Positions 1 to 64,000 of a stretch of DNA of 64,000 nucleotides are shown here, in pieces. The stretch covers positions 2,232,001 through 2,296,000 of the forward strand of contig NC_068565.1 of NCBI RefSeq assembly GCF_025698545.1. The letters are read 5' to 3'. The first letter of the stretch is position 1, and the number at the start of each line of letters is the position of its first letter. Position numbers and translations under genes: made by a program. Under the pieces are notes generated by a model. It saw only the letters and a program-made list of their open reading frames with translations, ran no database searches and had not been told where the DNA came from. The DNA is from Gossypium raimondii. Taxonomy: Eukaryota > Streptophyta > Magnoliopsida > Malvales > Malvaceae.

Positions 1-196
1 TCTTATTACTACTGTTTTTTAGCTGCATTGCGGTGATTTGATTTCCTTTGCTCTCGTCTTTTTTTTTCGGTTGAGATCTGGTTTGTTTTAGGTTCAAGTT
101 AGGTGTAATTTTGGATCCGGATTGTTTTTTAATTGCTTGAATCGATGCAAATGAGTTATTCTGTTTTTGTTTAACAGGTCCCTTTGAGCCGAAGCC
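1..196 (+). promoter_or_regulatory. 5' leader and 5' UTR intron end of ACLB
   Basis: This stretch precedes the ACLB start codon. It is T-rich and ends in a convincing acceptor (tttaacag, to 178) followed by an 18-base leader that runs into the ATG at 197. I read it as the 3' part of a 5' UTR intron whose first non-coding exon lies left of the window. The true promoter is therefore outside the window. The start context gccATGG is strong. Confidence 0.6.
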
Positions 197-3100
197 ATGG
201 CCACTGGACAGTTATTTTCTCGGACCACTCAAGCGTTATTCTACAATTACAAACAACTTCCTATTCAACGCATGCTTGATTTTGATTTCCTTTGCGGTAC
301 GGTTCTCTTTCTGGTTTCATTTTTTTGTTGATCAAAGTTTACAGTTCATATTTTTCTTTAAGAACTTAAGTGGAATTGTTCGAATTAAGTTGTTTATTGC
401 TTGATTCTTTATAAGTACTGAATTTTCTTTTTGAATTTGTAGGGAGGGAAACACCATCTGTTGCTGGTATTATTAATCCCGGTGCTGAGGGATTTCAGAA
501 ACTCTTCTTTGGTCAAGAGGAAATTGCGATCCCAGTACATTCTACGTAATAAGCTCTTCTATTCTGTTTCTATTTTTATATCAGTCTTTGCTTTTCTTTG
601 ATTATTAATTAGTATCTTCATAGTTCTTTATGGTAAATGAACTTTATGGCATGTTAGCTTTATGCATTATTATCCTACACACTGCCTGCTAAGTTTAGAA
701 ATCTCCACAAAAGGTGCTTCTACGACCAATCTTGTGTAAAACTGGAAAGATACACTTGCTTCTATAGATTTTAAATTCTGCTGTTATAGGATGGTCATCT
801 GTTATATTATAAATTTTCTTCGAGAAGATTCACTTCTTTTACTGTTAACAAATTATATATTAATTGGCCTATGATACTATAGATTGGCCTAGCTTTTCAT
901 GAGCAGAAGGATTTTTTTTTGGTTATTCGGTTAACTGTTTCTCAAATATGGAAACCAATGTGTATTGTGCTTGTAAGTTGTAATCAATTAGTTCCTACCA
1001 ATTAATAATCTAGTTGTGTCATGATAAAGCACATTAAGTAAATACATTTGCTTTTACATCCTTTAAAGAGTACGACAATGCTGAAAGCTTACTCTATTGT
1101 TTAGTTGGTTACTTTCTTTCTCCAAGCTTTATGTTCTCTGACCTTTGATTTGATATGTTTTGCAGCATTGAAGCAGCATGTACTGCACACCCAACTGCTG
1201 ATGTTTTTATCAACTTTGCATCTTTCCGAAGGTTAGTCCTCATGTTTTATGCTGTTTCTTAGCGCAGGAGTTCTTGAATGCATAAGTTAATTATTATATT
1301 TTATTTCACTTGCAGTGCTGCTGCTTCATCCATGGCTGCTCTGAAACAGCCAACCATTCGAGTTGTTGCTATAATTGCTGAAGGTGTTCCTGAGTCAGAC
1401 ACCAAGCAGTTGATTGCATATGCACGTTCCAACAATAAGGTGAGGAAGATGATTTAAACCAAACTAGGCAATGATTATGATCATCAAATAAATACATGTC
1501 ATATTGGGTTCTTGCACAAGCAAAGTATCTGTTTTAGAGTTAACTGTTTGATCTTCTTTCACCTTCATTTGATTTTATTACTTACGAACTTGCAGGTTGT
1601 TATTGGCCCAGCTACCGTCGGAGGAATTCAGGCTGGAGCTTTTAAGATTGGTGACACTGCTGGAACAATTGACAACATTGTTCAATGCAAGCTGTACAGG
1701 CCTGGATCTGTTGGCTTTGTCTCCAAATCTGTACGTGATAATGATACTTTTTCTTTATGTATGGGTGCGCATGTCTGTCAATGCCTCTTTCTCTTCTGCT
1801 TAAGCAAATTCTACTTGGCACTTTGTGGGGGCAATCTATCCTCAATTTGACATTTACGTTATGTCTTTGGCAAGAATGTGAATCCATGCTCTTTCATCTG
1901 TTGTGACATGTTCTTTTATAAAATAATTGCAGGGTGGTATGTCAAATGAAATGTACAACACAATTGCCCGTGTTACAGATGGAATCTATGAAGGTAACAA
2001 ATAAGCTTTTAACATTTTGCTCTATATTCATACCTGCTAAACTGAATGAAAATTTATATTAAATATTAAATTTGGGTACAAATTGAAAACTTGTGTAGGT
2101 ATTGCAATTGGAGGAGATGTCTTCCCTGGCTCCACTTTATCTGACCATATTTTGCGATTTAACAATATTCCACAGGTAAATCATTTTTTTCATTCAATTC
2201 CTTGTGGTTTCCTGTCTATTATTAGTTGCTACACATGCAAAGAACGCATGGCATGGTTAGAAAAATGAGAAACTTACACTCCCAATTCTCCATCTTAACT
2301 TTTAATAGGATTAAGAATTCAAAATTCATAATTGATTTTGAAACATCTTCTGCATTGGAAAAGAAGGTTTCTGATTTGTTTTCCATATTCACCTCAGGTA
2401 AAGATGATGGTTGTGCTCGGAGAGCTTGGTGGACGAGATGAGTATTCCTTGGTTGAAGCCCTGAAACAGGGAAAAGTGAACAAGCCAGTGGTTGCTTGGG
2501 TCAGTGGAACTTGTGCACGACTCTTCAAGTCAGAAGTACAGTTTGGTCATGCTGTAAGCTACAAACTTAATCTTCCTGGAATTCATTCAACTACGGTGTT
2601 ACTGCGATTAGTGAGACATAACTTTACCTTATTACTCATTCAGGGAGCTAAGAGTGGTGGTGAGATGGAGTCTGCCCAGGCAAAGAATCAGGCACTAAGG
2701 GATGCTGGAGCTGTAGTTCCCACTTCATATGAAGCTTTTGAAGCTGTGATCAAGGAAACATTTGACAAACTGGTATGTTTCTATCTTGTCCAAAGTTTGA
2801 CCAGTTCTATGCTTTAGTTATATTCATGTACTCGACTTGTGTCTTTAGGTTGAACAAGGGAAGATTACACCCGTGAAGGAAGTTATGCCTCCACAAATCC
2901 CAGAAGATCTTAACAATGCAATTAAGAGCGGGAAAGTTCGTGCTCCAACTCACATTATTTCAACCATCTCTGATGACAGGGGTACCTTGCCTTAACCCAT
3001 ATACGTTGAAAATTGAAAGAGATGTTTGATACATTGAGATGAGCCTGCACTAATTTCTTTCTTCTTTCCTAATTTGCAGGTGAGGAACCGTGCTATGCTG

Positions 3101-4350
3101 GTGTGCCCATGTCTTCCATTGTCGAGCGAGGTTATGGTGTTGGTGATGTCATTTCTCTCTTGTGGTTCAAACGTAGCCTTCCCAGATACTGTACTCATTT
3201 TATCGAGGTAGGCTACTGAAATTAGACTAACTTCTTAAGGGTTATGTGTCATTTTATGACTATCTCCATCTTTAGAAAGCAAATTCCTGTGTTGTTTTCA
3301 CTAATAAGTATGATCTGTTCAGATATGCATCATGCTCTGTGCCGACCACGGTCCATGTGTCTCTGGTGCTCACAACACCATAGTGACTGCAAGAGCTGGA
3401 AAGGACCTAGTTTCCAGCCTTGTTTCAGGTTTGCTGACTATCGGTCCTCGATTTGGTGGTGCCATTGATGATGCTGCTCGGTACTTTAAAGATGCTTATG
3501 ACCGGGTAAGTTTCAATGGTGATTACTTGTAAAGGTTTGGGATGACTTGGTTTTTTATGACCGTTTTCTGCTAACATTCTAAGATGCTTTTTTCCATCCT
3601 GTGTTTTCACAGGGCCTTACACCTTATGAATTTGTTGAAAGCATGAAAAAGAAGGGTATTCGTGTGCCAGGAATTGGCCACAGGTACAGATGGTTTTTAA
3701 TGGTTACAGATACCTTGTGAGTTTATTATTTCTTATGGATCTTATTACATGTCTAATGGTTGCAAATACTTGCTTTGCTTCGTGTTAAAAGGATTAAGAG
3801 AGGGGACAACAGAGATAAAAGAGTAGAGCTCCTCCAACGGTTTGCTCGCACACATTTCCCGTCTGTAAAGTACATGGAATATGCCGTTCAAGTTGAAACA
3901 TATACGCTTTCCAAGGCTAACAACCTTGTCCTCAACGTTGATGGTGCCATTGGGTCTCTTTTCTTGGATCTTCTTGCTGGAAGTGGAATGTTCTCCAAGC
4001 AAGAGATTGATGAGATAGTTGAGATCGGCTACCTTAATGGACTCTTTGTGTTAGCAAGATCCATTGGTTTGATTGGGTAAGATTGCTTACACTTCGGAAT
4101 TTCCATATATAACTTGAGTTTTCGTATATAAGCATGATATCTGATACCTGATACGAACTTAGATGGTCCAATGATGGTGAAAGGTTCATTGATTGATGGA
4201 ACGTTTTATTGCATTTGCTTAAATACTTGTAATGTATTTACTAGCTTCTTACATTTAATCGTTCGATATCTCAGGCACACATTCGACCAAAAGAGATTGA
4301 AGCAGCCACTATACCGTCACCCATGGGAGGATGTTCTCTACACCAAGTGA
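197..4350 (+). CDS. ACLB: ATP-citrate synthase (lyase) beta chain, subunit B
   Basis: This is the catalytic B subunit of plant cytosolic ATP-citrate lyase, which with subunit A turns citrate, ATP and CoA into acetyl-CoA, oxaloacetate, ADP and phosphate for cytosolic acetyl-CoA. Fifteen coding exons join in frame: 197-296, 443-545, 1166-1231, 1316-1439, 1596-1730, 1933-1993, 2099-2175, 2398-2553, 2644-2772, 2849-2981, 3080-3207, 3323-3505, 3613-3683, 3792-4076 and 4275-4350. They encode 608 aa, the usual family length. The N-terminal half is the CoA-ligase type; the phospho-histidine motif FGHAGAKSGG (His273) spans the exon 8/9 junction. The C-terminal half is citrate-synthase-like, with CVSGAHNT (His421), GIGHR (His488) and NVDG (Asp539). 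All key residues are present and the gene looks functional. It starts [12 protein letters not shown], as in known ACLB proteins. Confidence 0.97.
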
Positions 4351-4690
4351 GAGAGAGCCATTCACGGCAGGTGCGTGCAACGGCGACCTGCTTTTCTTTT
4401 TTCTCGAGCATTCTTGTTTTCGAAGTCATTGGTGTCTGCATTTTGGAGGGAGGGGGGTTATTGGTTGTTTTGTTCTTCCATTAGTGTTTGTAATGTTAAT
4501 TGGTGTTGTATTCAAAGATTACGAGATGAAAAAGATTAAAAAAAAAAAAGTTTCTAATCATTTTTTAAACCAAAATTGTATCAGTTTCATGGAAAAATAA
4601 GAGATGCCTGTCAGGTTTTGTATGTGCAAAAGAAACATACATTGTATGAGAAATTAGGATTCCTCCTTCTGAATTATTAAATATTACAGT
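4351..4690 (+). other. ACLB 3' UTR region
   Basis: Non-coding sequence after the ACLB stop contains a G-rich and T-rich stretch and AT-rich possible polyadenylation signals near 4595-4690. No conserved protein is seen; the open frame across 4331-4600 is a chance read-through in another frame. Confidence 0.5.
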
Positions 4691-4716
4691 ATAGGCAGTT
4701 GAAATAAATTTTTACC

Positions 4717-4897
4717 AAAGGGTTAATGTAATTTTTCGCCTTAAACTTGGTAATTAGATCCATTTTGATATTTATATTTTTCTATTCACTTTGATACCTA
4801 AGTTTAGCAACTAGTTATCAAAGTGGATAAAAAAAAATGTAGAAGTACAAAATGAATCTAGTTGTTTAAGTTTAGGAAAAAAATTACATTAACCTTT
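4717..4897. mobile_element. Foldback MITE (about 180 bp)
   Basis: The left arm begins AAAGGGTTAATG and the right arm ends in its near complement. The two arms pair over most of their roughly 80 bases, so the whole element is one long imperfect hairpin. It is a non-autonomous DNA transposon relic of unassigned superfamily. The target duplication is not clear. Confidence 0.7.
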
Positions 4898-5898
4898 CTC
4901 TAAATCTAAATGTTGGATAACTAAGGTTAAATGAGGTGCTTATGCTCACTAATTATTTGATGAGAAAAAGAAAAAGCTAAGTTTGATTTGTTCACTCCTG
5001 AGCCAAGCTAAAGCTCTAGAGATAGTCAATTTGAACAGTTTGTATGCCTAATCCAACCATTTATTTATAAATATATTTTTTAACATTTTATTTAAATAAG
5101 CTTAAACTCGAACTCATAATAATATATAAATATTTAAAAAAAAGCTTGAGTCAAACTCAAACAATATTATTCTATTTTGAGATAAACTTGTTGCGAGTTT
5201 TTATTTTTATTTTTATTTTTTTTCAATTTTTGATACCTTGTTTGATTCTATTTTGAGTCTAACTCAATCTTAGATCATTATACGCAATCAAGTTTGAATT
5301 GATATCGAATAAAATTGGGCTTTTCACTGTTGTCACGGCTCAATCACATCCTAAATGATGCAAATGGCTAAATCTTTTATGGGTCGTGGCCGAGCCAGAT
5401 AGACCCAACCTGAATTTCTTGGGTTGTATAATAAACCTATTGGGTCTAACCGGTTATGTAAGACTAGATCGACTCGGATGAACTAGTCTATCCCATTTTT
5501 TCCCCAACGTTTATTTTTCGTATATTTAAAATTAAATCCTTCTATTTTTATCTTCGACATTTTGAAATTAAAAAATTATAACCATATATAACAGAAAAAA
5601 TAATGTTGTAATGGACCAAAATTTTACAAAAGAATTTTAGCGATTTTAACAAGCATTTTTAAATATGAATATGAAAAGTACTAGGATCTAATGCATATTC
5701 CAAATCGGAAAATATAAACAAAGAAAAGCGGTTTTCCCACTCTTTCCCCCGCTATGCATTATTTCACACAATCTACAAAGGCCACAACTGCCTTTTACGT
5801 CTTTTGAATGAAACCAATAAGCATAACTGCCATCGCCTTAAAACTGAGTTTAATGATTCTAAATAGTTTAGAGTGATATCATTTGTCGCCGGCTCGGT
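4898..5898. other. Intergenic, AT-rich, no gene seen
   Basis: This lies between the convergent ACLB and HYPK genes. It holds AT-rich repeat debris with several short phrases around 'actcgaactca' and 'gagtcaaactcaa' that resemble decayed hairpin elements. The 3' UTR of HYPK must lie at its right end. No open frame with protein-like content was found on either strand. Confidence 0.5.
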
Positions 5899-7402
5899 CT
5901 AGTGAAGCAATGATCGAATGGCAGCAACGGCATCGCCCTTGTGCTCACGGAGTGTTCTCTCAGCCACCTTTTTGTCCAACTAATTTTTCCAGTGAAAATG
6001 ATTTAAAAAAGAAAAGAAAAGATATTAGAACCTTTGGCACATTACATCGGTGAGAAGAACAAATAAACAACTAAGAATCCAACCTCTAATTCATTCGCAA
6101 TGATGTCAACTTCAGCCGCGTTGATTTTAACAGCAGCTAATTCTTTCTCTCTGTATGGAAACAAAAATGTACTTGAGGTTAAGGATAAACCAGGGATGAC
6201 CAATTTGAGTAATTACGGAGCAGTCAAAAACTACAACATTGGATCTTTCGTTTCGAAAGGTCTACAAGCTATGATATAACAATGGGGATTTCGGGATCCC
6301 ATAATAATATTGGCAAAGAAAGAACATAAGGATTATGATGTCAAAAGAAGAAACCTTGTCTAGCAAACTGAAATCAAAGACGATTATCCATTGACACTGA
6401 TTAAAATTACAGGATATCGATCTTATTAGCATTCAATTTAATGTCAAACTAGTAGAATAATAGATGGCAAGCTTTCAATCTATGCTATTTTGACTCAGGT
6501 TTGTGTAGGATAAGTATACATCCAATACGAATATGTTATAACATTTAATTTTTTCCATGTATTTGGAAGGTCCTTGAAGGGTTATAAACTTGTATGAAAG
6601 TACCCATATCCGAATATGGACCAGATGAAGAACCCGAGCAACATAGCTTTTAGCAGGCTAACGATGTTGCTTATCGGGTAATGCATATACTCAACCCTCA
6701 ACTATAAGAATATCAATGTGGCAATCAATCTAGAAAAACCTAATCAATTATTAAACATAATTTTCTTTTGACATTGTTTATGTCCATTTTACGGTCACTG
6801 TTTACGGTTCATGGCTGCCTCTTCCAATAATGTGGTCGTTCAAACTTGCATCTCCTTGAGAGTGCAATGTGGCTTAACATTGCAGCCAACTTATTGGTAA
6901 TTATTAAACATGATGACAAAGTAAAATTCAATATATTCCAATGCAAACACAAAACAATCTTCTTCTCTGCCTTAACAAAATCTCAAAATGAACCTAATTG
7001 AACTAAAATTCAAATTGAATAGTCAAAGATTCAAAGCCAAATTTCAGTCAAAAATCGATTATTTTCTCACAAGAAAACTACAGAAAATGAAATTCATAAA
7101 ACAAAACCAAAAAGAAAAATCAAACCTCAATCTCATAGCATTCTTTTCTGCTTCAGCTGAGGCTGCAATCGATGCCATGGCCTGACACAGTCAAAACCAA
7201 AACTCATAAGAAACAATTAAATAAAATAAAAATTATACAAAAAAAAAACCATGAATTTATACAGAAAGAGTACCGATTGGGCACGAGAAGAATCAAGCTG
7301 TCGATCTTCGACACGGTCAGTGAGTTTATCGAAGGCTTTGCTTTGTTGTTGTAAATCCTTTGAGTCAACGACTCGGTCAACGCCTCCATCTCCAGCTTCC
7401 AT
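5899..7402 (-). CDS. HYPK: HYPK-like protein (Huntingtin-interacting protein K family, UBA domain)
   Basis: Four exons read on the minus strand (7402-7274, 7181-7126, 6150-6084, 5979-5899) join in frame to 110 aa, the size of plant HYPK. The N-terminus (MEAGDGGVDRVVDSKDLQQQ) is acidic and polar. The middle is a likely helix (AMASIAASAEAEKNAMRLRE). The C-terminal ~45 residues form a NAC-type UBA domain: ELAAVKINAADVDIIANELE-like helix, LDKKVAERTLREHKGD, then AAIRSLLH at the stop. In animals and plants HYPK associates with the NatA N-terminal acetyltransferase at the ribosome and modulates it; that role is from family knowledge. The gene is convergent with ACLB. The start is the first ATG, just inside a promoter with a telo-box. 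Confidence 0.88.
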
Positions 7403-7600
7403 ATTCGCTTGTTTTTTGCTTTAGTGTTCCAAGGTATAAGCGAGACGAGATAGAAGAAGAAGCTTTGCGAAGCTAAAACCCTAAACTCGTTGATCGATCA
7501 GAGTTTCAGTTCTCCACTTTCGAAATGGAAAATCCTTCGTGAATTGGAAACTATCTCCTAGGTTTTTAAGGCCCATTGTTGAAATTATGAATTGGGCTTT
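7403..7600 (-). promoter_or_regulatory. HYPK promoter: telo-box plus two site-II elements
   Basis: Upstream of the HYPK ATG are AAACCCTAAA (plus-strand 7476-7485, telo-box), GGCCCA (7570-7575) and TGGGCT (7593-7598). Telo-box plus TGGGCY is the known promoter signature of plant ribosomal-protein, translation and snoRNA genes. It fits a ribosome-associated product. An hAT-type element begins only 65 bp beyond this block. Confidence 0.6.
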
Positions 7601-7664
7601 AATTTATCAGAAGATTGGTCCAAACTTTGCAAGGCCGATTAAATTCGACTTATAGGATGAGCAA

Positions 7665-8115
7665 TAGAGGTGCTCATGAGCCGGGCGGCCCGGCCCGGCC
7701 TGACGGCCTGCCCGAAATATGGGAGGGTTTGGGTAAAAATATAGGCCTGAAATATGGGCTTGGGCAAAAAAATGAGGCCCGTTTAGAAAACGGTCCGGGC
7801 CTCGGGCACCACTTTTTTGGCCCGGGCCTGGCCCGATATAATAAATATATTTATTTTTTAAAAATTTTTTAATTTTAAAATATTTTTAAAATACTTTTTT
7901 ATTATTTTTTAATTTTAAAATATTTTTAAAATACTTTTTTTAATTTTTAAAATAAATTTTTGGTATTTATTAAAAAATGGACCGGGCCGGGCCCGGGCTT
8001 ATGATTTTTTCCCGGCTGGGCCTGGGCAAAATTTCAGGCCCATATTTCGGGTCGGGCCGAAAATTTTTATGGGCTCTGCCCGAATCCGGCCTGGCCCGGC
8101 CCATGAGCACCTCTA
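7665..8115. mobile_element. hAT-type MITE with perfect 8-bp target duplication
   Basis: The element is bounded by TAGAGGTGCTCATG and its exact inverted complement. It is flanked on both sides by ATGAGCAA (7657-7664 and 8116-8123), an 8-bp target site duplication typical of hAT. The arms are unusually GC-rich (repeated ggcccgg/ccgggc) while the centre is almost pure A/T. There is no transposase. The intact duplication and ends suggest a fairly recent insertion. Confidence 0.85.
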
Positions 8116-8812
8116 ATGAGCAACGGTGTAAATCAAATTAATTAATTTAAGTTTATTATTTTGATTAAATTGATTTAGGGTTTGTTTTAAATAATTAAGA
8201 CGATCAATTTTTTATTAATAAAATATATTTAACTTACCCAATCGATTTAATCGAATTTAATATATATTATTTATTTATTTTAAATATATTTTAAATATAA
8301 TTTAAATTAATCCGATTTAACTCGATTATAATATATATTTTTATATTAAAAAATTCAGTTAAACAACTTAACCGATCAAATCAACTGATGTGAAGTTGAT
8401 TCGATGGTTTAAAACGAAAGTTGGTCAATTAGTTATGTTGGAGGTTGGTTTATTAAGTCGGTTATATATGAAAATTGATAAATAAATAAAAACCAGAGGT
8501 TACATTGGTAGTCATATTAGGCATAATTATTTTGATTTTTAATCTAAAATTTTTTATATATGGTAGTCATATTGGACATAATTATTTTGATTTTTTATTT
8601 TTAATATATTTTTAATTACTTTTGTAATTGATAATAATTGAATTTTTAACCCATAATTCATATATAAAAAGACATCAAATACATATTCTTAAAAAAAACA
8701 CATACATAACTGATTAGTATATTTATTATTTGTTTTATATCAAAATGATAAATTTAATATTTAATTTGATTCTAAATAAATAATTTAATTTAATCAATGA
8801 CTCGAATGTGAC
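8116..8812. repeat. AT-rich intergenic with a short tandem duplication
   Basis: No gene is seen. A phrase of about 38 bp beginning ggtagtcatatt occurs at 8507-8544 and again at 8562-8600. The region before 8450 resembles a decayed repeat with 'aatcgatttaatcg'-like inverted phrases. Confidence 0.5.
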
Positions 8813-9322
8813 TAGAGGTGAGCATTCGATCGACTCATATCGAATCGAGCTAAAAAGTTTCGAGTTAGTTGAGTTAATGAATCTTATTTTGGCAATCGAA
8901 TTCAATTTTTCAATTTGAACAATTTTCAAATCAAGTCGAATTGAGTCAAGAAATTTCGAGTCAAGTCAAGTCGAGTTAACGAATCCTATTATTTGTATTC
9001 AATGTTACATTTACATGGACTGATTATTCAACTAGTAAGTGAAGTACGAGACCATTTAACTAGTAGGCGAAGTACAAGATTATTTAACTTAATGATTTCG
9101 ACTTTTAACTTTAAAAAAAAGGTAAATATTTATCAAAACGACGTAGTTTTATCTTTTCTTATTTGGATTTTCAGATAACTTGAATTGTGTAATTCATATT
9201 CGAGTTAAATCGAAAATTTTGATTTTTTTTATTCGAGTTGATCCAAATAACTCGAACTATTTAATTCAAAATTTAATTTTTTATCGAGTTTTTTGAATCG
9301 AATCGAATTTTGCTCACCCCTA
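8813..9322. mobile_element. hAT-type MITE, older copy
   Basis: The left end is TAGAGGTGAGCATT and the right end reads TTGCTCACCCCTA, giving 12-13 bp near-perfect terminal inverted repeats of hAT type. The arms contain many 'gaatcgaa/ttcgagtt' phrases that pair with each other. The flanking 8-mers (aatgtgac and aatttcat) match only partly, so the target duplication has decayed or the boundary is off by a few bases. Confidence 0.65.
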
Positions 9323-9590
9323 AATTTCATTACCAATCCAGTTTTTTATTTACAGGATATAAATTTATCATTACACACATATTAAAAGGGAAATATAGAA
9401 ATTATAAATATTATATTATATTATATATATATATATTTTTTGAAATGGTATTATTCATTTTCATTAGATCTTATGAAACTATACATTGAATGCATCCAAA
9501 GTTCTCCTCTCATACAATACAAATCAATTTTTTTTTTAAATAAACTAATTCCATAAATTTTCCCCTCATTGCAAAATATGTATCTTCTGT
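9323..9590. other. 3' flank of the pectinesterase gene
   Basis: AT-rich sequence with a (TA)n run at about 9410-9437. It presumably carries the 3' UTR of the minus-strand pectinesterase. No other feature is seen. Confidence 0.5.
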
Positions 9591-11248
9591 TCAAAGCCAT
9601 GCAGGAAGCCAAACGTTGCCATTGATGAACTCAATGGAAGTCCAGTACTTAGCTTCCTCGTCCGTCAATTGTTTCGCCCAATGAACTCTCCCGAATGTAT
9701 CGGCTCCCGGACCGTGACACTTGTATTCGGCATGGAACAGATGACTGCCATATAAAAGGTTGGTATTTACATTAGACAAAAAAGAGAATAACAAACGTGG
9801 AATTTAGAACACAGATGGTAGATTTTGCTTACTCAGGGCCACCGCGGTAGCTCCAGTCGGTCCATCCTGCGGGGACGATTGTCCTGGACAAGTATGTTTG
9901 TGCGAAGACCACGGTCGAATATTTTCCTTTAGCCCTTCCTAAATAAACACCTCCGATGCCATAAACCTTGCCTTTGACGAACACGAATCCGCTGTGGTCC
10001 TCTTGGTGTGCCCTGTTTTGAGCGGTAATCGATCCGTGGATCGCAATCCTCTTGTCTTGCAAGACGAAGATCTCGCAATTCTGCATGTAATGTACATGAT
10101 GATCATTAAAAAGGAATAAAACACCTGAAGCTTTTTCGTGTTCGGAAAATCTCGGATTTCGATTTGAAACTTACGTGGAACAACGACCTTCCGCGGCCAA
10201 AAATGAAATCAATCGAGCCTTGGATGTAGCAATTATGGTAGTAATGTCGGCCTTTGTAATCGAACAATGTGTTGTGGGTGCTAAAGAAAGCACAATGGTA
10301 AAATGCAACCCTATCTGCACCCACAAATACCGCCACTGACTGATTTTGAGATGTATACGCAACACCAGTAGGTGCCTCATTCTGCCATTGAATTGGAGCA
10401 ATTTGATGTTAAATTTTGGGCTTTAAAAATTGAAGATTGTTCTTTGTTCATTACCTTGAAGCTAATTCCGAAGGCGACGAAATGCTTGGCTTCGACGGTA
10501 AATGTGGCGGAGGCCTTATTATCGACGGAACTCAAGGACCATATAATAGCGGTCCTTCCCCTCCCATTGCCTCTCATGAAGATATACCGTTTATCTTTTG
10601 GTATATGAACCTTTTCTCTGCGACATTTCAAAAAAACCTTTCGATAATATTCAGGTCGGTCAAGTAACGATGGTAGGGGCAAAGTTAAAAATAAAATAAA
10701 AATTTAGGGTATCAAAATTAAATTATAATTTTTAGGACTTTAATAGTTATATCTTTATCATTTTTAAAAAATTAAATTAAAATTTTTATCATCTTTAAAG
10801 GGTCAAAGTGTAATTTAATTTTTATTAATTTAAAATTTAAAAAATTTTAAAAGACCTAAATAGAAAATTTTTAATTTTAAGACCAAGCCGTGCCAGTCCC
10901 TCGCTACGCCCTTGAAGGACAGTAAATGAATGATGCAAAGAAATGAACTTACCTATAAATCCCTTTCTTGACATGGATAACAACCCATTTAGAATTCCCT
11001 TTCGGGACGGCATTGATTGCTTCTTGGATCGACGTGTAGTCCCCTTTGCCGTTGATATCAACTTTGATCGTCACATTGCTGTTGATTTTCTTCGTCAAGA
11101 AAGGGGCATCGAGGACGGTCACGGGGTCCTTATCATCGCCGTTGGCGAAACACGGGAAATAGATCGCGACGATCAATAGAGAAGCAAATGCAAGGTTTAT
11201 TGGAGACATATTTTGGAATGCTTTGAGGGGAAGAGGAGGAGATTGCAT
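9591..11248 (-). CDS. Pectinesterase-like protein (CE8 family, PME67/PME29-like clade), secreted
   Basis: Five minus-strand exons (11248-10953, 10617-10455, 10381-10175, 10080-9833, 9744-9591) join in frame to 355 aa. A hydrophobic signal peptide (INLAFASLLIVAIYF) marks secretion to the cell wall. There is no N-terminal PMEI pro-domain, so it is a short type PME. Pectinesterases demethylate homogalacturonan. Landmarks are KGDYTSIQEAINAVP (N-terminal beta-helix), NQSVAV (Gln167), GSIDFIFGRG (Asp211) and YLGRAKGKYS (Arg271). The usual GYQDTLY loop reads STHNTLF, so Asn190 replaces the first catalytic Asp and His189 the neighbouring Gln. I recall the same loop in a plant subclade, so this is probably inherited rather than a fresh lesion, and activity is doubtful. 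An alternative start is the Met 13 codons further in (11209), directly before the signal peptide. Confidence 0.9.
10690..10915. repeat. Dispersed repeat in pectinesterase intron 1 ('ctacgccc' family)
   Basis: The intron holds a repeat that ends in 'ctcgctacgccc'. The same AT-rich body with 'gggtcaaagtgtaattt' and 'cctaaat' phrases recurs near 13330-13540, 22610-22830, 24300-24510, 36770-36980 and 38430-38640. It is a non-coding dispersed repeat of unidentified class. Confidence 0.5.
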
Positions 11249-11587
11249 GAGCCTTTATTAGAGGTTTCTCAAGATTTATATAGCATGAAGGTTGTTTTTT
11301 TTTTTTTTAAGGTAGAAATTGGATGGTGAGAACAATAACTAAAAAAATTGTCTATTTTAGACAAGTTTTTACAGCAAATCCTTTTATTTGTGGTTTATAA
11401 TGCATGGGTTTTTGTTAAAATTTGTTGTTTATAATGCATGATTTCCGCTTACTCAAATATTTGGATTTCTTAAGAGTCGAAAAACAACTCAGGTTGAGAA
11501 TAACACTAAACATGTTAAAAGATTTGTTAACATTAAATAGACGACATTCATTAAATTTAGGGTACTCTAAATTATTAGCACTTAAAC
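11249..11587. promoter_or_regulatory. Pectinesterase 5' flank
   Basis: This is upstream of the minus-strand pectinesterase start. On the minus strand the stretch near 11275-11285 reads as a TATATAAATC-type TATA box, about 30-40 bases above the ATG, so the leader would be short. The rest is AT-rich with nothing else recognisable. Confidence 0.4.
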
Positions 11588-12012
11588 TATGAGTAAATTT
11601 TTGTTTTAGTCACTTAACAAAAAAGTTACAATTCGGTCACTAAACTATTCAGAAGTTTTCATTTAAATCACGGGTTTTTTTGTTCACACTACTTGCACCA
11701 ATCAAAAGCTTTTTTCCCATGTCTCTTCTATAGTTCAGTTTTATTCTCATGAAACAACTTTGAACATCACGGATCTACTAACCAAATTCAAACAATTTTT
11801 TTCTCAAACCTCCGACACTGACCGTTAGATTGACTTGGATCTAAGTTATGTTCTTCTACTCGTCGATAGGTATTGATCGATCAATCGTACTAATTATCAA
11901 ATCATTGCTTATAGCTCACTAGCGAAACCTTAAAAAATACTTACCAGCCCAATAACTTAAATAAAAACTTTCAAATAGTTCAATGACCAAAACCAAAATT
12001 TATTCATAATTT
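11588..12012. mobile_element. Foldback MITE between divergent genes
   Basis: The left arm (ATGAGTAAATTTTTGTTTTAG...) and right arm (ending caaaatttattcat) are imperfect inverted complements for about 75 bases. The unpaired centre carries slightly GC-richer unique sequence. It sits between the divergently transcribed pectinesterase and enoyl-CoA hydratase genes. Confidence 0.6.
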
Positions 12013-12270
12013 AGTAAGTTTACCTTAAATTTACTAGAGCTCACCTTTCATGCTTCTATTTACTACAAAAACACCAATGGGTTATAATCAGAATCATATA
12101 TGGTTGCAACTTTTCCATTTGCCATATTTGTTTTTTATATTTGATTTTAATCTGTAGGAAAGCATTTCGATACCTCCAATCCATAATCGATGGATTCGAT
12201 GTTTTGTGTTTCTTCAAAAACCAAATTAAACTTTTAAAAGAAATCACAGAAAATAAACCAGAAAAAAAAA
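12013..12270 (+). promoter_or_regulatory. 5' flank and leader of the enoyl-CoA hydratase gene
   Basis: Short AT-rich upstream region ending in a purine-rich leader (aaaaaaaaATGAGC). No clear TATA box could be singled out. The hairpin element ends only about 260 bp before the start codon, so it is part of the proximal promoter. Confidence 0.4.
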
Positions 12271-14704
12271 ATGAGCGACTCATCGTCGGAGAATCTGATT
12301 CTCGTGAGCCGCGAACCGGACGGAATCGCGACCGTCACCATCAACCGACCGGCGTCCCTCAACTCGCTGAGTCAGCTTATGATAACTGACTTGGCTCGGG
12401 CCTTCAAGGACCTTGGAAGAGACGGGTCGGTTCGGGTCATTATCCTGTCCGGGTCAGGACGGGCTTTCTGTTCAGGACTGGATTTGACGGCGGCGGAACA
12501 AGTTTTCAAGGGTGGCATGAAGGACAAAGAGTACGATCCCGTTTTTCAGATGGAACAGTGTCCAAAACCGATCATCGGAGCTATCAACGGAGTGGCGGTG
12601 ACGGCCGGATTTGAGATCGCCCTCGCTTGTGATATTCTCGTCGCAGCTAAAGGAACCAAGTTCATGGATACCCATACGAGGTTTTCTATTTTTTCCTAGA
12701 ATTAGAAATAACTTTTTCTATATAATATTTGAAAGTTATTTTTATTAATTTAAACATAAAATATGTATTTTTTAAAAAATTTAAATTATGGGGTTTTTTA
12801 CTATATTATAGTTAAATTCAAGATTTAATTTTATAATATATTAATTAAGTCCTATAAACTATTTCGATTAAAAATATTCATATGAATTAAAAAATAATGT
12901 GAGTAGTCGATTGAGTCTTAACTCGCTTAATATCAACATTATTGTAAGTGCAATAAAACATGTATTTGAATGTGCTAAAGCGCATTATAGAGATAAGCTA
13001 TGAGGAATTTTAGATATTGTATAAAAAACACCATGCGAGTAAAATGAATATCAAGATTAAATCCTCAATTCAAACCTAATAAAAAATCAGAATCATAATT
13101 AAACCTAAAATTATAAATTAAATAAAATAAAATGATATTTTATTCAAATAATTATTATTTTTAACTTTAATCGAAAACATTTAAGTGATAATATAATAAA
13201 ATCAGACTAAAATCATGAGCTAAAAATTATAGACTAAATAAAAATATAATTTAAGTCAATTCAATTCAAATAATTATTTTTAAATCCAATATAATATATT
13301 TAAGTAATAATTAAATTATAATCTATCCGAATCAGAGCGAATTTAAGGGGATGACAAGGGTTTAATCTATTTAAAATGAAAAATTTCATTTAAATTTTTA
13401 TAATTTATAAAATTTTAAATTAGTAATGATAAAATTACACTTCACTCTAAAAATAATAAAATTTTAATTTATATTTTTAAAATTATTAAAATGATAAAAT
13501 TATATTTTTACCGTCCTACAAATTATAATATAATTTTGAACCTAAAAGAATCTTTGTCACTTCACCATTGGTGGATGCTAATTTTATATGTGTATACGTA
13601 GATTCGGGATAGTTCCATCGTGGGGATTATCCCAAAAGCTGCCACGTATTATAGGACCAAACAAAGCTCGTGAAGTATCGTTGACAGCCATGCCTTTCAC
13701 TGCTGAAGAAGCTCAAAAATTAGGGTTTGTGAATTACGTTGTTGAAGGAACTGAATTGTTGAAGAAAGCTCGAGAAATTGCACGAGTTGTTGCCCACAAC
13801 AATCACGACATTGTTATTAGGTACAAATCTGTGATCAATGATGGATTCAAGTTGGATCTCCATCATGCTCTCGCCCTCGAGAAGGTATATTTTCTTCATT
13901 TCGTTCGAGAAGAATAATAATATCACACATCATTATTAAGTTAAATATTAAATATAATTATAGTAAATAAATATTAATAACTCTCAAAGATTTTGGCCTT
14001 AAAATTTTTAAGATTTAAAGTCTCGGGTTTAACTTTAATTAATTATTATTGAATTATGTTTAAATAAAGTTATTAGTATTTATTTATAAGTTCTCCACTA
14101 TTTTTATTTTATTTAATGATGGAGTGTCATACTATTATTCATCGATGGTGCATGAAATTTATGCACCGACCGCATCAAATTTTCTTCTTATATAATATGA
14201 TACTTTTAGGTGAATTTATCTTTATTATAACGATACGATCAAATTAGTTACTCTACTATTAAATAGATCAATTTAGTCGATGTACTATTAAAAATAAGTA
14301 AATAATGTCTAATTTTAATACAAAATAACATTTATTGTTTAACATAAATAAAATTTTAAAGTTTTCATGGTTTTGTAAATAATCCTTTAAATATTAATTT
14401 TATTACATTTTGGATTTTTTATTCTTTCTAACAATATAAACATTAAATTAATTCATTTAATAATAACTATTAATTTAATTTAGTCCTTATAAATACATTA
14501 CCAATAATTTTATATATTTAACTATGCATATTATCAGTGAATCAAATATTAATAATAAAATTAAATTGTGTACATAATAATTTTTTTTTCATTCTTCTAC
14601 AGGAGAGGGCGTATAAATATTATGAAAAAATGACAACAGAACAGTTTAAGAAGATGCAAGAATTCGTAGCTGTCCGTAGTTCAAAGAAATCTTCCAAATT
14701 GTAA
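12271..14704 (+). CDS. Peroxisomal enoyl-CoA hydratase/isomerase (ECHIA-like, crotonase family)
   Basis: Three exons (12271-12680, 13602-13884, 14603-14704) join in frame to 264 aa, matching the monofunctional plant ECHIA length. The crotonase fold is clear: oxyanion-hole segments SGRAFCSGLDL and INGVAVTAGFEIALACD, then FGIVPSWGLSQKLPRIIG. The protein ends SSKKSSKL, a canonical PTS1 tripeptide SKL, so it should act in peroxisomes, probably in beta-oxidation of unsaturated acyl-CoA. Glu115 corresponds to one of the two catalytic glutamates of rat mitochondrial hydratase. At the other position there is His135 (FMDTHTRFG instead of FGQPEILLG), so its chemistry may differ from a classical hydratase. 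Exon 1 is GC-rich; the 921-bp intron 1 contains a SINE and repeat debris. The intron 2 acceptor is cttctacag. Confidence 0.93.
12903..13031 (+). mobile_element. tRNA-derived SINE copy a (degenerate)
   Basis: It lies in intron 1 of the enoyl-CoA hydratase gene. It carries the family phrases 'gattgagtcttaactcg', 'gctaaagcgcatta' and a 'gatattgtat' tail followed by an A-run. It is more diverged than copies b and c. Confidence 0.6.
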
Positions 14705-14763
14705 TTCATTCATGTTCTGTTTTCTTTCTCCACCGTTTCGAAAACCAATCCAATCAAATAAAT

Positions 14764-14918
14764 TTAAGTCGGTTGAGTCTTAATTTGATTAGTATGGGCA
14801 TTGTTACCAATGTAGAAGAACGTGGGTTCGCGTGTGTTGAAGCGCAGTATCTTCTTATTTATGGGTTGGAGAGGGACCATGGGTAGCTTTAAGTATTGTA
14901 TCAAAAAGAGTAAATATG
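14764..14918 (+). mobile_element. tRNA-derived SINE copy b
   Basis: A good family member: an A-box-like 5' part (gttgagtcttaatttgatt), a B-box-like GGGTTCG at about 14834, a 'gttgaagcgca' core, the 'gggtagctttaagtattg' 3' region and a short A-rich tail. It sits just after the enoyl-CoA hydratase stop and may lie in its 3' UTR. Confidence 0.7.
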
Positions 14919-15030
14919 ATCGGAAGATTGTTCAAAAAAATATGAATCAAATTTAAATCAAATTAAAATAAAACTAAAAAAATATGAGCAAAAGTATTAT
15001 GAAAGTCTTTGTGCTAAAAATTTGATTGAA

Positions 15031-15173
15031 TTGATTGCGACTTAACACAATTGGCATCAGTATTGTTGTCAGTACAGAAATACGTGTGTTCGAGTGCGTT
15101 GAAGCGCATCATCCTCCTATTTAAAGGTTGGGGAGGGGATATGGGTAGTTTTAGATATTATATCAAAAAAAAA
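15031..15173 (+). mobile_element. tRNA-derived SINE copy c
   Basis: The same family in the same direction as copy b, 110 bp downstream. It shows cgacttaacacaattggca (A-box side), gtgttcgagtgcg (B-box side), 'gttgaagcgcatca', 'gggtagttttagatatt' and a terminal A-run. Confidence 0.7.
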
Positions 15174-15444
15174 GTAGTATGATAAGAACCTATAATAAAA
15201 TTTTAAAAAAGTTTGATTGAATTTTGTCTCTTATTCGAAAAATAAAAAATTAATCCATGTATATTAAATCAAAGGGAAAATTAACATATATGTTAAAATT
15301 TTCATCCATTCTACCGTTGAAAATTGACCTTTGTACATCACTACGAGATCTCGATTGTTTTATCGGTCACATTAGTTTTAACAATAAAATGAATAATTTT
15401 TAATAAAAAACTAATTTGCTCTTTGATTAAAGATATTCTAAGGT

Positions 15445-16458
15445 ACAAATGCTAGTTTAGAAAAAAAATTTATCTATTTTTAAATAAAGGAGGAAAAATG
15501 CAATATAGCTTGGTATAATTCCTCGTTCAATGCTTCCATAGTATTTCTACGACACTAAAAATCTTATTACATATGTATATATATATATATGTGGAAACCA
15601 CAAATCTAAAATACAAAATTATATTTAAAAATAATATATAATAAATAATGAAACATACAATATAAAATTTAATAATAATAAATGAAATATATACAATTTT
15701 TAGATTAAATAGTGAGGAAAAAAAATTTAAACACATAAATATGAAAAAAAAAAGCTTAAGTGCATAAATTGAAAAATTGGGATAATTTTTCATTACTAGG
15801 ATGAAATTCTCTAAGATTTACCCAAAATATTTCAAATTTTTTTATATAAATTTTCTCTCAAACTATTGAGTAAAAAAAAAAAACGCCGTTGCCGGGGATC
15901 GAACCCGGGTCACCCGCGTGACAGGCGGGAATACTCACCACTATACTACAACGACTTATTGGATAATTATTAAGAAACTTGCTTATAATAAAATTCGGCC
16001 TTAAAAGAACTAAAGGATAGACTCTAGTTCTTGCTGTTCAACAAAGAGATTTGATTGGTAGAAAACCAGATCCATGGATTAATCGGCAGTCTTAGTTTGT
16101 TTAGAGTTTTACCCCAACATTTGTATATTCTCTCCTTTGTTGTTTTCCCTTTGATCTTTTATCTTTACAAAATACGAAAAAAAGTAATCTCTGTCAATGG
16201 TCATGACAGCTTGAGTTCAAACTCTCATTTATATTGTAAGAAATTAATATTAAAAAATATTATTAATACAAAAAATTTCTACCTTTTCCTAAAAATTAAT
16301 TTACTTCCTTTCAAACTCTACACCCTAAAATCTTTTATTTTACTACATAATTTCACTCTACAAAAACATCAACTTATCATTTTCATTATAAATGATCCGA
16401 TTGCCTCAAAATAACTCAACTCAATAAAAAATCCCAAATCATTAGACATTTCGATACA
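15445..16458. repeat. Tandem duplication unit 1 (tRNA-Asp unit)
   Basis: The unit starts near 'gctagtttagaaaaaaaat' and is repeated directly downstream at 16459-17445. The two copies align along their length with scattered substitutions and small indels. Each holds one tRNA-Asp gene near its middle. Open frames in the units are chance. Confidence 0.85.
15884..15955 (-). tRNA. tRNA-Asp(GUC), copy 1
   Basis: Read on the minus strand this is a complete 72-nt tRNA. The 7-bp acceptor stem is GTCGTTG / CAACGGC with discriminator G. The anticodon loop CCTGTCACG carries GTC. The T arm contains GGTTCGATCC. A run of twelve T residues on the minus strand follows immediately, a strong Pol III terminator. 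There is no intron. It charges aspartate for GAC/GAU codons. Confidence 0.97.
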
Positions 16459-17445
16459 ATCAAACGCTAGTTAAGAAAAAAGAATAATTTGTCCATTTTT
16501 TAAATAAAGGGGAAATGTAATATAACTTGGTATAATTCCTCATTCAATGCTTCCATAAATTTCTACCTGACACTAAAAATCTTATTACATATGTATATAT
16601 GTAGAAAACACAAATTTAAATTACAAAATTATATTTAAAAGTAATATATAATAAATAATGAAACATACGATATAAAATTTAATAATAATAAATGAAATAT
16701 ATACAAATTTTAGATTAAGTAATGAAGAAAAAATTTAAACACATAAATATAAAAAAAGCTTAAGTGCATAAATTGAAAATTTGGAATATTTTTTCATTAC
16801 TAGGATGAACTTCTCTAAGATTTACCCAAATTATTTCAATTTTCTTTCTATAAAATTTCTCTCAATTTATTGCTTAATAGACATCAGTAAAAATAACGCC
16901 GTTGCCGGGGATCGAACCCGGGTCACCCGCGTGACAGGCGGGAATACTCACCACTATACTACAACGACTTGTTATTAAGAAATTTAGCTATAATAAAATT
17001 TGGCTGCAAAAGAAGTAAAGGAAAGACACTAGTTCTTGCTGTTCAACACAGAGATTTGATTGGTAGAAAACCAGATACATAGATTAATCGGCAGTTTTAG
17101 TTTGTTTAGAGTAGTAACCCAACATTTGTATATTCTCTCCTTTGTTGTTCTCCCTTTGATCTCTTATCTTTACAAAATACGAAGAAAAACAATCTCCGTC
17201 AATGGTTATGACAGCTTGAGTTCAAACTCTCATTCACATAGTAAGAAATTAATATTAAAAACATATTATTAATACAAACAAATTTCTATCTTTTCCCTAA
17301 AATCTTTTATTTTACTACATGATTCCACTCTACGAAAACATCTAACCATCCTCGTAAAGTTTATCCTTTTCATCATAAATAATTCATTTGCCTCAAAATA
17401 ACCCAACTCATTCCCAAATCATTACACCTTTCAATACAATCAAAA
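16459..17445. repeat. Tandem duplication unit 2 (tRNA-Asp unit)
   Basis: Second copy of the ~1-kb unit starting near 'cgctagttaagaaaaaag'. It ends near 'cctttcaatacaatc', mirroring the end of unit 1 ('catttcgatacaatc'). A head-to-tail arrangement implies unequal crossing-over or replication slippage. Confidence 0.85.
16897..16968 (-). tRNA. tRNA-Asp(GUC), copy 2
   Basis: The 72 bases are identical to copy 1 while the flanks of the tandem units differ at many positions. The terminator is weaker here: five T residues a few bases past the 3' end on the minus strand. All stems and the GTC anticodon are intact, so it should be functional. Confidence 0.97.
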
Positions 17446-17721
17446 AACCATTATCTTAGAAACTCAATTTATGTGATTAAATAAAACTTCATCTATCTAT
17501 TGAGGGTCAAGTACTCTTCCTCCTTCCCTTAAATAAATTAATTTTTTGTATGTTCTATTTTTTAATTTTTTTTGAATTACTTAATTTGAGGTCCTCAGAG
17601 ATAAGAATACCACATTGTTGAAGTACAGAAATTTGTCATTATCCACAATATCAATACAATTTTCAAAATTTCTTTAATATTATTTAAATAAATTACCCAA
17701 GTTTAACAGAGATGAAAAAAA
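17446..17721. other. Intergenic, 3' side of the non-coding cluster
   Basis: AT-rich sequence without a recognisable gene. It would contain the 3' end or terminator of the minus-strand snoRNA/miRNA transcript. Confidence 0.4.
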
Positions 17722-17805
17722 AGTATCAGGGCTGCAATTTCCATCAAATTAAGAGGATTTCATTTGAAATCACCTCAGAGCCCAGTGCATATCTCATCAT
17801 CTACA
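17722..17805 (-). ncRNA. C/D-box snoRNA-like unit A
   Basis: On the minus strand a perfect C box ATGATGA (17800-17794) and D box CTGA (17729-17726) lie at the ends, with a short terminal stem (GTA/TAC). An internal D' CTGA is at 17778-17775 and a C'-like TTGATGG follows. The guide segments are ATATGCACTGGGCT before D' and GGAAATTGCAGCC before D. I could not match either to rRNA from memory, so the target is unknown. It is a diverged duplicate of unit B. Between D' and C' both copies form a small hairpin in which the sequence differs but pairing is kept. Confidence 0.6.
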
Positions 17806-18024
17806 TAGAAAAAACTTTATAAAAATAAATTAAATTTTTTTATTAATTACAAAAAAAATCATTGGGGATTTTTTAAGGGGATTTTACAGAATCTTATAAT
17901 ACTTGAAATTTTGAAATAAATTGATGGGTTAAATTCCCTAAAACTATAATTAAAGCTTAACTTCACAGAACAAGCTACTAATGCTGCAATTTTCTCTTCC
18001 CTGAACTGGCAAATAAACGCCCAT

Positions 18025-18150
18025 AGAGCTGCCAAGTGATGCTACAGTCATGGGCACGGTATAATTTGCTGTTAATGAAAGCAACAAATCATCAAAAACA
18101 GCAATCCATACCGTGCCCATAACGTAACTTCGATTAACAAGCTTATTTCT
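18025..18150 (-). ncRNA. MIR2947: MIRNA hairpin, miR2947-type
   Basis: On the minus strand the two arms form a long near-perfect stem: 13 consecutive pairs (ATGGGCACGGTAT with ATACCGTGCCCAT), then about ten more with two G-U and one mismatch, around a loop of about 25 nt. Outward the arms keep pairing for about 20 more bases with small bulges. The 3' arm at 18063-18042 contains a 22-mer beginning TATACCGTGCCCATG that agrees with my memory of the cotton miRNA ghr-miR2947. The 5' arm opposite would give the star strand. The fold is seen directly; the family name is from memory and needs a miRBase match. The 69-codon open frame here is a shadow. Confidence 0.78.
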
Positions 18151-18173
18151 TCCAACCATAGAAGGAACTTCAA

Positions 18174-18268
18174 AATATCAGACTAGCTTTCTAGGCTGCA
18201 ATTTCCATCAAATTAAGCAGAGTTCATTTGAAACTGCTCAGAGCCCAGTGCATATTTCATCATATAAT
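18174..18268 (-). ncRNA. C/D-box snoRNA-like unit B
   Basis: The minus strand shows a perfect C box ATGATGA (18263-18257), a D' CTGA inside GGGCTCTGAGC, a C'-like TTGATGG and a D box CTGA (18181-18178). It shares guide segments with unit A. Just before D it carries an extra 12 bases (copy A has GCAGCC directly before CTGA; copy B has TAGAAAGCTAGT inserted), which would change or abolish the D guide. The terminal stem is weaker than in unit A. Confidence 0.55.
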
Positions 18269-18324
18269 AAAAACAACGGGTTCCTTGAAAAATACGAAAA
18301 AAAATAAAGCATTAAAAAGAAAGG

Positions 18325-18402
18325 GTCCTCAGTGGATTTGCTTATAGTTGTCATCAAACAAAAAATTTGATCAGGTCTCAAAGATATCATGCCATCATTG
18401 GA
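18325..18402 (-). ncRNA. C/D-box snoRNA predicted to guide 18S rRNA C38 methylation
   Basis: On the minus strand: terminal stem TCC/GGA, C box ATGATGG (18398-18392), D' box CTGA (18374-18371), C' TGATGA (18356-18351) and D box CTGA (18332-18329). The 11 nt before D' (ATCTTTGAGAC) are fully complementary to GTCTCAAAGAT near the 5' end of plant 18S rRNA. By the D+5 rule the methylated base is C38, which to my knowledge is a real 2'-O-methylated position in plant 18S. The D-guide target is unknown. It is the first RNA in the minus-strand cluster. Confidence 0.8.
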
Positions 18403-18419
18403 AACCCTAATAAATTTTG

Positions 18420-18600
18420 TAAAATTAATAATAAATATTGGGGGAAATTTTTTTAAAAAGGGGATTTTGCAGGATCTTATTCACTGCACCTGGGAAAATA
18501 ATGAAGGAGAAGTGACTCAACATTTCTGCAAATAATCTATGCCTCTTGAAATTTTAAAATTTTGATGGTGAAATTCCCTGAAACTATGAATATTAGATTA
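18420..18600 (-). repeat. Diverged copy of the 17840-17955 segment
   Basis: Phrases here ('ggggattttgcaggatctta', 'cttgaaattttaaaattttg', 'aaattccctgaaactat') match 17866-17950 ('ggggattttacagaatctta', 'cttgaaattttgaaat', 'aaattccctaaaactat'). So the duplication that made snoRNA units A and B included flanking DNA. The segment may hold another structured RNA, but I could not fold a convincing one. Confidence 0.55.
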
Positions 18601-18689
18601 AAGGGAACCCATCAAGAGACAATTTCTACAGAAAACTTCCAAGAGAAAATTTCAAAGAAAAGAGAAAAGTTGATTGATGTTAATTGAGG

Positions 18690-18935
18690 CGGAGGCAGAG
18701 CGGAGGATGGGTATATATACTGGGGAACTGGAATTAGGGTTTTGAGTAAGGGAAGGACTTGAGTTGCCGAAAAAGTCCTCAAAATATTATAAAATGACCG
18801 TTTTACCCTAATGGTGAGCCCCTTTATGAAGGGTAGCTCAAGTTTGAGCCCATAGGGTTAGACCATGGAAAAAAACAAATGGGCCAAAAACCCAAAGCTC
18901 AATCCAAAAATAAATGGATCATATGAGGCCCAGGA
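18690..18935 (-). promoter_or_regulatory. Promoter of the snoRNA/miRNA cluster: TATA, telo-box, three site-II motifs
   Basis: Reading leftward, the plus strand holds GGCCCA (18927-18932), TGGGCC (18880-18885), AGCCCA (18847-18852, TGGGCT on the minus strand), TTAGGGTTT (18734-18742; telo-box AAACCCTAA on the minus strand) and a TATATA box (18712-18718). This order and spacing is the classic plant snoRNA/ribosomal-protein promoter. Transcription should start near 18680 and run to lower coordinates through all the RNAs listed. Confidence 0.7.
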
Positions 18936-19544
18936 CCTTTCCAAACTACTAGGGGTAATGCCAAAAAAATTTGTTGAGCGATGAAAATTGAGTTATATAT
19001 TTTTATTAGATCTGATATACAAACTTACTATTGTATTGGTATGTATTTTTATAGTGCATGAGTACTTGAGTTTTGGCATGACTCTCCTTATCCTCTTGCA
19101 TTAAAAGGTTGTTCCATGGTCAGAATGATCTATGATCATGTTCCTTTTCCGGTGAAGTTTGACTTGCCACTTCTACCTTAGCATATATTGAATCACTTGA
19201 TTCAAAACATCGACTAACGGTCTCTCGATACCTCCCCTTAATGTTCAAATCGTGTTTAAACCATACGCGTCAACAAATGATCATTAATGCCCCATTGAGT
19301 ATTGACTGTGTCATGTTGAGTCCAAATAAATGCCCCAAAACCAAAATCAAATCGGAAAGTATATAACTTTAAACTAACATGTGTTTCAAAGTTAAGTAAT
19401 TCAATTTCAAAATTTTAAAATCAAAATCAAATCGAAAAATTGAGTAAAAAAAACTAAAATCGATCAGTTGGATTAATTTAATTAATTTGATCCAATTTTT
19501 TCACCCTAATCCTATTTTTCATTTTTGATTTACTTTATTTTATA
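18936..19544. other. Intergenic, no gene seen
   Basis: AT-rich DNA with some slightly GC-richer unique sequence at 19080-19320. I saw no coding or structured RNA signal on either strand. Confidence 0.45.
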
Positions 19545-19697
19545 TGAGTGTAGTATCACGATTCCTAATCTTTGTTTTTTGATACAATGCCTAGAACTCC
19601 CATAGCTCCTCCCCAACCCTTAAATAAAAAGGTAATGTGCTTCAGTACACTCGAATCTACATCTTTTTGCACTGACAATAATATCGATACTAACTGT
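19545..19697 (-). mobile_element. tRNA-derived SINE copy d, split by an LTR insertion
   Basis: On the minus strand it carries the family 3' phrases ('tgatacaatgcctagaac' and 'cccatagctcctcccc' on the plus strand) and the B-box side. The remainder of its 5' end (attaagactaatcgac) continues after the LTR at 22188-22212. Confidence 0.65.
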
Positions 19698-20378
19698 TGT
19701 AACACCCCCAACCCCGAACCATCGACAAAACAGGGTTACGAGGCATTACCAAACATATCAGACAACTTACGAATAATTCATAAATAAAATGACATTCATA
19801 GTATAATTGAATAACTAAGTCATTATAATGAACTCTCGAAGTCTAAAACATGTATTAAAAGTGAAATGGAACTCGTTCAAGTACTACGAAATTTTTTTTT
19901 CGATAGCACATCTACTTATTTTCACATAAAACCCCCTGCAATTAAAACCGTATCCATTTCCAAACATAACCAATTCAATCAATTCAATATAATATCAATT
20001 TAAATTTATCAATGTACTAATTAAATTGAAACAGATAAACTTCTTTCATTATAATTCTTAGACTTGTACTACTAACATTTTTAACCATTTATATTAAAAA
20101 CATAATAACCTTTATATACATCCTATGTATATGCCACATTACCAAAAGAAAATATACATCACCAAAAGTTTGCTGAAGTCGGGTCTGGCTTTGGATGGTG
20201 GTTCAGTACTTGACTTCTATAACCTGCGCACGGAAACAACCGTACGTTGAGTATGCATATACTCAATGGTATCACTATAATTCAATTTATATTTAAATAC
20301 ATTAAATCACACACACATACTTTTACACTACAATTATCATCACTTAATGAACAATTCAATATTTTATATTATCATTTG

Positions 20379-20420
<42 letters not shown>

Positions 20421-22182
20421 ATTCTTATTTCTTTGTTTCAATTCTCACCTTTCACATATGTCATATCATTCAAATTTAATTTTATCAGTAAATTTATTTC
20501 ATTTGCCCCTATTAACTTGACTCGGACTCGGCAGATACACGGATTCCAACCAACACACCAGTACTACACATTGTACCTTAACAAGACACAAGACCTAAAC
20601 AAGAATCAAGTCGATGTAGTAAAGAATAAAGAATAAAGATTCAACACACAAAGTTTGAATATGTAACAAGAATGATAAAGATTCGACACACAAGGTGTCG
20701 AATTGGTAACAGTAACAATAGTCAGCATATAAATGCCTGATTAGTAAGCCAGTAAAAACCTGTACTCTTCCATATCCTATGGCATGCCAACTATATCCGA
20801 CTAGCCTGACTAGTTAATAGGGTATTTAATTCACTTTTCAATACCATTTCCATATTAGTTCAGTATCAATTATAATTCATTATTTCAATCAATTTTACAG
20901 TATTGCAGTAATTTATTACTTCAGTAATTTCACAGTTCAATGCAATACACATAACAATATTTAGTAACTTCACAATTCAATTCAGTACTTAAAAACAATA
21001 TTAGTAAATATTCATTTTACTAAACACTTACATTAAAATACTTACCACAGATAATTAGTAAATTAAACACATAATAATGATAAAGTTTGAATTGTAGTGA
21101 TACAAACTAGAATTCTCTTCGGATTTAATCCTCGACGATATTTTATTTTTCTTTTTGGGCCGATGCTTCAGGCTCGATATTAGCTATGAACAATTAAAAT
21201 AATTTCACAATCATTAGCACAACACAATTTAATTTATGAAATTTTTATCTAACTTTTACTTTAATTCCAATTTGAATCCTAACTAAACCTATATATTTTT
21301 CTTTCTCAATTCATACCCTTTTGCTACTCAATTTCTTGCTAAACTCACATTTAACTATCTAATTTTTATCATATTTTCCTAATTTTGAATTTCCCTCAAT
21401 TTAGTCCCTAAAACATAAAACTTATAACTTACTTCACAATTTAATCTTTTTTCAATTCTAACTTGAAATTCACTCAATTAAATCCCTAATTCAACAATTT
21501 GTTCAACATAAACTACGTTCAAAAAACTTAAAGACTTCCAAAACCTCAACTTAATCTCAACAAAACTCTATTCTAAAGCTTCTAAAACATCAAAATTAAA
21601 AGAAAATGACTTGATTGACTTACCAAATTAAAGCTTAAATCCTTAAACCCTAGTTTTTCCTTTTTCTTTTCTTTCTTTCTTTTTCCTTCCCCCGTTTCGA
21701 ATGGTCTCTGTTTCTTTTATTCTTTTATTTTATTTTATTACAAGTGTGTTTTTATATATTTTACACATGTATTATTTCATCACCATACAATTGTCTTTAT
21801 CTTATTTATTTCCTATAATATAACATCCTAACTTTAATTAATATAATTTATAATATTTGAATTAAATAATATTTTTATAATAAAAATCAAGAAAAATCTA
21901 AGATTTTTCCATGTATTGTTGCTAATCTTAAGCCATTGGCTTATTTACCTATTTGGTCCCTATTTCTTCCTTCTAATCTACAATTAAACTTTTAACCTTT
22001 ATTCACTTTAGTCTCTTCTTACTTATTACTCTAAATTAGGATAAATTTACTTAATTAAAACATAATTAAACACACCCCTAGACTCATAAATATTTTCTAA
22101 TAATTATCTATAAGTTCAATTTTCAAATACGGAGGCCCGATAATGTACTTTTCTGGTGCCCACGAATTTTGGTGTCATTACA
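19698..22182 (-). mobile_element. Solo LTR, long gypsy-like family (TGTAA...TTACA), 2.5 kb
   Basis: The ends are TGTAACACCCCC and GTCATTACA. Perfect 5-bp target duplications ACTGT (19693-19697 and 22183-22187) flank it. By comparison with the other LTRs here ('ggtaatgcctcgta...ggggtgttaca' at their 3' ends) it lies on the minus strand. No internal retroviral domain is seen, so it is a solo LTR. It has a (TA)n tract near 20380-20418. Intact target duplications argue for a fairly young insertion. The gypsy label is tentative. Confidence 0.75.
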
Positions 22183-22544
22183 ACTGTATTAAGACTAATC
22201 GACTTAATCCCAATTTTTTAAACATTAAGACACAATTATGGTAACTAAAAGAAAGTGGTTTTTTTCTAATATAACGTGCATCAAATCAATTGCACCATGA
22301 AAGTAAAGATCACATTGTTGATTAACATAAAATCAATTGGGTGATAGCTGCCTTTTATTTTTTGGAGAACATCATGGAGAGTCATTATATGGTTTGGAAA
22401 TGATTAAATTAATATTACGCTTTATACTGTAATTAAACCTTTATTGAAAATTTCTTTTAAAATATATTAATTTTATATTTATTATTAATTTTTATCATTT
22501 TATATATTTTTAAATAACATGTGGTTGTACAAACTTTCATCTTG
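22183..22544. other. SINE remainder and intergenic DNA
   Basis: 22188-22212 is the detached end of SINE copy d. The rest is AT-rich with no recognised feature. Confidence 0.5.
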
Positions 22545-25500
22545 ATTAATATTTTCGGGGCAGAAAGACAATATGGTTACGAGAAACTTTGTTGTTAACA
22601 AGATCGGGCTGAAGTTAGAAATTTTTTTTAAGAAAACAAAATTAAATTGTAATTTTATAATAGTAAAATGCACTTTGATAATTTGAGTAATCAGATCTTT
22701 ATGATTTTTAAAGTATTAAATCAAATTTTTATCAATTTAGGGAGCAAAATGTAATTTTACTTTTACTAATTTAAAATTTTAAAAAATTTAAAGGGCCTAA
22801 ATGAAAATTTTGCCAGCACCCTAGCTACGCCCCCAGATGAGATAGGATTAGTGAGTATATTATTTTCATGTCTCGTTTGGTTACTAAAGTAATAATAACA
22901 AGAAAAAGCTTATTTATTACGTATGTATTACAATAATTAGACATAAATAAAAATTAATTAGTAGGCATTTAAACTTAAAATTAGAAAGATGAGTAATAGC
23001 TAATGTAAAAATAAGACATCTTCAAAATAAGCGAAAATTTGTCTTTTCACCGCTAAAAATAAGTCATGAGAGTGGCTAAATATTACTGGTCGAATTAGTT
23101 TATTACTAACCCATATACTAAAATATATGAAAAAATGAAACATTATGCTATTAGTAACTTACGTTTTAGTCACTCAATTTCAAATTTTTACTTCCCGAGT
23201 TCTTTTTGAATATTATTAAATTAAATTAAATTCAATATTTTGTACTAATTATATTATTGAATTGTTCAATCATATTAAATATTTATAAATTTTTGTTAAA
23301 ATTGAATTATTGATGATGTCATAAAATATTTGTGTTAAATTTTTATATCGGTATCAATTTCACGTTTTATCTTTAAGAAAACTTTTATTAAAAGTCACAT
23401 TTTTTATATTTAATATATTTTTTAATTTCAAAATACATAGTGACAAAAATCAAAAGATAATTGAAGCAACAAAACAGGTAAAGAAGCTAACACGTATATA
23501 GAAGTTAATAACAAATTTGATTACAGTGGGCAAATTTGATTACGGTAGATGACAGTGGTTACAATGACCCAAAGTCATTTTTTTAAAATTTAACCCGAAT
23601 AAATATATTCGATTCGATTCGAGGAAATTTCAAGATGATAAAATAACATTCGTCAACTCGATTAACTTAAAATTTTTTTATTGGACGTCCACTAGGGTCT
23701 AAAAACTTATATACTAAATATTTTCATTTAAATAATCATATATTTGAAAAAAGTTCTAAAAACATTTATTTTATGGATAAATCATCATTGCAGCGGATGA
23801 AAACAATTTATGTTCCTCATGGGACGGTGTCTCCTTTGTCAATTAGTGGAAGCCAAGCTAACCCCACGTATCCATTTACTTTAGGATTAATGAAAACGAT
23901 AAGGATTCATTTGCACTCGTGTAAAATTATTAATATAATTTTATAACTTTTTATGACTTTTACTATGTCTAATATTTTAATAATTCATCTGTAACAGTTT
24001 ATGTCTATTTCTGTAAATTATGCATGTCAATTTTGAAATAAATTAAAATTTTAACTATTTATTTTATGTTAAAACCTTTTAATTGTTATTTATATAATAT
24101 TTTCAATAGATACGATAGGAGTATTAGGTTAATTCGAAAATTAATCGTAAAAAATAATGCAAGCGTGTAAAATCATATTAGATTTTACACTAGTGTAAAT
24201 AATCCCATATTCAATGAAAATAATATTAAGTGCGGATAAATAAATAAATAATATTCTAAGGACAATTATTTGATACATAAAATGTGAAATTTTTTTACAA
24301 TGGTGAAGTCAGATTTTTTTGAGGTATCAAAATTGAATTGTATACTTATACAATAATAAAATACAATTTCATCATTTTAATAGTCTATATCTTTATAATT
24401 TTTAGAGGATTAAATTAAATTTTATCATTTTTCAGGGGCTAAAGTGTAATTTTACCATTACTAGTTTAAAACTTTATAAATTATAAAGGCGTAAATGAAA
24501 ATTTCTAAAATGATTTTATATAAACTTAAAATGATACTAAATCAAAAATTGTGTAAGTAAATTGTGAAAATTGAATTAAATATATATTTTCATGTATAAT
24601 AAATTTTTTTCTTTTATATAAGTGTAGTATCAAAATTTCTAGTATTTGCTTTTTAATACAATGCCTAGAATTACCCATAGCCCCTTCACTAACTCTTAAA
24701 TAAGAAGATAATACGTTTTAACACACTCGAACTTACATTCTCTTGTACTGACAACAATATCAATACTAACTAAGCCAAGACTCTATCGACAGAATAGGAC
24801 AATAATTAATTGGCCTCAATAGTTGAATTACTAAAATCTATATTATTATATATAAAAAGGAAGCCTCTAATGCTATAATTTTTTTACACCTGTCTAAGGT
24901 TTTATTTTAATTGTAAATATAAAATGGTAAAATTTTAATTCCAGTCCTTTTATTTTATTTAGATTACATAAAATGTTCAAATTTCAATTTTAATCAATAT
25001 TACCGTAAAATTTAAGATTTATTTTTCATACATAATATTTTACGTAATTTGGTATCTCAATGATTATAATTTCATTATTTATTTATATAGAAAGAAAGTC
25101 CTAAGTGATTTTGTCAATAGATGTATCCCTTTTAACGAGACGTGCAAATTACCATGTATATTACTCAAAACTATCTAGAATAATATAAAATGTTATATTA
25201 ATAATACTAAATTTAAAATAAATAATCTTTTAAAAGTCAATATGTACATTTATCAAACAATATAATTATATTTACTAATATTTCAGTATAAATATAGCAT
25301 TTATAAAATTTAGCAAAGAAAATTCACTACTTAATATTTCAGCACTTAAGTTTTCAGTTTATCAAACACACCCTCATTTTTAAAGCTAAGCTCGTGAGTA
25401 TCGTAATTATTCAATCTAATGAATAATCACGTAAATAATTTTTAAATAATTTGACAAATAACGTAAATTCAATAGCTTAAAAATAAAAACTAGAGGACAA

Positions 25501-26131
25501 ATAATTTATTTTGCGTTAATTTTTTATCTTTAATAAGTTAGAGACAAGAATAAATCCCTTCATCTAATTCAATTATTTATTATAAAATTAGTATGTTAAA
25601 AAATGCTCTAGATAATAATTATTATAGCATAGATTTTTTTTTAAAAAAATTCAAAAATTGAAAGTAAATATATTAGGCCCCAAGTGTGGCCTGGGTTCGA
25701 GTTGCGCTAGTCGCGTTGGTTGTTTGGCTTTTACTTTATTATTGTAATTTATAAGAAAATGACATACAATAAACAATGAAATGTTTGGTTGAATGGTAAA
25801 TTTAAAATTTTAGTAATCCAATTAGAGTAGTCAAGCGGGGTCAAGTCCTACCTTATGTATATATTTTTTAGTTGTTGTTAAAATGAAAAGATTAAAATGT
25901 CCTCGAATAATATGATTTATTTTAATTACGAAAGGATATTTTTGTAATTTCTTAATGATTTGGTACCCAATTAACACTTGACACCAACTTAGTCAACAAT
26001 TTTATTAATAGTATAGAAGTATATATATACAACTGGTGGAGATTATAAATTGTGCATATAAAAATGTATAAAATAGCATAATAAAGCTTTAATTGAGTAG
26101 TAAATTGTAAATTTAAAGTTTTAATCCATTT
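22545..26131. repeat. Segmental duplication, upstream block of copy 1
   Basis: From 'gattaatattttcggggcag' onward this block is nearly identical to 36692-40255, with only scattered substitutions and small indels. It is non-coding, contains SINE copy e and two 'ctacgccc'-type dispersed repeats (22610-22830, 24300-24510), and leads to the bHLH copy 1 upstream region. Confidence 0.85.
24622..24790 (-). mobile_element. tRNA-derived SINE copy e
   Basis: Minus-strand SINE ('acaatgcctagaattaccca', 'cacactcgaac', 'gacaacaatatcaatac' on the plus strand). Its counterpart in the duplicated segment is copy h, so it predates the duplication. Confidence 0.65.
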
Positions 26132-29064
26132 TGTAATAGCCCTGAATTTTCAAGTGATGTCGGAATGGTGATTCGAGATCACTAAATCTGACAAATGAGT
26201 AGAAAATATTATTAATTTAGTGAGTATAAGTTATGTGAAGTTAGGAAAATTTTTGAAATAGTGAATAGTGTACTAGGAATAAATATTAAAATAATTAGAA
26301 TCGAAAATGAGGTATCGAAACCTCAAACTCATAAATCAAGCCATAAATATTTTTAGAAATATTTATAGATGTCATTAAGTAGGTATTAAAGTTTCGCTAG
26401 AAAATTCTAATGTTTGGGTGGTCAATTAATTCAAAAGGACTAAACTGAAAATAATGTAAAATTTGTTAAAAGTGATTAAATAGCTTAAGTGGTAAATAAG
26501 GAGGGGCTTAAGGCATAAATATGCCAATATGGAATAGTTTAGACGACATAAGAGAAGAAAAATCTGAAAAAGTGATGTAATAAGGGTGAAATTGGAAATT
26601 TTGTAAAAGTTAACAAATAAAAATCTTAACTAAAAGAGTTTCTAGGCAATTCATCATATTTCTCAGCAAAAAAGGCCATTGAAGGGTCCCTCCTAGCTGG
26701 TTTTTCATATATTTGAATCATGTAAGTTTAATTCTTGATTATTTTTTCTAATTTTTGTGATTTTGATACTTTTACAATTAGGTCCAACTAATTATTTCAT
26801 TAGTTTTTGATTTCATGGCTGATTTTGAGAGTTACCATTGATGAGTGCTGAATTTTTATGATTAATGAACATTTAATTAAAGCTTTAATTTTATTATATG
26901 ATGATTTTATTAAGTAATTTTGATAGAAATTGATTTTAGGGACCTAATTGTGAAAAAGTTTAAAATTAGGGTTTGGTGTTGCGGTTTTGAATATTAAAGG
27001 CTGTGTAGTAGTCTAAAATAGTTGGACAAGGTGTTAATTGAGAAAATTTATATCAATTGAGGGGTTAATTGAGTAGGGATCAAATTGTAAAAATTGTAAA
27101 GTTGAGGGTAAAAGTATAATTTCAAAAATTAAAGGGCATAAATTGTGAAATGAATTAGAATTGAATTAGATGCTGATGAATGAATAAATTTGTATTTTAG
27201 ATCGAGAACCCGAAGCAAGCCGAGGAAAAGAAAAAGTAGTTGATTAGTCCCTAAACTTTTACAAATTATGCAAATCGACCCAGGTACGTTCATATGGCTG
27301 AAATTTAATGATTAAATGTTAAATTCATGAATTATATAATGTATGATGAGATATATTTATTGTTGAAATTAGAATAAAATAAAAATGCAAATACTGAATA
27401 AATGATCAAATTGAGCGGAACGTCGAATTTGAGTACTTCTAATCAATGACAAGTGATAAATGGTAGCTTTAGCTACACTTATCTGATTGGTGACAAGTGG
27501 CAAGTGATAAGTGATAGCTTCAGCTACACTTATCTGATCAGTGACATATGACAAGTGATAAGTGGTAGCTTTAGCTACACTTATCTTATCAGTGACAAGT
27601 GGCAAGTGATAAGTGATAGCTTCAGCTACACTTATCTGAGCAGTGACATATGACAAGTGATAAGTGGTAGCTTTAGCTATACTTATCTGATCAGTGGCAA
27701 GTGATAAGTGGTAGCTTAGCTACACTTATCTAATCAGGGACAAGTGATAAGTGATCATACGTAAGACCATAGTTATACTATGGCAAAGTGAAAGTGAAGT
27801 ACTCAATTTTCCGTAACCGTTCCCTAATTTTGATTAAGGATGGTAAGTGACAAATGGGCCCAAAAGAATTATAGTAAAAGAATAAGTAGTAGTGAATTTA
27901 TACCAAGGGACTCACCAGTGATTTTGGTTGACAGATAAACTTAGTAATGATGTATATTGTATAAGTGTATAAATGTTTGTTAAGATTTATGTTTTCTGCC
28001 TATGAACTTACTAAGCTTTTTATAAGCTTACTTGTGTGTGTTTATTGTTTCTTGTAGATTGATATATATATACGTTCGAAGGATCGAATCTACATCAAGA
28101 ATCACACTATCCGATTTACTCCAGTAGATTTTGTTAAACAAATGTATAGGAATTGAAGTAAAAAGTAATATAATGAATGACTAAGTATGCAAAGTAAATC
28201 TAAATGTGATGGTTGTGTTAGACATTGAAATATACATGTTTTAGCTTGAAATGGTTGATTGGTTGAACTTTATTAGTATTTAAATTAAGTAGTTGAAATA
28301 CTAAAATTGGTTGTGAAATGAAATTTGCAGGGAATGTTAGATAATTATAAAGGGTTATATTGAAACTTTTAAAAATAAAATAAAATTGCAATGGAACAAT
28401 TTTTGGACAGCAGCAATGATGTAACTTTGAAAAATCACCAAAAATAGTGGAAATTGAATTAGAAGTTGAGTGAGATATGAAATTAAAGCTGAATGAGTCT
28501 ACTTTCACATGAAAGAAAAGAGTAAGAAAAAGAGTTATATATTTTATATATTTGAATATTAGTGAGATAGGGTAAGAATAGTTTCTAAAGTCCCCTGTTC
28601 TGACTTTAGAAATTCATTAAAAATTGTAAAAAGGAATTATGAGTTATAATTTATATTTTTAGATTTATTAATGAGTCTATTTTAAGTAGAAATAAGTGGA
28701 AGCACCATATCAAGTCTGTACAATGAGATAATTGAATTTTAGTGATGAGAGGTCAAGATAGTCGATCAGTGAAACAGGGGAGAATTTAACTAATAAAATA
28801 TACTAATTGGCTAAACCAAAAATTCTTAAAAATTTATGGTGAATAGACATATGAGTCTAGTTTTGTGAAAAATTTACAGATATGAATTTTGAGTTTTTTA
28901 GCTTGATTTATAATTTATTTAGTGACTCCAGCGCAGGTGGACAGCTTTATTATGAACAGTGAAATAATTTTTAAAAGTAAATTTTTATGCCCCGAACTTT
29001 TAAGTTAAGTCAAGTAACGCCTCATGCTCGAATTCGGCAACGGTCTTGGGTAAAAGGTGTTATA
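26132..29064 (+). mobile_element. Solo LTR, gypsy-like family, 2.9 kb, inserted only in segment copy 1
   Basis: The ends are TGTAATAGCCC and GGTGTTATA. The duplicated sister locus at 40247-40268 gives the empty site (aatccatttggcgtgag). Flanks cattt/gattt represent a 5-bp target duplication with one change. No internal retroelement genes are visible. It is younger than the segmental duplication. It contains a tandem array of hairpin-forming units at 27440-27745. Confidence 0.75.
27440..27745 (+). repeat. Tandem array of palindromic units within the LTR
   Basis: About six units of roughly 50-60 bp are repeated. Each contains an imperfect palindrome: GATAAGTGGTAGCT, a 2-base centre, then AGCTACACTTATC. 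Units alternate between 'ggtagctttagct' and 'gatagcttcagct' versions. Translation of the array yields a meaningless repeated peptide. Confidence 0.8.
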
Positions 29065-29755
29065 GATTTGGCATGATTTTAAATCACATCATAAGCATAC
29101 TTTTTTTTTGTTTGTTTTTTAAATGAAAAGGCTAAAGTAATTTCAAATAATATGACTTGTTTTAATTATGAAAAGACATTTTCGTAATTTTTTAACTGAG
29201 TTGATATTTGATTAACTCGTTATACAAACTCAATCAGAGACTTTATTAATAATAAGTATATATATAACTCGTGGAGATGATAAATTGTGTATATTAAAAA
29301 ATGTATAAAGATATTAAAACAATGTAAGTGACATTTATAATTAAATAAAAATATTTAAAATTAAATTATTTTAAAATACACGTGTCAAACATTCTGCAAA
29401 AAAAAATTGAAACGGAACACGCTCGCAAGAGCGGTCCGACCGAACGATCCACACCCCCAGCCAATACCAAAAGCCAATAAATTAAAGGGAAAATACCCAA
29501 TAATCGACGCATGCTTTCTTTACGGCCTTTTCTCTCCCTCTAACAACGAACCATCGGCATCCGTTACCGACTCCGTTCCGTCCGTTCATCCCCGTTCTAA
29601 CATATTTCTCTGACTTCAACAAAAGCCGTAATAAATTATTTTTCTCTCTTATTTTTTGGAATTTTGGTTTCAAAAATCTAAAAAATTCTGAATCTAAATT
29701 CCTTTTTTTGCATTTTTTTGTAATTCACCGAATCGTACAGATTTGATCCGGTGTG
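29065..29755 (+). promoter_or_regulatory. Upstream region and leader of bHLH copy 1
   Basis: It is shared with 40255-40932. It contains a moderately GC-rich stretch (29407-29615) that is nearly identical in both copies and is probably promoter-proximal or 5' UTR sequence. It ends in the T-rich leader 'cctttttttgcatttttt' before the ATG. A 68-codon frame starting at 29407 is present in both copies but resembles no known protein. Confidence 0.5.
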
Positions 29756-30399
29756 ATGGCGTCCACAGTAATGAATCCATCGACAAACATGAATTCTGAT
29801 CGAAGGAAGATGATGATGAAGAAGAAGAAACCGATGATCAAAGAGAATCAGATCAACCAGAGCCACACCAGATGGAAATCAGAGACACAGCAGCAGATCT
29901 TTTCCTCGAAACTCGTTGAAGCTTTGAGTCATCTCAGTCTGGAAAACGGTTCCACTCCTTCTCTTTCGGCTCCACGCGGTGGTCGAGCTGTACGTGAAGC
30001 TACTGATAAAGCTTTGGCCATCACGGCTAAAGGAAAAACCAGGTGGAGTCGAGCCATTTTAACGGGCCGGCTTAAGCTGAAGTTTCGAAAAAGAGGATCT
30101 GCCGCTGATGTGGCGGCCATCACCGGGATAGCCGGTCGAAGAAACCGAGAGTTAGCATTTCGAAATTGAAAGCGAGAAGTACACCGAATGTTCTAAGGAA
30201 AGTGAAAGTTCTTGGACGATTAGTTCTCGGTTGCCGAAAGGAACCATTACCAGTTATTCTTGAAAAAGCTACTGATTACATAGCAACACTTGAGATGCAA
30301 GTTCGAGCCATGACCACTCTCGCCGAGTTGCTATCTGGTTCCGCCGCCAGCTCTAGCTCAGTCCCTCCGCCTCATTCGCCGCCGCCGACTAGGCAGTGA
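29756..30399 (+). pseudogene. Atypical bHLH (AIF/bHLH147-150-like) copy 1, frameshifted
   Basis: The frame opens as in copy 2 ([17 protein letters not shown], then [20 protein letters not shown]). Relative to copies 2 and 3, one base is missing at about 30128 ('cgggatagcc' versus 'ggagtagcc'), and 12 bases are missing in frame just before. The frame then runs to a stop at 30167-30169, giving 137 aa without the helix-loop-helix. The HLH and tail remain intact in another frame (30166-30399) but have no ATG. This looks like a recent pseudogene. A truncated N-terminal product is possible but would lack the dimerisation domain. Confidence 0.85.
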
Positions 30400-30437
30400 C
30401 ACTTTTCTTTGTTATAATTTCCAAGTGTCACCCTCTC

Positions 30438-30478
<41 letters not shown>

Positions 30479-30835
30479 GTAATTTTTTCTTTCAAAACGA
30501 AAATATCGCCCCTATTTAAATACATGTGTTCTTTACTTCTTTACCTCCATTTTTATTATTAATTTTAATATTATTCCATGGCTTTTGAATCCAATCCGCC
30601 ATTGTTAACCGGAAAAAAAAAAAGAAACAGGAAAACGAGGGGAAATCCAGCATTTTCACCTCTGGAAATATTATTACTCGTTGATGGATTAATGGTTGAT
30701 TTTGTTTATTGGTTTTTTGAGGATCCGAATTTTTGATGAGGAGGTGACAAATTAAGGTAGGTGACAAAATGCACTTGATAACTGATAGGGGCCCAAACCA
30801 CTTCAGCCATTGGCTATTGGCTATTGATAACATGT
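30400..30835. repeat. Copy 1 downstream segment with (CT)n tract
   Basis: Shared 3' flank of the bHLH copies. It has a (TC)n microsatellite at 30437-30474 whose length differs in each copy. Relative to copies 2 and 3, about 0.75 kb (equivalent of 35280-36050) is absent just before the LTR insertion. Confidence 0.7.
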
Positions 30836-33345
30836 TGTAACAGCCCAATTTTGGGTCTAGATGGAACAGTGGTTCAGGACCACAAATCCGACGAGGAAAA
30901 TTTATTTTAAAATTATGACATGGGTTGCATTATGATAAGAAGGTTGCATGAAAATACTGATATGAAAATTTTATCGAATTAGTGATTAATTAAGGAAATG
31001 ACCTATTTGTATAAAATGTAGAATTTGAATTCTAGAAGCTAGAAGGGTTAACTAGCTATGAAATTGTAATACCCCGAAAATTTCTATAGTAAGAAAGTAA
31101 GATAATATCCTTGATGTGGTAAATTAAGGAAATAAAGTGATAAAAAGGGTAATTGAGTTACGTCAACATTGGAAAGTATATTATGACATATTAATTCAAG
31201 AAAGGATTAAATTACAAAAGTGAGAAAAGTTTTGTTACCCAAGGGTAAATACTTAAAATTTGAGGGGTTAAAGTGTAAATATGAAAAAGTTGAAGGACTA
31301 ATAGTGTAAATATTTTAAGGGTGGAATGATCTAGAAACTAAGAAAAATGGATGGATTAGGACCAAATTGAAAAAGGTGAAGAAGTTTGAGGGACTAAATC
31401 ATAATTTTACCAAATTAAGTGATGACTCAAGGATGGAATTTTAAAAGATCATGAAGGGCAAAATGGTCAACTAGAAGAGAGAGAAATCTAGAAGATAATG
31501 ATATGTTGGAGATATTTGATATTAATAAATAAATAAATAGTTTATTAATATTTTAATTTGATTTTTTAAATGATATTTTATTATTTTATTATTAATTTAT
31601 TTAGTATATATATATGTGGAAAGAAAGATGAAAAGCAACTAACCCATCATCTTCCATGTATCCGACGTGAGGAGAAGAAAGAAATAAGAAAAGTTTTGTT
31701 TTCTTTACAATTTGGTCCTTCCTCCAAAAACTTACTATTTTCACCTAGAAATCAAAAGAATTTTCATATCCATCAAGAGAGAAAGATAACAAGGAGACTA
31801 TGGGGAGCTAGAATATCAAGTTGGATTCAAGAAATTGAAGCTGAAGTAGAGAGAAAATCAAGTTAAAGATTGAAATCAATAGGACAAGGTAAGAACATTG
31901 AGATTTCAATATATTTTTAAGTTTGATATTATTGAAATAGCATGGAAAAGATGTTATAGTAGAGTTTTCTTATATAAAGTCTTATGTTCTTGATATATTA
32001 GTGAAGTGAAATAAGTGAAAGTGATGAGAAATATTATAGAGAAAGGGAATAAGGAAGTTATAAATTTAGTAATTAATATTTTGCACTAAAACAGTTTTGG
32101 ACAACAGTAGTGGGTTAACTTTGAAAAATTACCATAAATTGTGAAAATGAAATTAGAGGATGAAAAGAAATATGGAATTAAAGCTTACTGAGTCTAGTTT
32201 CTCATAGAAGAAACGGTGTAAGTAATGGAATTATAAATTATGAGATATAATAGGTTTTGTGAAATAAGGTCAGAATGATTTCGGGCTCCCCTGTACTGAC
32301 TTTGTAAAATCATCAAAAATTGGATAAAAATAATTAGAGGCTTAAATTTATATGTTTAAATACTTAACGAGTATATTTTCAATAGAAGCAAATGGTAACA
32401 TCATTTGAAATCTGTACAAGGAGATAATTAATTTTTAGTGAAGAAGGGTCGAAACTGTCAGACAGCAGAACAGGGATGATTTTAAAGAATAAACTGTACT
32501 TATTGGTTAAACCAAAAATTCTGAGAATTTTATGGTAATAAGATATGTGAGTCTAGTTTCAGATAAAATTAACGGATCTTAATTTAGAGTTCTGTATCTC
32601 AAGATATAAATAATTTAGTGACTATGACTCAAGTGGACAGCTTTCTATGAATATATAAGTAAATGGTGAAATTATAGATAATGTTACCTATAAGCATGTT
32701 ATATACATTAAGAATGTGGAATGGAGAGGAGGAGGAGGAAAATATATGATTATTCAACTAGCATGAGTTTTCATTAAAATGATCAATTTACATGTTTTAG
32801 GTTCAGGGACTAAATTGAACAAATGTGAAACTTTATGGGTAAATTTGTAAAATGTCAAAAAGTGACCAAATTGCATAAAGTGAATTTTTTATTATTTAAA
32901 TTAGTAAATTGAATGAAATATTAATTTAGATCAAGATTGGGGTGGAAATTGAGAAAAATAGAAATTTTAAAATGTCCCTAATTTTGGTATTTCGCAATTT
33001 AGCTTCATTAAGTTCATATGAACTATATTTTGTATAATTTTAATTGAAGTGAATGCTATTTGGTAATGAATATTATATAGAAATGTGATTTATTATTGTA
33101 ATTGAATTGTTATTGGTAATATGTACAATTATTAGATGTATTGAAATGATTATCGGAAGCTCGATTGTGGTTGGTAGGAAATGTTGCATTATTTATATTG
33201 TGAAGAATTGTAAAACCATGTTAATAATTTGAAAGCTTTAATAATTAATGAAATTTTATGACTCGATTTAATACGTTTACAAGTGTATGTTTCGGTAATG
33301 CCTCGTACCCTATTCTAGCGTCGAATACGGGTAAGGGGTGTTACA
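30836..33345 (+). mobile_element. Solo LTR-type element, gypsy-like family, 2.5 kb, possibly nested
   Basis: The ends are TGTAACAGCCC and GGGGTGTTACA. Target duplications CATGT flank it (about 30831-30835 and 33346-33350). The sister copies at 36055 and 42595 retain 'aacatgttatatg' without the insertion. A second TGTAATACCCC start at about 31067 suggests one family member inserted into, or fused with, another. Its 3' part (28770-28950 versus 32465-32640) aligns with the element at 26132, so they are related. No internal genes are seen. Confidence 0.7.
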
Positions 33346-34162
33346 CATGTTATATGTTATGTTTTTATTGAAAAAGGTTTTTTTTAGTAAACTAGGATGA
33401 AAATGATAATTCAAAAACTAAACTATTATAAAAAAATAGGTACGAAAATAAGAAAATATCTATAATTTAGAGTACTAATATATTATTTTTGAATAATCTC
33501 ATTATAAATTTTGATTACATCTGTTATTTGTGACACAATGTTAGAACTACCCATATCCCTTCCTCAATTCATAAATAGAAGGATATTATACTTCAGCGTA
33601 CTCAAACTCACATCCTCCCGTATTGGCAACAATGTTTATACCAACCCAGCTAATATTTAATGTCGTCCAAGATTCTAATATAAATAGGTTATTTAATTAA
33701 ATATCACTTTAATCAATGTATATTATCACAAAGCAAGTGAAAAAAGCAGCACTTTTCAGCTGTCAACATCCACCATTAGTGCTTCTTTTTTCAAAAGTAA
33801 TTACATCCTTTTTTGTGTGTGTGAAATTCGTGTCACCTTATTGTTAAAACACATGCTTGCAATCATACCCTTTTCAAAATAATTTTAAAAAAAAGCTTGG
33901 AAGCTACCATCCTCCACCACACCACACCAAACCCTTTCCTTATCAAATATCAAAATATCTAATTAAATTAATATGATTTATTTAAAAAAAATCACCAACC
34001 AATATTCATAATTTGATTAGTCTATTTAATAACTAATTAAGGATTATAAACATAGAGATAATCAATGCCTAACCTAAGATTAAGTCAAGAGATAATCTAA
34101 ATTCCTTTTTTTTTGCAGTTTTTTTTGTAATTCACCGAATTGTACAGATTTGATCCGGTGTG
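33346..34162. repeat. Copy 1 far-downstream segment and junction into copy 2
   Basis: 33346-33890 matches 42600-43180 and 36056-36570. It includes SINE copy f. 33890-34098 matches 47259-47452, so about 4 kb present after copy 3 is missing here, with a short shared 'aaaatgctt'-like phrase at the break. At about 34100 the sequence jumps into the bHLH 5' leader ('atctaaattcc'), the start of copy 2. Confidence 0.75.
33520..33650 (-). mobile_element. tRNA-derived SINE copy f
   Basis: Minus-strand family member ('acacaatgttagaactaccc', 'cagcgtactcaaactc'). Copies g and i are its duplicates in the other two segments. Confidence 0.6.
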
Positions 34163-34819
34163 ATGGCGTCCACAGTAATGAATCCATCGACAAACATGAA
34201 TTCTGATCGAAGGAAGATGATGATGATGAAGAAGAAACCGATGATCAAAGAGAATCAGACCAACCAGAGCCACACCAGATGGAAATCAGAGACACAGCAG
34301 CAGATCTTTTCCTCGAAACTCGTTGAAGCTTTGAGTCAGCTCAGTTTGGAAAACGGTTCCACTCCTTCTCCTTCGGCTCCACGCGGTGGTCGAGCTGTAC
34401 GTGAAGCTACTGATAAAGCTTTGGCCATCACGGCTAAAGGAAAAACAAGGTGGAGTCGAGCCATTTTGACCGGCCGGCTTAAGCTGAAGTTTCGAAAGCG
34501 AAAGAGACAGAGAGGATCCGCCGCTGCTGTGGCGGCCGTCACGGGGAGTAGTCGGTCGAAGAAATCGAGATTTAGCGTCTCGAAATTGAAAGCGAGAAGT
34601 ATACCGAACGTTCTAAGAAAAGTGAAAGTTCTTGGACGGTTAGTTCCCGGTTGCCGAAAGGAACCGTTACCGGTTATTCTTGAAGAAGCTACTGATTACA
34701 TAGCGGCACTTGAGATGCAAGTTCGAGCCATGGCCACTCTCGCCGAGTTGCTATCTGGTTCCGCCGCCAGCTCCAGCTCAATCCCTCCGCCTCATTCGCC
34801 ACCGCCGATTAGGCAGTGA
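34163..34819 (+). CDS. Atypical bHLH transcription factor, AIF/bHLH147-150-like (intact copy 2)
   Basis: A single-exon gene of 218 aa. Features in order: a basic Met/Lys-rich N-terminus; the family block [20 protein letters not shown] (39-58); a conserved [26 protein letters not shown] block (78-102) followed by Lys/Arg-rich KFRKRKRQR (109-117), likely nuclear; and the HLH (about 142-195) with VLRKVKVLGRLVPGCR, helix 2 VILEEATDYIAALEMQVRAM and a Leu-rich end. The region before the HLH lacks the H-E-R DNA-contact pattern, so by family knowledge it acts as a non-DNA-binding HLH that sequesters partners in brassinosteroid/growth control. The tail is Ser/Pro-rich. ATG 34163 is chosen; the preceding in-frame GTG is not a start. 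It is the only open copy of three, yet its segment starts about 60 bp upstream, inside the leader. Confidence 0.88.
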   Translation: MASTVMNPSTNMNSDRRKMMMMKKKPMIKENQTNQSHTRWKSETQQQIFSSKLVEALSQLSLENGSTPSPSAPRGGRAVREATDKALAITAKGKTRWSRAILTGRLKLKFRKRKRQRGSAAAVAAVTGSSRSKKSRFSVSKLKARSIPNVLRKVKVLGRLVPGCRKEPLPVILEEATDYIAALEMQVRAMATLAELLSGSAASSSSIPPPHSPPPIRQ

Positions 34820-34860
34820 CACTTTTCTTTATTATAATTTCCAGGTGTCACCCTCTCACC

Positions 34861-34891
<31 letters not shown>

Positions 34892-35764
34892 ACTCTCTCT
34901 CTTTTTCTCTCTCTTTATTACATATTTTTTCTTCTTTCAAAAACAAAAATATCGCCCTATTCAAATACATATGTTCTTTACTTCTTTACCTCCATTTTTA
35001 TTATCAATTTTAATATTATTCCATGGCTTTTGAATCCAATTCGCCATTGTTAACGAAAAAAAAAGAAACAGGGAAAAAGGGGGGAAATCCAGCATCTTCA
35101 CCTCTGGAAATATTATTACTCGTTGATGGATTAATGGTTGATTTTGTTTATTGGTTTTTTGAGGGTCCGAAGTGATTTTTGATAAGGAGGTGACAAATTA
35201 AGGTAGGTGACAAAATGCACTTGATGACTGATGGGGGCCCAAACCACTTCAGCCATTGGCTATTGGCTATTGGCTGCTACTCCACTACTCTATCGTGGGC
35301 TGATGATAATCTCCGAGGTTATGTGGTATTGTTGTTTTCACTTTTATTTTTTTCAATGTTCTATGTAATTATATTATGACCTGTTTGGGTTTGGTTAGCT
35401 AGATTTCAGTGAAGTTTCTACTAAAATGAACAAAAAATTTGTCCCCAACCCCAAACCTTTCTCTTTTCTTTTCTTTTTTTCATCCGAACGAAGGGGTGAC
35501 TGCCCTAAATTAGGCATATGTGAGAAAAGGTGATGCTGAGGCTGAAGGGTGGGCGAGCTTTATTGAGTAAGCGGTTGGTGATAGTGAGGGAGTGAGATGG
35601 GGCACCACTTGTCTTGAGACAAATATGCTTTGGTTAGGTCAGTTTCATAGTGATAAAACACAGTGGGACCAATAGGGGCTACCCCTTGTTTTCTTTCCTA
35701 AATGGTTTTATTCATGATTTAGCCTATAAATTATATATTTTTACAGTGATATTAAATCTTTTTG

Positions 35765-35985
35765 GGTAAACTACATAATTAGTCACCCAACTATTAGTAA
35801 TTTCTTTTTTGGTCACTCAAATATAAAAATTTACAAAATAGTCACCAAATATTTAATTTCGTCCACTAATATAAAAAAACCAAAAATCCAATATAATTGA
35901 ATGACCAAAGAAAATAAAATTAAATAATTGAGTGATTATTTTATCGTTTTCATAATTGAGTGACTACTATTATAGATTACCAACT
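35765..35985. mobile_element. Foldback MITE ('gggtaaactaca' family), copy 2 only complete
   Basis: The left arm GGGTAAACTACATAATTAGTC and the right arm with 'gagtgactactattatag' pair imperfectly. It is the same family as 54169-54407. In copy 3 (42483-42530) only the left ~45 bases remain, joined through a T-run to the right flank. Confidence 0.6.
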
Positions 35986-36229
35986 TTTTTTTATCTCGCT
36001 TTCATATTTGAGTTCATTTTTCCTATTTCCTCCTCAAAGTTACGGTTTCTATAACAACATGTTATATGTTATGTTTTTATTGAAAAGGTTTTTTAGTAAA
36101 CTAGGATGAAAATGATAATTCAAAAACTAAACTATTATAAAAAATAGGTACGAAAATAAGAAAATATGTATAATTTAGAGTACTAATATATTATTTTTGA
36201 ATAATCTCATTATAAATTTTGATTACATC

Positions 36230-36365
36230 TGTTATTTGTGACACAATGTTAGAACTACTCATATCCCTTCCTCAATTCATAAATAGAAGGATATTATACT
36301 TCAGCGTACTCAAACTCACACCCTTCTGTATTGGTAATAATGTCCATAGCAATCGAACTAATATT
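36230..36365 (-). mobile_element. tRNA-derived SINE copy g
   Basis: Orthologous-by-duplication partner of copies f and i, on the minus strand, with the same end phrases. Confidence 0.6.
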
Positions 36366-36691
36366 CAATGTCGTCCATGATTCTAATATAAATAAGTTAT
36401 TTAATTAAATATCACTTTAATCAATGGATATTATCACAAAGCAAGTGAAAAAAAGCAGCACTTTTCAGCTGTCAACATCCACCATTAGTGCTTCTTTTTT
36501 CAAAAGCAATTACAACCCTTTTTGTGTGTGTGAAATTGTTAAAACACATGCTTGCAATCATACCCTTTTCAAAATAATTAAAAAAAATACTTTCGGCTGA
36601 AAAAAAAAAAGAAAAGCAAAATGGAATTTTACATCCCTTAAAATGTTGACTTTTCAAAGCTCATTTAAATTAATGAAATGGAGAAATTTTG

Positions 36692-39600
36692 ATTAATATT
36701 TTCGGGGCAAAAAGACAATATGGTTACGAGAAACTTTGTTGTTAACAAGATCGGGCTGAAGTTAGAATTTTTTTTTTAAGAAAACGAAATTAAATTGTAA
36801 TTTTTATAATAGTAAAAATGCACTTTGATAATTTGAGTAATCTGTATCTTTATAATTTTTAAAGGATTAAATCAAATTTTTATCATTTTAGGGGGCAAAG
36901 TGTAATTTTACTTTTACTAATTTAAAATTTTAAAAATTTAAAGGGCCTAAATGAAAATTTTGCCAACCCCCTAGCTACTCCCCCAGATGAGATAGGATTA
37001 GTGAGTATATTATTATCTTGTCTCGTTTGGTTACTAAAGTAATAATAACAAGAAAAAGCTTATCTATTACGCATGTGTTACAATAATTAGACATAAATAA
37101 AAATTAATTAGTAAGCATTTAAACTTAAAATTAGAAAGATGACTAATAGCTAATGTAAAAATAAGACATCTTCAAAATAAGCGAAAATTTGTCTTTTCAC
37201 CGCTAAAAATAAGTCATGAGAGTGGCTAAATATTACCGGTCTAATTAGTTTATTACTAACCCATATACTAAAATATATTGAAAAAAATAATTTTTACTAA
37301 AAGTAGTTATTTTTATAATAATAAATAACAATTTTATTATTATTAAAATTAAATTAATATTCGATTGAATTGTACAATCATATTAAATCTTTATAAATTT
37401 TTGTTAAAATTGAATTATTGATGGTGTCATAAAATATTTGTGTTAAAATTTTATACCGGTATCAATTTCACGCTTTATCTTTAAGAAAACTTTTATTAAA
37501 AGTCACATTTTTATATTTAATATATTTTTAATTTCAAAATACATAGTGACAAAAATCAGAAGATAATTGAAGCAACAAAACAAGTAAAGAAGCTAACACA
37601 TATATAAAAGTTAATAACAAATTTGATTACAGTGGGCAAATTTGATTACGGTAGATGACAGTGGTTACAATGACCCAAAATTATTTTTTTAAATTTAACC
37701 CGAATAAATATATTCGATTCGATTCGAGGAAATTTCAAGATGATAAAATAACATTCGTTAACTTGATTAACTCAAAATTTTTTATTCAATTCAATTCAAT
37801 TCAATCCAACGTCCACTAGGGTCTAAAATCTTATATACTAAATATTTTCATTTAAATAATCATATATTTGAAAAAAGTTGTAAAAACATTTATTTTATGG
37901 ATAATCGTCATTGCAGCGGATGAAAACAATTTATGTTCCTCATGGGATGGTGTCTCCTTTGTCAATTAGTGGAAGCCAAGCTAACCCCACGTATCCATTT
38001 ACTTTAGGATTAATGAAAACGATAAAGGGTTCATTTGCACTCGTGTAAAATTATTAATATAATTTTATAACTTTTATAACTTTTACTATATCTAATATTT
38101 TAATAATTCATCTGTAACAGTTTATGTTTATTTCTGTAAATTATGCATGTCAATTTTGAAATAAATTAAAATTTTAACTATTTATTTTATGTTAAAAACC
38201 TTTTAATTGTTATTTATATAATATTTTCAATAGATACGATAGGAGTATCAGGTTAATTCGAAAATTAATTGTAAAAATAATGCAAGCGTGTAAAATCATA
38301 TTAGATTTTACACTAGTGTAAATAATCCCATATTCAATGAAAATAATATTAAGTGCGGATAAATAAATAAATAATATTCTAAGGACAATTATTTGATACA
38401 TAAAATGTGAAATTTTTTTACAATGGTGAAGTCAGATTTTTTTTTGAGGTATCAAAATTGAATTGTATACTTATACAATAATAAAATACAATTTCATCAT
38501 TTTAATAGTCTATATCTTTATAATTTTAGAGGATTAAATTAAATTTTTATCATTTTTAGGGGCTAAAGTGTAATTTTACCATTACTAGTTTAGAACTTTA
38601 TAAATTATAAAAGGCGTAAATGAAAATTTCTAAAATGATTTTATATAAACTTAAAATGATATTAAATCAAAATTGTGTAAGTAAATTGTGAAAATTGAAT
38701 TAAATTAATATTTTCATGTATAATAATTTTATTTATTTATTTTCTTCTATATAAGTGTAGTATCAAAATTTCTAGTATTTGTTTTTAATACAATGCCTAG
38801 AATTACCTATAGCCCATTCACTAACTCTTAAATAAGAGGATAATACGTTTTAACACACTCGAACTTACATTCTCTTGTACCGACAACAATATCAATACTA
38901 ACTAAGCCAAGACTCTATCGACAGAAAAGGACAATAATTAATTGGCCTCAATAGTTGAATTACTAAAATCTATATTATTATATATAAAAGGAAGCCTCTA
39001 ATGCTATAATTTTTTACACCTGTCTAAGGTTTTTATTTTAATTGTAAATATAAAATGGTAAAATTTTAATTCCAATCCTTTTATTTTATTTAGATTACAT
39101 AAAATGTTCAAATTTCAATTTTAATCTATATTACGGTAAAATTTAAGATTTATTTTTCATACATAATATTTTACGTAATTTGGTATCTCAATGATTATAA
39201 TTTCATTATTTATTTATATAGAAAGAAAGTCCTAAGTGATTTTGTCAATAGATGTATCCCTTTTAACGAGACGTGCAAATTACCATGTATATTACTCAAA
39301 ACTATCTAGAATAATATAAAATGTTATATTAATAATACTAAATTTAAAAATAAATAATCTTTTAAAAGTCAATATGTACATTTATCAAACAATATAATTA
39401 TATTTACTAATATTTCAGTATAAATATAGCATTTATAAAATTTAGCAAGAAAAATTCACTACTTAATATTTCAGACTTAAGTTTTCAGTTTATCAAACAC
39501 ACCCTTATTTTTAAAGCTAAACTGTGAGTATCGATTTATTCAATCTAATGAATAATCACGTAAATAATTTTTAAATAATTAGACAAATAACGTAAATTCA

Positions 39601-40932
39601 ATAGCTTAAAAATAAAAAACTAGAGGACAAATAATTTATTTTGCATTAATTTTTTTTACCTTTAATAAGTGAGAGACAAGAATAAATCCCTTCATCTAAT
39701 TCAATTATTTATTATAAAATTAGTATGTTAAAAAATGCTCTAGATAATAATTATTATAGCATAGATTTTTTTTTTAAATTTCAAAAATTGAAAGTAAATA
39801 TATTAGGCCCCAAGTGTGGTCTGGGTTCGAGTTGCGCTAGTTGCGTTGGTTGTTTGGGTTTTGCTTTATTATTGTAATTTACAGAAAAATGACATACAAT
39901 AAACAATGAAATGTTTGGTTGAATGGTAAATTTAAAATTTTAGTAATCCAATTAGAGTAGTCAAGCGAGGTCAAATCCTACCGTATGTATATTTTTTTTC
40001 ATTTTTGTTAAAATGAAAAGATTAAAATATCCTCGAATACTATAATTTATTTTAATTACGAAAGGATGTTTTCTTAATTTCTTAACAGATTTGATACCCA
40101 ACACCAACTTTGTCAACAATTTTATTAATAGTATAGAAGTATATAGATACAACTGGTGGAGATTATAAATTGTGTATATAAAAATGTATAAAACAAAGAT
40201 AATAAAGCTTTGATTGAGTAGTAAATTATAAATTTAAAGTTTTTCTAATCCATTTGGCGTGAGTTTAAATCACATCATAAGCATACTTTTTTTAAATGAA
40301 AAGACTAAAGTACTTTAAAATAATATGACTTGTTTTGATTATGAAAAACATTTTCGTAATTTTTAACCGAGTTGATATTTGATTAACTCGTTACACAAAC
40401 TCAATCGAGATTTTATTAATAGTAAGTATATATATAACTGGTGGAGATGATAAATTGTGTATATTAAAAAATGTATAAAAATATTAAAACAATGTAAGTA
40501 ACATTTATAATTAAATAAAAATATTTAAAATTAAATTATTTTAAAATACACGTGTCAAACATTCTGCAAAAAAAAATTGAAACGGAGCCCGCTCGTAAGA
40601 GCGGTCCGACCGAACGATCCACACCCCCAGCCAATACCAAAAGCCAATAAATTAAAGGGAAAATACCCAATAACCGACGCATGCTTTCTTTACGGCCTTT
40701 TCTCTCCCTCTAACAACGAACCATCGACATCCGTTACCGACTCCGTTCCGTCCGTTCATCCCCGTTCTAACCTTTTTCTCTGACTTCAACAAAAGGCGTA
40801 ATAAATTCTTTTTTCTCTCTTCTTTTTTGGAATTTTGGTTTCAAAAATCTAAAAAATTCTGAATCTAAATTCCTTTTTTTTTGCAATTTTTTTTTTGTAA
40901 TTCACCGAATCGTACGGATTTGATCCGGTGTG
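36692..40932. repeat. Copy 3 upstream segment
   Basis: Near-identical duplicate of 22545-26131 plus 29065-29755, but without the 2.9-kb LTR. It contains SINE copy h and the 5' region of bHLH copy 3, including the GC-richer stretch at 40577-40783. It is non-coding apart from the short conserved frame noted for copy 1. Confidence 0.85.
38756..38905 (-). mobile_element. tRNA-derived SINE copy h
   Basis: Duplicate partner of copy e at the corresponding position of the segmental duplication. Confidence 0.65.
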
Positions 40933-41577
40933 ATGGCGTCCACAGTAATGAATCCATCGACAAACATGAATTATGATCGAAGGAAGATGAAGAAGAAGAA
41001 GAAACCGATGATCAAAGAGAATCATATCAACCAGAGCCACACCAGATAGAAATCAGAGACACAGCAGCAGATCTTTTCCTCGAAACTCATTGAAGCTTTG
41101 AGTCAGCTCAGTTTGGAAAACGGTTCCACTCCTTTTCCTTCGGCTCCACGCGGTGGTCGAGCTGTACGTGAAGCTACTGATAAAGCTTTGGCCATCACGG
41201 CTAAAGGAAAAACCAGGTGGAGTCGAGCCATTTTGACGGGCCGGCTTAAGCTGATGTTTCGAAAGCGGAAGTGACAGAAAGGATCCGCCGCTGCCGTGGC
41301 GACCGTCACCAGGAGTAGCCGGTCGAAGAAACCGAGAGTTAACGTCTCGAAATTGAAAGCGAGAAGTATACCGAACGTTCTAAGGAAAGTGAAAGCTCTT
41401 GGACGGTTAGTTCCCGGTTGCCGAAAGGAACCGTTACCGGTTATTCTTGAAGAAGCTACTGATTACATAGCGGCACTTGAGATGCAAGTTCGAGCCATGA
41501 CCACTCTCGCCGAGTTGCTATCTGGTTCCGCCACTCCAATTTCACCCCTCCCCTCATTCGCCACGACTAGGCAGTGA
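40933..41577 (+). pseudogene. Atypical bHLH (AIF/bHLH147-150-like) copy 3, two nonsense codons
   Basis: The reading frame is kept from ATG to the normal stop (215 codons), but two in-frame stops interrupt it: TAG at 41047-41049, replacing the conserved Trp of TRWKSET, and TGA at 41272-41274 in the Lys/Arg-rich stretch. The HLH and its flanks are otherwise intact, so inactivation appears recent. The C-terminal tail is rearranged (SATPISPLPSFATTRQ). Unlike copy 2 it keeps the full upstream segment. Confidence 0.87.
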
Positions 41578-43300
41578 CATTTTTTTTTATTATAATTTCC
41601 AAGTGTCACCCTCTCTCTCTCTCTCCCCCTCTCCCTCTCTATTACGTAATTTTTTTCTTTCAAAAACGAAAATATCGCCCCTGTTCAAATACATGTGTTC
41701 TTTACTTCTTTACTTCCATTTTTATTATCAATTTTAATATTATTCCATGGCTTTTGAATCCAATCCGCCATTGTTAACGAAAAAAAAAGAAACAGGGAAA
41801 AATGGGGGAAATCCAGCATCTTCACCTCTGGAAATATTATTACTCGTTGATGGATTAATGGTTGATTTTGTTTATTGGTTTTTTGAGGGTCCGAAGTGAT
41901 TATTGATGAGGAGGTGACAAATTAAGGTAGGTGACAAAATGCACTTGATGACTGATGGGGGCCCAAACCACTTCAGCCATTGGCTATTGGCTATTGGCTG
42001 CTACTCCACTACTCTATCGTGGGCTGATGATAATCTCCGAGGTTATGTGGTATTGTTGTTTTCACTTTTTTTTTTTTCAATGTTCTATGTAATTATATTA
42101 TGACCTGTTTGGGTTTGGTTAGCTAGATTTCAGTGAAGTTTCTACTAAAATGAATAAAAAATTTGTCCCCAACCCCAAACCTTTCTCTTTTCTTTTTTTC
42201 ATCCTAACGAAGGGGTGACTGCCCTAAATTAGGCATATGTGAGAGAAGGTGGTGCTGAGGCTGAAGGGTGGGCGAGCTTTATTGAGAAAACGATTGGTGA
42301 TAGTGAGGGAGTGAGATGGGGCACCACTTGTCTTGAGACAAATATGCTTTGGTTAGGTCAGTTTCATAGTGATAAAACACAGTGGGACCAATAGGGGCTA
42401 CCCCTTGTTTTCTTTCCTAAATGGTTTTATTCATGATTTAGCCTATAAATTATATATTTTTACAGTTATATTAAATCTTTTTGGGTAAACTACATAATTA
42501 GTCACCCAACTATTAGTAATTTCTTTTTTTTTATCTCGCTTTCATATTTGAGTTCATTTTTCCTATTTCCTCCTCAAAGTTACCTGTTTCTATAACATGT
42601 TATATGTTATGTTTTTATTGAAAAGGTTTTCTTTAGTAAACTAGGATGAAAATGATAATTCAAAAACTAAACTATTATAAAAAAAATAGGTACGAAAATA
42701 AGAAAATATGTATAATTTGGAGTACTAATATATTATTTTGAATAATCTCATTATAAATTTTGATTACATACATTATTTGTGACACAATGTTAGAACTACT
42801 CATATCCCTTCCTCAATTCATAAATAGAAGGATATTATACTTCAGTGTACTCAAACTCACATCCTCTTGTATTAACAACAATGTCCATACCAATCGAGCT
42901 AATATTCAATGTTGTCCATAATTCTAATATAAATAGGTTATTTAATTAAATATCACTTTAATCAATGTATATTATCACAAAGCAAGTGAAAAAAAAAGCA
43001 GCACTTTTCAGCTGTCAACATCCACCATTAGTGCTTCTTATTGGATGTCACAATTCAAGCTTTTATAATAACATTTTCAAAAGCAATTACCACCTTTTTT
43101 GTGTGTGTGAAATTCAAATTCGTGTCACCTTACTGTTAAAACACATGCTTGCAATCATACCCTTTTCAAAATAATTAAAAAAAATGCTTTCGGCTGAAAA
43201 AAAAAAGAAAAAAGAAAGCAAAATGGAATTTTACATCCCATACAATGTTGACTTTTCAAAGCTTATTTAAATTAATGAAATGGAGAAATTTTGTTATTAG
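41578..43300. repeat. Copy 3 downstream segment
   Basis: Matches 34820-36660, with a shorter (CT)n tract and most of the MITE missing near 42525. It includes SINE copy i at 42770-42905. No gene is seen. Confidence 0.75.
42770..42905 (-). mobile_element. tRNA-derived SINE copy i
   Basis: Third member of the f/g/i set, on the minus strand. Confidence 0.6.
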
Positions 43301-43499
43301 TCCTTGTAAGTTGTAAGTTGGTTAAATCTGATCATTATACTTTTTAAATGTCGAAAATTTAATCTCAGTCCAAACAATAACAGTTAAATTCGTTATGTCA
43401 AATTCTTTTATTAGTCTCGTACTTTGCATAAATTATGAGTTTAATATTTATTTTCAATGATTATCATTTTAAATTCATACATTTTTAAAATTTTAAAAT

Positions 43500-43645
43500 T
43501 TTATTCATGAACAAAACAACCATATTATGGTTTGCACTCAAAGATTTCGAATCTGTAATAAGCATTGATTACAGACCCATCGTCATGATTTGCTTGTAGC
43601 TTCTCCACTATAGCAATAGCATCTCCTTCAATCAGTAAAGTTTTT
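43500..43645 (-). mobile_element. LINE RNase H fragment
   Basis: Minus-strand translation gives LLIEGDAIAIVEKLQANHDD followed by GSVINAYYRFEIFECK. This resembles the RNase H-like domain at the 3' end of plant L1-type LINE ORF2 ('EGDA...vvekL...'). The frame breaks soon after, with a stop following ECKP. It is a short relic just left of the LTR start. Confidence 0.5.
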
Positions 43646-44559
43646 AATTTTTATAAAGTAAGTGTTGACACCATTTTTTTTGATGAAAACGGGGTCGACT
43701 TAGGTTTTGAAAAATGAAAACGAAAACGGGAGTCGCCACCGATCCTTTTTGATGAGGTGTGATCGGATCACCTCGAAAAGTGGTTGTTTTTAATAAACAA
43801 TTTAATTTTATTAAAACAACAAGTTTGATCCACGAAATTCAGAAAACGGGTTCGGGAGTCGGTTACGTACGAGGAAGGATTAGCACCCTCGTAACGCCCA
43901 AAATTGGTACCTAGTTGATTAATTAATGTCTTAGTGTCGAAAATTAAAATCTTTAAAGAAATTTAGAATACGATCCTTTATTGATATGTTGAAAATTTAT
44001 GGGAAAAGGACATATTTCACGTTAATCGAGAAAGAGAATTATATTCAGTAAGTTATGACACAATGTCTTGAATTCCCGATGCGCGAATGAATATTGAAAA
44101 TTCACTTATTTAAAAGATATTTTAGTTATCTCGGATTTAAAAAAGGGGTCGTGCCCAGTAAGTTAGGACACGATCTTTTCTTAATTCCCGAGATCATTTA
44201 AAACTTGAGTTTGAAAAGATTCATGTATTTAGATTTATTGTGAAAATCGAAACCCAGTAAGTTAGGGTACGACCTTCTTGAATCTAAACACGAGATTTTG
44301 CTTATTTGAAAATCGAAACTTATGCATCGAGATAAATTAATCTAACTCGAAATAGTTAAAATGAAATATAAGGTTAATATGCGTACAAAGCAATATTGAA
44401 TGTGATGGTATAAAAATAATACGAGCAACAATAATAAAATGAATGAATAAAAGAGACAAATTAATAACATGCAAAATAACAAGTATATAAGCAAGTAAAG
44501 TTAAAGCATTCCTTTAAAATGCCAATGAAAACGTAAATAAATAAATAAAGAGAATGTAA

Positions 44560-45110
44560 AAAGGATACATATGTATGTGTTTATAAAAATAAGTATATAG
44601 ATATAGACAGGTATGTATGTAGGTTAAAAATATAAGAAAAACATAAGTATGTATATATGCATATAAATATAAAAAGTTATAGGAATATATATATGTAAAG
44701 TATAAAGTATAAAATATAAATAATATACAAGTATGTGTATATATATATAATAATAATAAATTTATGTACGCACATGTATTAAAAAATAAAATATGAAAAA
44801 TATGTATGTATATGCGCTCTAAAATATACAAACTATATATGTAAAAAGGGATGCATTTTAAACATATAAAGAATATATATAGGTATATATATATATATAT
44901 ATATATTTATGAAAATAACATATGTATATAGATATATAGATGTGTATATAAATTATAAAATATAAAAATAAATATGTATGTATATATATATATATACATA
45001 TATATAGATAAGCTATAAAAATATGTACACGTACATGTATATATATGTACATATATATAATTAGATCTAAAATTAAAAAAGTACAAATGAGCAACTAATA
45101 ATAATAATAA
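44560..45110. repeat. Low-complexity (TATG)n/(TA)n tract
   Basis: Dominated by tatatg, tatata and atgtatg runs, with an (ata/ata)n tail near 45095-45122. Long open frames on the minus strand here are an effect of base composition and have no protein-like content. Confidence 0.85.
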
Positions 45111-46273
45111 TAATAACAATAATCTAATTTGCTTACAAAATAATTAAAATAAATAAAACAAGCAGGTTAGATCAAATCTTGGAACAAAGTTCGGGGTTCA
45201 AAACGCAAATAAACAAAAATAAGATCCCCAGGGACCAAATTACAATGCGCCCCAAAGAACAGAGGGCTGATTGAGCAAATGTTCCCATTATTATGCACAG
45301 CGTTTTGGCGCGGGCTAAAATGAAAAGCGCAGAAAATTACGCGGCTGAATTTTAAAAAACAAAAAGGACCCCATTGCACGACGGCGCGAAAGAAAAGGGA
45401 CCTTACGCGCCAATTACCCAATAACACAAAACGCGCGGATCCTTCCCTGGGTCGGGTCACCGCGCGGGCATAGGCCATTAAACGGCGTCGTTTCGTATTT
45501 AAAAATAAAAAAATAAAAAAAACTTCCCAAATTACTCTAATCTGCCGTTCTTTAAGAAAACAAAGCAAAAATATGAAACCCTAGCCTCCCTCTTTTCGTC
45601 TCTACCGCTTCAAAAACTAGAAGCCTCTCTTCCTCAGCTCCGATTTGGACGGAATGAAGAAGAGCTTCGACGGCACCGAGGTAAGAACTCCGTCCTTTCC
45701 TTTTTTATTTTATATATATAACCTTATATACATATATATGCTTTAAAAGAACAGAAAAAAAAACACAAAAAGAAATAAATAAATTCGGAGACCGAATGAA
45801 AAAAAGAAATCAGAACCTTTCTTCAAAGATTTTCGATTTTTTATTGATTCAGCAATGTTTTTTTTCAATCGAATCCCCCCGATTACATTTGTTTGATTCG
45901 GCTTTTTATAGCCGAAAACAATGATACCGTTCTATTTCACTTCTGTTACTGTTTCTTGTGTTCTGTCTCTGCCTTATTTTCGTCTGTTTATTTCGTTTGC
46001 AGGACCTGATGAAGTCAACGGAGACGGAAAGCTTCCATTTTAATGCAAGGCGCAGCTGGCGGTGGCAGACCTCGGGCGTGGTGCGCGCCGAAGACGCACA
46101 TGGGTAGCAGCGGCGCGAGGCAAGGGCAGGGAACCCTAGGGTTCCCTGTGTTGTTTAGTTTTTGGGCCCCAATGGGCCGTTTTAGATTTTGGGCCTTGGG
46201 CCGGGTATTGTAGTTGGGCTTCAAAATTAGGTTAACTGTTTGGTTTGGAGGCCCGGGAAAATTTGGGCTTAAT

Positions 46274-47121
46274 GGTGCAAAAAGCCCTCGAGCTTTAAAA
46301 AAAAATACTCATTAGGGTACTTAAACTTTTAAAATGCATAAAAAAAGCCCTTAAACCTTTTTAAGGAAAGCAATTAAGCCCCTATTTTTTTCACTCAATT
46401 GGGTACCTGAACTTTCATAATGCATCAAAAAGATCCTCAAACTTTTCAAAAAAAAAAACAAACAATTAAGCCCCTACTTTTATTAAAAATTAAAAAGTTA
46501 AAATCAATAAAAGCTATAAAAATTATTAAATTTTAATAAAATTTAAATATTAAAATTAAAAAATATAAAATCATAAAAATTTATAAAAATTGTAAAATTT
46601 TAAAAAATCATAAAAATTTTATAAAATTATCGTATGAAAAGAAGCATTTTATAATTTTTCTATAACTTTTAATTTTTATCATTTTTGCCACATATCACGT
46701 TGTGTTATGCACATGATGACTTTAAATGAAAAAGTTAGTGGTTGTTAAATTTTTTAAATATTTGTATAAAATTTTACAATTTGTTATAATTCTGTTACAA
46801 TTTTTATAAAAAAAAATTAATTTTATTAAAATTTAAAATTTTTATCTAAATTTAAATTTTAATATTTAATATTTTTATTTTTTCTAATTTTCAATAAGAG
46901 CAGTGGCTTAATTGCTTTTTTAAAAATTTTTGAGGGTCTTTTTGATGCATTGTGAAAGTTCAAGTACCAATTGATGAGTGAAAAAAACAGGGGCTTAATT
47001 GATTTATTCTGAAGAAGTTTGAGAGCCTTTTTGATACATTTTGAAAGTTCAAATGCTCAACTGAATGCAAAAAAAAAAAACATAATTACTTTTTTTTTTA
47101 AGTTTAAAGACTTTTTACACC
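46274..47121. mobile_element. Foldback DNA element with 6-bp duplication CTTAAT
   Basis: The left end GGTGCAAAAAGCC and the right end CTTTTTACACC are inverted complements. The arms continue to pair for about 200 bases with repeated 'ttaagcccct' and 'gatgcat' phrases. CTTAAT flanks both sides (46268-46273 and 47122-47127). There is no transposase. It is inserted in the LTR-type segment. Confidence 0.75.
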
Positions 47122-47127
47122 CTTAAT

Positions 47128-48100
47128 CCTTTAAATAGTTTAATAAAAAATATTTAGATGTGATGGATAAACAAAGCAATCCCACTTAAACAAGTGGTTA
47201 AGAGCTAATCAAATTCCAATATTCATCAACAAGTAAACTTCCTTTCATTAGAAAAATGCTTGGAAGCTACCATCCTCCACCACACCAAACCCTTTCCTTT
47301 TCAAATATCAAAATATCTAATTAAATTAATATGATTTCTTTTTTTTTATAAATCACCAACCAATATTGATAATTTGATTGGTCTATTTAATATCTAATTA
47401 AGGATTATAAACATAGAGATAATCAATGCCTAACCTAAGATTAAGTCAAGAATTAACATGTAATCATTGAATTGACATGAATGAAATATCTTATTGAAAA
47501 GTATACTAATGCACAATAGATTATAATATTGGATTTTGAACCAATTTTTTATCTCACTCAATCCAAATTATTGTTTAAAAATATATATTTTTTAAATTTG
47601 ATTATAATATATATTAATATATATTTTATTTTTGAATAGTGAAACAAATCATTAAATTAATTTATATTTGAATAAGTTTGTTAAAAATACATAAATAGAA
47701 GAATAATGCGCTTTAACATACTCGAACCCACATCCTCCTACATCGACAACAATGTCTATCTTGATTGAGCTTAACTAAGACTCAACAATTATCATCAAAA
47801 TTAACTATTACCAAACACAATCAATTTGATAATCTAAATATTTCTTTCTTAATAATTTACAAGCACATAATATACGAATCGATAATCGAAATATTATATT
47901 ATATTTCATTAGTAGTTCGATTTTAAACGAAATATTTTCATTTTAGAGTCATAAAAGCTTTTAAAATGTTAATTTTGTCAAACAATAAATAATATTTTTT
48001 AACAGTAAATGTTAAATCCGTTAAAATTTGGTCTTATTTAATTCTTTTTACTAATGCAATGACTAAATTGATCCATATAGGGACTAATTTAAACCAATCC
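47128..48100. other. Intergenic: downstream end of the triplicated region and SINE copy j
   Basis: 47259-47452 is the single-copy source of the sequence also found at 33890-34098. 47680-47785 is a minus-strand SINE. Otherwise AT-rich, no gene. Confidence 0.6.
47680..47785 (-). mobile_element. tRNA-derived SINE copy j
   Basis: The plus strand shows 'cgctttaacatactcgaaccc', 'acatcgacaacaatgtctat' and 'gattgagcttaactaagact', i.e. the B-box and A-box side of the SINE on the minus strand. The 3' part is missing. Confidence 0.6.
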
Positions 48101-48485
48101 CTACAATAGAAGGGCATGACAGGTACTTTTACTCATTTTTTCCTGTATGATATTATCAAATGGGCTAATATAAGAACTTGGGCTGAAAATAATAAGTAGG
48201 CCCAAATATGTAGCCCATCTTATACAGTTCGTTTCCACCATCCAAACGACGTCGTTCAGTTCGAATAATCTAATCTCAGTATCTCTCACGATCTCACTCA
48301 CTGACCCTTTTTTTCCTCTTCTTCAGTGTATCAACCTTCAAAATCCAAAGCTCCGCTCCCTAGCTCAGCCGCCCACAGCAGTCAAGAGCGACGACCGGAA
48401 AAAGCCCCTTCGAAGCTCGCCGTGCGGATCGTCCGGCGAAACACCTTCCTCCGATCTCATTTCTCGTTTCGTGAAACAATCAAAT
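48101..48485 (+). promoter_or_regulatory. Promoter and 5' leader of prefoldin subunit 3
   Basis: It contains 'aaacgacgtcgttcag' (48243-48258, palindromic ACGACGTCGT core), GGGCT/GCCCA motifs (48161-48215) and a pyrimidine-rich stretch at 48290-48325. No strong TATA was singled out. The start codon lies after 'caatcaaat'. Confidence 0.45.
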
Positions 48486-51019
48486 ATGGCAGCTGCATCT
48501 TCGTCTTCGACGGAATCGCCCAAAACGACGACGGAGAGGAGAGGAATACCGGGAGCTCAATTCGTAGAAGATGTCGAGACTTATCTCACTCAAACCGGGT
48601 TCGATGTCAACTCCGCCCTCGCTTTTCTCCAAGAAAGGTCCCTCCTTTTCTTCTCAATGTTACTTAATTTCATTTTTTAGGGTTTCCTTTTTGTTTTCGT
48701 ATTTAGTTGGGATTGAATTGCTTTATCCTTTTATTTGGTTGATGCTATTGAATTTTCAGGCTTCAGCAGTATAAATTGGTTGAGATGAAACTTCTTGCTC
48801 AGCAACGGGATCTTCAGGTATTTTACTGAGATATTTTTCGTTCACTTGCTATTGTTTTTGTAGTGTAGTATAAGATGTTTGATAGTGTTTTTGCTATTTT
48901 TGTAGTTTATATTTATGTTAATGTGTTTTATTAAAAAAATGGTGGACCATTTTTCATGAAGAGTGATAAAAATAAATTCATTAGTGAACCAATCATGGGA
49001 AATGCTGTTGATTTATTTGATTGTTAATTGGTTTTCAATCCTTGAATTCAAAGATATTACAACAAAATGGCTCTCCATCTATGGGGTCCATGGTAAATTA
49101 CTATGAATTTGATTATTTGGGGAAATGCTTGTTAGTTTATACCAAGAGAGAACGGTAGCGAGGCAAAATCAAATTTTGCATGCAATTTTCCCTTTTTTAA
49201 TGGTGTTACCATGTTAGAATCTGCCTTTCTAATTCAAGCTTTTTGTATAGGCTCTGGGTGAATGCAATTAAGCTTTTCATGCATACCATGTTATGTTCCG
49301 ATGATGTTTAGTTACATGATGGTTTATGTTGGGTTAATCTATGTTAATTCCCTCCCAAAGTTCAACCAGGCTACACTTTCTTATTCATGCTCAATATATT
49401 TTGCTTAAAGATATCGACATGTCATGGGGTTTTTTTGGATAATATGATTTTTTATTGTGGTCATCAGGCAAAAATTCCTGATATCGAGAAATGCTTGGAT
49501 GTGGTTGCCACTCTAGAAGCTAAGAAGGGTACCGGTGAGGTTCGTATTTCTCTGATATCTTGACTTCTATGTTGTGTTTCTTCTGTTTAAAGAAGATTTT
49601 TATTCTTCATTCTTTTTGGAACTTGAGGTGTTATGGATCACTAAAACACGATGAAACTCGTTAGTTTTGTTCATTTCTCATGTGACTAAACCTGGTGAAT
49701 TTGTAATCTGCTATATATGGGCTTATATTGCATGAAATTCACTAGGTTCAGGCATGATTATTATTTTGGAATCTGGGTTTGAATTGTATAAGACATTCAT
49801 ACTGTGCTTGGTTAGGTGTTAAGTTCTCAAATCCTACAGTTTGCAAGCTTGTTGTACAAACAAGCTCGAAAAATGGATTTGGACTTCTTTATCTCTTAAA
49901 TGTGTTGCATATATGCTATTGACTTGTAATGGTACTTTTGGCTTATATAGGCTCTTATTGCTGATTTCGAAGTCTCTGAAGGCATATACTCACGAGCTTG
50001 CATTGAGGATAACGATTCAGTTTGTTTATGGCTGGGAGCAAATGTCATGTTGGAATATTCATGTGAAGAGGTGCAATAGTTGCAACCGGTTGCTTACTTT
50101 TTGTGCGTTTTAACAGCAGAAAACACTCATTCCGTAACTTTTCATGTGCAGGCCACTTTGCTACTGAAAAAGAACTTGGAAAACGCAAAAGCAAGTTTAG
50201 AAGTTCTTATAGCTGATTTGCAGTTCTTGAGGGATCAAGTGACTGTAACCCAGGTAGTATCGTTGTTCTATATTATATTACACTCCTAGTGTCTAGTGAT
50301 GTTTTAAAGCATACTAGCTCCTTATGCAGCTCATATTGATTAGCGATGTTAGAAAATTGGTCAAATTTATAAAAAGTCCCTGTACTATGTTTATTCGGTG
50401 GATTTAGTACCCCTACTATAATTTGATCTTTTCTAGTTTGTCTACTTCACGGAATGTGTGTTTTAAGTCCCGATGTCAACCTTTCAGCATTAGTTCTGTC
50501 AAATAATTTGACTTGTCTTTCATTTTTGTTAAAATACATGGTGATGGGCATATACAACTTCGCATTTTTTTGAACAGTTGGACGAATACAATATCTTTTC
50601 TTTTTGTCTTTTTTAAATGTGCAAAAAAAATTGTCCAACCATACAAAAAATGCCACAACATGTATGTTCCATCATCACGTGTTCATGAAAAATAAACCAC
50701 ACGGGAAAAAAGGGTTCATCTCGGGATTGAAACACACATTTCGAATAGTAAAGGAACTAAAAATGATCAAATTATAGTAAAAGGATTAAATCCACCAAAA
50801 GCACATGGCACAAGGACTTTCTTGCAATAGATGCCTTGTGCTTAATGCCTGCTCGGTATACATATATGATATGTACATATCATCAGCATCTTTGTGTTTT
50901 TTGTTCCCGATTGTTTTGGTACCATTTCGCAGGTAACCATTGCTCGTGTGTATAATTGGGATGTTCATCAACGAAGAATTCGTCAAATTGCTGCTTCTAG
51001 CACATCTAAGGATTCATGA
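48486..51019 (+). CDS. PFD3: Prefoldin subunit 3 (VBP1-type)
   Basis: Six exons (48486-48637, 48760-48817, 49468-49539, 49951-50070, 50152-50253, 50933-51019) join in frame to 196 aa, the usual length. It is an alpha-type subunit of the hexameric prefoldin chaperone that hands unfolded tubulin and actin to the CCT chaperonin. The N-terminus is Ser/Thr-rich, then [17 protein letters not shown], a first coiled-coil helix ([20 protein letters not shown]), the beta-hairpin region ([29 protein letters not shown]) and a second coiled-coil helix ([19 protein letters not shown]). It ends [20 protein letters not shown], the family's C-terminus. The ATG at 48486 is chosen; the earlier in-frame codon is GTG. 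Intron 5 contains a MITE. Confidence 0.95.
50366..50825. mobile_element. Foldback MITE in PFD3 intron 5
   Basis: The left arm (aaaaagtccctgtactatg ... ggtggatttag) and the right arm (ctaaatccacc-like ... caaggactttcttg) are imperfect inverted complements over about 120 bases on each side. The transcribed intron would fold into a long hairpin. Confidence 0.65.
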
Positions 51020-52335
51020 ACCTAGAATACCATTCCATTACATAGATGTGGAGAGTATGCTCGTATTCCCTGTTTTTCGTTATTTCGTTGAACATTTCAT
51101 CCCGGTCAATATGGAATTTCGCTCCATGGTCTCCCCGTATCTACACTTTCCTCCAGTCTAGGTTCAATGAAGTGAGAAAACACATGCTTATGTTGCTGGG
51201 AGCAGTTTTTGAAATATGATAGTTAAATAGTAAAACGTTTGGACATCATATGGAACACTTGTTTTCACTGTGATCGTTAGGGGTGCTTTTTTTTTACCTG
51301 TAATTCCATCGCCTTTTATCCAACTTTTTTTAAGTTTAACCGTTTGATTATTATTATTATTTGATGAATCCAACTATTTGCAGTCGAAACTTAAAACTTT
51401 GTAGGGGGATACGAGTTTTGATTAAATGTTTAGAGAATTTGTGGGCAAAACTTACCTGGTTTGATGATAAGTATGTCCAGATTATTTGGTCTTAAATGAT
51501 ATCAGCAGCACAATAATACTCGAAAGTCTCACGTGGTCGTAGATCTAAGTTGTGTTATTTGTTTAAGTTTCACAAGTTGAGTTAATAAAATTATTAGGTC
51601 AAAAAAATAAGCTTGAATAAAAAAATTAGGTTTATTTAAAATGTGGGTTGGGATTGGGCTATTCATGCCTCGATCTTTACCTAACTTGGCCTGTTTTTTA
51701 TATTTATAATATATTTTATATGTTATTTAATTTATAACATATAAAAATTAAATCTATAATAATATATATAAAATTAGGGTAAATTTTAAAATTATATTTC
51801 AACTTTAATTTGATGTAATTATACACGTAAAATTTTAATTGTGGTTTAAATGCATACTTAAAATTTTAATTTTGATTAAATCATATGTATTTAAAGAAAT
51901 AAATACATCAATTTATTTTTATATTTGATAAATATAATTGTTTATGTATGCAATATATGAACATAAAATAATGCTACATCAATAATTGTGTTAATAATTT
52001 ACAAGAATTGAATCAAACCAAATCAAAATTTTATGTATAAAATTACATAAAATCAAAGTTCATGTATAATTTTGGGATTTATCCCTATGATATTATAATG
52101 TAAATATTTTAAAATTTGTTTAAATGATTATATGTATAATTGTAATAAATGAAAAGTATAAAGTATAAGTATAAAGTGTATTAATATCATGTTTAAGTTT
52201 GAAGTGGTTTAATCTATGAACTCTTACGGTTTTTTTTCATGTTTGTTCTCGTTTCTTAACTAGATTTTTTTTTTTGGGTGAAAAACTGCATAAACTAAAG
52301 ACACGTACCTACACTTTAACTATTTAATTGTCGTA
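51020..52335. other. PFD3 3' region and AT-rich intergenic DNA
   Basis: 51020 to about 51450 probably contains the PFD3 3' UTR. 51550-52300 is AT-rich with short 'aaattttaatt' phrases and no gene. Confidence 0.45.
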
Positions 52336-52339
52336 ATAT

Positions 52340-52735
52340 TTCTCCTAAAGAATGAATCTTCGTGAAATCTTCTGGATGGATCCCACTTATGAGTAGCATT
52401 GTATTGGTTTGCCCATCACACTGAAATCTTAATGGTTTCCCCTAAACTCCACGATAATCTTTGGAAAACAAATAAATTCCTATTTTCTCATAAACGTCAT
52501 ACTATCAATTTATAAAGAGATGGCGAAGGAATTGAGAAACCTGGATCTTACTTATGATCTCCCAAATTTGACTCAACCCAGTCTAGGAGATTCTCTGAAA
52601 AAAAAACTGTGAATGATAATTTGTAGGCACAAGATTTAATCACACCTCTTTAGCGGAAAAAACAATCACTGATAATGTGCAATATATCTTCAGTATTATG
52701 TTGACATATTAAACATGCTAGATTTATTCAATTTA
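52340..52735 (-). mobile_element. LINE ORF2 C-terminal relic (zf-RVT and following domain)
   Basis: Minus-strand translation gives CLICQHNTEDILHIISDC, the C-x2-C...H...C knuckle of the zf-RVT domain of plant L1-type LINEs, then FFSENLLDWVESNLGD and further on IWKNRNLFVFQRLSWSLGET and WANQYNATHKWDP. Order and spacing match the zinc-binding end of ORF2. Stops interrupt it (after DCFFR, after LGDHK and before WANQY), so it is dead. The 5' part and poly-A end are not seen. Confidence 0.65.
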
Positions 52736-52991
52736 GTGTTTATAATGATTAATTTTTCTAATTATTGTAACTTTAAAAAAATCTACTCTAAACTTGAAAA
52801 TTCGATTCGGTTCACTTTAAACTTGATTTAACTTTATTTCAAAAAAAAAAAAAAATTTAAACAGACGAATTCCATTTGATCCAAAATATAAGTTTAAGGC
52901 ACTATTTTTAAGGCATTCACATGAAAATGTTGAACCATGAATTGGCGCTTTCACATGTGGACCTAAGCATGTCGGTGGCATTGATAATTAA

Positions 52992-53536
52992 TGTTAAAGT
53001 TTGTTATTAGTCATTGTATTGTGTGGAAGCTAAGAATTTAATATCAGTATTTTAATTTGATTAATTTTAATCTTTTAATTTTTTGATTTGGTTAATTTTA
53101 ATTCCTTAATTTTTAAAATTTAAAATTTTAGTTCTGACCTAATTAGTGGTAATTAAATTTGTTTAGTTATGTTCAATTATTAGTATCGTACTATGCGTAC
53201 AATTGTAGATTTAGTCCATATTCTCCAATCGGATCATTTCAAGCCTCTATGCTTTTCGAATTTTGAAATTCTAGCCCCGACGCAAATGGTAGCTGTTAAT
53301 CCATTAATTGCATTTTTAGTGAGTAATATGTGGGAATAACAAGTTGACTTAATATGTATGCTGCTTCAGATTATGGAAATAGCATAACTTGATTTAATGA
53401 GTTTAACAATTTAAATTTGGCGAGGACTTGAATTTTAAAATTCAAAAAGTACAAAGACCTAAAAATGACCAAATTAAAGTATAGGGACTAAATTCACAAC
53501 ATTCATAAAGTAGAGAGACTAATAGCAAAATTTAAC
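52992..53536. mobile_element. Foldback MITE (about 545 bp)
   Basis: The left arm begins TTAAAGTTTGTTATTAGTC and the right arm ends GACTAATAGCAAAATTTAA. Inner repeats ('tttaatttgattaatttta' versus 'aattaaagtatagggactaaa') also pair. A related half-element lies at 43290-43400. Confidence 0.6.
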
Positions 53537-54168
53537 TTATAATTGATCATCTAAATGCAGTATAAACATGGGAAAATTATTTGATACATTGTCAGTAAAG
53601 TTACTTCACAAACGGGGTCAGGAGGTTGACAAGAATTACTTTTCAACACGTCGAATTTAAACCATTCATGAAATAAGCAAATACATGTTTACAATTTAAT
53701 CCATATATTCAAATACATTCCATATTAAAGTTTTTCCGGCATTTAACATTTAAGCTAATGGCTAGGCTAACAAAAGGAATTGGTTTATGTAATACTGATA
53801 TCATGAGAGCTTAATTAGAAAGTTTTAAAGTTTAGAGATTAATTTAAAATTAAAACTATAATTTGAGGACCTCTAATGGAATTAGCCCTTCTTTTGCGGT
53901 ACACTGATTTTATTATTATATAATAATTATCGTTTTTGTTGGGATTGGAGTATTGAATCGTTATCGAATTTCCTACGCAGAAACGTGTAGTCTATATTCT
54001 ATTAGATGCTAGAATTTTCGAGTTTAACTATTTAATGTGAATTAATATTCAATAAATTATTCAATATTTTAAAATAAATTACAATTTTTAAGTGAAAATT
54101 AAATTTTAATAAAGTAAAATGACTAATTTTTTTTTGTAATTTTTATAATTAGTTTTATATTTCGAATT
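53537..54168. other. Intergenic upstream of galactokinase
   Basis: AT-rich. No gene or clear repeat boundary was found on either strand. Confidence 0.4.
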
Positions 54169-54407
54169 GGGTAAACTACAAAAAATAGTCACATTTATTT
54201 ATCTCAATTTACATTTTAATCACTTATATTTGAAATGTTACGTCTTAATTACGTAAGACCGCCGTTAGGGAGGTAACAGAGCTTAATGGTAGAGTGACCA
54301 CTTCGTAACAAAACGGTAACGTAAGTGAGTAAAACGTAACATTTCAAACATAAATGACTAAAATGTAATCTGAGATAAATAAAAGTGACTATTTTTGTAG
54401 TTTTTCC
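54169..54407. mobile_element. Foldback MITE in the galactokinase promoter
   Basis: The left arm GGGTAAACTACAAAAAATAGTC and the right arm with 'gactatttttgtagttttt' are nearly perfect complements, and pairing extends over about 95 of 120 bases per arm (for example 'gaaatgttacgt' and 'acgtaacatttc'). A member of the same family is at 35765. It ends about 240 bp before the galactokinase ATG. Confidence 0.8.
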
Positions 54408-54648
54408 ATTTAAACTTGAATATTAATTCGTGATTTACGTGTTATTTAATACTTTTAATTGCAAATTGATATATTTATCGTTATGGACATAATACCTTAA
54501 AAAATGCCATAAAAATTGAAAATGAAAAGATTGATTTTAATATTTAAAGCATTATTATAAAACGAATAACGATCAAATTATTCCTTAAGATAAACAGAGT
54601 AATTATTGAAAGAAAAAAAAAGAGTAGCGGTGCTCATCAGAGAGAGCA
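54408..54648 (+). promoter_or_regulatory. Galactokinase proximal promoter and leader
   Basis: Short AT-rich region between the MITE and the ATG, ending in a purine-rich leader (gaaagaaaaaaaaagag ... cagagagagcaATGG). No definite TATA position. Confidence 0.4.
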
Positions 54649-57600
54649 ATGGCGAACCACGGTGAGCTTCCGATTCCAATATACTCTTCGCTTGAACCGG
54701 TGTACGGAGAAGGATCACAGCTTGAAGAAGCTAAGCTTCGATTCGGTAAACTGAAGTCCAGGTTTCTCGAAGTATTCGGTCACCCTCCCGAAGTCTTCGC
54801 TCGATCTCCAGGTCTGTTTTTCTCTGTTCGAATTAGCTAAACAGTAAACACTAAGCGAGATTCTTTTTTTGTTCCGTGGTTAAGAAAATGTTTGGCTTGA
54901 ATTCGCACTAGAATTTTCTGTTTCTTTGCTGCGAAACACTGTTTGAATTCTTTTTATTTTCGTTGCGTGGTTAAGAAACTGTTTAAATTGAATTCGCACT
55001 AGAATTTTTTGTTTGCTTGCTGAGAAACACTCTGAGAAAAACTGGTTGAATTCCTTTTTTTTTTTGGTCGCGTGGATAAGAAAATGTTTGATTCGAATTC
55101 GCGTTAGAGTTTTCTGATTGTTTGCTGAGAAACACTGTGAGAAAAACTGTTTGAGTTCTTTTTTTTCGTTGCGCGGTTAAGAAAATGTTAGTTTTAATTC
55201 GCACTAGAATTATCTGATTGGTTGCTGAGAAACACTGAGAAAAAATCGTTTGAATTTTTTTATTTCGTTGCGTGGTTAAGAAATTGTTTAATTTGAACTC
55301 GCACTAGAATTTTCTGTTTTTGGTTGCGTGGTTAATAAGATGTTTAATTTGAATTCGGATTAGAATTTTCTGATTGTTTCCCGAGAAACACTGAGAAAAA
55401 TTGTTTGAATTTCTTTTTTTTTTCGTTGCATGGTTAAGAAAATATTTGATTCAAATTCGGATCAGAATTTTGTGATTGTTTTCTGAGAAAATGGGCCAGA
55501 AAAAAATATTTCAAATTCCTTGATCATTAATGGCTATTTACCTACAGGGAGAGTGAACTTGATTGGAGAACATATTGACTATGAAGGATACTCGGTCTTG
55601 CCGATGGCAATCCGGCAAGACACGATTGTTGCAATTCGAAAGCGTGACAAAGGAGAGGCTGAAAAGCTTCTCCGAATAGCTAACGTCAATGATAAGTACA
55701 CTACTTGTACTTATCCTGCTGATCCTAACCAGGTTTGGTTTGAGCTTTCATTCTTCATCAATTTTTAGCCTGAAGGTTTTTCTTTCATTTATGGCTATTG
55801 AATTGGTTAAGTAACTTGCTAAACGTTTCTTTGATAGTTTATATATATTTGATTTCCATCCCCTGGTTGAATTAGTTCTTGCATGTTCTATGGATCTATT
55901 TTCTTAAGAATTACTGTGGATTTGGGGTCGAATTAGCTGACATTGTTGATTTTCAGGCAATTGACTTGAAAAACCATAGATGGGGTCATTATTTTATTTG
56001 TGGGTGAGATATCGAATTCTTTTGGTCCATATATCTTCTTTCTAATTCTAATTCGAAGTTGATATACAAGTTATATTTAAAATGGCATAGGTTTTTTACA
56101 GTTAAATATCTGGGAGGTCCCTGTATTATAGGAAATGGATCAAACTAGTCCCTTTATTATTAAATGGATCTATTTAGTCCCTATACTATTAAAAATAATC
56201 AAATAAGTCCAAGTTGTAACAGAGTAAACATTTTCTATATAAAAAATGCCTTTCTCAATTGCAGTTCAATTCCAAATTTAAATCTATTCATTTGGCTTTT
56301 TTTTATTTTTTTTAATAGCACAAGGACTAAATTGATCCATTTAATAGTAGAGGGACTAATTTGATGAGATCACTATAATATAGGGACCTCTCAGGTATAT
56401 TCTTCGATTTTTTACTGTTATTATGTTTCTATGATTCTTCTCAAATGGTGATTTTAGTATTGCTTACATTCTCCAGGTATAAAGGTTATTATGAATATGC
56501 CAAGTCAAAAGGAGTAGATGTCGGTGTGCCTGTTGGTCTTGATGTTCTTATTGATGGAACAGTTCCTACTGGTATTCTTTTACATCACTTACAAGTAGAC
56601 TGAGATTCTGATTCTAAATGAATAAAACTTTACCTTGTATGCTCCTACACAAAACTTGACTGTTATCTTACGTTTTTACATAGGTTCCGGTCTATCAAGC
56701 TCTGCCGCTTTTGTTTGTTCATCTACAATTGCTATTATGGCTGCTTTTGGTGTTAACTTTCCAAAGGTATGCTATCTTCACTTTGGTAATCACAATTCAA
56801 TGTCTGAAAATTTAATATCTTTTCTTTAAACAGAAAGAAATTGCCCAAGTTACATGTGATTGTGAACGGCACATTGGAACGCAGTCCGGTGGAATGGACC
56901 AGGTTATACTTTTCCGGAATCATCATGATGTTTAACGAGCTACCAAATTTGATTTACTTTGTTATCACTGAAAATGTTCACACCTGTTTCATTATGACAG
57001 GCAATCTCCGTGATGGCTAGAAACGGGTTTGCTGAACTAATAGATTTCAATCCTATTCGTGCAACTGATGTGCAACTCCCTGCTGGTGGTACCTTTGTAA
57101 TAGCCAATTCATTGGCAGAATCTAAAAAGGCTGTTACAGCCGCTACAAATTATAATAACAGAGTTGTTGAATGTCGATTGGCTGCTGTAAGTTATATTGC
57201 AACTTTGAGGGATTCGTATCTGTTGTCTTTGTTATGGAAATTCTTATAATCTGCATGTTTGTCTTTTTTGAAATTTCAGATCGTGCTTGGTATAAAGCTG
57301 GGAATGAAGTCACAGGAGGCAATAGCAAAAGTCAAAACTCTTTCTGATGTTGAAGGGTTATGTGTTAAATTTGCTAAGGGTCACGGTTCTAATGATCCTG
57401 TACTTGCTGTCAAGGTTTCTATTATTTATTTTTCTGCCTCTGCAATATTATGGTCTATGTTATAATCTCAGTTGCCAATATTTAAATTTTCATGGAATTT
57501 CTTTATCTTCTATTATTTGAAACTATATATATATTACCTTTTGCTGCAGGAATATTTGAAGGAGAAGCCATATACTGCCGAAGAAATTGAGAAAATCACT

Positions 57601-59074
57601 GAGAAACATCTTCCATCAATCTTGGGCGATAACCCAACTTCGTTGGATGTGCTAAAAGCAGCCAAGCACTTCAAGTTGCACCAGGTACTTCTCTTAGGCT
57701 GAAGTTGAATGGAATTGTTTTTCAAATCAGTATCATAATTAGCTATGATATAAATTATATATATACACTTGGCACTTATATTTCATTTATATATTTTTCT
57801 TCTGTTACATCTGTATGTTTAAATACTAGCAAGATCTTTGAACTGCTTTGGGAAATGCACAAAGAAAATTGCCTCTTTAATTCTTGTTTCCATTTATCGC
57901 ACTTATATTTCATTTATCGCTTGATTCTAATTTCCAGAGAGCCGCTCATGTGTTCTCTGAAGCCAACCGTGTTCATGCTTTCAAGGAAACCGTGGAGTCG
58001 AAGTTAAGGTGATCTTTTATGGCTATAGTTCTTTATATGTCCCTATCCTGATTTTTGACTGTGCAATGGAGCTATATTCCTCTGCCTGGATATTGAACCT
58101 TGCCTATTAATGTTCGATTCTTTTTTATATTCTTAATGAAAAGTAAACCCATTTTGTAGTGAGGAGGAAAAACTGAAGAAGCTCGGCGATCTTATGAATG
58201 ATAGCCACCACAGCTGTGGTGTTCTCTATGAATGCAGGTACAACTATCACACATATGCTTACAATCTGTCAAACTACTCTTTTTTTTTTTTACAGTACAT
58301 TGGAGTTCTTTTTTTTTTCGATAAAAGGGTAGAAATAGCATCCTTTAGTACAAACTCATGTAAGAAACTAGGATATAATCAAAACCAAAATAAAAAATAT
58401 AATACAATCCCCGTGCCCGTTGTAGCTAAATGGTGCACACCTAGATTACCAAGTCTACCAGCACGTACAAAAGAAATAGACTGAAAATCCCAAAATGAGT
58501 CGACGAGCTTCAACGAGGTGTTGGCCGAAGCATAGACATGTCATGATCCGCACTCTCGAGCATGTTCACTACCATGAATGAATCTCCTTAGCTAGTTTGA
58601 ATGCCAAAGTGAAGGTCCTCACCTCAACTAAGTCTGGCACCCGTAATTGCACTTTGTTTCAATTGACATGTCCGCATATTGTCGTAGTCACCAGTAACCA
58701 TTGCTTATTATCTTTTCTTGTTTCATTTAAATCAGCTGCCCGGAGTTGGAGGAACTAGTAAAAGTATGCCGAAACAATGGTGCTCTAGGAGCAAGGCTGA
58801 CCGGAGCCGGATGGGGTGGTTGCACAGTGGCGTTAGTAAAAGAGAGTATCGTACCCCAGTTCATTGCCAAATTGACGGTATAACGTTTATCACCCCTAAT
58901 TTTTTCGCTCATTTTTACGGATACAGGAAACAAAGCATATTAACATTTTTTATTGTATACCAGGAACAATTCTACAAATCTAGGATTGACAAAGGTATGA
59001 TCAACAAAAATGACCTTGGTCTCTATGTTTTTGCCTCAAAACCATCAAGTGGTGCAGCTATTATTAAATTCTAG
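54649..59074 (+). CDS. GALK: Galactokinase (GHMP kinase family)
   Basis: It phosphorylates alpha-D-galactose to galactose-1-phosphate with ATP in the cytosol (Leloir-type salvage of cell-wall galactose). Thirteen exons (54649-54811, 55548-55732, 55957-56003, 56477-56571, 56684-56766, 56834-56902, 57001-57186, 57280-57414, 57550-57684, 57938-58008, 58160-58237, 58736-58877, 58964-59074) join in frame to 499 aa, the normal plant length. Visible motifs: galactokinase signature [19 protein letters not shown] (55-73), GHMP ATP-binding [10 protein letters not shown] (164-173), catalytic TQSGGMDQ (Asp213) and C-terminal LTGAGWGG (437-444). The end SSGAAIIKF matches plant orthologues. All key residues are present. 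Intron 1 holds a minisatellite, intron 3 a MITE and intron 11 a probable LINE fragment. Confidence 0.96.
54860..55490 (+). repeat. Minisatellite of about 7 units in galactokinase intron 1
   Basis: A unit of about 55-105 bp with the core 'gttgcgtggttaagaaaatg' then 'aattcgcactagaattttctg' and often 'gctgagaaacactgagaaaa' recurs at about 54867, 54962, 55067, 55169, 55267, 55323 and 55427. Units differ by substitutions and by loss of the second half. They fill most of the intron. Confidence 0.85.
56112..56392. mobile_element. Foldback MITE in galactokinase intron 3
   Basis: The ends GGGAGGTCCCTGTATTATAG and 'ctataatatagggacctctc' are near-perfect complements. Inside, 'aaatggatctatttagtccc' pairs with 'ggactaaattgatccattt'. 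About 281 bp, no coding capacity. Confidence 0.8.
58300..58720 (-). mobile_element. Probable 5'-truncated LINE 3' end in galactokinase intron 11
   Basis: The stretch is GC-richer than the flanking intron. On the minus strand it ends in 'ttttatcgaaaaaaaaaa', a poly-A tail. Minus-strand frames give fragments such as [20 protein letters not shown] and HLATTGTG, like the end of a LINE RNase H domain, but with breaks. Exons on both sides splice normally. Another retrosequence type is possible. Confidence 0.4.
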
Positions 59075-60300
59075 TATGTTTTTAACTTAATGTGTACTCT
59101 TCCACTAAATATTTTTTAGCTTTGTATGTGAAGATACCATATAAAAGATCATAGAATAAAACTCATTTTGAGATAGATTAACATTATTAAATTTCAATAA
59201 GATTTGATTATTTTTTATATAAGATATCTGTGATTTTCGCAAAATTAGAATATACAAATCTTCCTTAAAATTCGAATATGTTTATTATTCATATTGAATT
59301 TGGGCATTACTGTTCGAATCCAAATTAATTAAATTAGCCTTTGGATATTTGAAACATGTTAAATATTTATATATAGTAGGTATAAAATATTTTTAAAAAA
59401 ATTAAAATGTAAAGTATATAATTGGATATTCAGCCGATTGAGTTTGAGTTCAATTGGTATCGACATTATTGCCAGTGTAAGAGGAAGTTAGTTCGAATGT
59501 TGGGGAGGAATTATGGGTAGTTTTAGGTTTTACATCAAAAAATAAAGATTAGTAAGCATGACATTATATTCATATGAAACGAAGTAAATAAAAACTCACT
59601 ATTCACAAAAATAAAGCGAATTCAGATATCTTTTATTCAAACTTCTGTCTTTTATTCTTAAAACGAAAATAACTTTGAATCCAAATATTATCTCATATAT
59701 TATTTATGAATGAATCCATAATCTAAATATGCAAAATGTGAAAAAGATATTTGTAGACATCCTACCCCTCCCTAATTAAAGCTTGATATGGGTCCATTCA
59801 AATCTTACAAATATGTATAAATGAATGAATGCAACAATGCACCCACCCCAATTGGGGAAACAAAAAGGAGGATCCCACATGGTAGGGCACGTATGTAAAG
59901 CAAAACATGTATATTTTCATATTTAAATGTGATCATTTATTTGAAATCTTTGTGTACCCTTTGCTTTTATTAAACAAAATGGTGTCAGCATATAATTATG
60001 TACCCATATTTATCCAGCTAGACTGCTGTGGAGCTGAATTTTGAACCCTATTAAGGCATGAATATGAGTTACATTTTTAGTAAGACTCTAAATTCGAATT
60101 TTGTGGTGAGAAAATAAATAAAAATAATAATTTAGTGTTCAACTTGATTTGATTTTATATATTATCAAAATTTAATATGATTATAAGATATAAGAAAATT
60201 TAAACAGAAAAAAAAAATGGAGATAGAGATAGAGATGGATCTAATTAAGTTATTTTTTTAGGTATGGGAATAAGTATTAAAAATGCTACAATTACGGGAA
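59075..60300. other. Galactokinase 3' region and intergenic DNA with SINE copy k
   Basis: The galactokinase 3' UTR lies in the first few hundred bases ('aataaaa' at 59154-59160 is a candidate polyadenylation signal). A SINE sits at 59428-59545. The rest is AT-rich, with a somewhat GC-richer stretch at 59760-59900 and no gene. Confidence 0.5.
59428..59545 (+). mobile_element. tRNA-derived SINE copy k (internal deletion)
   Basis: It shows 'cgattgagtttgagttcaattggtatcgac', split here for quoting as A-box side 'gttcaattggtatcg' and a B-box remnant 'gttcgaatg'. The middle is deleted and it continues 'ggggaggaattatgggtagt' to an A-run. Confidence 0.6.
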
Positions 60301-60307
60301 AATTTTG

Positions 60308-60410
60308 AGTTTTAGCTTGATTGGCATGGATATTGATCTTAATACAGGATGAAGTGAGTTCAAATGCGCTGAAGCGCATTATTTTCCTATTTACGGGTAT
60401 ATGATCAAAA
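60308..60410 (+). mobile_element. tRNA-derived SINE copy l
   Basis: It has the best A box of the set, TAGCTTGATTGG, then 'gagttcaaatgcg' at the B-box position and 'gctgaagcgcattat'. The 3' half is lost. Confidence 0.6.
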
Positions 60411-60603
60411 CCTATCATAAAGATTATTTTAAAAAAAATGCTACAACTACAAAAATTGGGGTTTGGTTGATCTATTTGTTTGATAAAATGAAAATTAAGT
60501 GTTGAAATTTTTGTATTAAATTTTGTAAGTATAATAAATTATTGTTTGATAAATTAGTAAAATTAAGTAATTAATATAATTACATTGTTTGATAAAATGA
60601 ATA

Positions 60604-60949
60604 GGTTAAAATATGCCATAAGTCCATGTATTCTTCAGAATTTAGAATTTAGTCATTATACTTTTATTTTTAGAAATTTAGTTGCCTTATTTTTAGACTC
60701 CAAAATTTAAGTTTAACTGTTAATACTGTTAAAATTATTTGGTTAAATTCAAGTTCATTATAACGTCATTTTCTTAGTGACATTGCTAGCAAGTGAGTAT
60801 TTTCTTCTTCTTTTTTAAATTAACAAGTGTTACTAATTGGACTTGAATTTTGAAATTGAAAAAGTAGAAAGACTAAATTCTGAAAATAAAAGTATAGAAG
60901 CTAATTTAGATTTTATGAAGAGTGCAAGGACCTATGTCATATTTTAACC
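60604..60949. mobile_element. Foldback MITE (about 346 bp)
   Basis: The ends GGTTAAAATATG and CATATTTTAACC are exact complements. The arms pair over about 80 bases each ('gtccatgtattcttcagaat' versus 'gaagagtgcaaggac'). No coding capacity. Confidence 0.8.
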
Positions 60950-61324
60950 AAATAATTTTATTTTTAATATTTATTCCTTAGTTTTAATGTTTTACATAAT
61001 TTTGAGTAAAAGTTAATGTGATAATTTGTATATCTCATTTATGTCTAACCTAACATATTTTAAATAAAATAAAATCATAGCATTTATTATAACTAATTTA
61101 AAAGTTAGATATGATTATTAGATATGATTATATAATAAAACATGGACCATCTATTTACTTTTTTCTTAGTATTAAATCATAAAATTATTGTTGAAAACCT
61201 CATGATGGGTTCAAAAGTTTTTAAACAATGATTGATAGATTTTACTTCTAATTGCTTTTCATATTTTTACTAGAAAAAGGGTTATTTTTTTTTAATAATC
61301 TCATTATAAGTTATGATCATATTT

Positions 61325-61460
61325 GTTTTTTTTAAAACAATGCTTAGAACTACCCATAGTCCCTTCCCAACCCATAAATAAGAGGATAATTCACTTTAAC
61401 GCACTCAAACCCATACCCTCTTGCATTAGCAACAATGCTTATGCCGATTGAGCTAGACTC
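61325..61460 (-). mobile_element. tRNA-derived SINE copy m
   Basis: Minus-strand copy with clear family sequence on the plus strand: 'acaatgcttagaactaccca', 'cccaacccataaataagagg', 'cgcactcaaaccc' and 'gattgagctagactc'. Confidence 0.7.
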
Positions 61461-61479
61461 AATCAACTAATTACTACTT

Positions 61480-63071
61480 ATTCATACGTGAAAATTATAT
61501 CAATTTAATTGAATAGGGATATATAAAATAAATAAGAAAAAAACACAATGATGTATTAATTTTTTTTATGAAATTGAATAAAATAAGTAGTAGTATGATT
61601 AAGTTGGTAAGTAATATTGGTATGAAATTGAGTTGAAATCTACCATGTAAATGATAAATTGATGATGAATCGTGAATAATGTAATGTGAATTGAACATTA
61701 AAACCCTAGTAACTTGTCGGGTTGAGTTAGATATAATTGGCATGTCAAATATGCGCTTATGCGTCAGTATGCACTTCATGTGCCAGATATGCATTTACAA
61801 TGTCAGAATGCACTTCGGTGCCAATTTAGTGTGTTGGTTGGACTATTCAAGTATCCGTCTGAGTCCGAGTTAAAGTTAATAGGGATTATGAACAGTAAGC
61901 ATGACGAATGATACTGAAACAATTTTATTGGATGCTATAGAATGAAATATGTTTGTATGTGATTTGTTGTAAGAATGCATGTAATCTATTGTGCCACTCA
62001 GATGAAAACAAGCACTGATAGGGCCAAAATGAATATGCATGAGTGATAGACTCCAAGAAAGGATAGATTGGTAAGTAAAATGGTATAATTGTGAAAGTTG
62101 AATGAATTTATGTCAATGTTGTAAATGTCTAAATGTTGAATTATTAGTTGAGAATAGGCACTAAATGGCTATTTGAAAAGTAATTAATAGGATGAATGGT
62201 TTAGTTGGTTGATTGGCCATTTGGTATGTACATGTTCTAATGTGAAGATAAATATGCAATGTTTGGTATTAATGATCATATATGGATAAATTACATGTTG
62301 TATGCATAATGGTATATTGAAAATGTTATGCTTTACTACTTTGAATTATGAAAGTACCACTGAGTCTATTGTTCAACGTATGGTTTATTTTCTCCGTACG
62401 CAGGTTTAGATATCTCTCGAAACCTTGGAACTTGAAGCCAACAAGCAAACTATCTTTTCCGACCCTACAAAATTTGTTTAAAGTAACTTATTTTGGTCAT
62501 TTTGGGCATCTACCTAGGAGACTCATGTTAAAAGTCTTAAATATTAAGTTACATATATGGTATAATTCTTGCTAATGTTTTGTTTTTGTGTTGATAAGGG
62601 TTTTAGTTTACGTGGAAGATGTGAAATGCTTTTATGAAATTTTAGGTTCCTTTTTAACTTGTACTAGGTAGATTTTTGTGAAACCAGTAAGTCACGTTGT
62701 AAAGTGGAACCTCTAACTTCGAGACGAGAAACAAAGTAAAATTTTAGGTGACGACGCCGTTGCTCAAGGTCATGACGAGCACCAAACAAAGAGTTGTTTC
62801 GCAAAGAGAAACCCTCGACGTCGCAACGTGAACCTAATGTTTTAAATTTTTACAATTAGGTCCTTTTTTTTACTTCGGGTTAGTAAAAGAGCTTTCATAA
62901 GCTTGTATAAGACCTGAAAATGTTTGTGCATCGTTTTATACACTCACTTTAGTTAAATATGAATGTTTATATGATTTGTAAATAAATGTATGTGATCGTA
63001 GTTGCTTCGGCAACGAATGTGGTACATTATAACTCGGACCCGGCGATCAAGTCAGGTAATGGGGTGTTACA
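61480..63071 (+). mobile_element. 5'-truncated solo LTR, gypsy-like family
   Basis: The right end 'ggtaatggggtgttaca' matches the 3' ends of the LTRs at 22182 (inverse), 29064 and 33345. Inside is a short tandem array around 'atatgcactt...gtgcca' (61740-61835), typical of these LTRs. I found no convincing TGTAA start; the left edge abuts SINE copy m. It is a fossil without internal genes. Confidence 0.6.
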
Positions 63072-63597
63072 TTTTAGTTGATGGGAAAATGAGCATGTTT
63101 GATAAGAAAAAGCAAATACAAATTAAAAAAAAAATTGTAAAAAGTAAATATAAAAACATTTTAAAGTTTTTTTAAATATATTGTATAATTTCTAGAATAG
63201 GAACTAAATTATATATTTTGTAAACATTGATTTTTTTGATTTTTTGATTTAGTTTATATAATGTGTAAAAATCGGACTAAATTTGTTATTAGGCTAATAA
63301 AAACCCCATGTTAGGCTTCTATTACTAAGTTAATGGTAAGAGTGACTAAAATATATAATTTCAAAAGTGAGTGACAAAATTAAAAAAAATCAAAATTAAG
63401 TGACCAAGATAGAACAAACTGAATAAGGTGACTATTCTTGTAATTTAACCAAAATTAAATTTTGAATAAAAAGTCATTTATTTCAAGTAACAACTAAAAA
63501 GTGTCATAATCTTATATATTATATTAAAAACATCACAAGAATGTGCATGTTAGGAAACATCAAAGCATTGATGGTGGTAACGTAAGAGAAAGGGATA
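63072..63597. other. Intergenic with a partial 'gtgactaaaa' MITE
   Basis: 63330-63460 carries phrases of the 54169 MITE family ('gagtgactaaaatatat', 'gtgactattcttgtaattt'), probably one decayed arm. No gene is seen. Confidence 0.45.
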
Positions 63598-63955
63598 AAA
63601 GTAATTTTTAGTCTCTTAATTTGATCCTTAAACTTTTTTGTTCGCATTAGTTTTACAAATTGTTAAATTTTTTTCAATTTAATCCCTAAACTTGATTCTT
63701 AAACTCCCTTTTGAGTGTCATGTCATCACTTAAAAATTTTAAAATATTGTATAAAATCTGAAAGATACAAGAAAAAGTTATTAAAAATTATATATATTTT
63801 CATTTTATAAAGTTTTTAAGGGAATGTTATGGTATAATTTTAAAGCATCATGTCATCACGCTTCAATGGAATCTAAATTTTGTAGACTAAATTGAAAAAT
63901 CTACCAATTTATAGGATTAATGTGGACCGAAAAATAGGGACCAAAATGAAAAACA
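63598..63955. mobile_element. Foldback MITE at the window's right end
   Basis: The left arm ('tttttagtctcttaatttga', 'catgtcatcac') and right arm ('catgtcatcacgcttcaatg', 'ggaccaaaatgaaaaac') are imperfect inverted complements around an AT-rich centre. Confidence 0.55.
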
Positions 63956-64000
63956 ATCGTCAAATTCTGGGGATAAATGTTGATTTATCCTAACAAAAAT

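What the first reader, a model, noticed from the sequence alone, without database searches (positions are those of the whole stretch)
17720..18935. A snoRNA-miRNA polycistron: three C/D snoRNA-like units and a miR2947-type hairpin behind one telo-box/site-II promoter
Seen: on the minus strand, three TGGGCY motifs, a telo-box and a TATA box are followed within 1 kb by a C/D snoRNA, snoRNA-like unit B, a long miRNA-grade hairpin and unit A, all in the same direction. Known: plant snoRNAs are often polycistronic and use exactly this promoter type, while plant MIR genes normally have their own Pol II units. Inference: a miRNA precursor is embedded in a ribosome-biogenesis transcript, so DCL1 and snoRNA processing would compete for one precursor and the miRNA would follow growth-linked control. 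I know of few such arrangements in dicots.
Basis: partly seen in the sequence, partly recalled or inferred. Interest (0 to 1): 0.78.

Follow-up and report, generated by a model that had tools for sequence, protein, structure and literature searches.

The report
Cotton snoRNA cluster encoding miR2947
A cotton gene of the kind that makes ribosome-modifying guide RNAs also carries a known microRNA hairpin, which looks like a captured piece of the transposon-derived gene family it probably silences.

Summary
On the minus strand of a Gossypium window, three Site II motifs, a telo-box and a TATA box precede snoR66, snoR118, a strong hairpin and a second, borderline snoR118. The hairpin carries published cotton miR2947, 22 of 22 letters. 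One shared transcript is inferred; none was seen.

The arrangement is a known kind: sno-miR775 and sno-miR779 of Arabidopsis (PMC4660826). There snoR775 was unaffected in dcl1-7, against the predicted processing competition.

(1) Leader and snoR118 are tandemly duplicated; the second unit lacks snoR66, and the hairpin sits at the junction. (2) The complement of miR2947 reads LQSWARY, the conserved motif of plant mobile domain (PMD, 'phosphatase 7 long form') proteins. With the 2009 target prediction, this suggests that MIR2947 arose by inverted duplication of a PMD gene and silences that TE-derived family. One bulged base gives a 22/21 duplex, typical of phasiRNA triggers. PMD silencing, phasiRNAs and growth-linked control are untested; one fibre degradome table names no target.

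The parts
18927..18932 (-). Site II element TGGGCC
   Evidence: a cluster of 3 Site II + telo-box was not seen in 300 simulated windows
18880..18885 (+). Site II element TGGGCC (opposite orientation)
18847..18852 (-). Site II element TGGGCT
18735..18742 (-). telo-box AAACCCTA
18712..18719 (-). TATA box TATATATA; transcription start expected about 18690 (inferred)
   Evidence: only TATAWAW on the minus strand of 18960-17690
18403..18690 (-). transcript leader (inferred start); blocks 18592-18545 and 18480-18412 recur in the second unit
18325..18402 (-). snoR66, box C/D snoRNA; guide of 18S C38 in Arabidopsis
   Evidence: Rfam RF00202 75.2 bits, E 1.9e-14; target from PMC8053127 Table 1
18175..18267 (-). 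snoR118 copy B, box C/D snoRNA; guide of 25S C2198 in Arabidopsis
   Evidence: Rfam RF01424 72.2 bits; target from PMC8053127 Table 1
18030..18140 (-). MIR2947 foldback
   Evidence: MFE -54.6 for the 111 nt; the 21 miRNA nucleotides that pair in the fold keep their partners with probability 0.95-1.0 in the folded 1-kb transcript
18105..18125 (-). predicted miR2947* (21 nt, 5' arm)
   Evidence: 2-nt 3' overhang geometry
18042..18063 (-). miR2947 (22 nt, 3' arm), one bulged U; its complement encodes LQSWARY
   Evidence: 22/22 identity to cotton miR2947; duplex; peptide
17833..17952 (-). second-unit leader, blocks 17952-17902 and 17897-17833 homologous to 18592-18545 and 18480-18412; no snoR66 follows it
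   Evidence: 82% and 70% identity; leader-to-leader local score 36; 1 of 500 shuffled pairs and 0 of 216 control windows reach it
17710..17804 (-). snoR118 copy A; nearest D box CTGA at 17726-17729, so the mature RNA may be shorter; D' guide kept, D guide changed
   Evidence: Rfam RF01424 44.7 bits against cut-off 44; boxes

Best explanation
A Gossypium sno-miRNA gene. One Pol II transcript from a telo-box/Site II promoter starts near 18690 and carries snoR66, snoR118-B, pri-miR2947 and snoR118-A. The snoRNAs are cut out by the plant pre-snoRNA RNase III route and guide 2'-O-methylation of 18S C38 and 25S C2198. DCL1 excises a 22/21 miR2947 duplex from the hairpin between two tandemly duplicated snoRNA units. 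The miRNA is derived from, and most likely silences, PMD-family ('phosphatase 7 long form') transcripts at the site encoding LQSWARY. Shown: the DNA anatomy, snoRNA family membership, miRNA identity and the PMD-like coding of the 3' arm. From the literature: miR2947 and its star were sequenced in cotton, and sister genes are co-transcribed in Arabidopsis. Inferred: one transcript, DCL1 processing, PMD silencing.
For: Rfam gathering hits for three snoRNAs. TeloSII cluster absent from 300 simulated windows, order SiteII-telo-TATA-leader, a single TATAWAW. Exact miR2947, published with miRNA:miRNA* reads 80:1 and with qRT-PCR of its predicted target running opposite to it; counts of 1119, 1617 and 1672 in a fibre small-RNA table whose column heads were not in the passage. 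Hairpin z -5.1, asymmetric 22/21 duplex. Published sno-miR775/779. PMD: the complement of the miRNA reads LQSWARY; 8 of 120 PMD hits hold it exactly and 70 of 120 at 6/7 or better, while the other five frames and reversed proteins reach at most 4 identities. A second search with words and scores only from residues outside the motif gave 5 of 120 exact and 52 of 120 at 6/7 or better; 75 of these 120 were already in the first list, and among the 45 new ones the counts are 1 and 9. The 17-residue 3'-arm read scores 59 against PMD; 0 of 5000 random reads of the window reach that. The 2009 paper independently predicted a 'serine/threonine protein phosphatase 7' target, the name given to some Gossypium PMD proteins.
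Against: No RNA data here: co-transcription, snoRNA accumulation and target cleavage are unproven. A cotton fibre table with degradome targets reads NA for miR2947. One passage of the 2009 paper calls the same target a serine/threonine kinase. snoR118-A barely passes its cut-off and its distal Rfam alignment has sparse matches. A TATAAA lies just before snoR118-A. The 5' arm's PMD resemblance is weak (score 34; 110 of 5000 random reads reach it). Motif-matrix scores of both arms (-0.9 and -7.7) lie far below real PMD segments (27-73), though they rank 1st and 3rd of 127,882 positions; the best of 1000 hairpin shuffles reached 1.8, above the observed, against a shuffle mean of -29.0. In the second PMD set one control frame reached 5 of 6 in one protein, and one of the six frames was not counted. 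No relative's DNA could be examined, so conservation of the arrangement is unknown.
Confidence: 0.77

Rival explanations
1. MIR2947 has its own Pol II start and merely lies between snoRNA genes.
For: Plant MIR genes usually have their own units (general knowledge); no transcript was seen here.
Against: Only 34 bp separate snoR118-B (ends 18175) from the hairpin base (18140), no TATAWAW lies between 18712 and the hairpin, and two published sno-miRNA genes with this promoter are single transcripts, by cDNA and RACE for sno-miR775 and by 5' RACE for sno-miR779. TATA-less starts are not excluded.
Confidence: 0.13
2. The second snoR118 (unit A) is a decaying pseudogene and the functional gene ends at the miRNA. 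(Compatible with the main reading otherwise.)
For: 44.7 bits against a cut-off of 44, D guide altered; snoR66 missing from that unit.
Against: C box, D' box and the D' guide are kept, and a CTGA lies at 17726-17729.
Confidence: 0.35
3. The hairpin arose from random sequence or a small transposon, and its PMD resemblance is chance.
For: 5' arm resemblance is weak; exact 7-mers to some PMD position occur about 3 times per simulated window (120 in 40) and twice in this window, once elsewhere (26146-26166).
Against: That rate gives only about 9e-5 for the four 7-mers of a 22-nt site (my arithmetic); the match falls in PMD's conserved motif; the 3' arm read exceeds all 5000 control reads; an independent EST-based prediction named the same family.
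Confidence: 0.15

Closest known systems
sno-miR779 of Arabidopsis (PMC4660826)
   Same: TeloSII promoter with TATA box, two C/D snoRNAs upstream of a pre-miRNA in one transcript
   Different: Different snoRNAs (snoR128/129) and a miRNA too weak to see on northern blots; here a further snoRNA lies downstream, the unit is duplicated, and the miRNA is clearly expressed in cotton
sno-miR775 of Arabidopsis (PMC4660826)
   Same: TeloSII promoter, snoRNA then pre-miRNA, 5'/3' RACE-mapped single transcript, miRNA forms of 21-24 nt
   Different: One H/ACA snoRNA instead of C/D snoRNAs
gar-MIR2947 / gh-miR2947 (PMC3091316)
   Same: Identical 22-nt mature sequence
   Different: Reported from an EST, with no snoRNA context in the passages read; here the genomic setting is given
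phasiRNA pathways on TE-derived genes, e.g. 175 PHAS loci at PMD genes in tea (PMC10673657)
   Same: PMD transcripts as small-RNA targets; 22-nt asymmetric duplex anatomy here
   Different: The possible triggers named for tea are other miRNAs; no phasiRNA evidence was found or tested for cotton miR2947

Membership tests
TeloSII plant sno-miRNA gene (Qu et al. 2015) | Telo-box and Site II upstream of a TATA box | tested here: met
TeloSII plant sno-miRNA gene (Qu et al. 2015) | Recognised snoRNA(s) and a miRNA precursor downstream, same strand | tested here: met
TeloSII plant sno-miRNA gene (Qu et al. 2015) | A single transcript spans both | not testable with these tools
   needs RACE, cDNA or long reads
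miR2947 | Mature sequence identity | tested here: met
   22/22
plant miRNA criteria | Foldback with 2-nt 3' overhang star and few mismatches | tested here: met
   one bulge in the miRNA strand, 21-nt star; star reads only from the paper
snoR66 (RF00202) | Rfam gathering score | tested here: met
   75.2 vs 43
snoR118 (RF01424), copy B | Rfam gathering score | tested here: met
   72.2 vs 44
snoR118 (RF01424), copy A | Rfam gathering score and proper D box | tested here: inconclusive
   44.7 vs 44; D box displaced
miRNA born by inverted duplication of its target family (PMD) | Both arms and flanks resemble the target gene | tested here: inconclusive
   3' arm strong (0 of 5000), 5' arm weak (110 of 5000); no PMD DNA was compared
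22-nt phasiRNA trigger | Phased siRNAs from its targets | not testable with these tools
   only the 22/21 asymmetric duplex was seen

The most novel reading that the evidence does not exclude
A captured fragment of a transposon-derived PMD gene became a 22-nt miRNA inside a ribosome-biogenesis snoRNA transcript, so that growth-linked TeloSII transcription drives phasiRNA-mediated silencing of the large PMD family in cotton, and guide RNAs for rRNA and a TE-family silencer are made from one precursor.
Probability: 0.27. Interest if true: 0.74.

Novelty: new member of a known kind. Interest (0 to 1): 0.5.

Why it matters
It places a known, expressed cotton miRNA in a snoRNA operon, extending the two Arabidopsis cases to Malvaceae with a miRNA abundant enough to assay. 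It links the miRNA's origin to the TE-derived PMD family, and makes two questions testable at one locus: whether a growth-linked promoter sets the dose of a TE-silencing miRNA, and how two RNase III routes share a precursor.

Tried and rejected
Rejected: that the hairpin is an Rfam miRNA family (best mir-276, 29.6 bits against a cut-off of 62). Rejected: that the hairpin descends from the snoRNAs or leaders (local scores 9-12, shuffle means 10.6-12.0). Rejected: a snoR66 remnant in unit 2 (score 9, shuffle mean 10.9). An H/ACA RNA in the leader: only a chance-level hit (SNORA79, E 2.9). The 69-codon ORF across the hairpin was noted but not pursued. Exact-pattern scans of genome contigs and viral contigs for miR2947, and of viral contigs for the snoR118 guide, gave 0 matches; these collections are not meant to hold plants.

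Literature: searches for miR2947, miR2947 with snoRNA, its sequence, with phasiRNA and cotton (0 papers), snoR118, and sno-miRNA or PMD combinations (with 15 of 24 listed, 62) showed, in titles and abstract starts, no report that puts miR2947 with snoRNAs or phasiRNAs. Of the six papers holding both 'miR2947' and 'snoRNA', the snoRNA passages were read only in PMC3091316, where snoRNAs are a read-annotation class. Passages on miR2947 were read in PMC3091316, PMC4519870, PMC5471329, PMC4869191, PMC7943613 and PMC3320894; PMC3338460, PMC3726788 and PMC4332481 were seen only as listings. PMC5122169 (plant snoRNA clusters), PMC8351944, PMC11222342, PMC11152179 and PMC10634144 were searched by passage and added nothing decisive; the first has no mention of snoR66 or snoR118 in its main text.

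Full report
What is there. The locus lies on the minus strand, 18935 to 17710. Site II motifs at 18927, 18880 and 18847, a telo-box at 18735-18742 and a TATATATA box at 18712-18719 stand in the order expected of a plant snoRNA promoter. Three or more Site II with a telo-box within 250 bp is found at two places in the 64 kb (here and at 8017-8183) and in none of 300 first-order Markov windows. Rfam puts snoR66 at 18325-18402, snoR118 at 18175-18267 and a second snoR118 at 17710-17804, the last just above its cut-off. In Arabidopsis these families are assigned to 18S C38 and 25S C2198 by RiboMeth-seq (PMC8053127, Table 1 seen as passages). The D' guide of each matches the Rfam consensus; I did not align them to rRNA, as no plant rRNA was at hand.

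The miRNA. The foldback at 18030-18140 has an MFE of -54.6 kcal/mol. The wider 201-nt stretch has z = -5.1, with 0 of 200 shuffles folding as well. Within a folded 1-kb transcript the 21 miRNA nucleotides that pair in the foldback keep their partners with probability 0.95 to 1.0. Its 3' arm holds cotton miR2947, 22 of 22, whose sequence, star reads (80:1) and predicted target are in PMC3091316 (passages). That paper calls the target a serine/threonine protein phosphatase 7 homologue, in one place a serine/threonine kinase, and reports its expression running opposite to the miRNA. Other cotton papers report the miRNA as expressed: 1119, 1617 and 1672 in a fibre table, which reads NA in its target columns (PMC4869191, passage), and high in elongating internodes (PMC7943613, passage). 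One bulged U in the miRNA strand makes a 22/21 duplex. That 22-nt forms depend on foldback structure and can drive RDR6-dependent siRNAs is stated in PMC4660826.

How the locus was built. The leader blocks 18592-18545 and 18480-18412 and snoR118-B (18277-18194) recur in the same order at 17952-17902, 17897-17833 and 17815-17730, with 82%, 70% and 87% identity. Leader against leader scores 36; 1 of 500 dinucleotide-shuffled pairs and 0 of 216 control windows reach that. snoR66 leaves no detectable trace in the second unit. So a leader-snoR66-snoR118 unit was most likely duplicated in tandem, the second copy lost snoR66, and the hairpin lies at the junction. The second unit has no TeloSII cluster or TATAWAW of its own, though a TATAAA stands 12 bp before its snoR118, so it probably depends on the upstream promoter. 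Whether the hairpin came before or after the duplication cannot be told.

Where the miRNA came from. The complement of miR2947 reads LQSWARY in one frame. I recalled this as the motif of plant mobile domain proteins and tested it. Of 120 listed PMD hits (1871 in all), each listed one with Pfam PF10536 and mostly from Gossypium, 8 hold LQSWARY exactly and 70 match 6 of 7 or better; the other five frames and reversed proteins reach at most 4 identities. Because my typed query held that motif, I repeated the search with residues 40-200 of a fetched G. raimondii protein named phosphatase 7 long form homolog: 5 of 120 listed exact and 52 of 120 at 6 of 7 or better; among the 45 proteins not listed before, 1 and 9. 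There four of the five other frames were counted and one reached 5 of 6 in a single protein. Extended to 17 residues, the 3' arm read (CQVMLQSWARYNLLLMK) scores 59 against CLSLLQSWARYRLLFLR, 10 of 17 identical; 0 of 5000 random stop-free reads of the window do as well. The 5' arm is weaker: 34, reached by 110 of 5000, and it is not independent, being the other half of an inverted repeat. In a motif-matrix scan the two arms rank 1st and 3rd of 127,882 positions, with scores (-0.9, -7.7) well below true PMD segments (27-73); 1000 hairpin shuffles average -29.0 but the best reached 1.8. This agrees with the independent 2009 target prediction and points to birth by inverted duplication of a PMD gene, but nucleotide comparison is still owed.

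What it means. PMD proteins are TE-derived; MAIN and MAIL1 act with PP7L in gene expression and TE silencing in Arabidopsis (PMC7156037, abstract start and passages). In tea, 175 phasiRNA loci lie at PMD genes (PMC10673657, passages). A 22-nt miRNA against the conserved PMD motif is therefore a plausible trigger in cotton; my two searches on this found no report of it.

Comparison with the known. Qu et al. 2015 (PMC4660826; abstract, passages, section 7 part 1 and section 11 read) describe TeloSII dicistronic genes sno-miR775 (cDNA and RACE) and sno-miR779 (5' RACE), and rice candidates. This locus fits that class on the DNA features tested. It differs in having three snoRNA copies flanking the miRNA on both sides and a clearly expressed, PMD-related miRNA. 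In that study snoR775 and snoR129 were unaffected in dcl1-7, against the competition idea.

Organism. An IBH1-like protein at 34163-34816 is 96% identical over its full length to a Gossypium tomentosum D01 protein, so the window is Gossypium, probably of the D lineage; this rests on one protein.

Limits. No plant DNA outside the window could be examined: the window's own genome was unreachable in nine attempts, and the two collections scanned are not meant to hold plants. All statements about transcription and processing at this locus are inference.

Noticed in passing
15500-17530: About 1-kb tandem duplication, each copy with a tRNA-Asp(GTC) gene (15884-15955 and 16897-16968, minus strand), directly downstream of the cluster.
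   Followed up: partly
7476-8183: A second Site II/telo-box cluster (four Site II within 90 bp plus a telo-box); the gene it serves was not identified.
   Followed up: no
17950-18159: A 69-codon ATG ORF on the minus strand runs through the whole miRNA hairpin; possibly chance, possibly a pri-miRNA peptide.
   Followed up: no
18402-18409: A further telo-box-like TAGGGTTT (minus strand) abuts the 5' end of snoR66.
   Followed up: no
29747-30169, 34154-34819 and about 41103-41462: Repeated IBH1/bHLH148-like gene copies (the third inferred from a shared antisense ORF), the second 96% identical to a Gossypium tomentosum D01 protein.
   Followed up: partly
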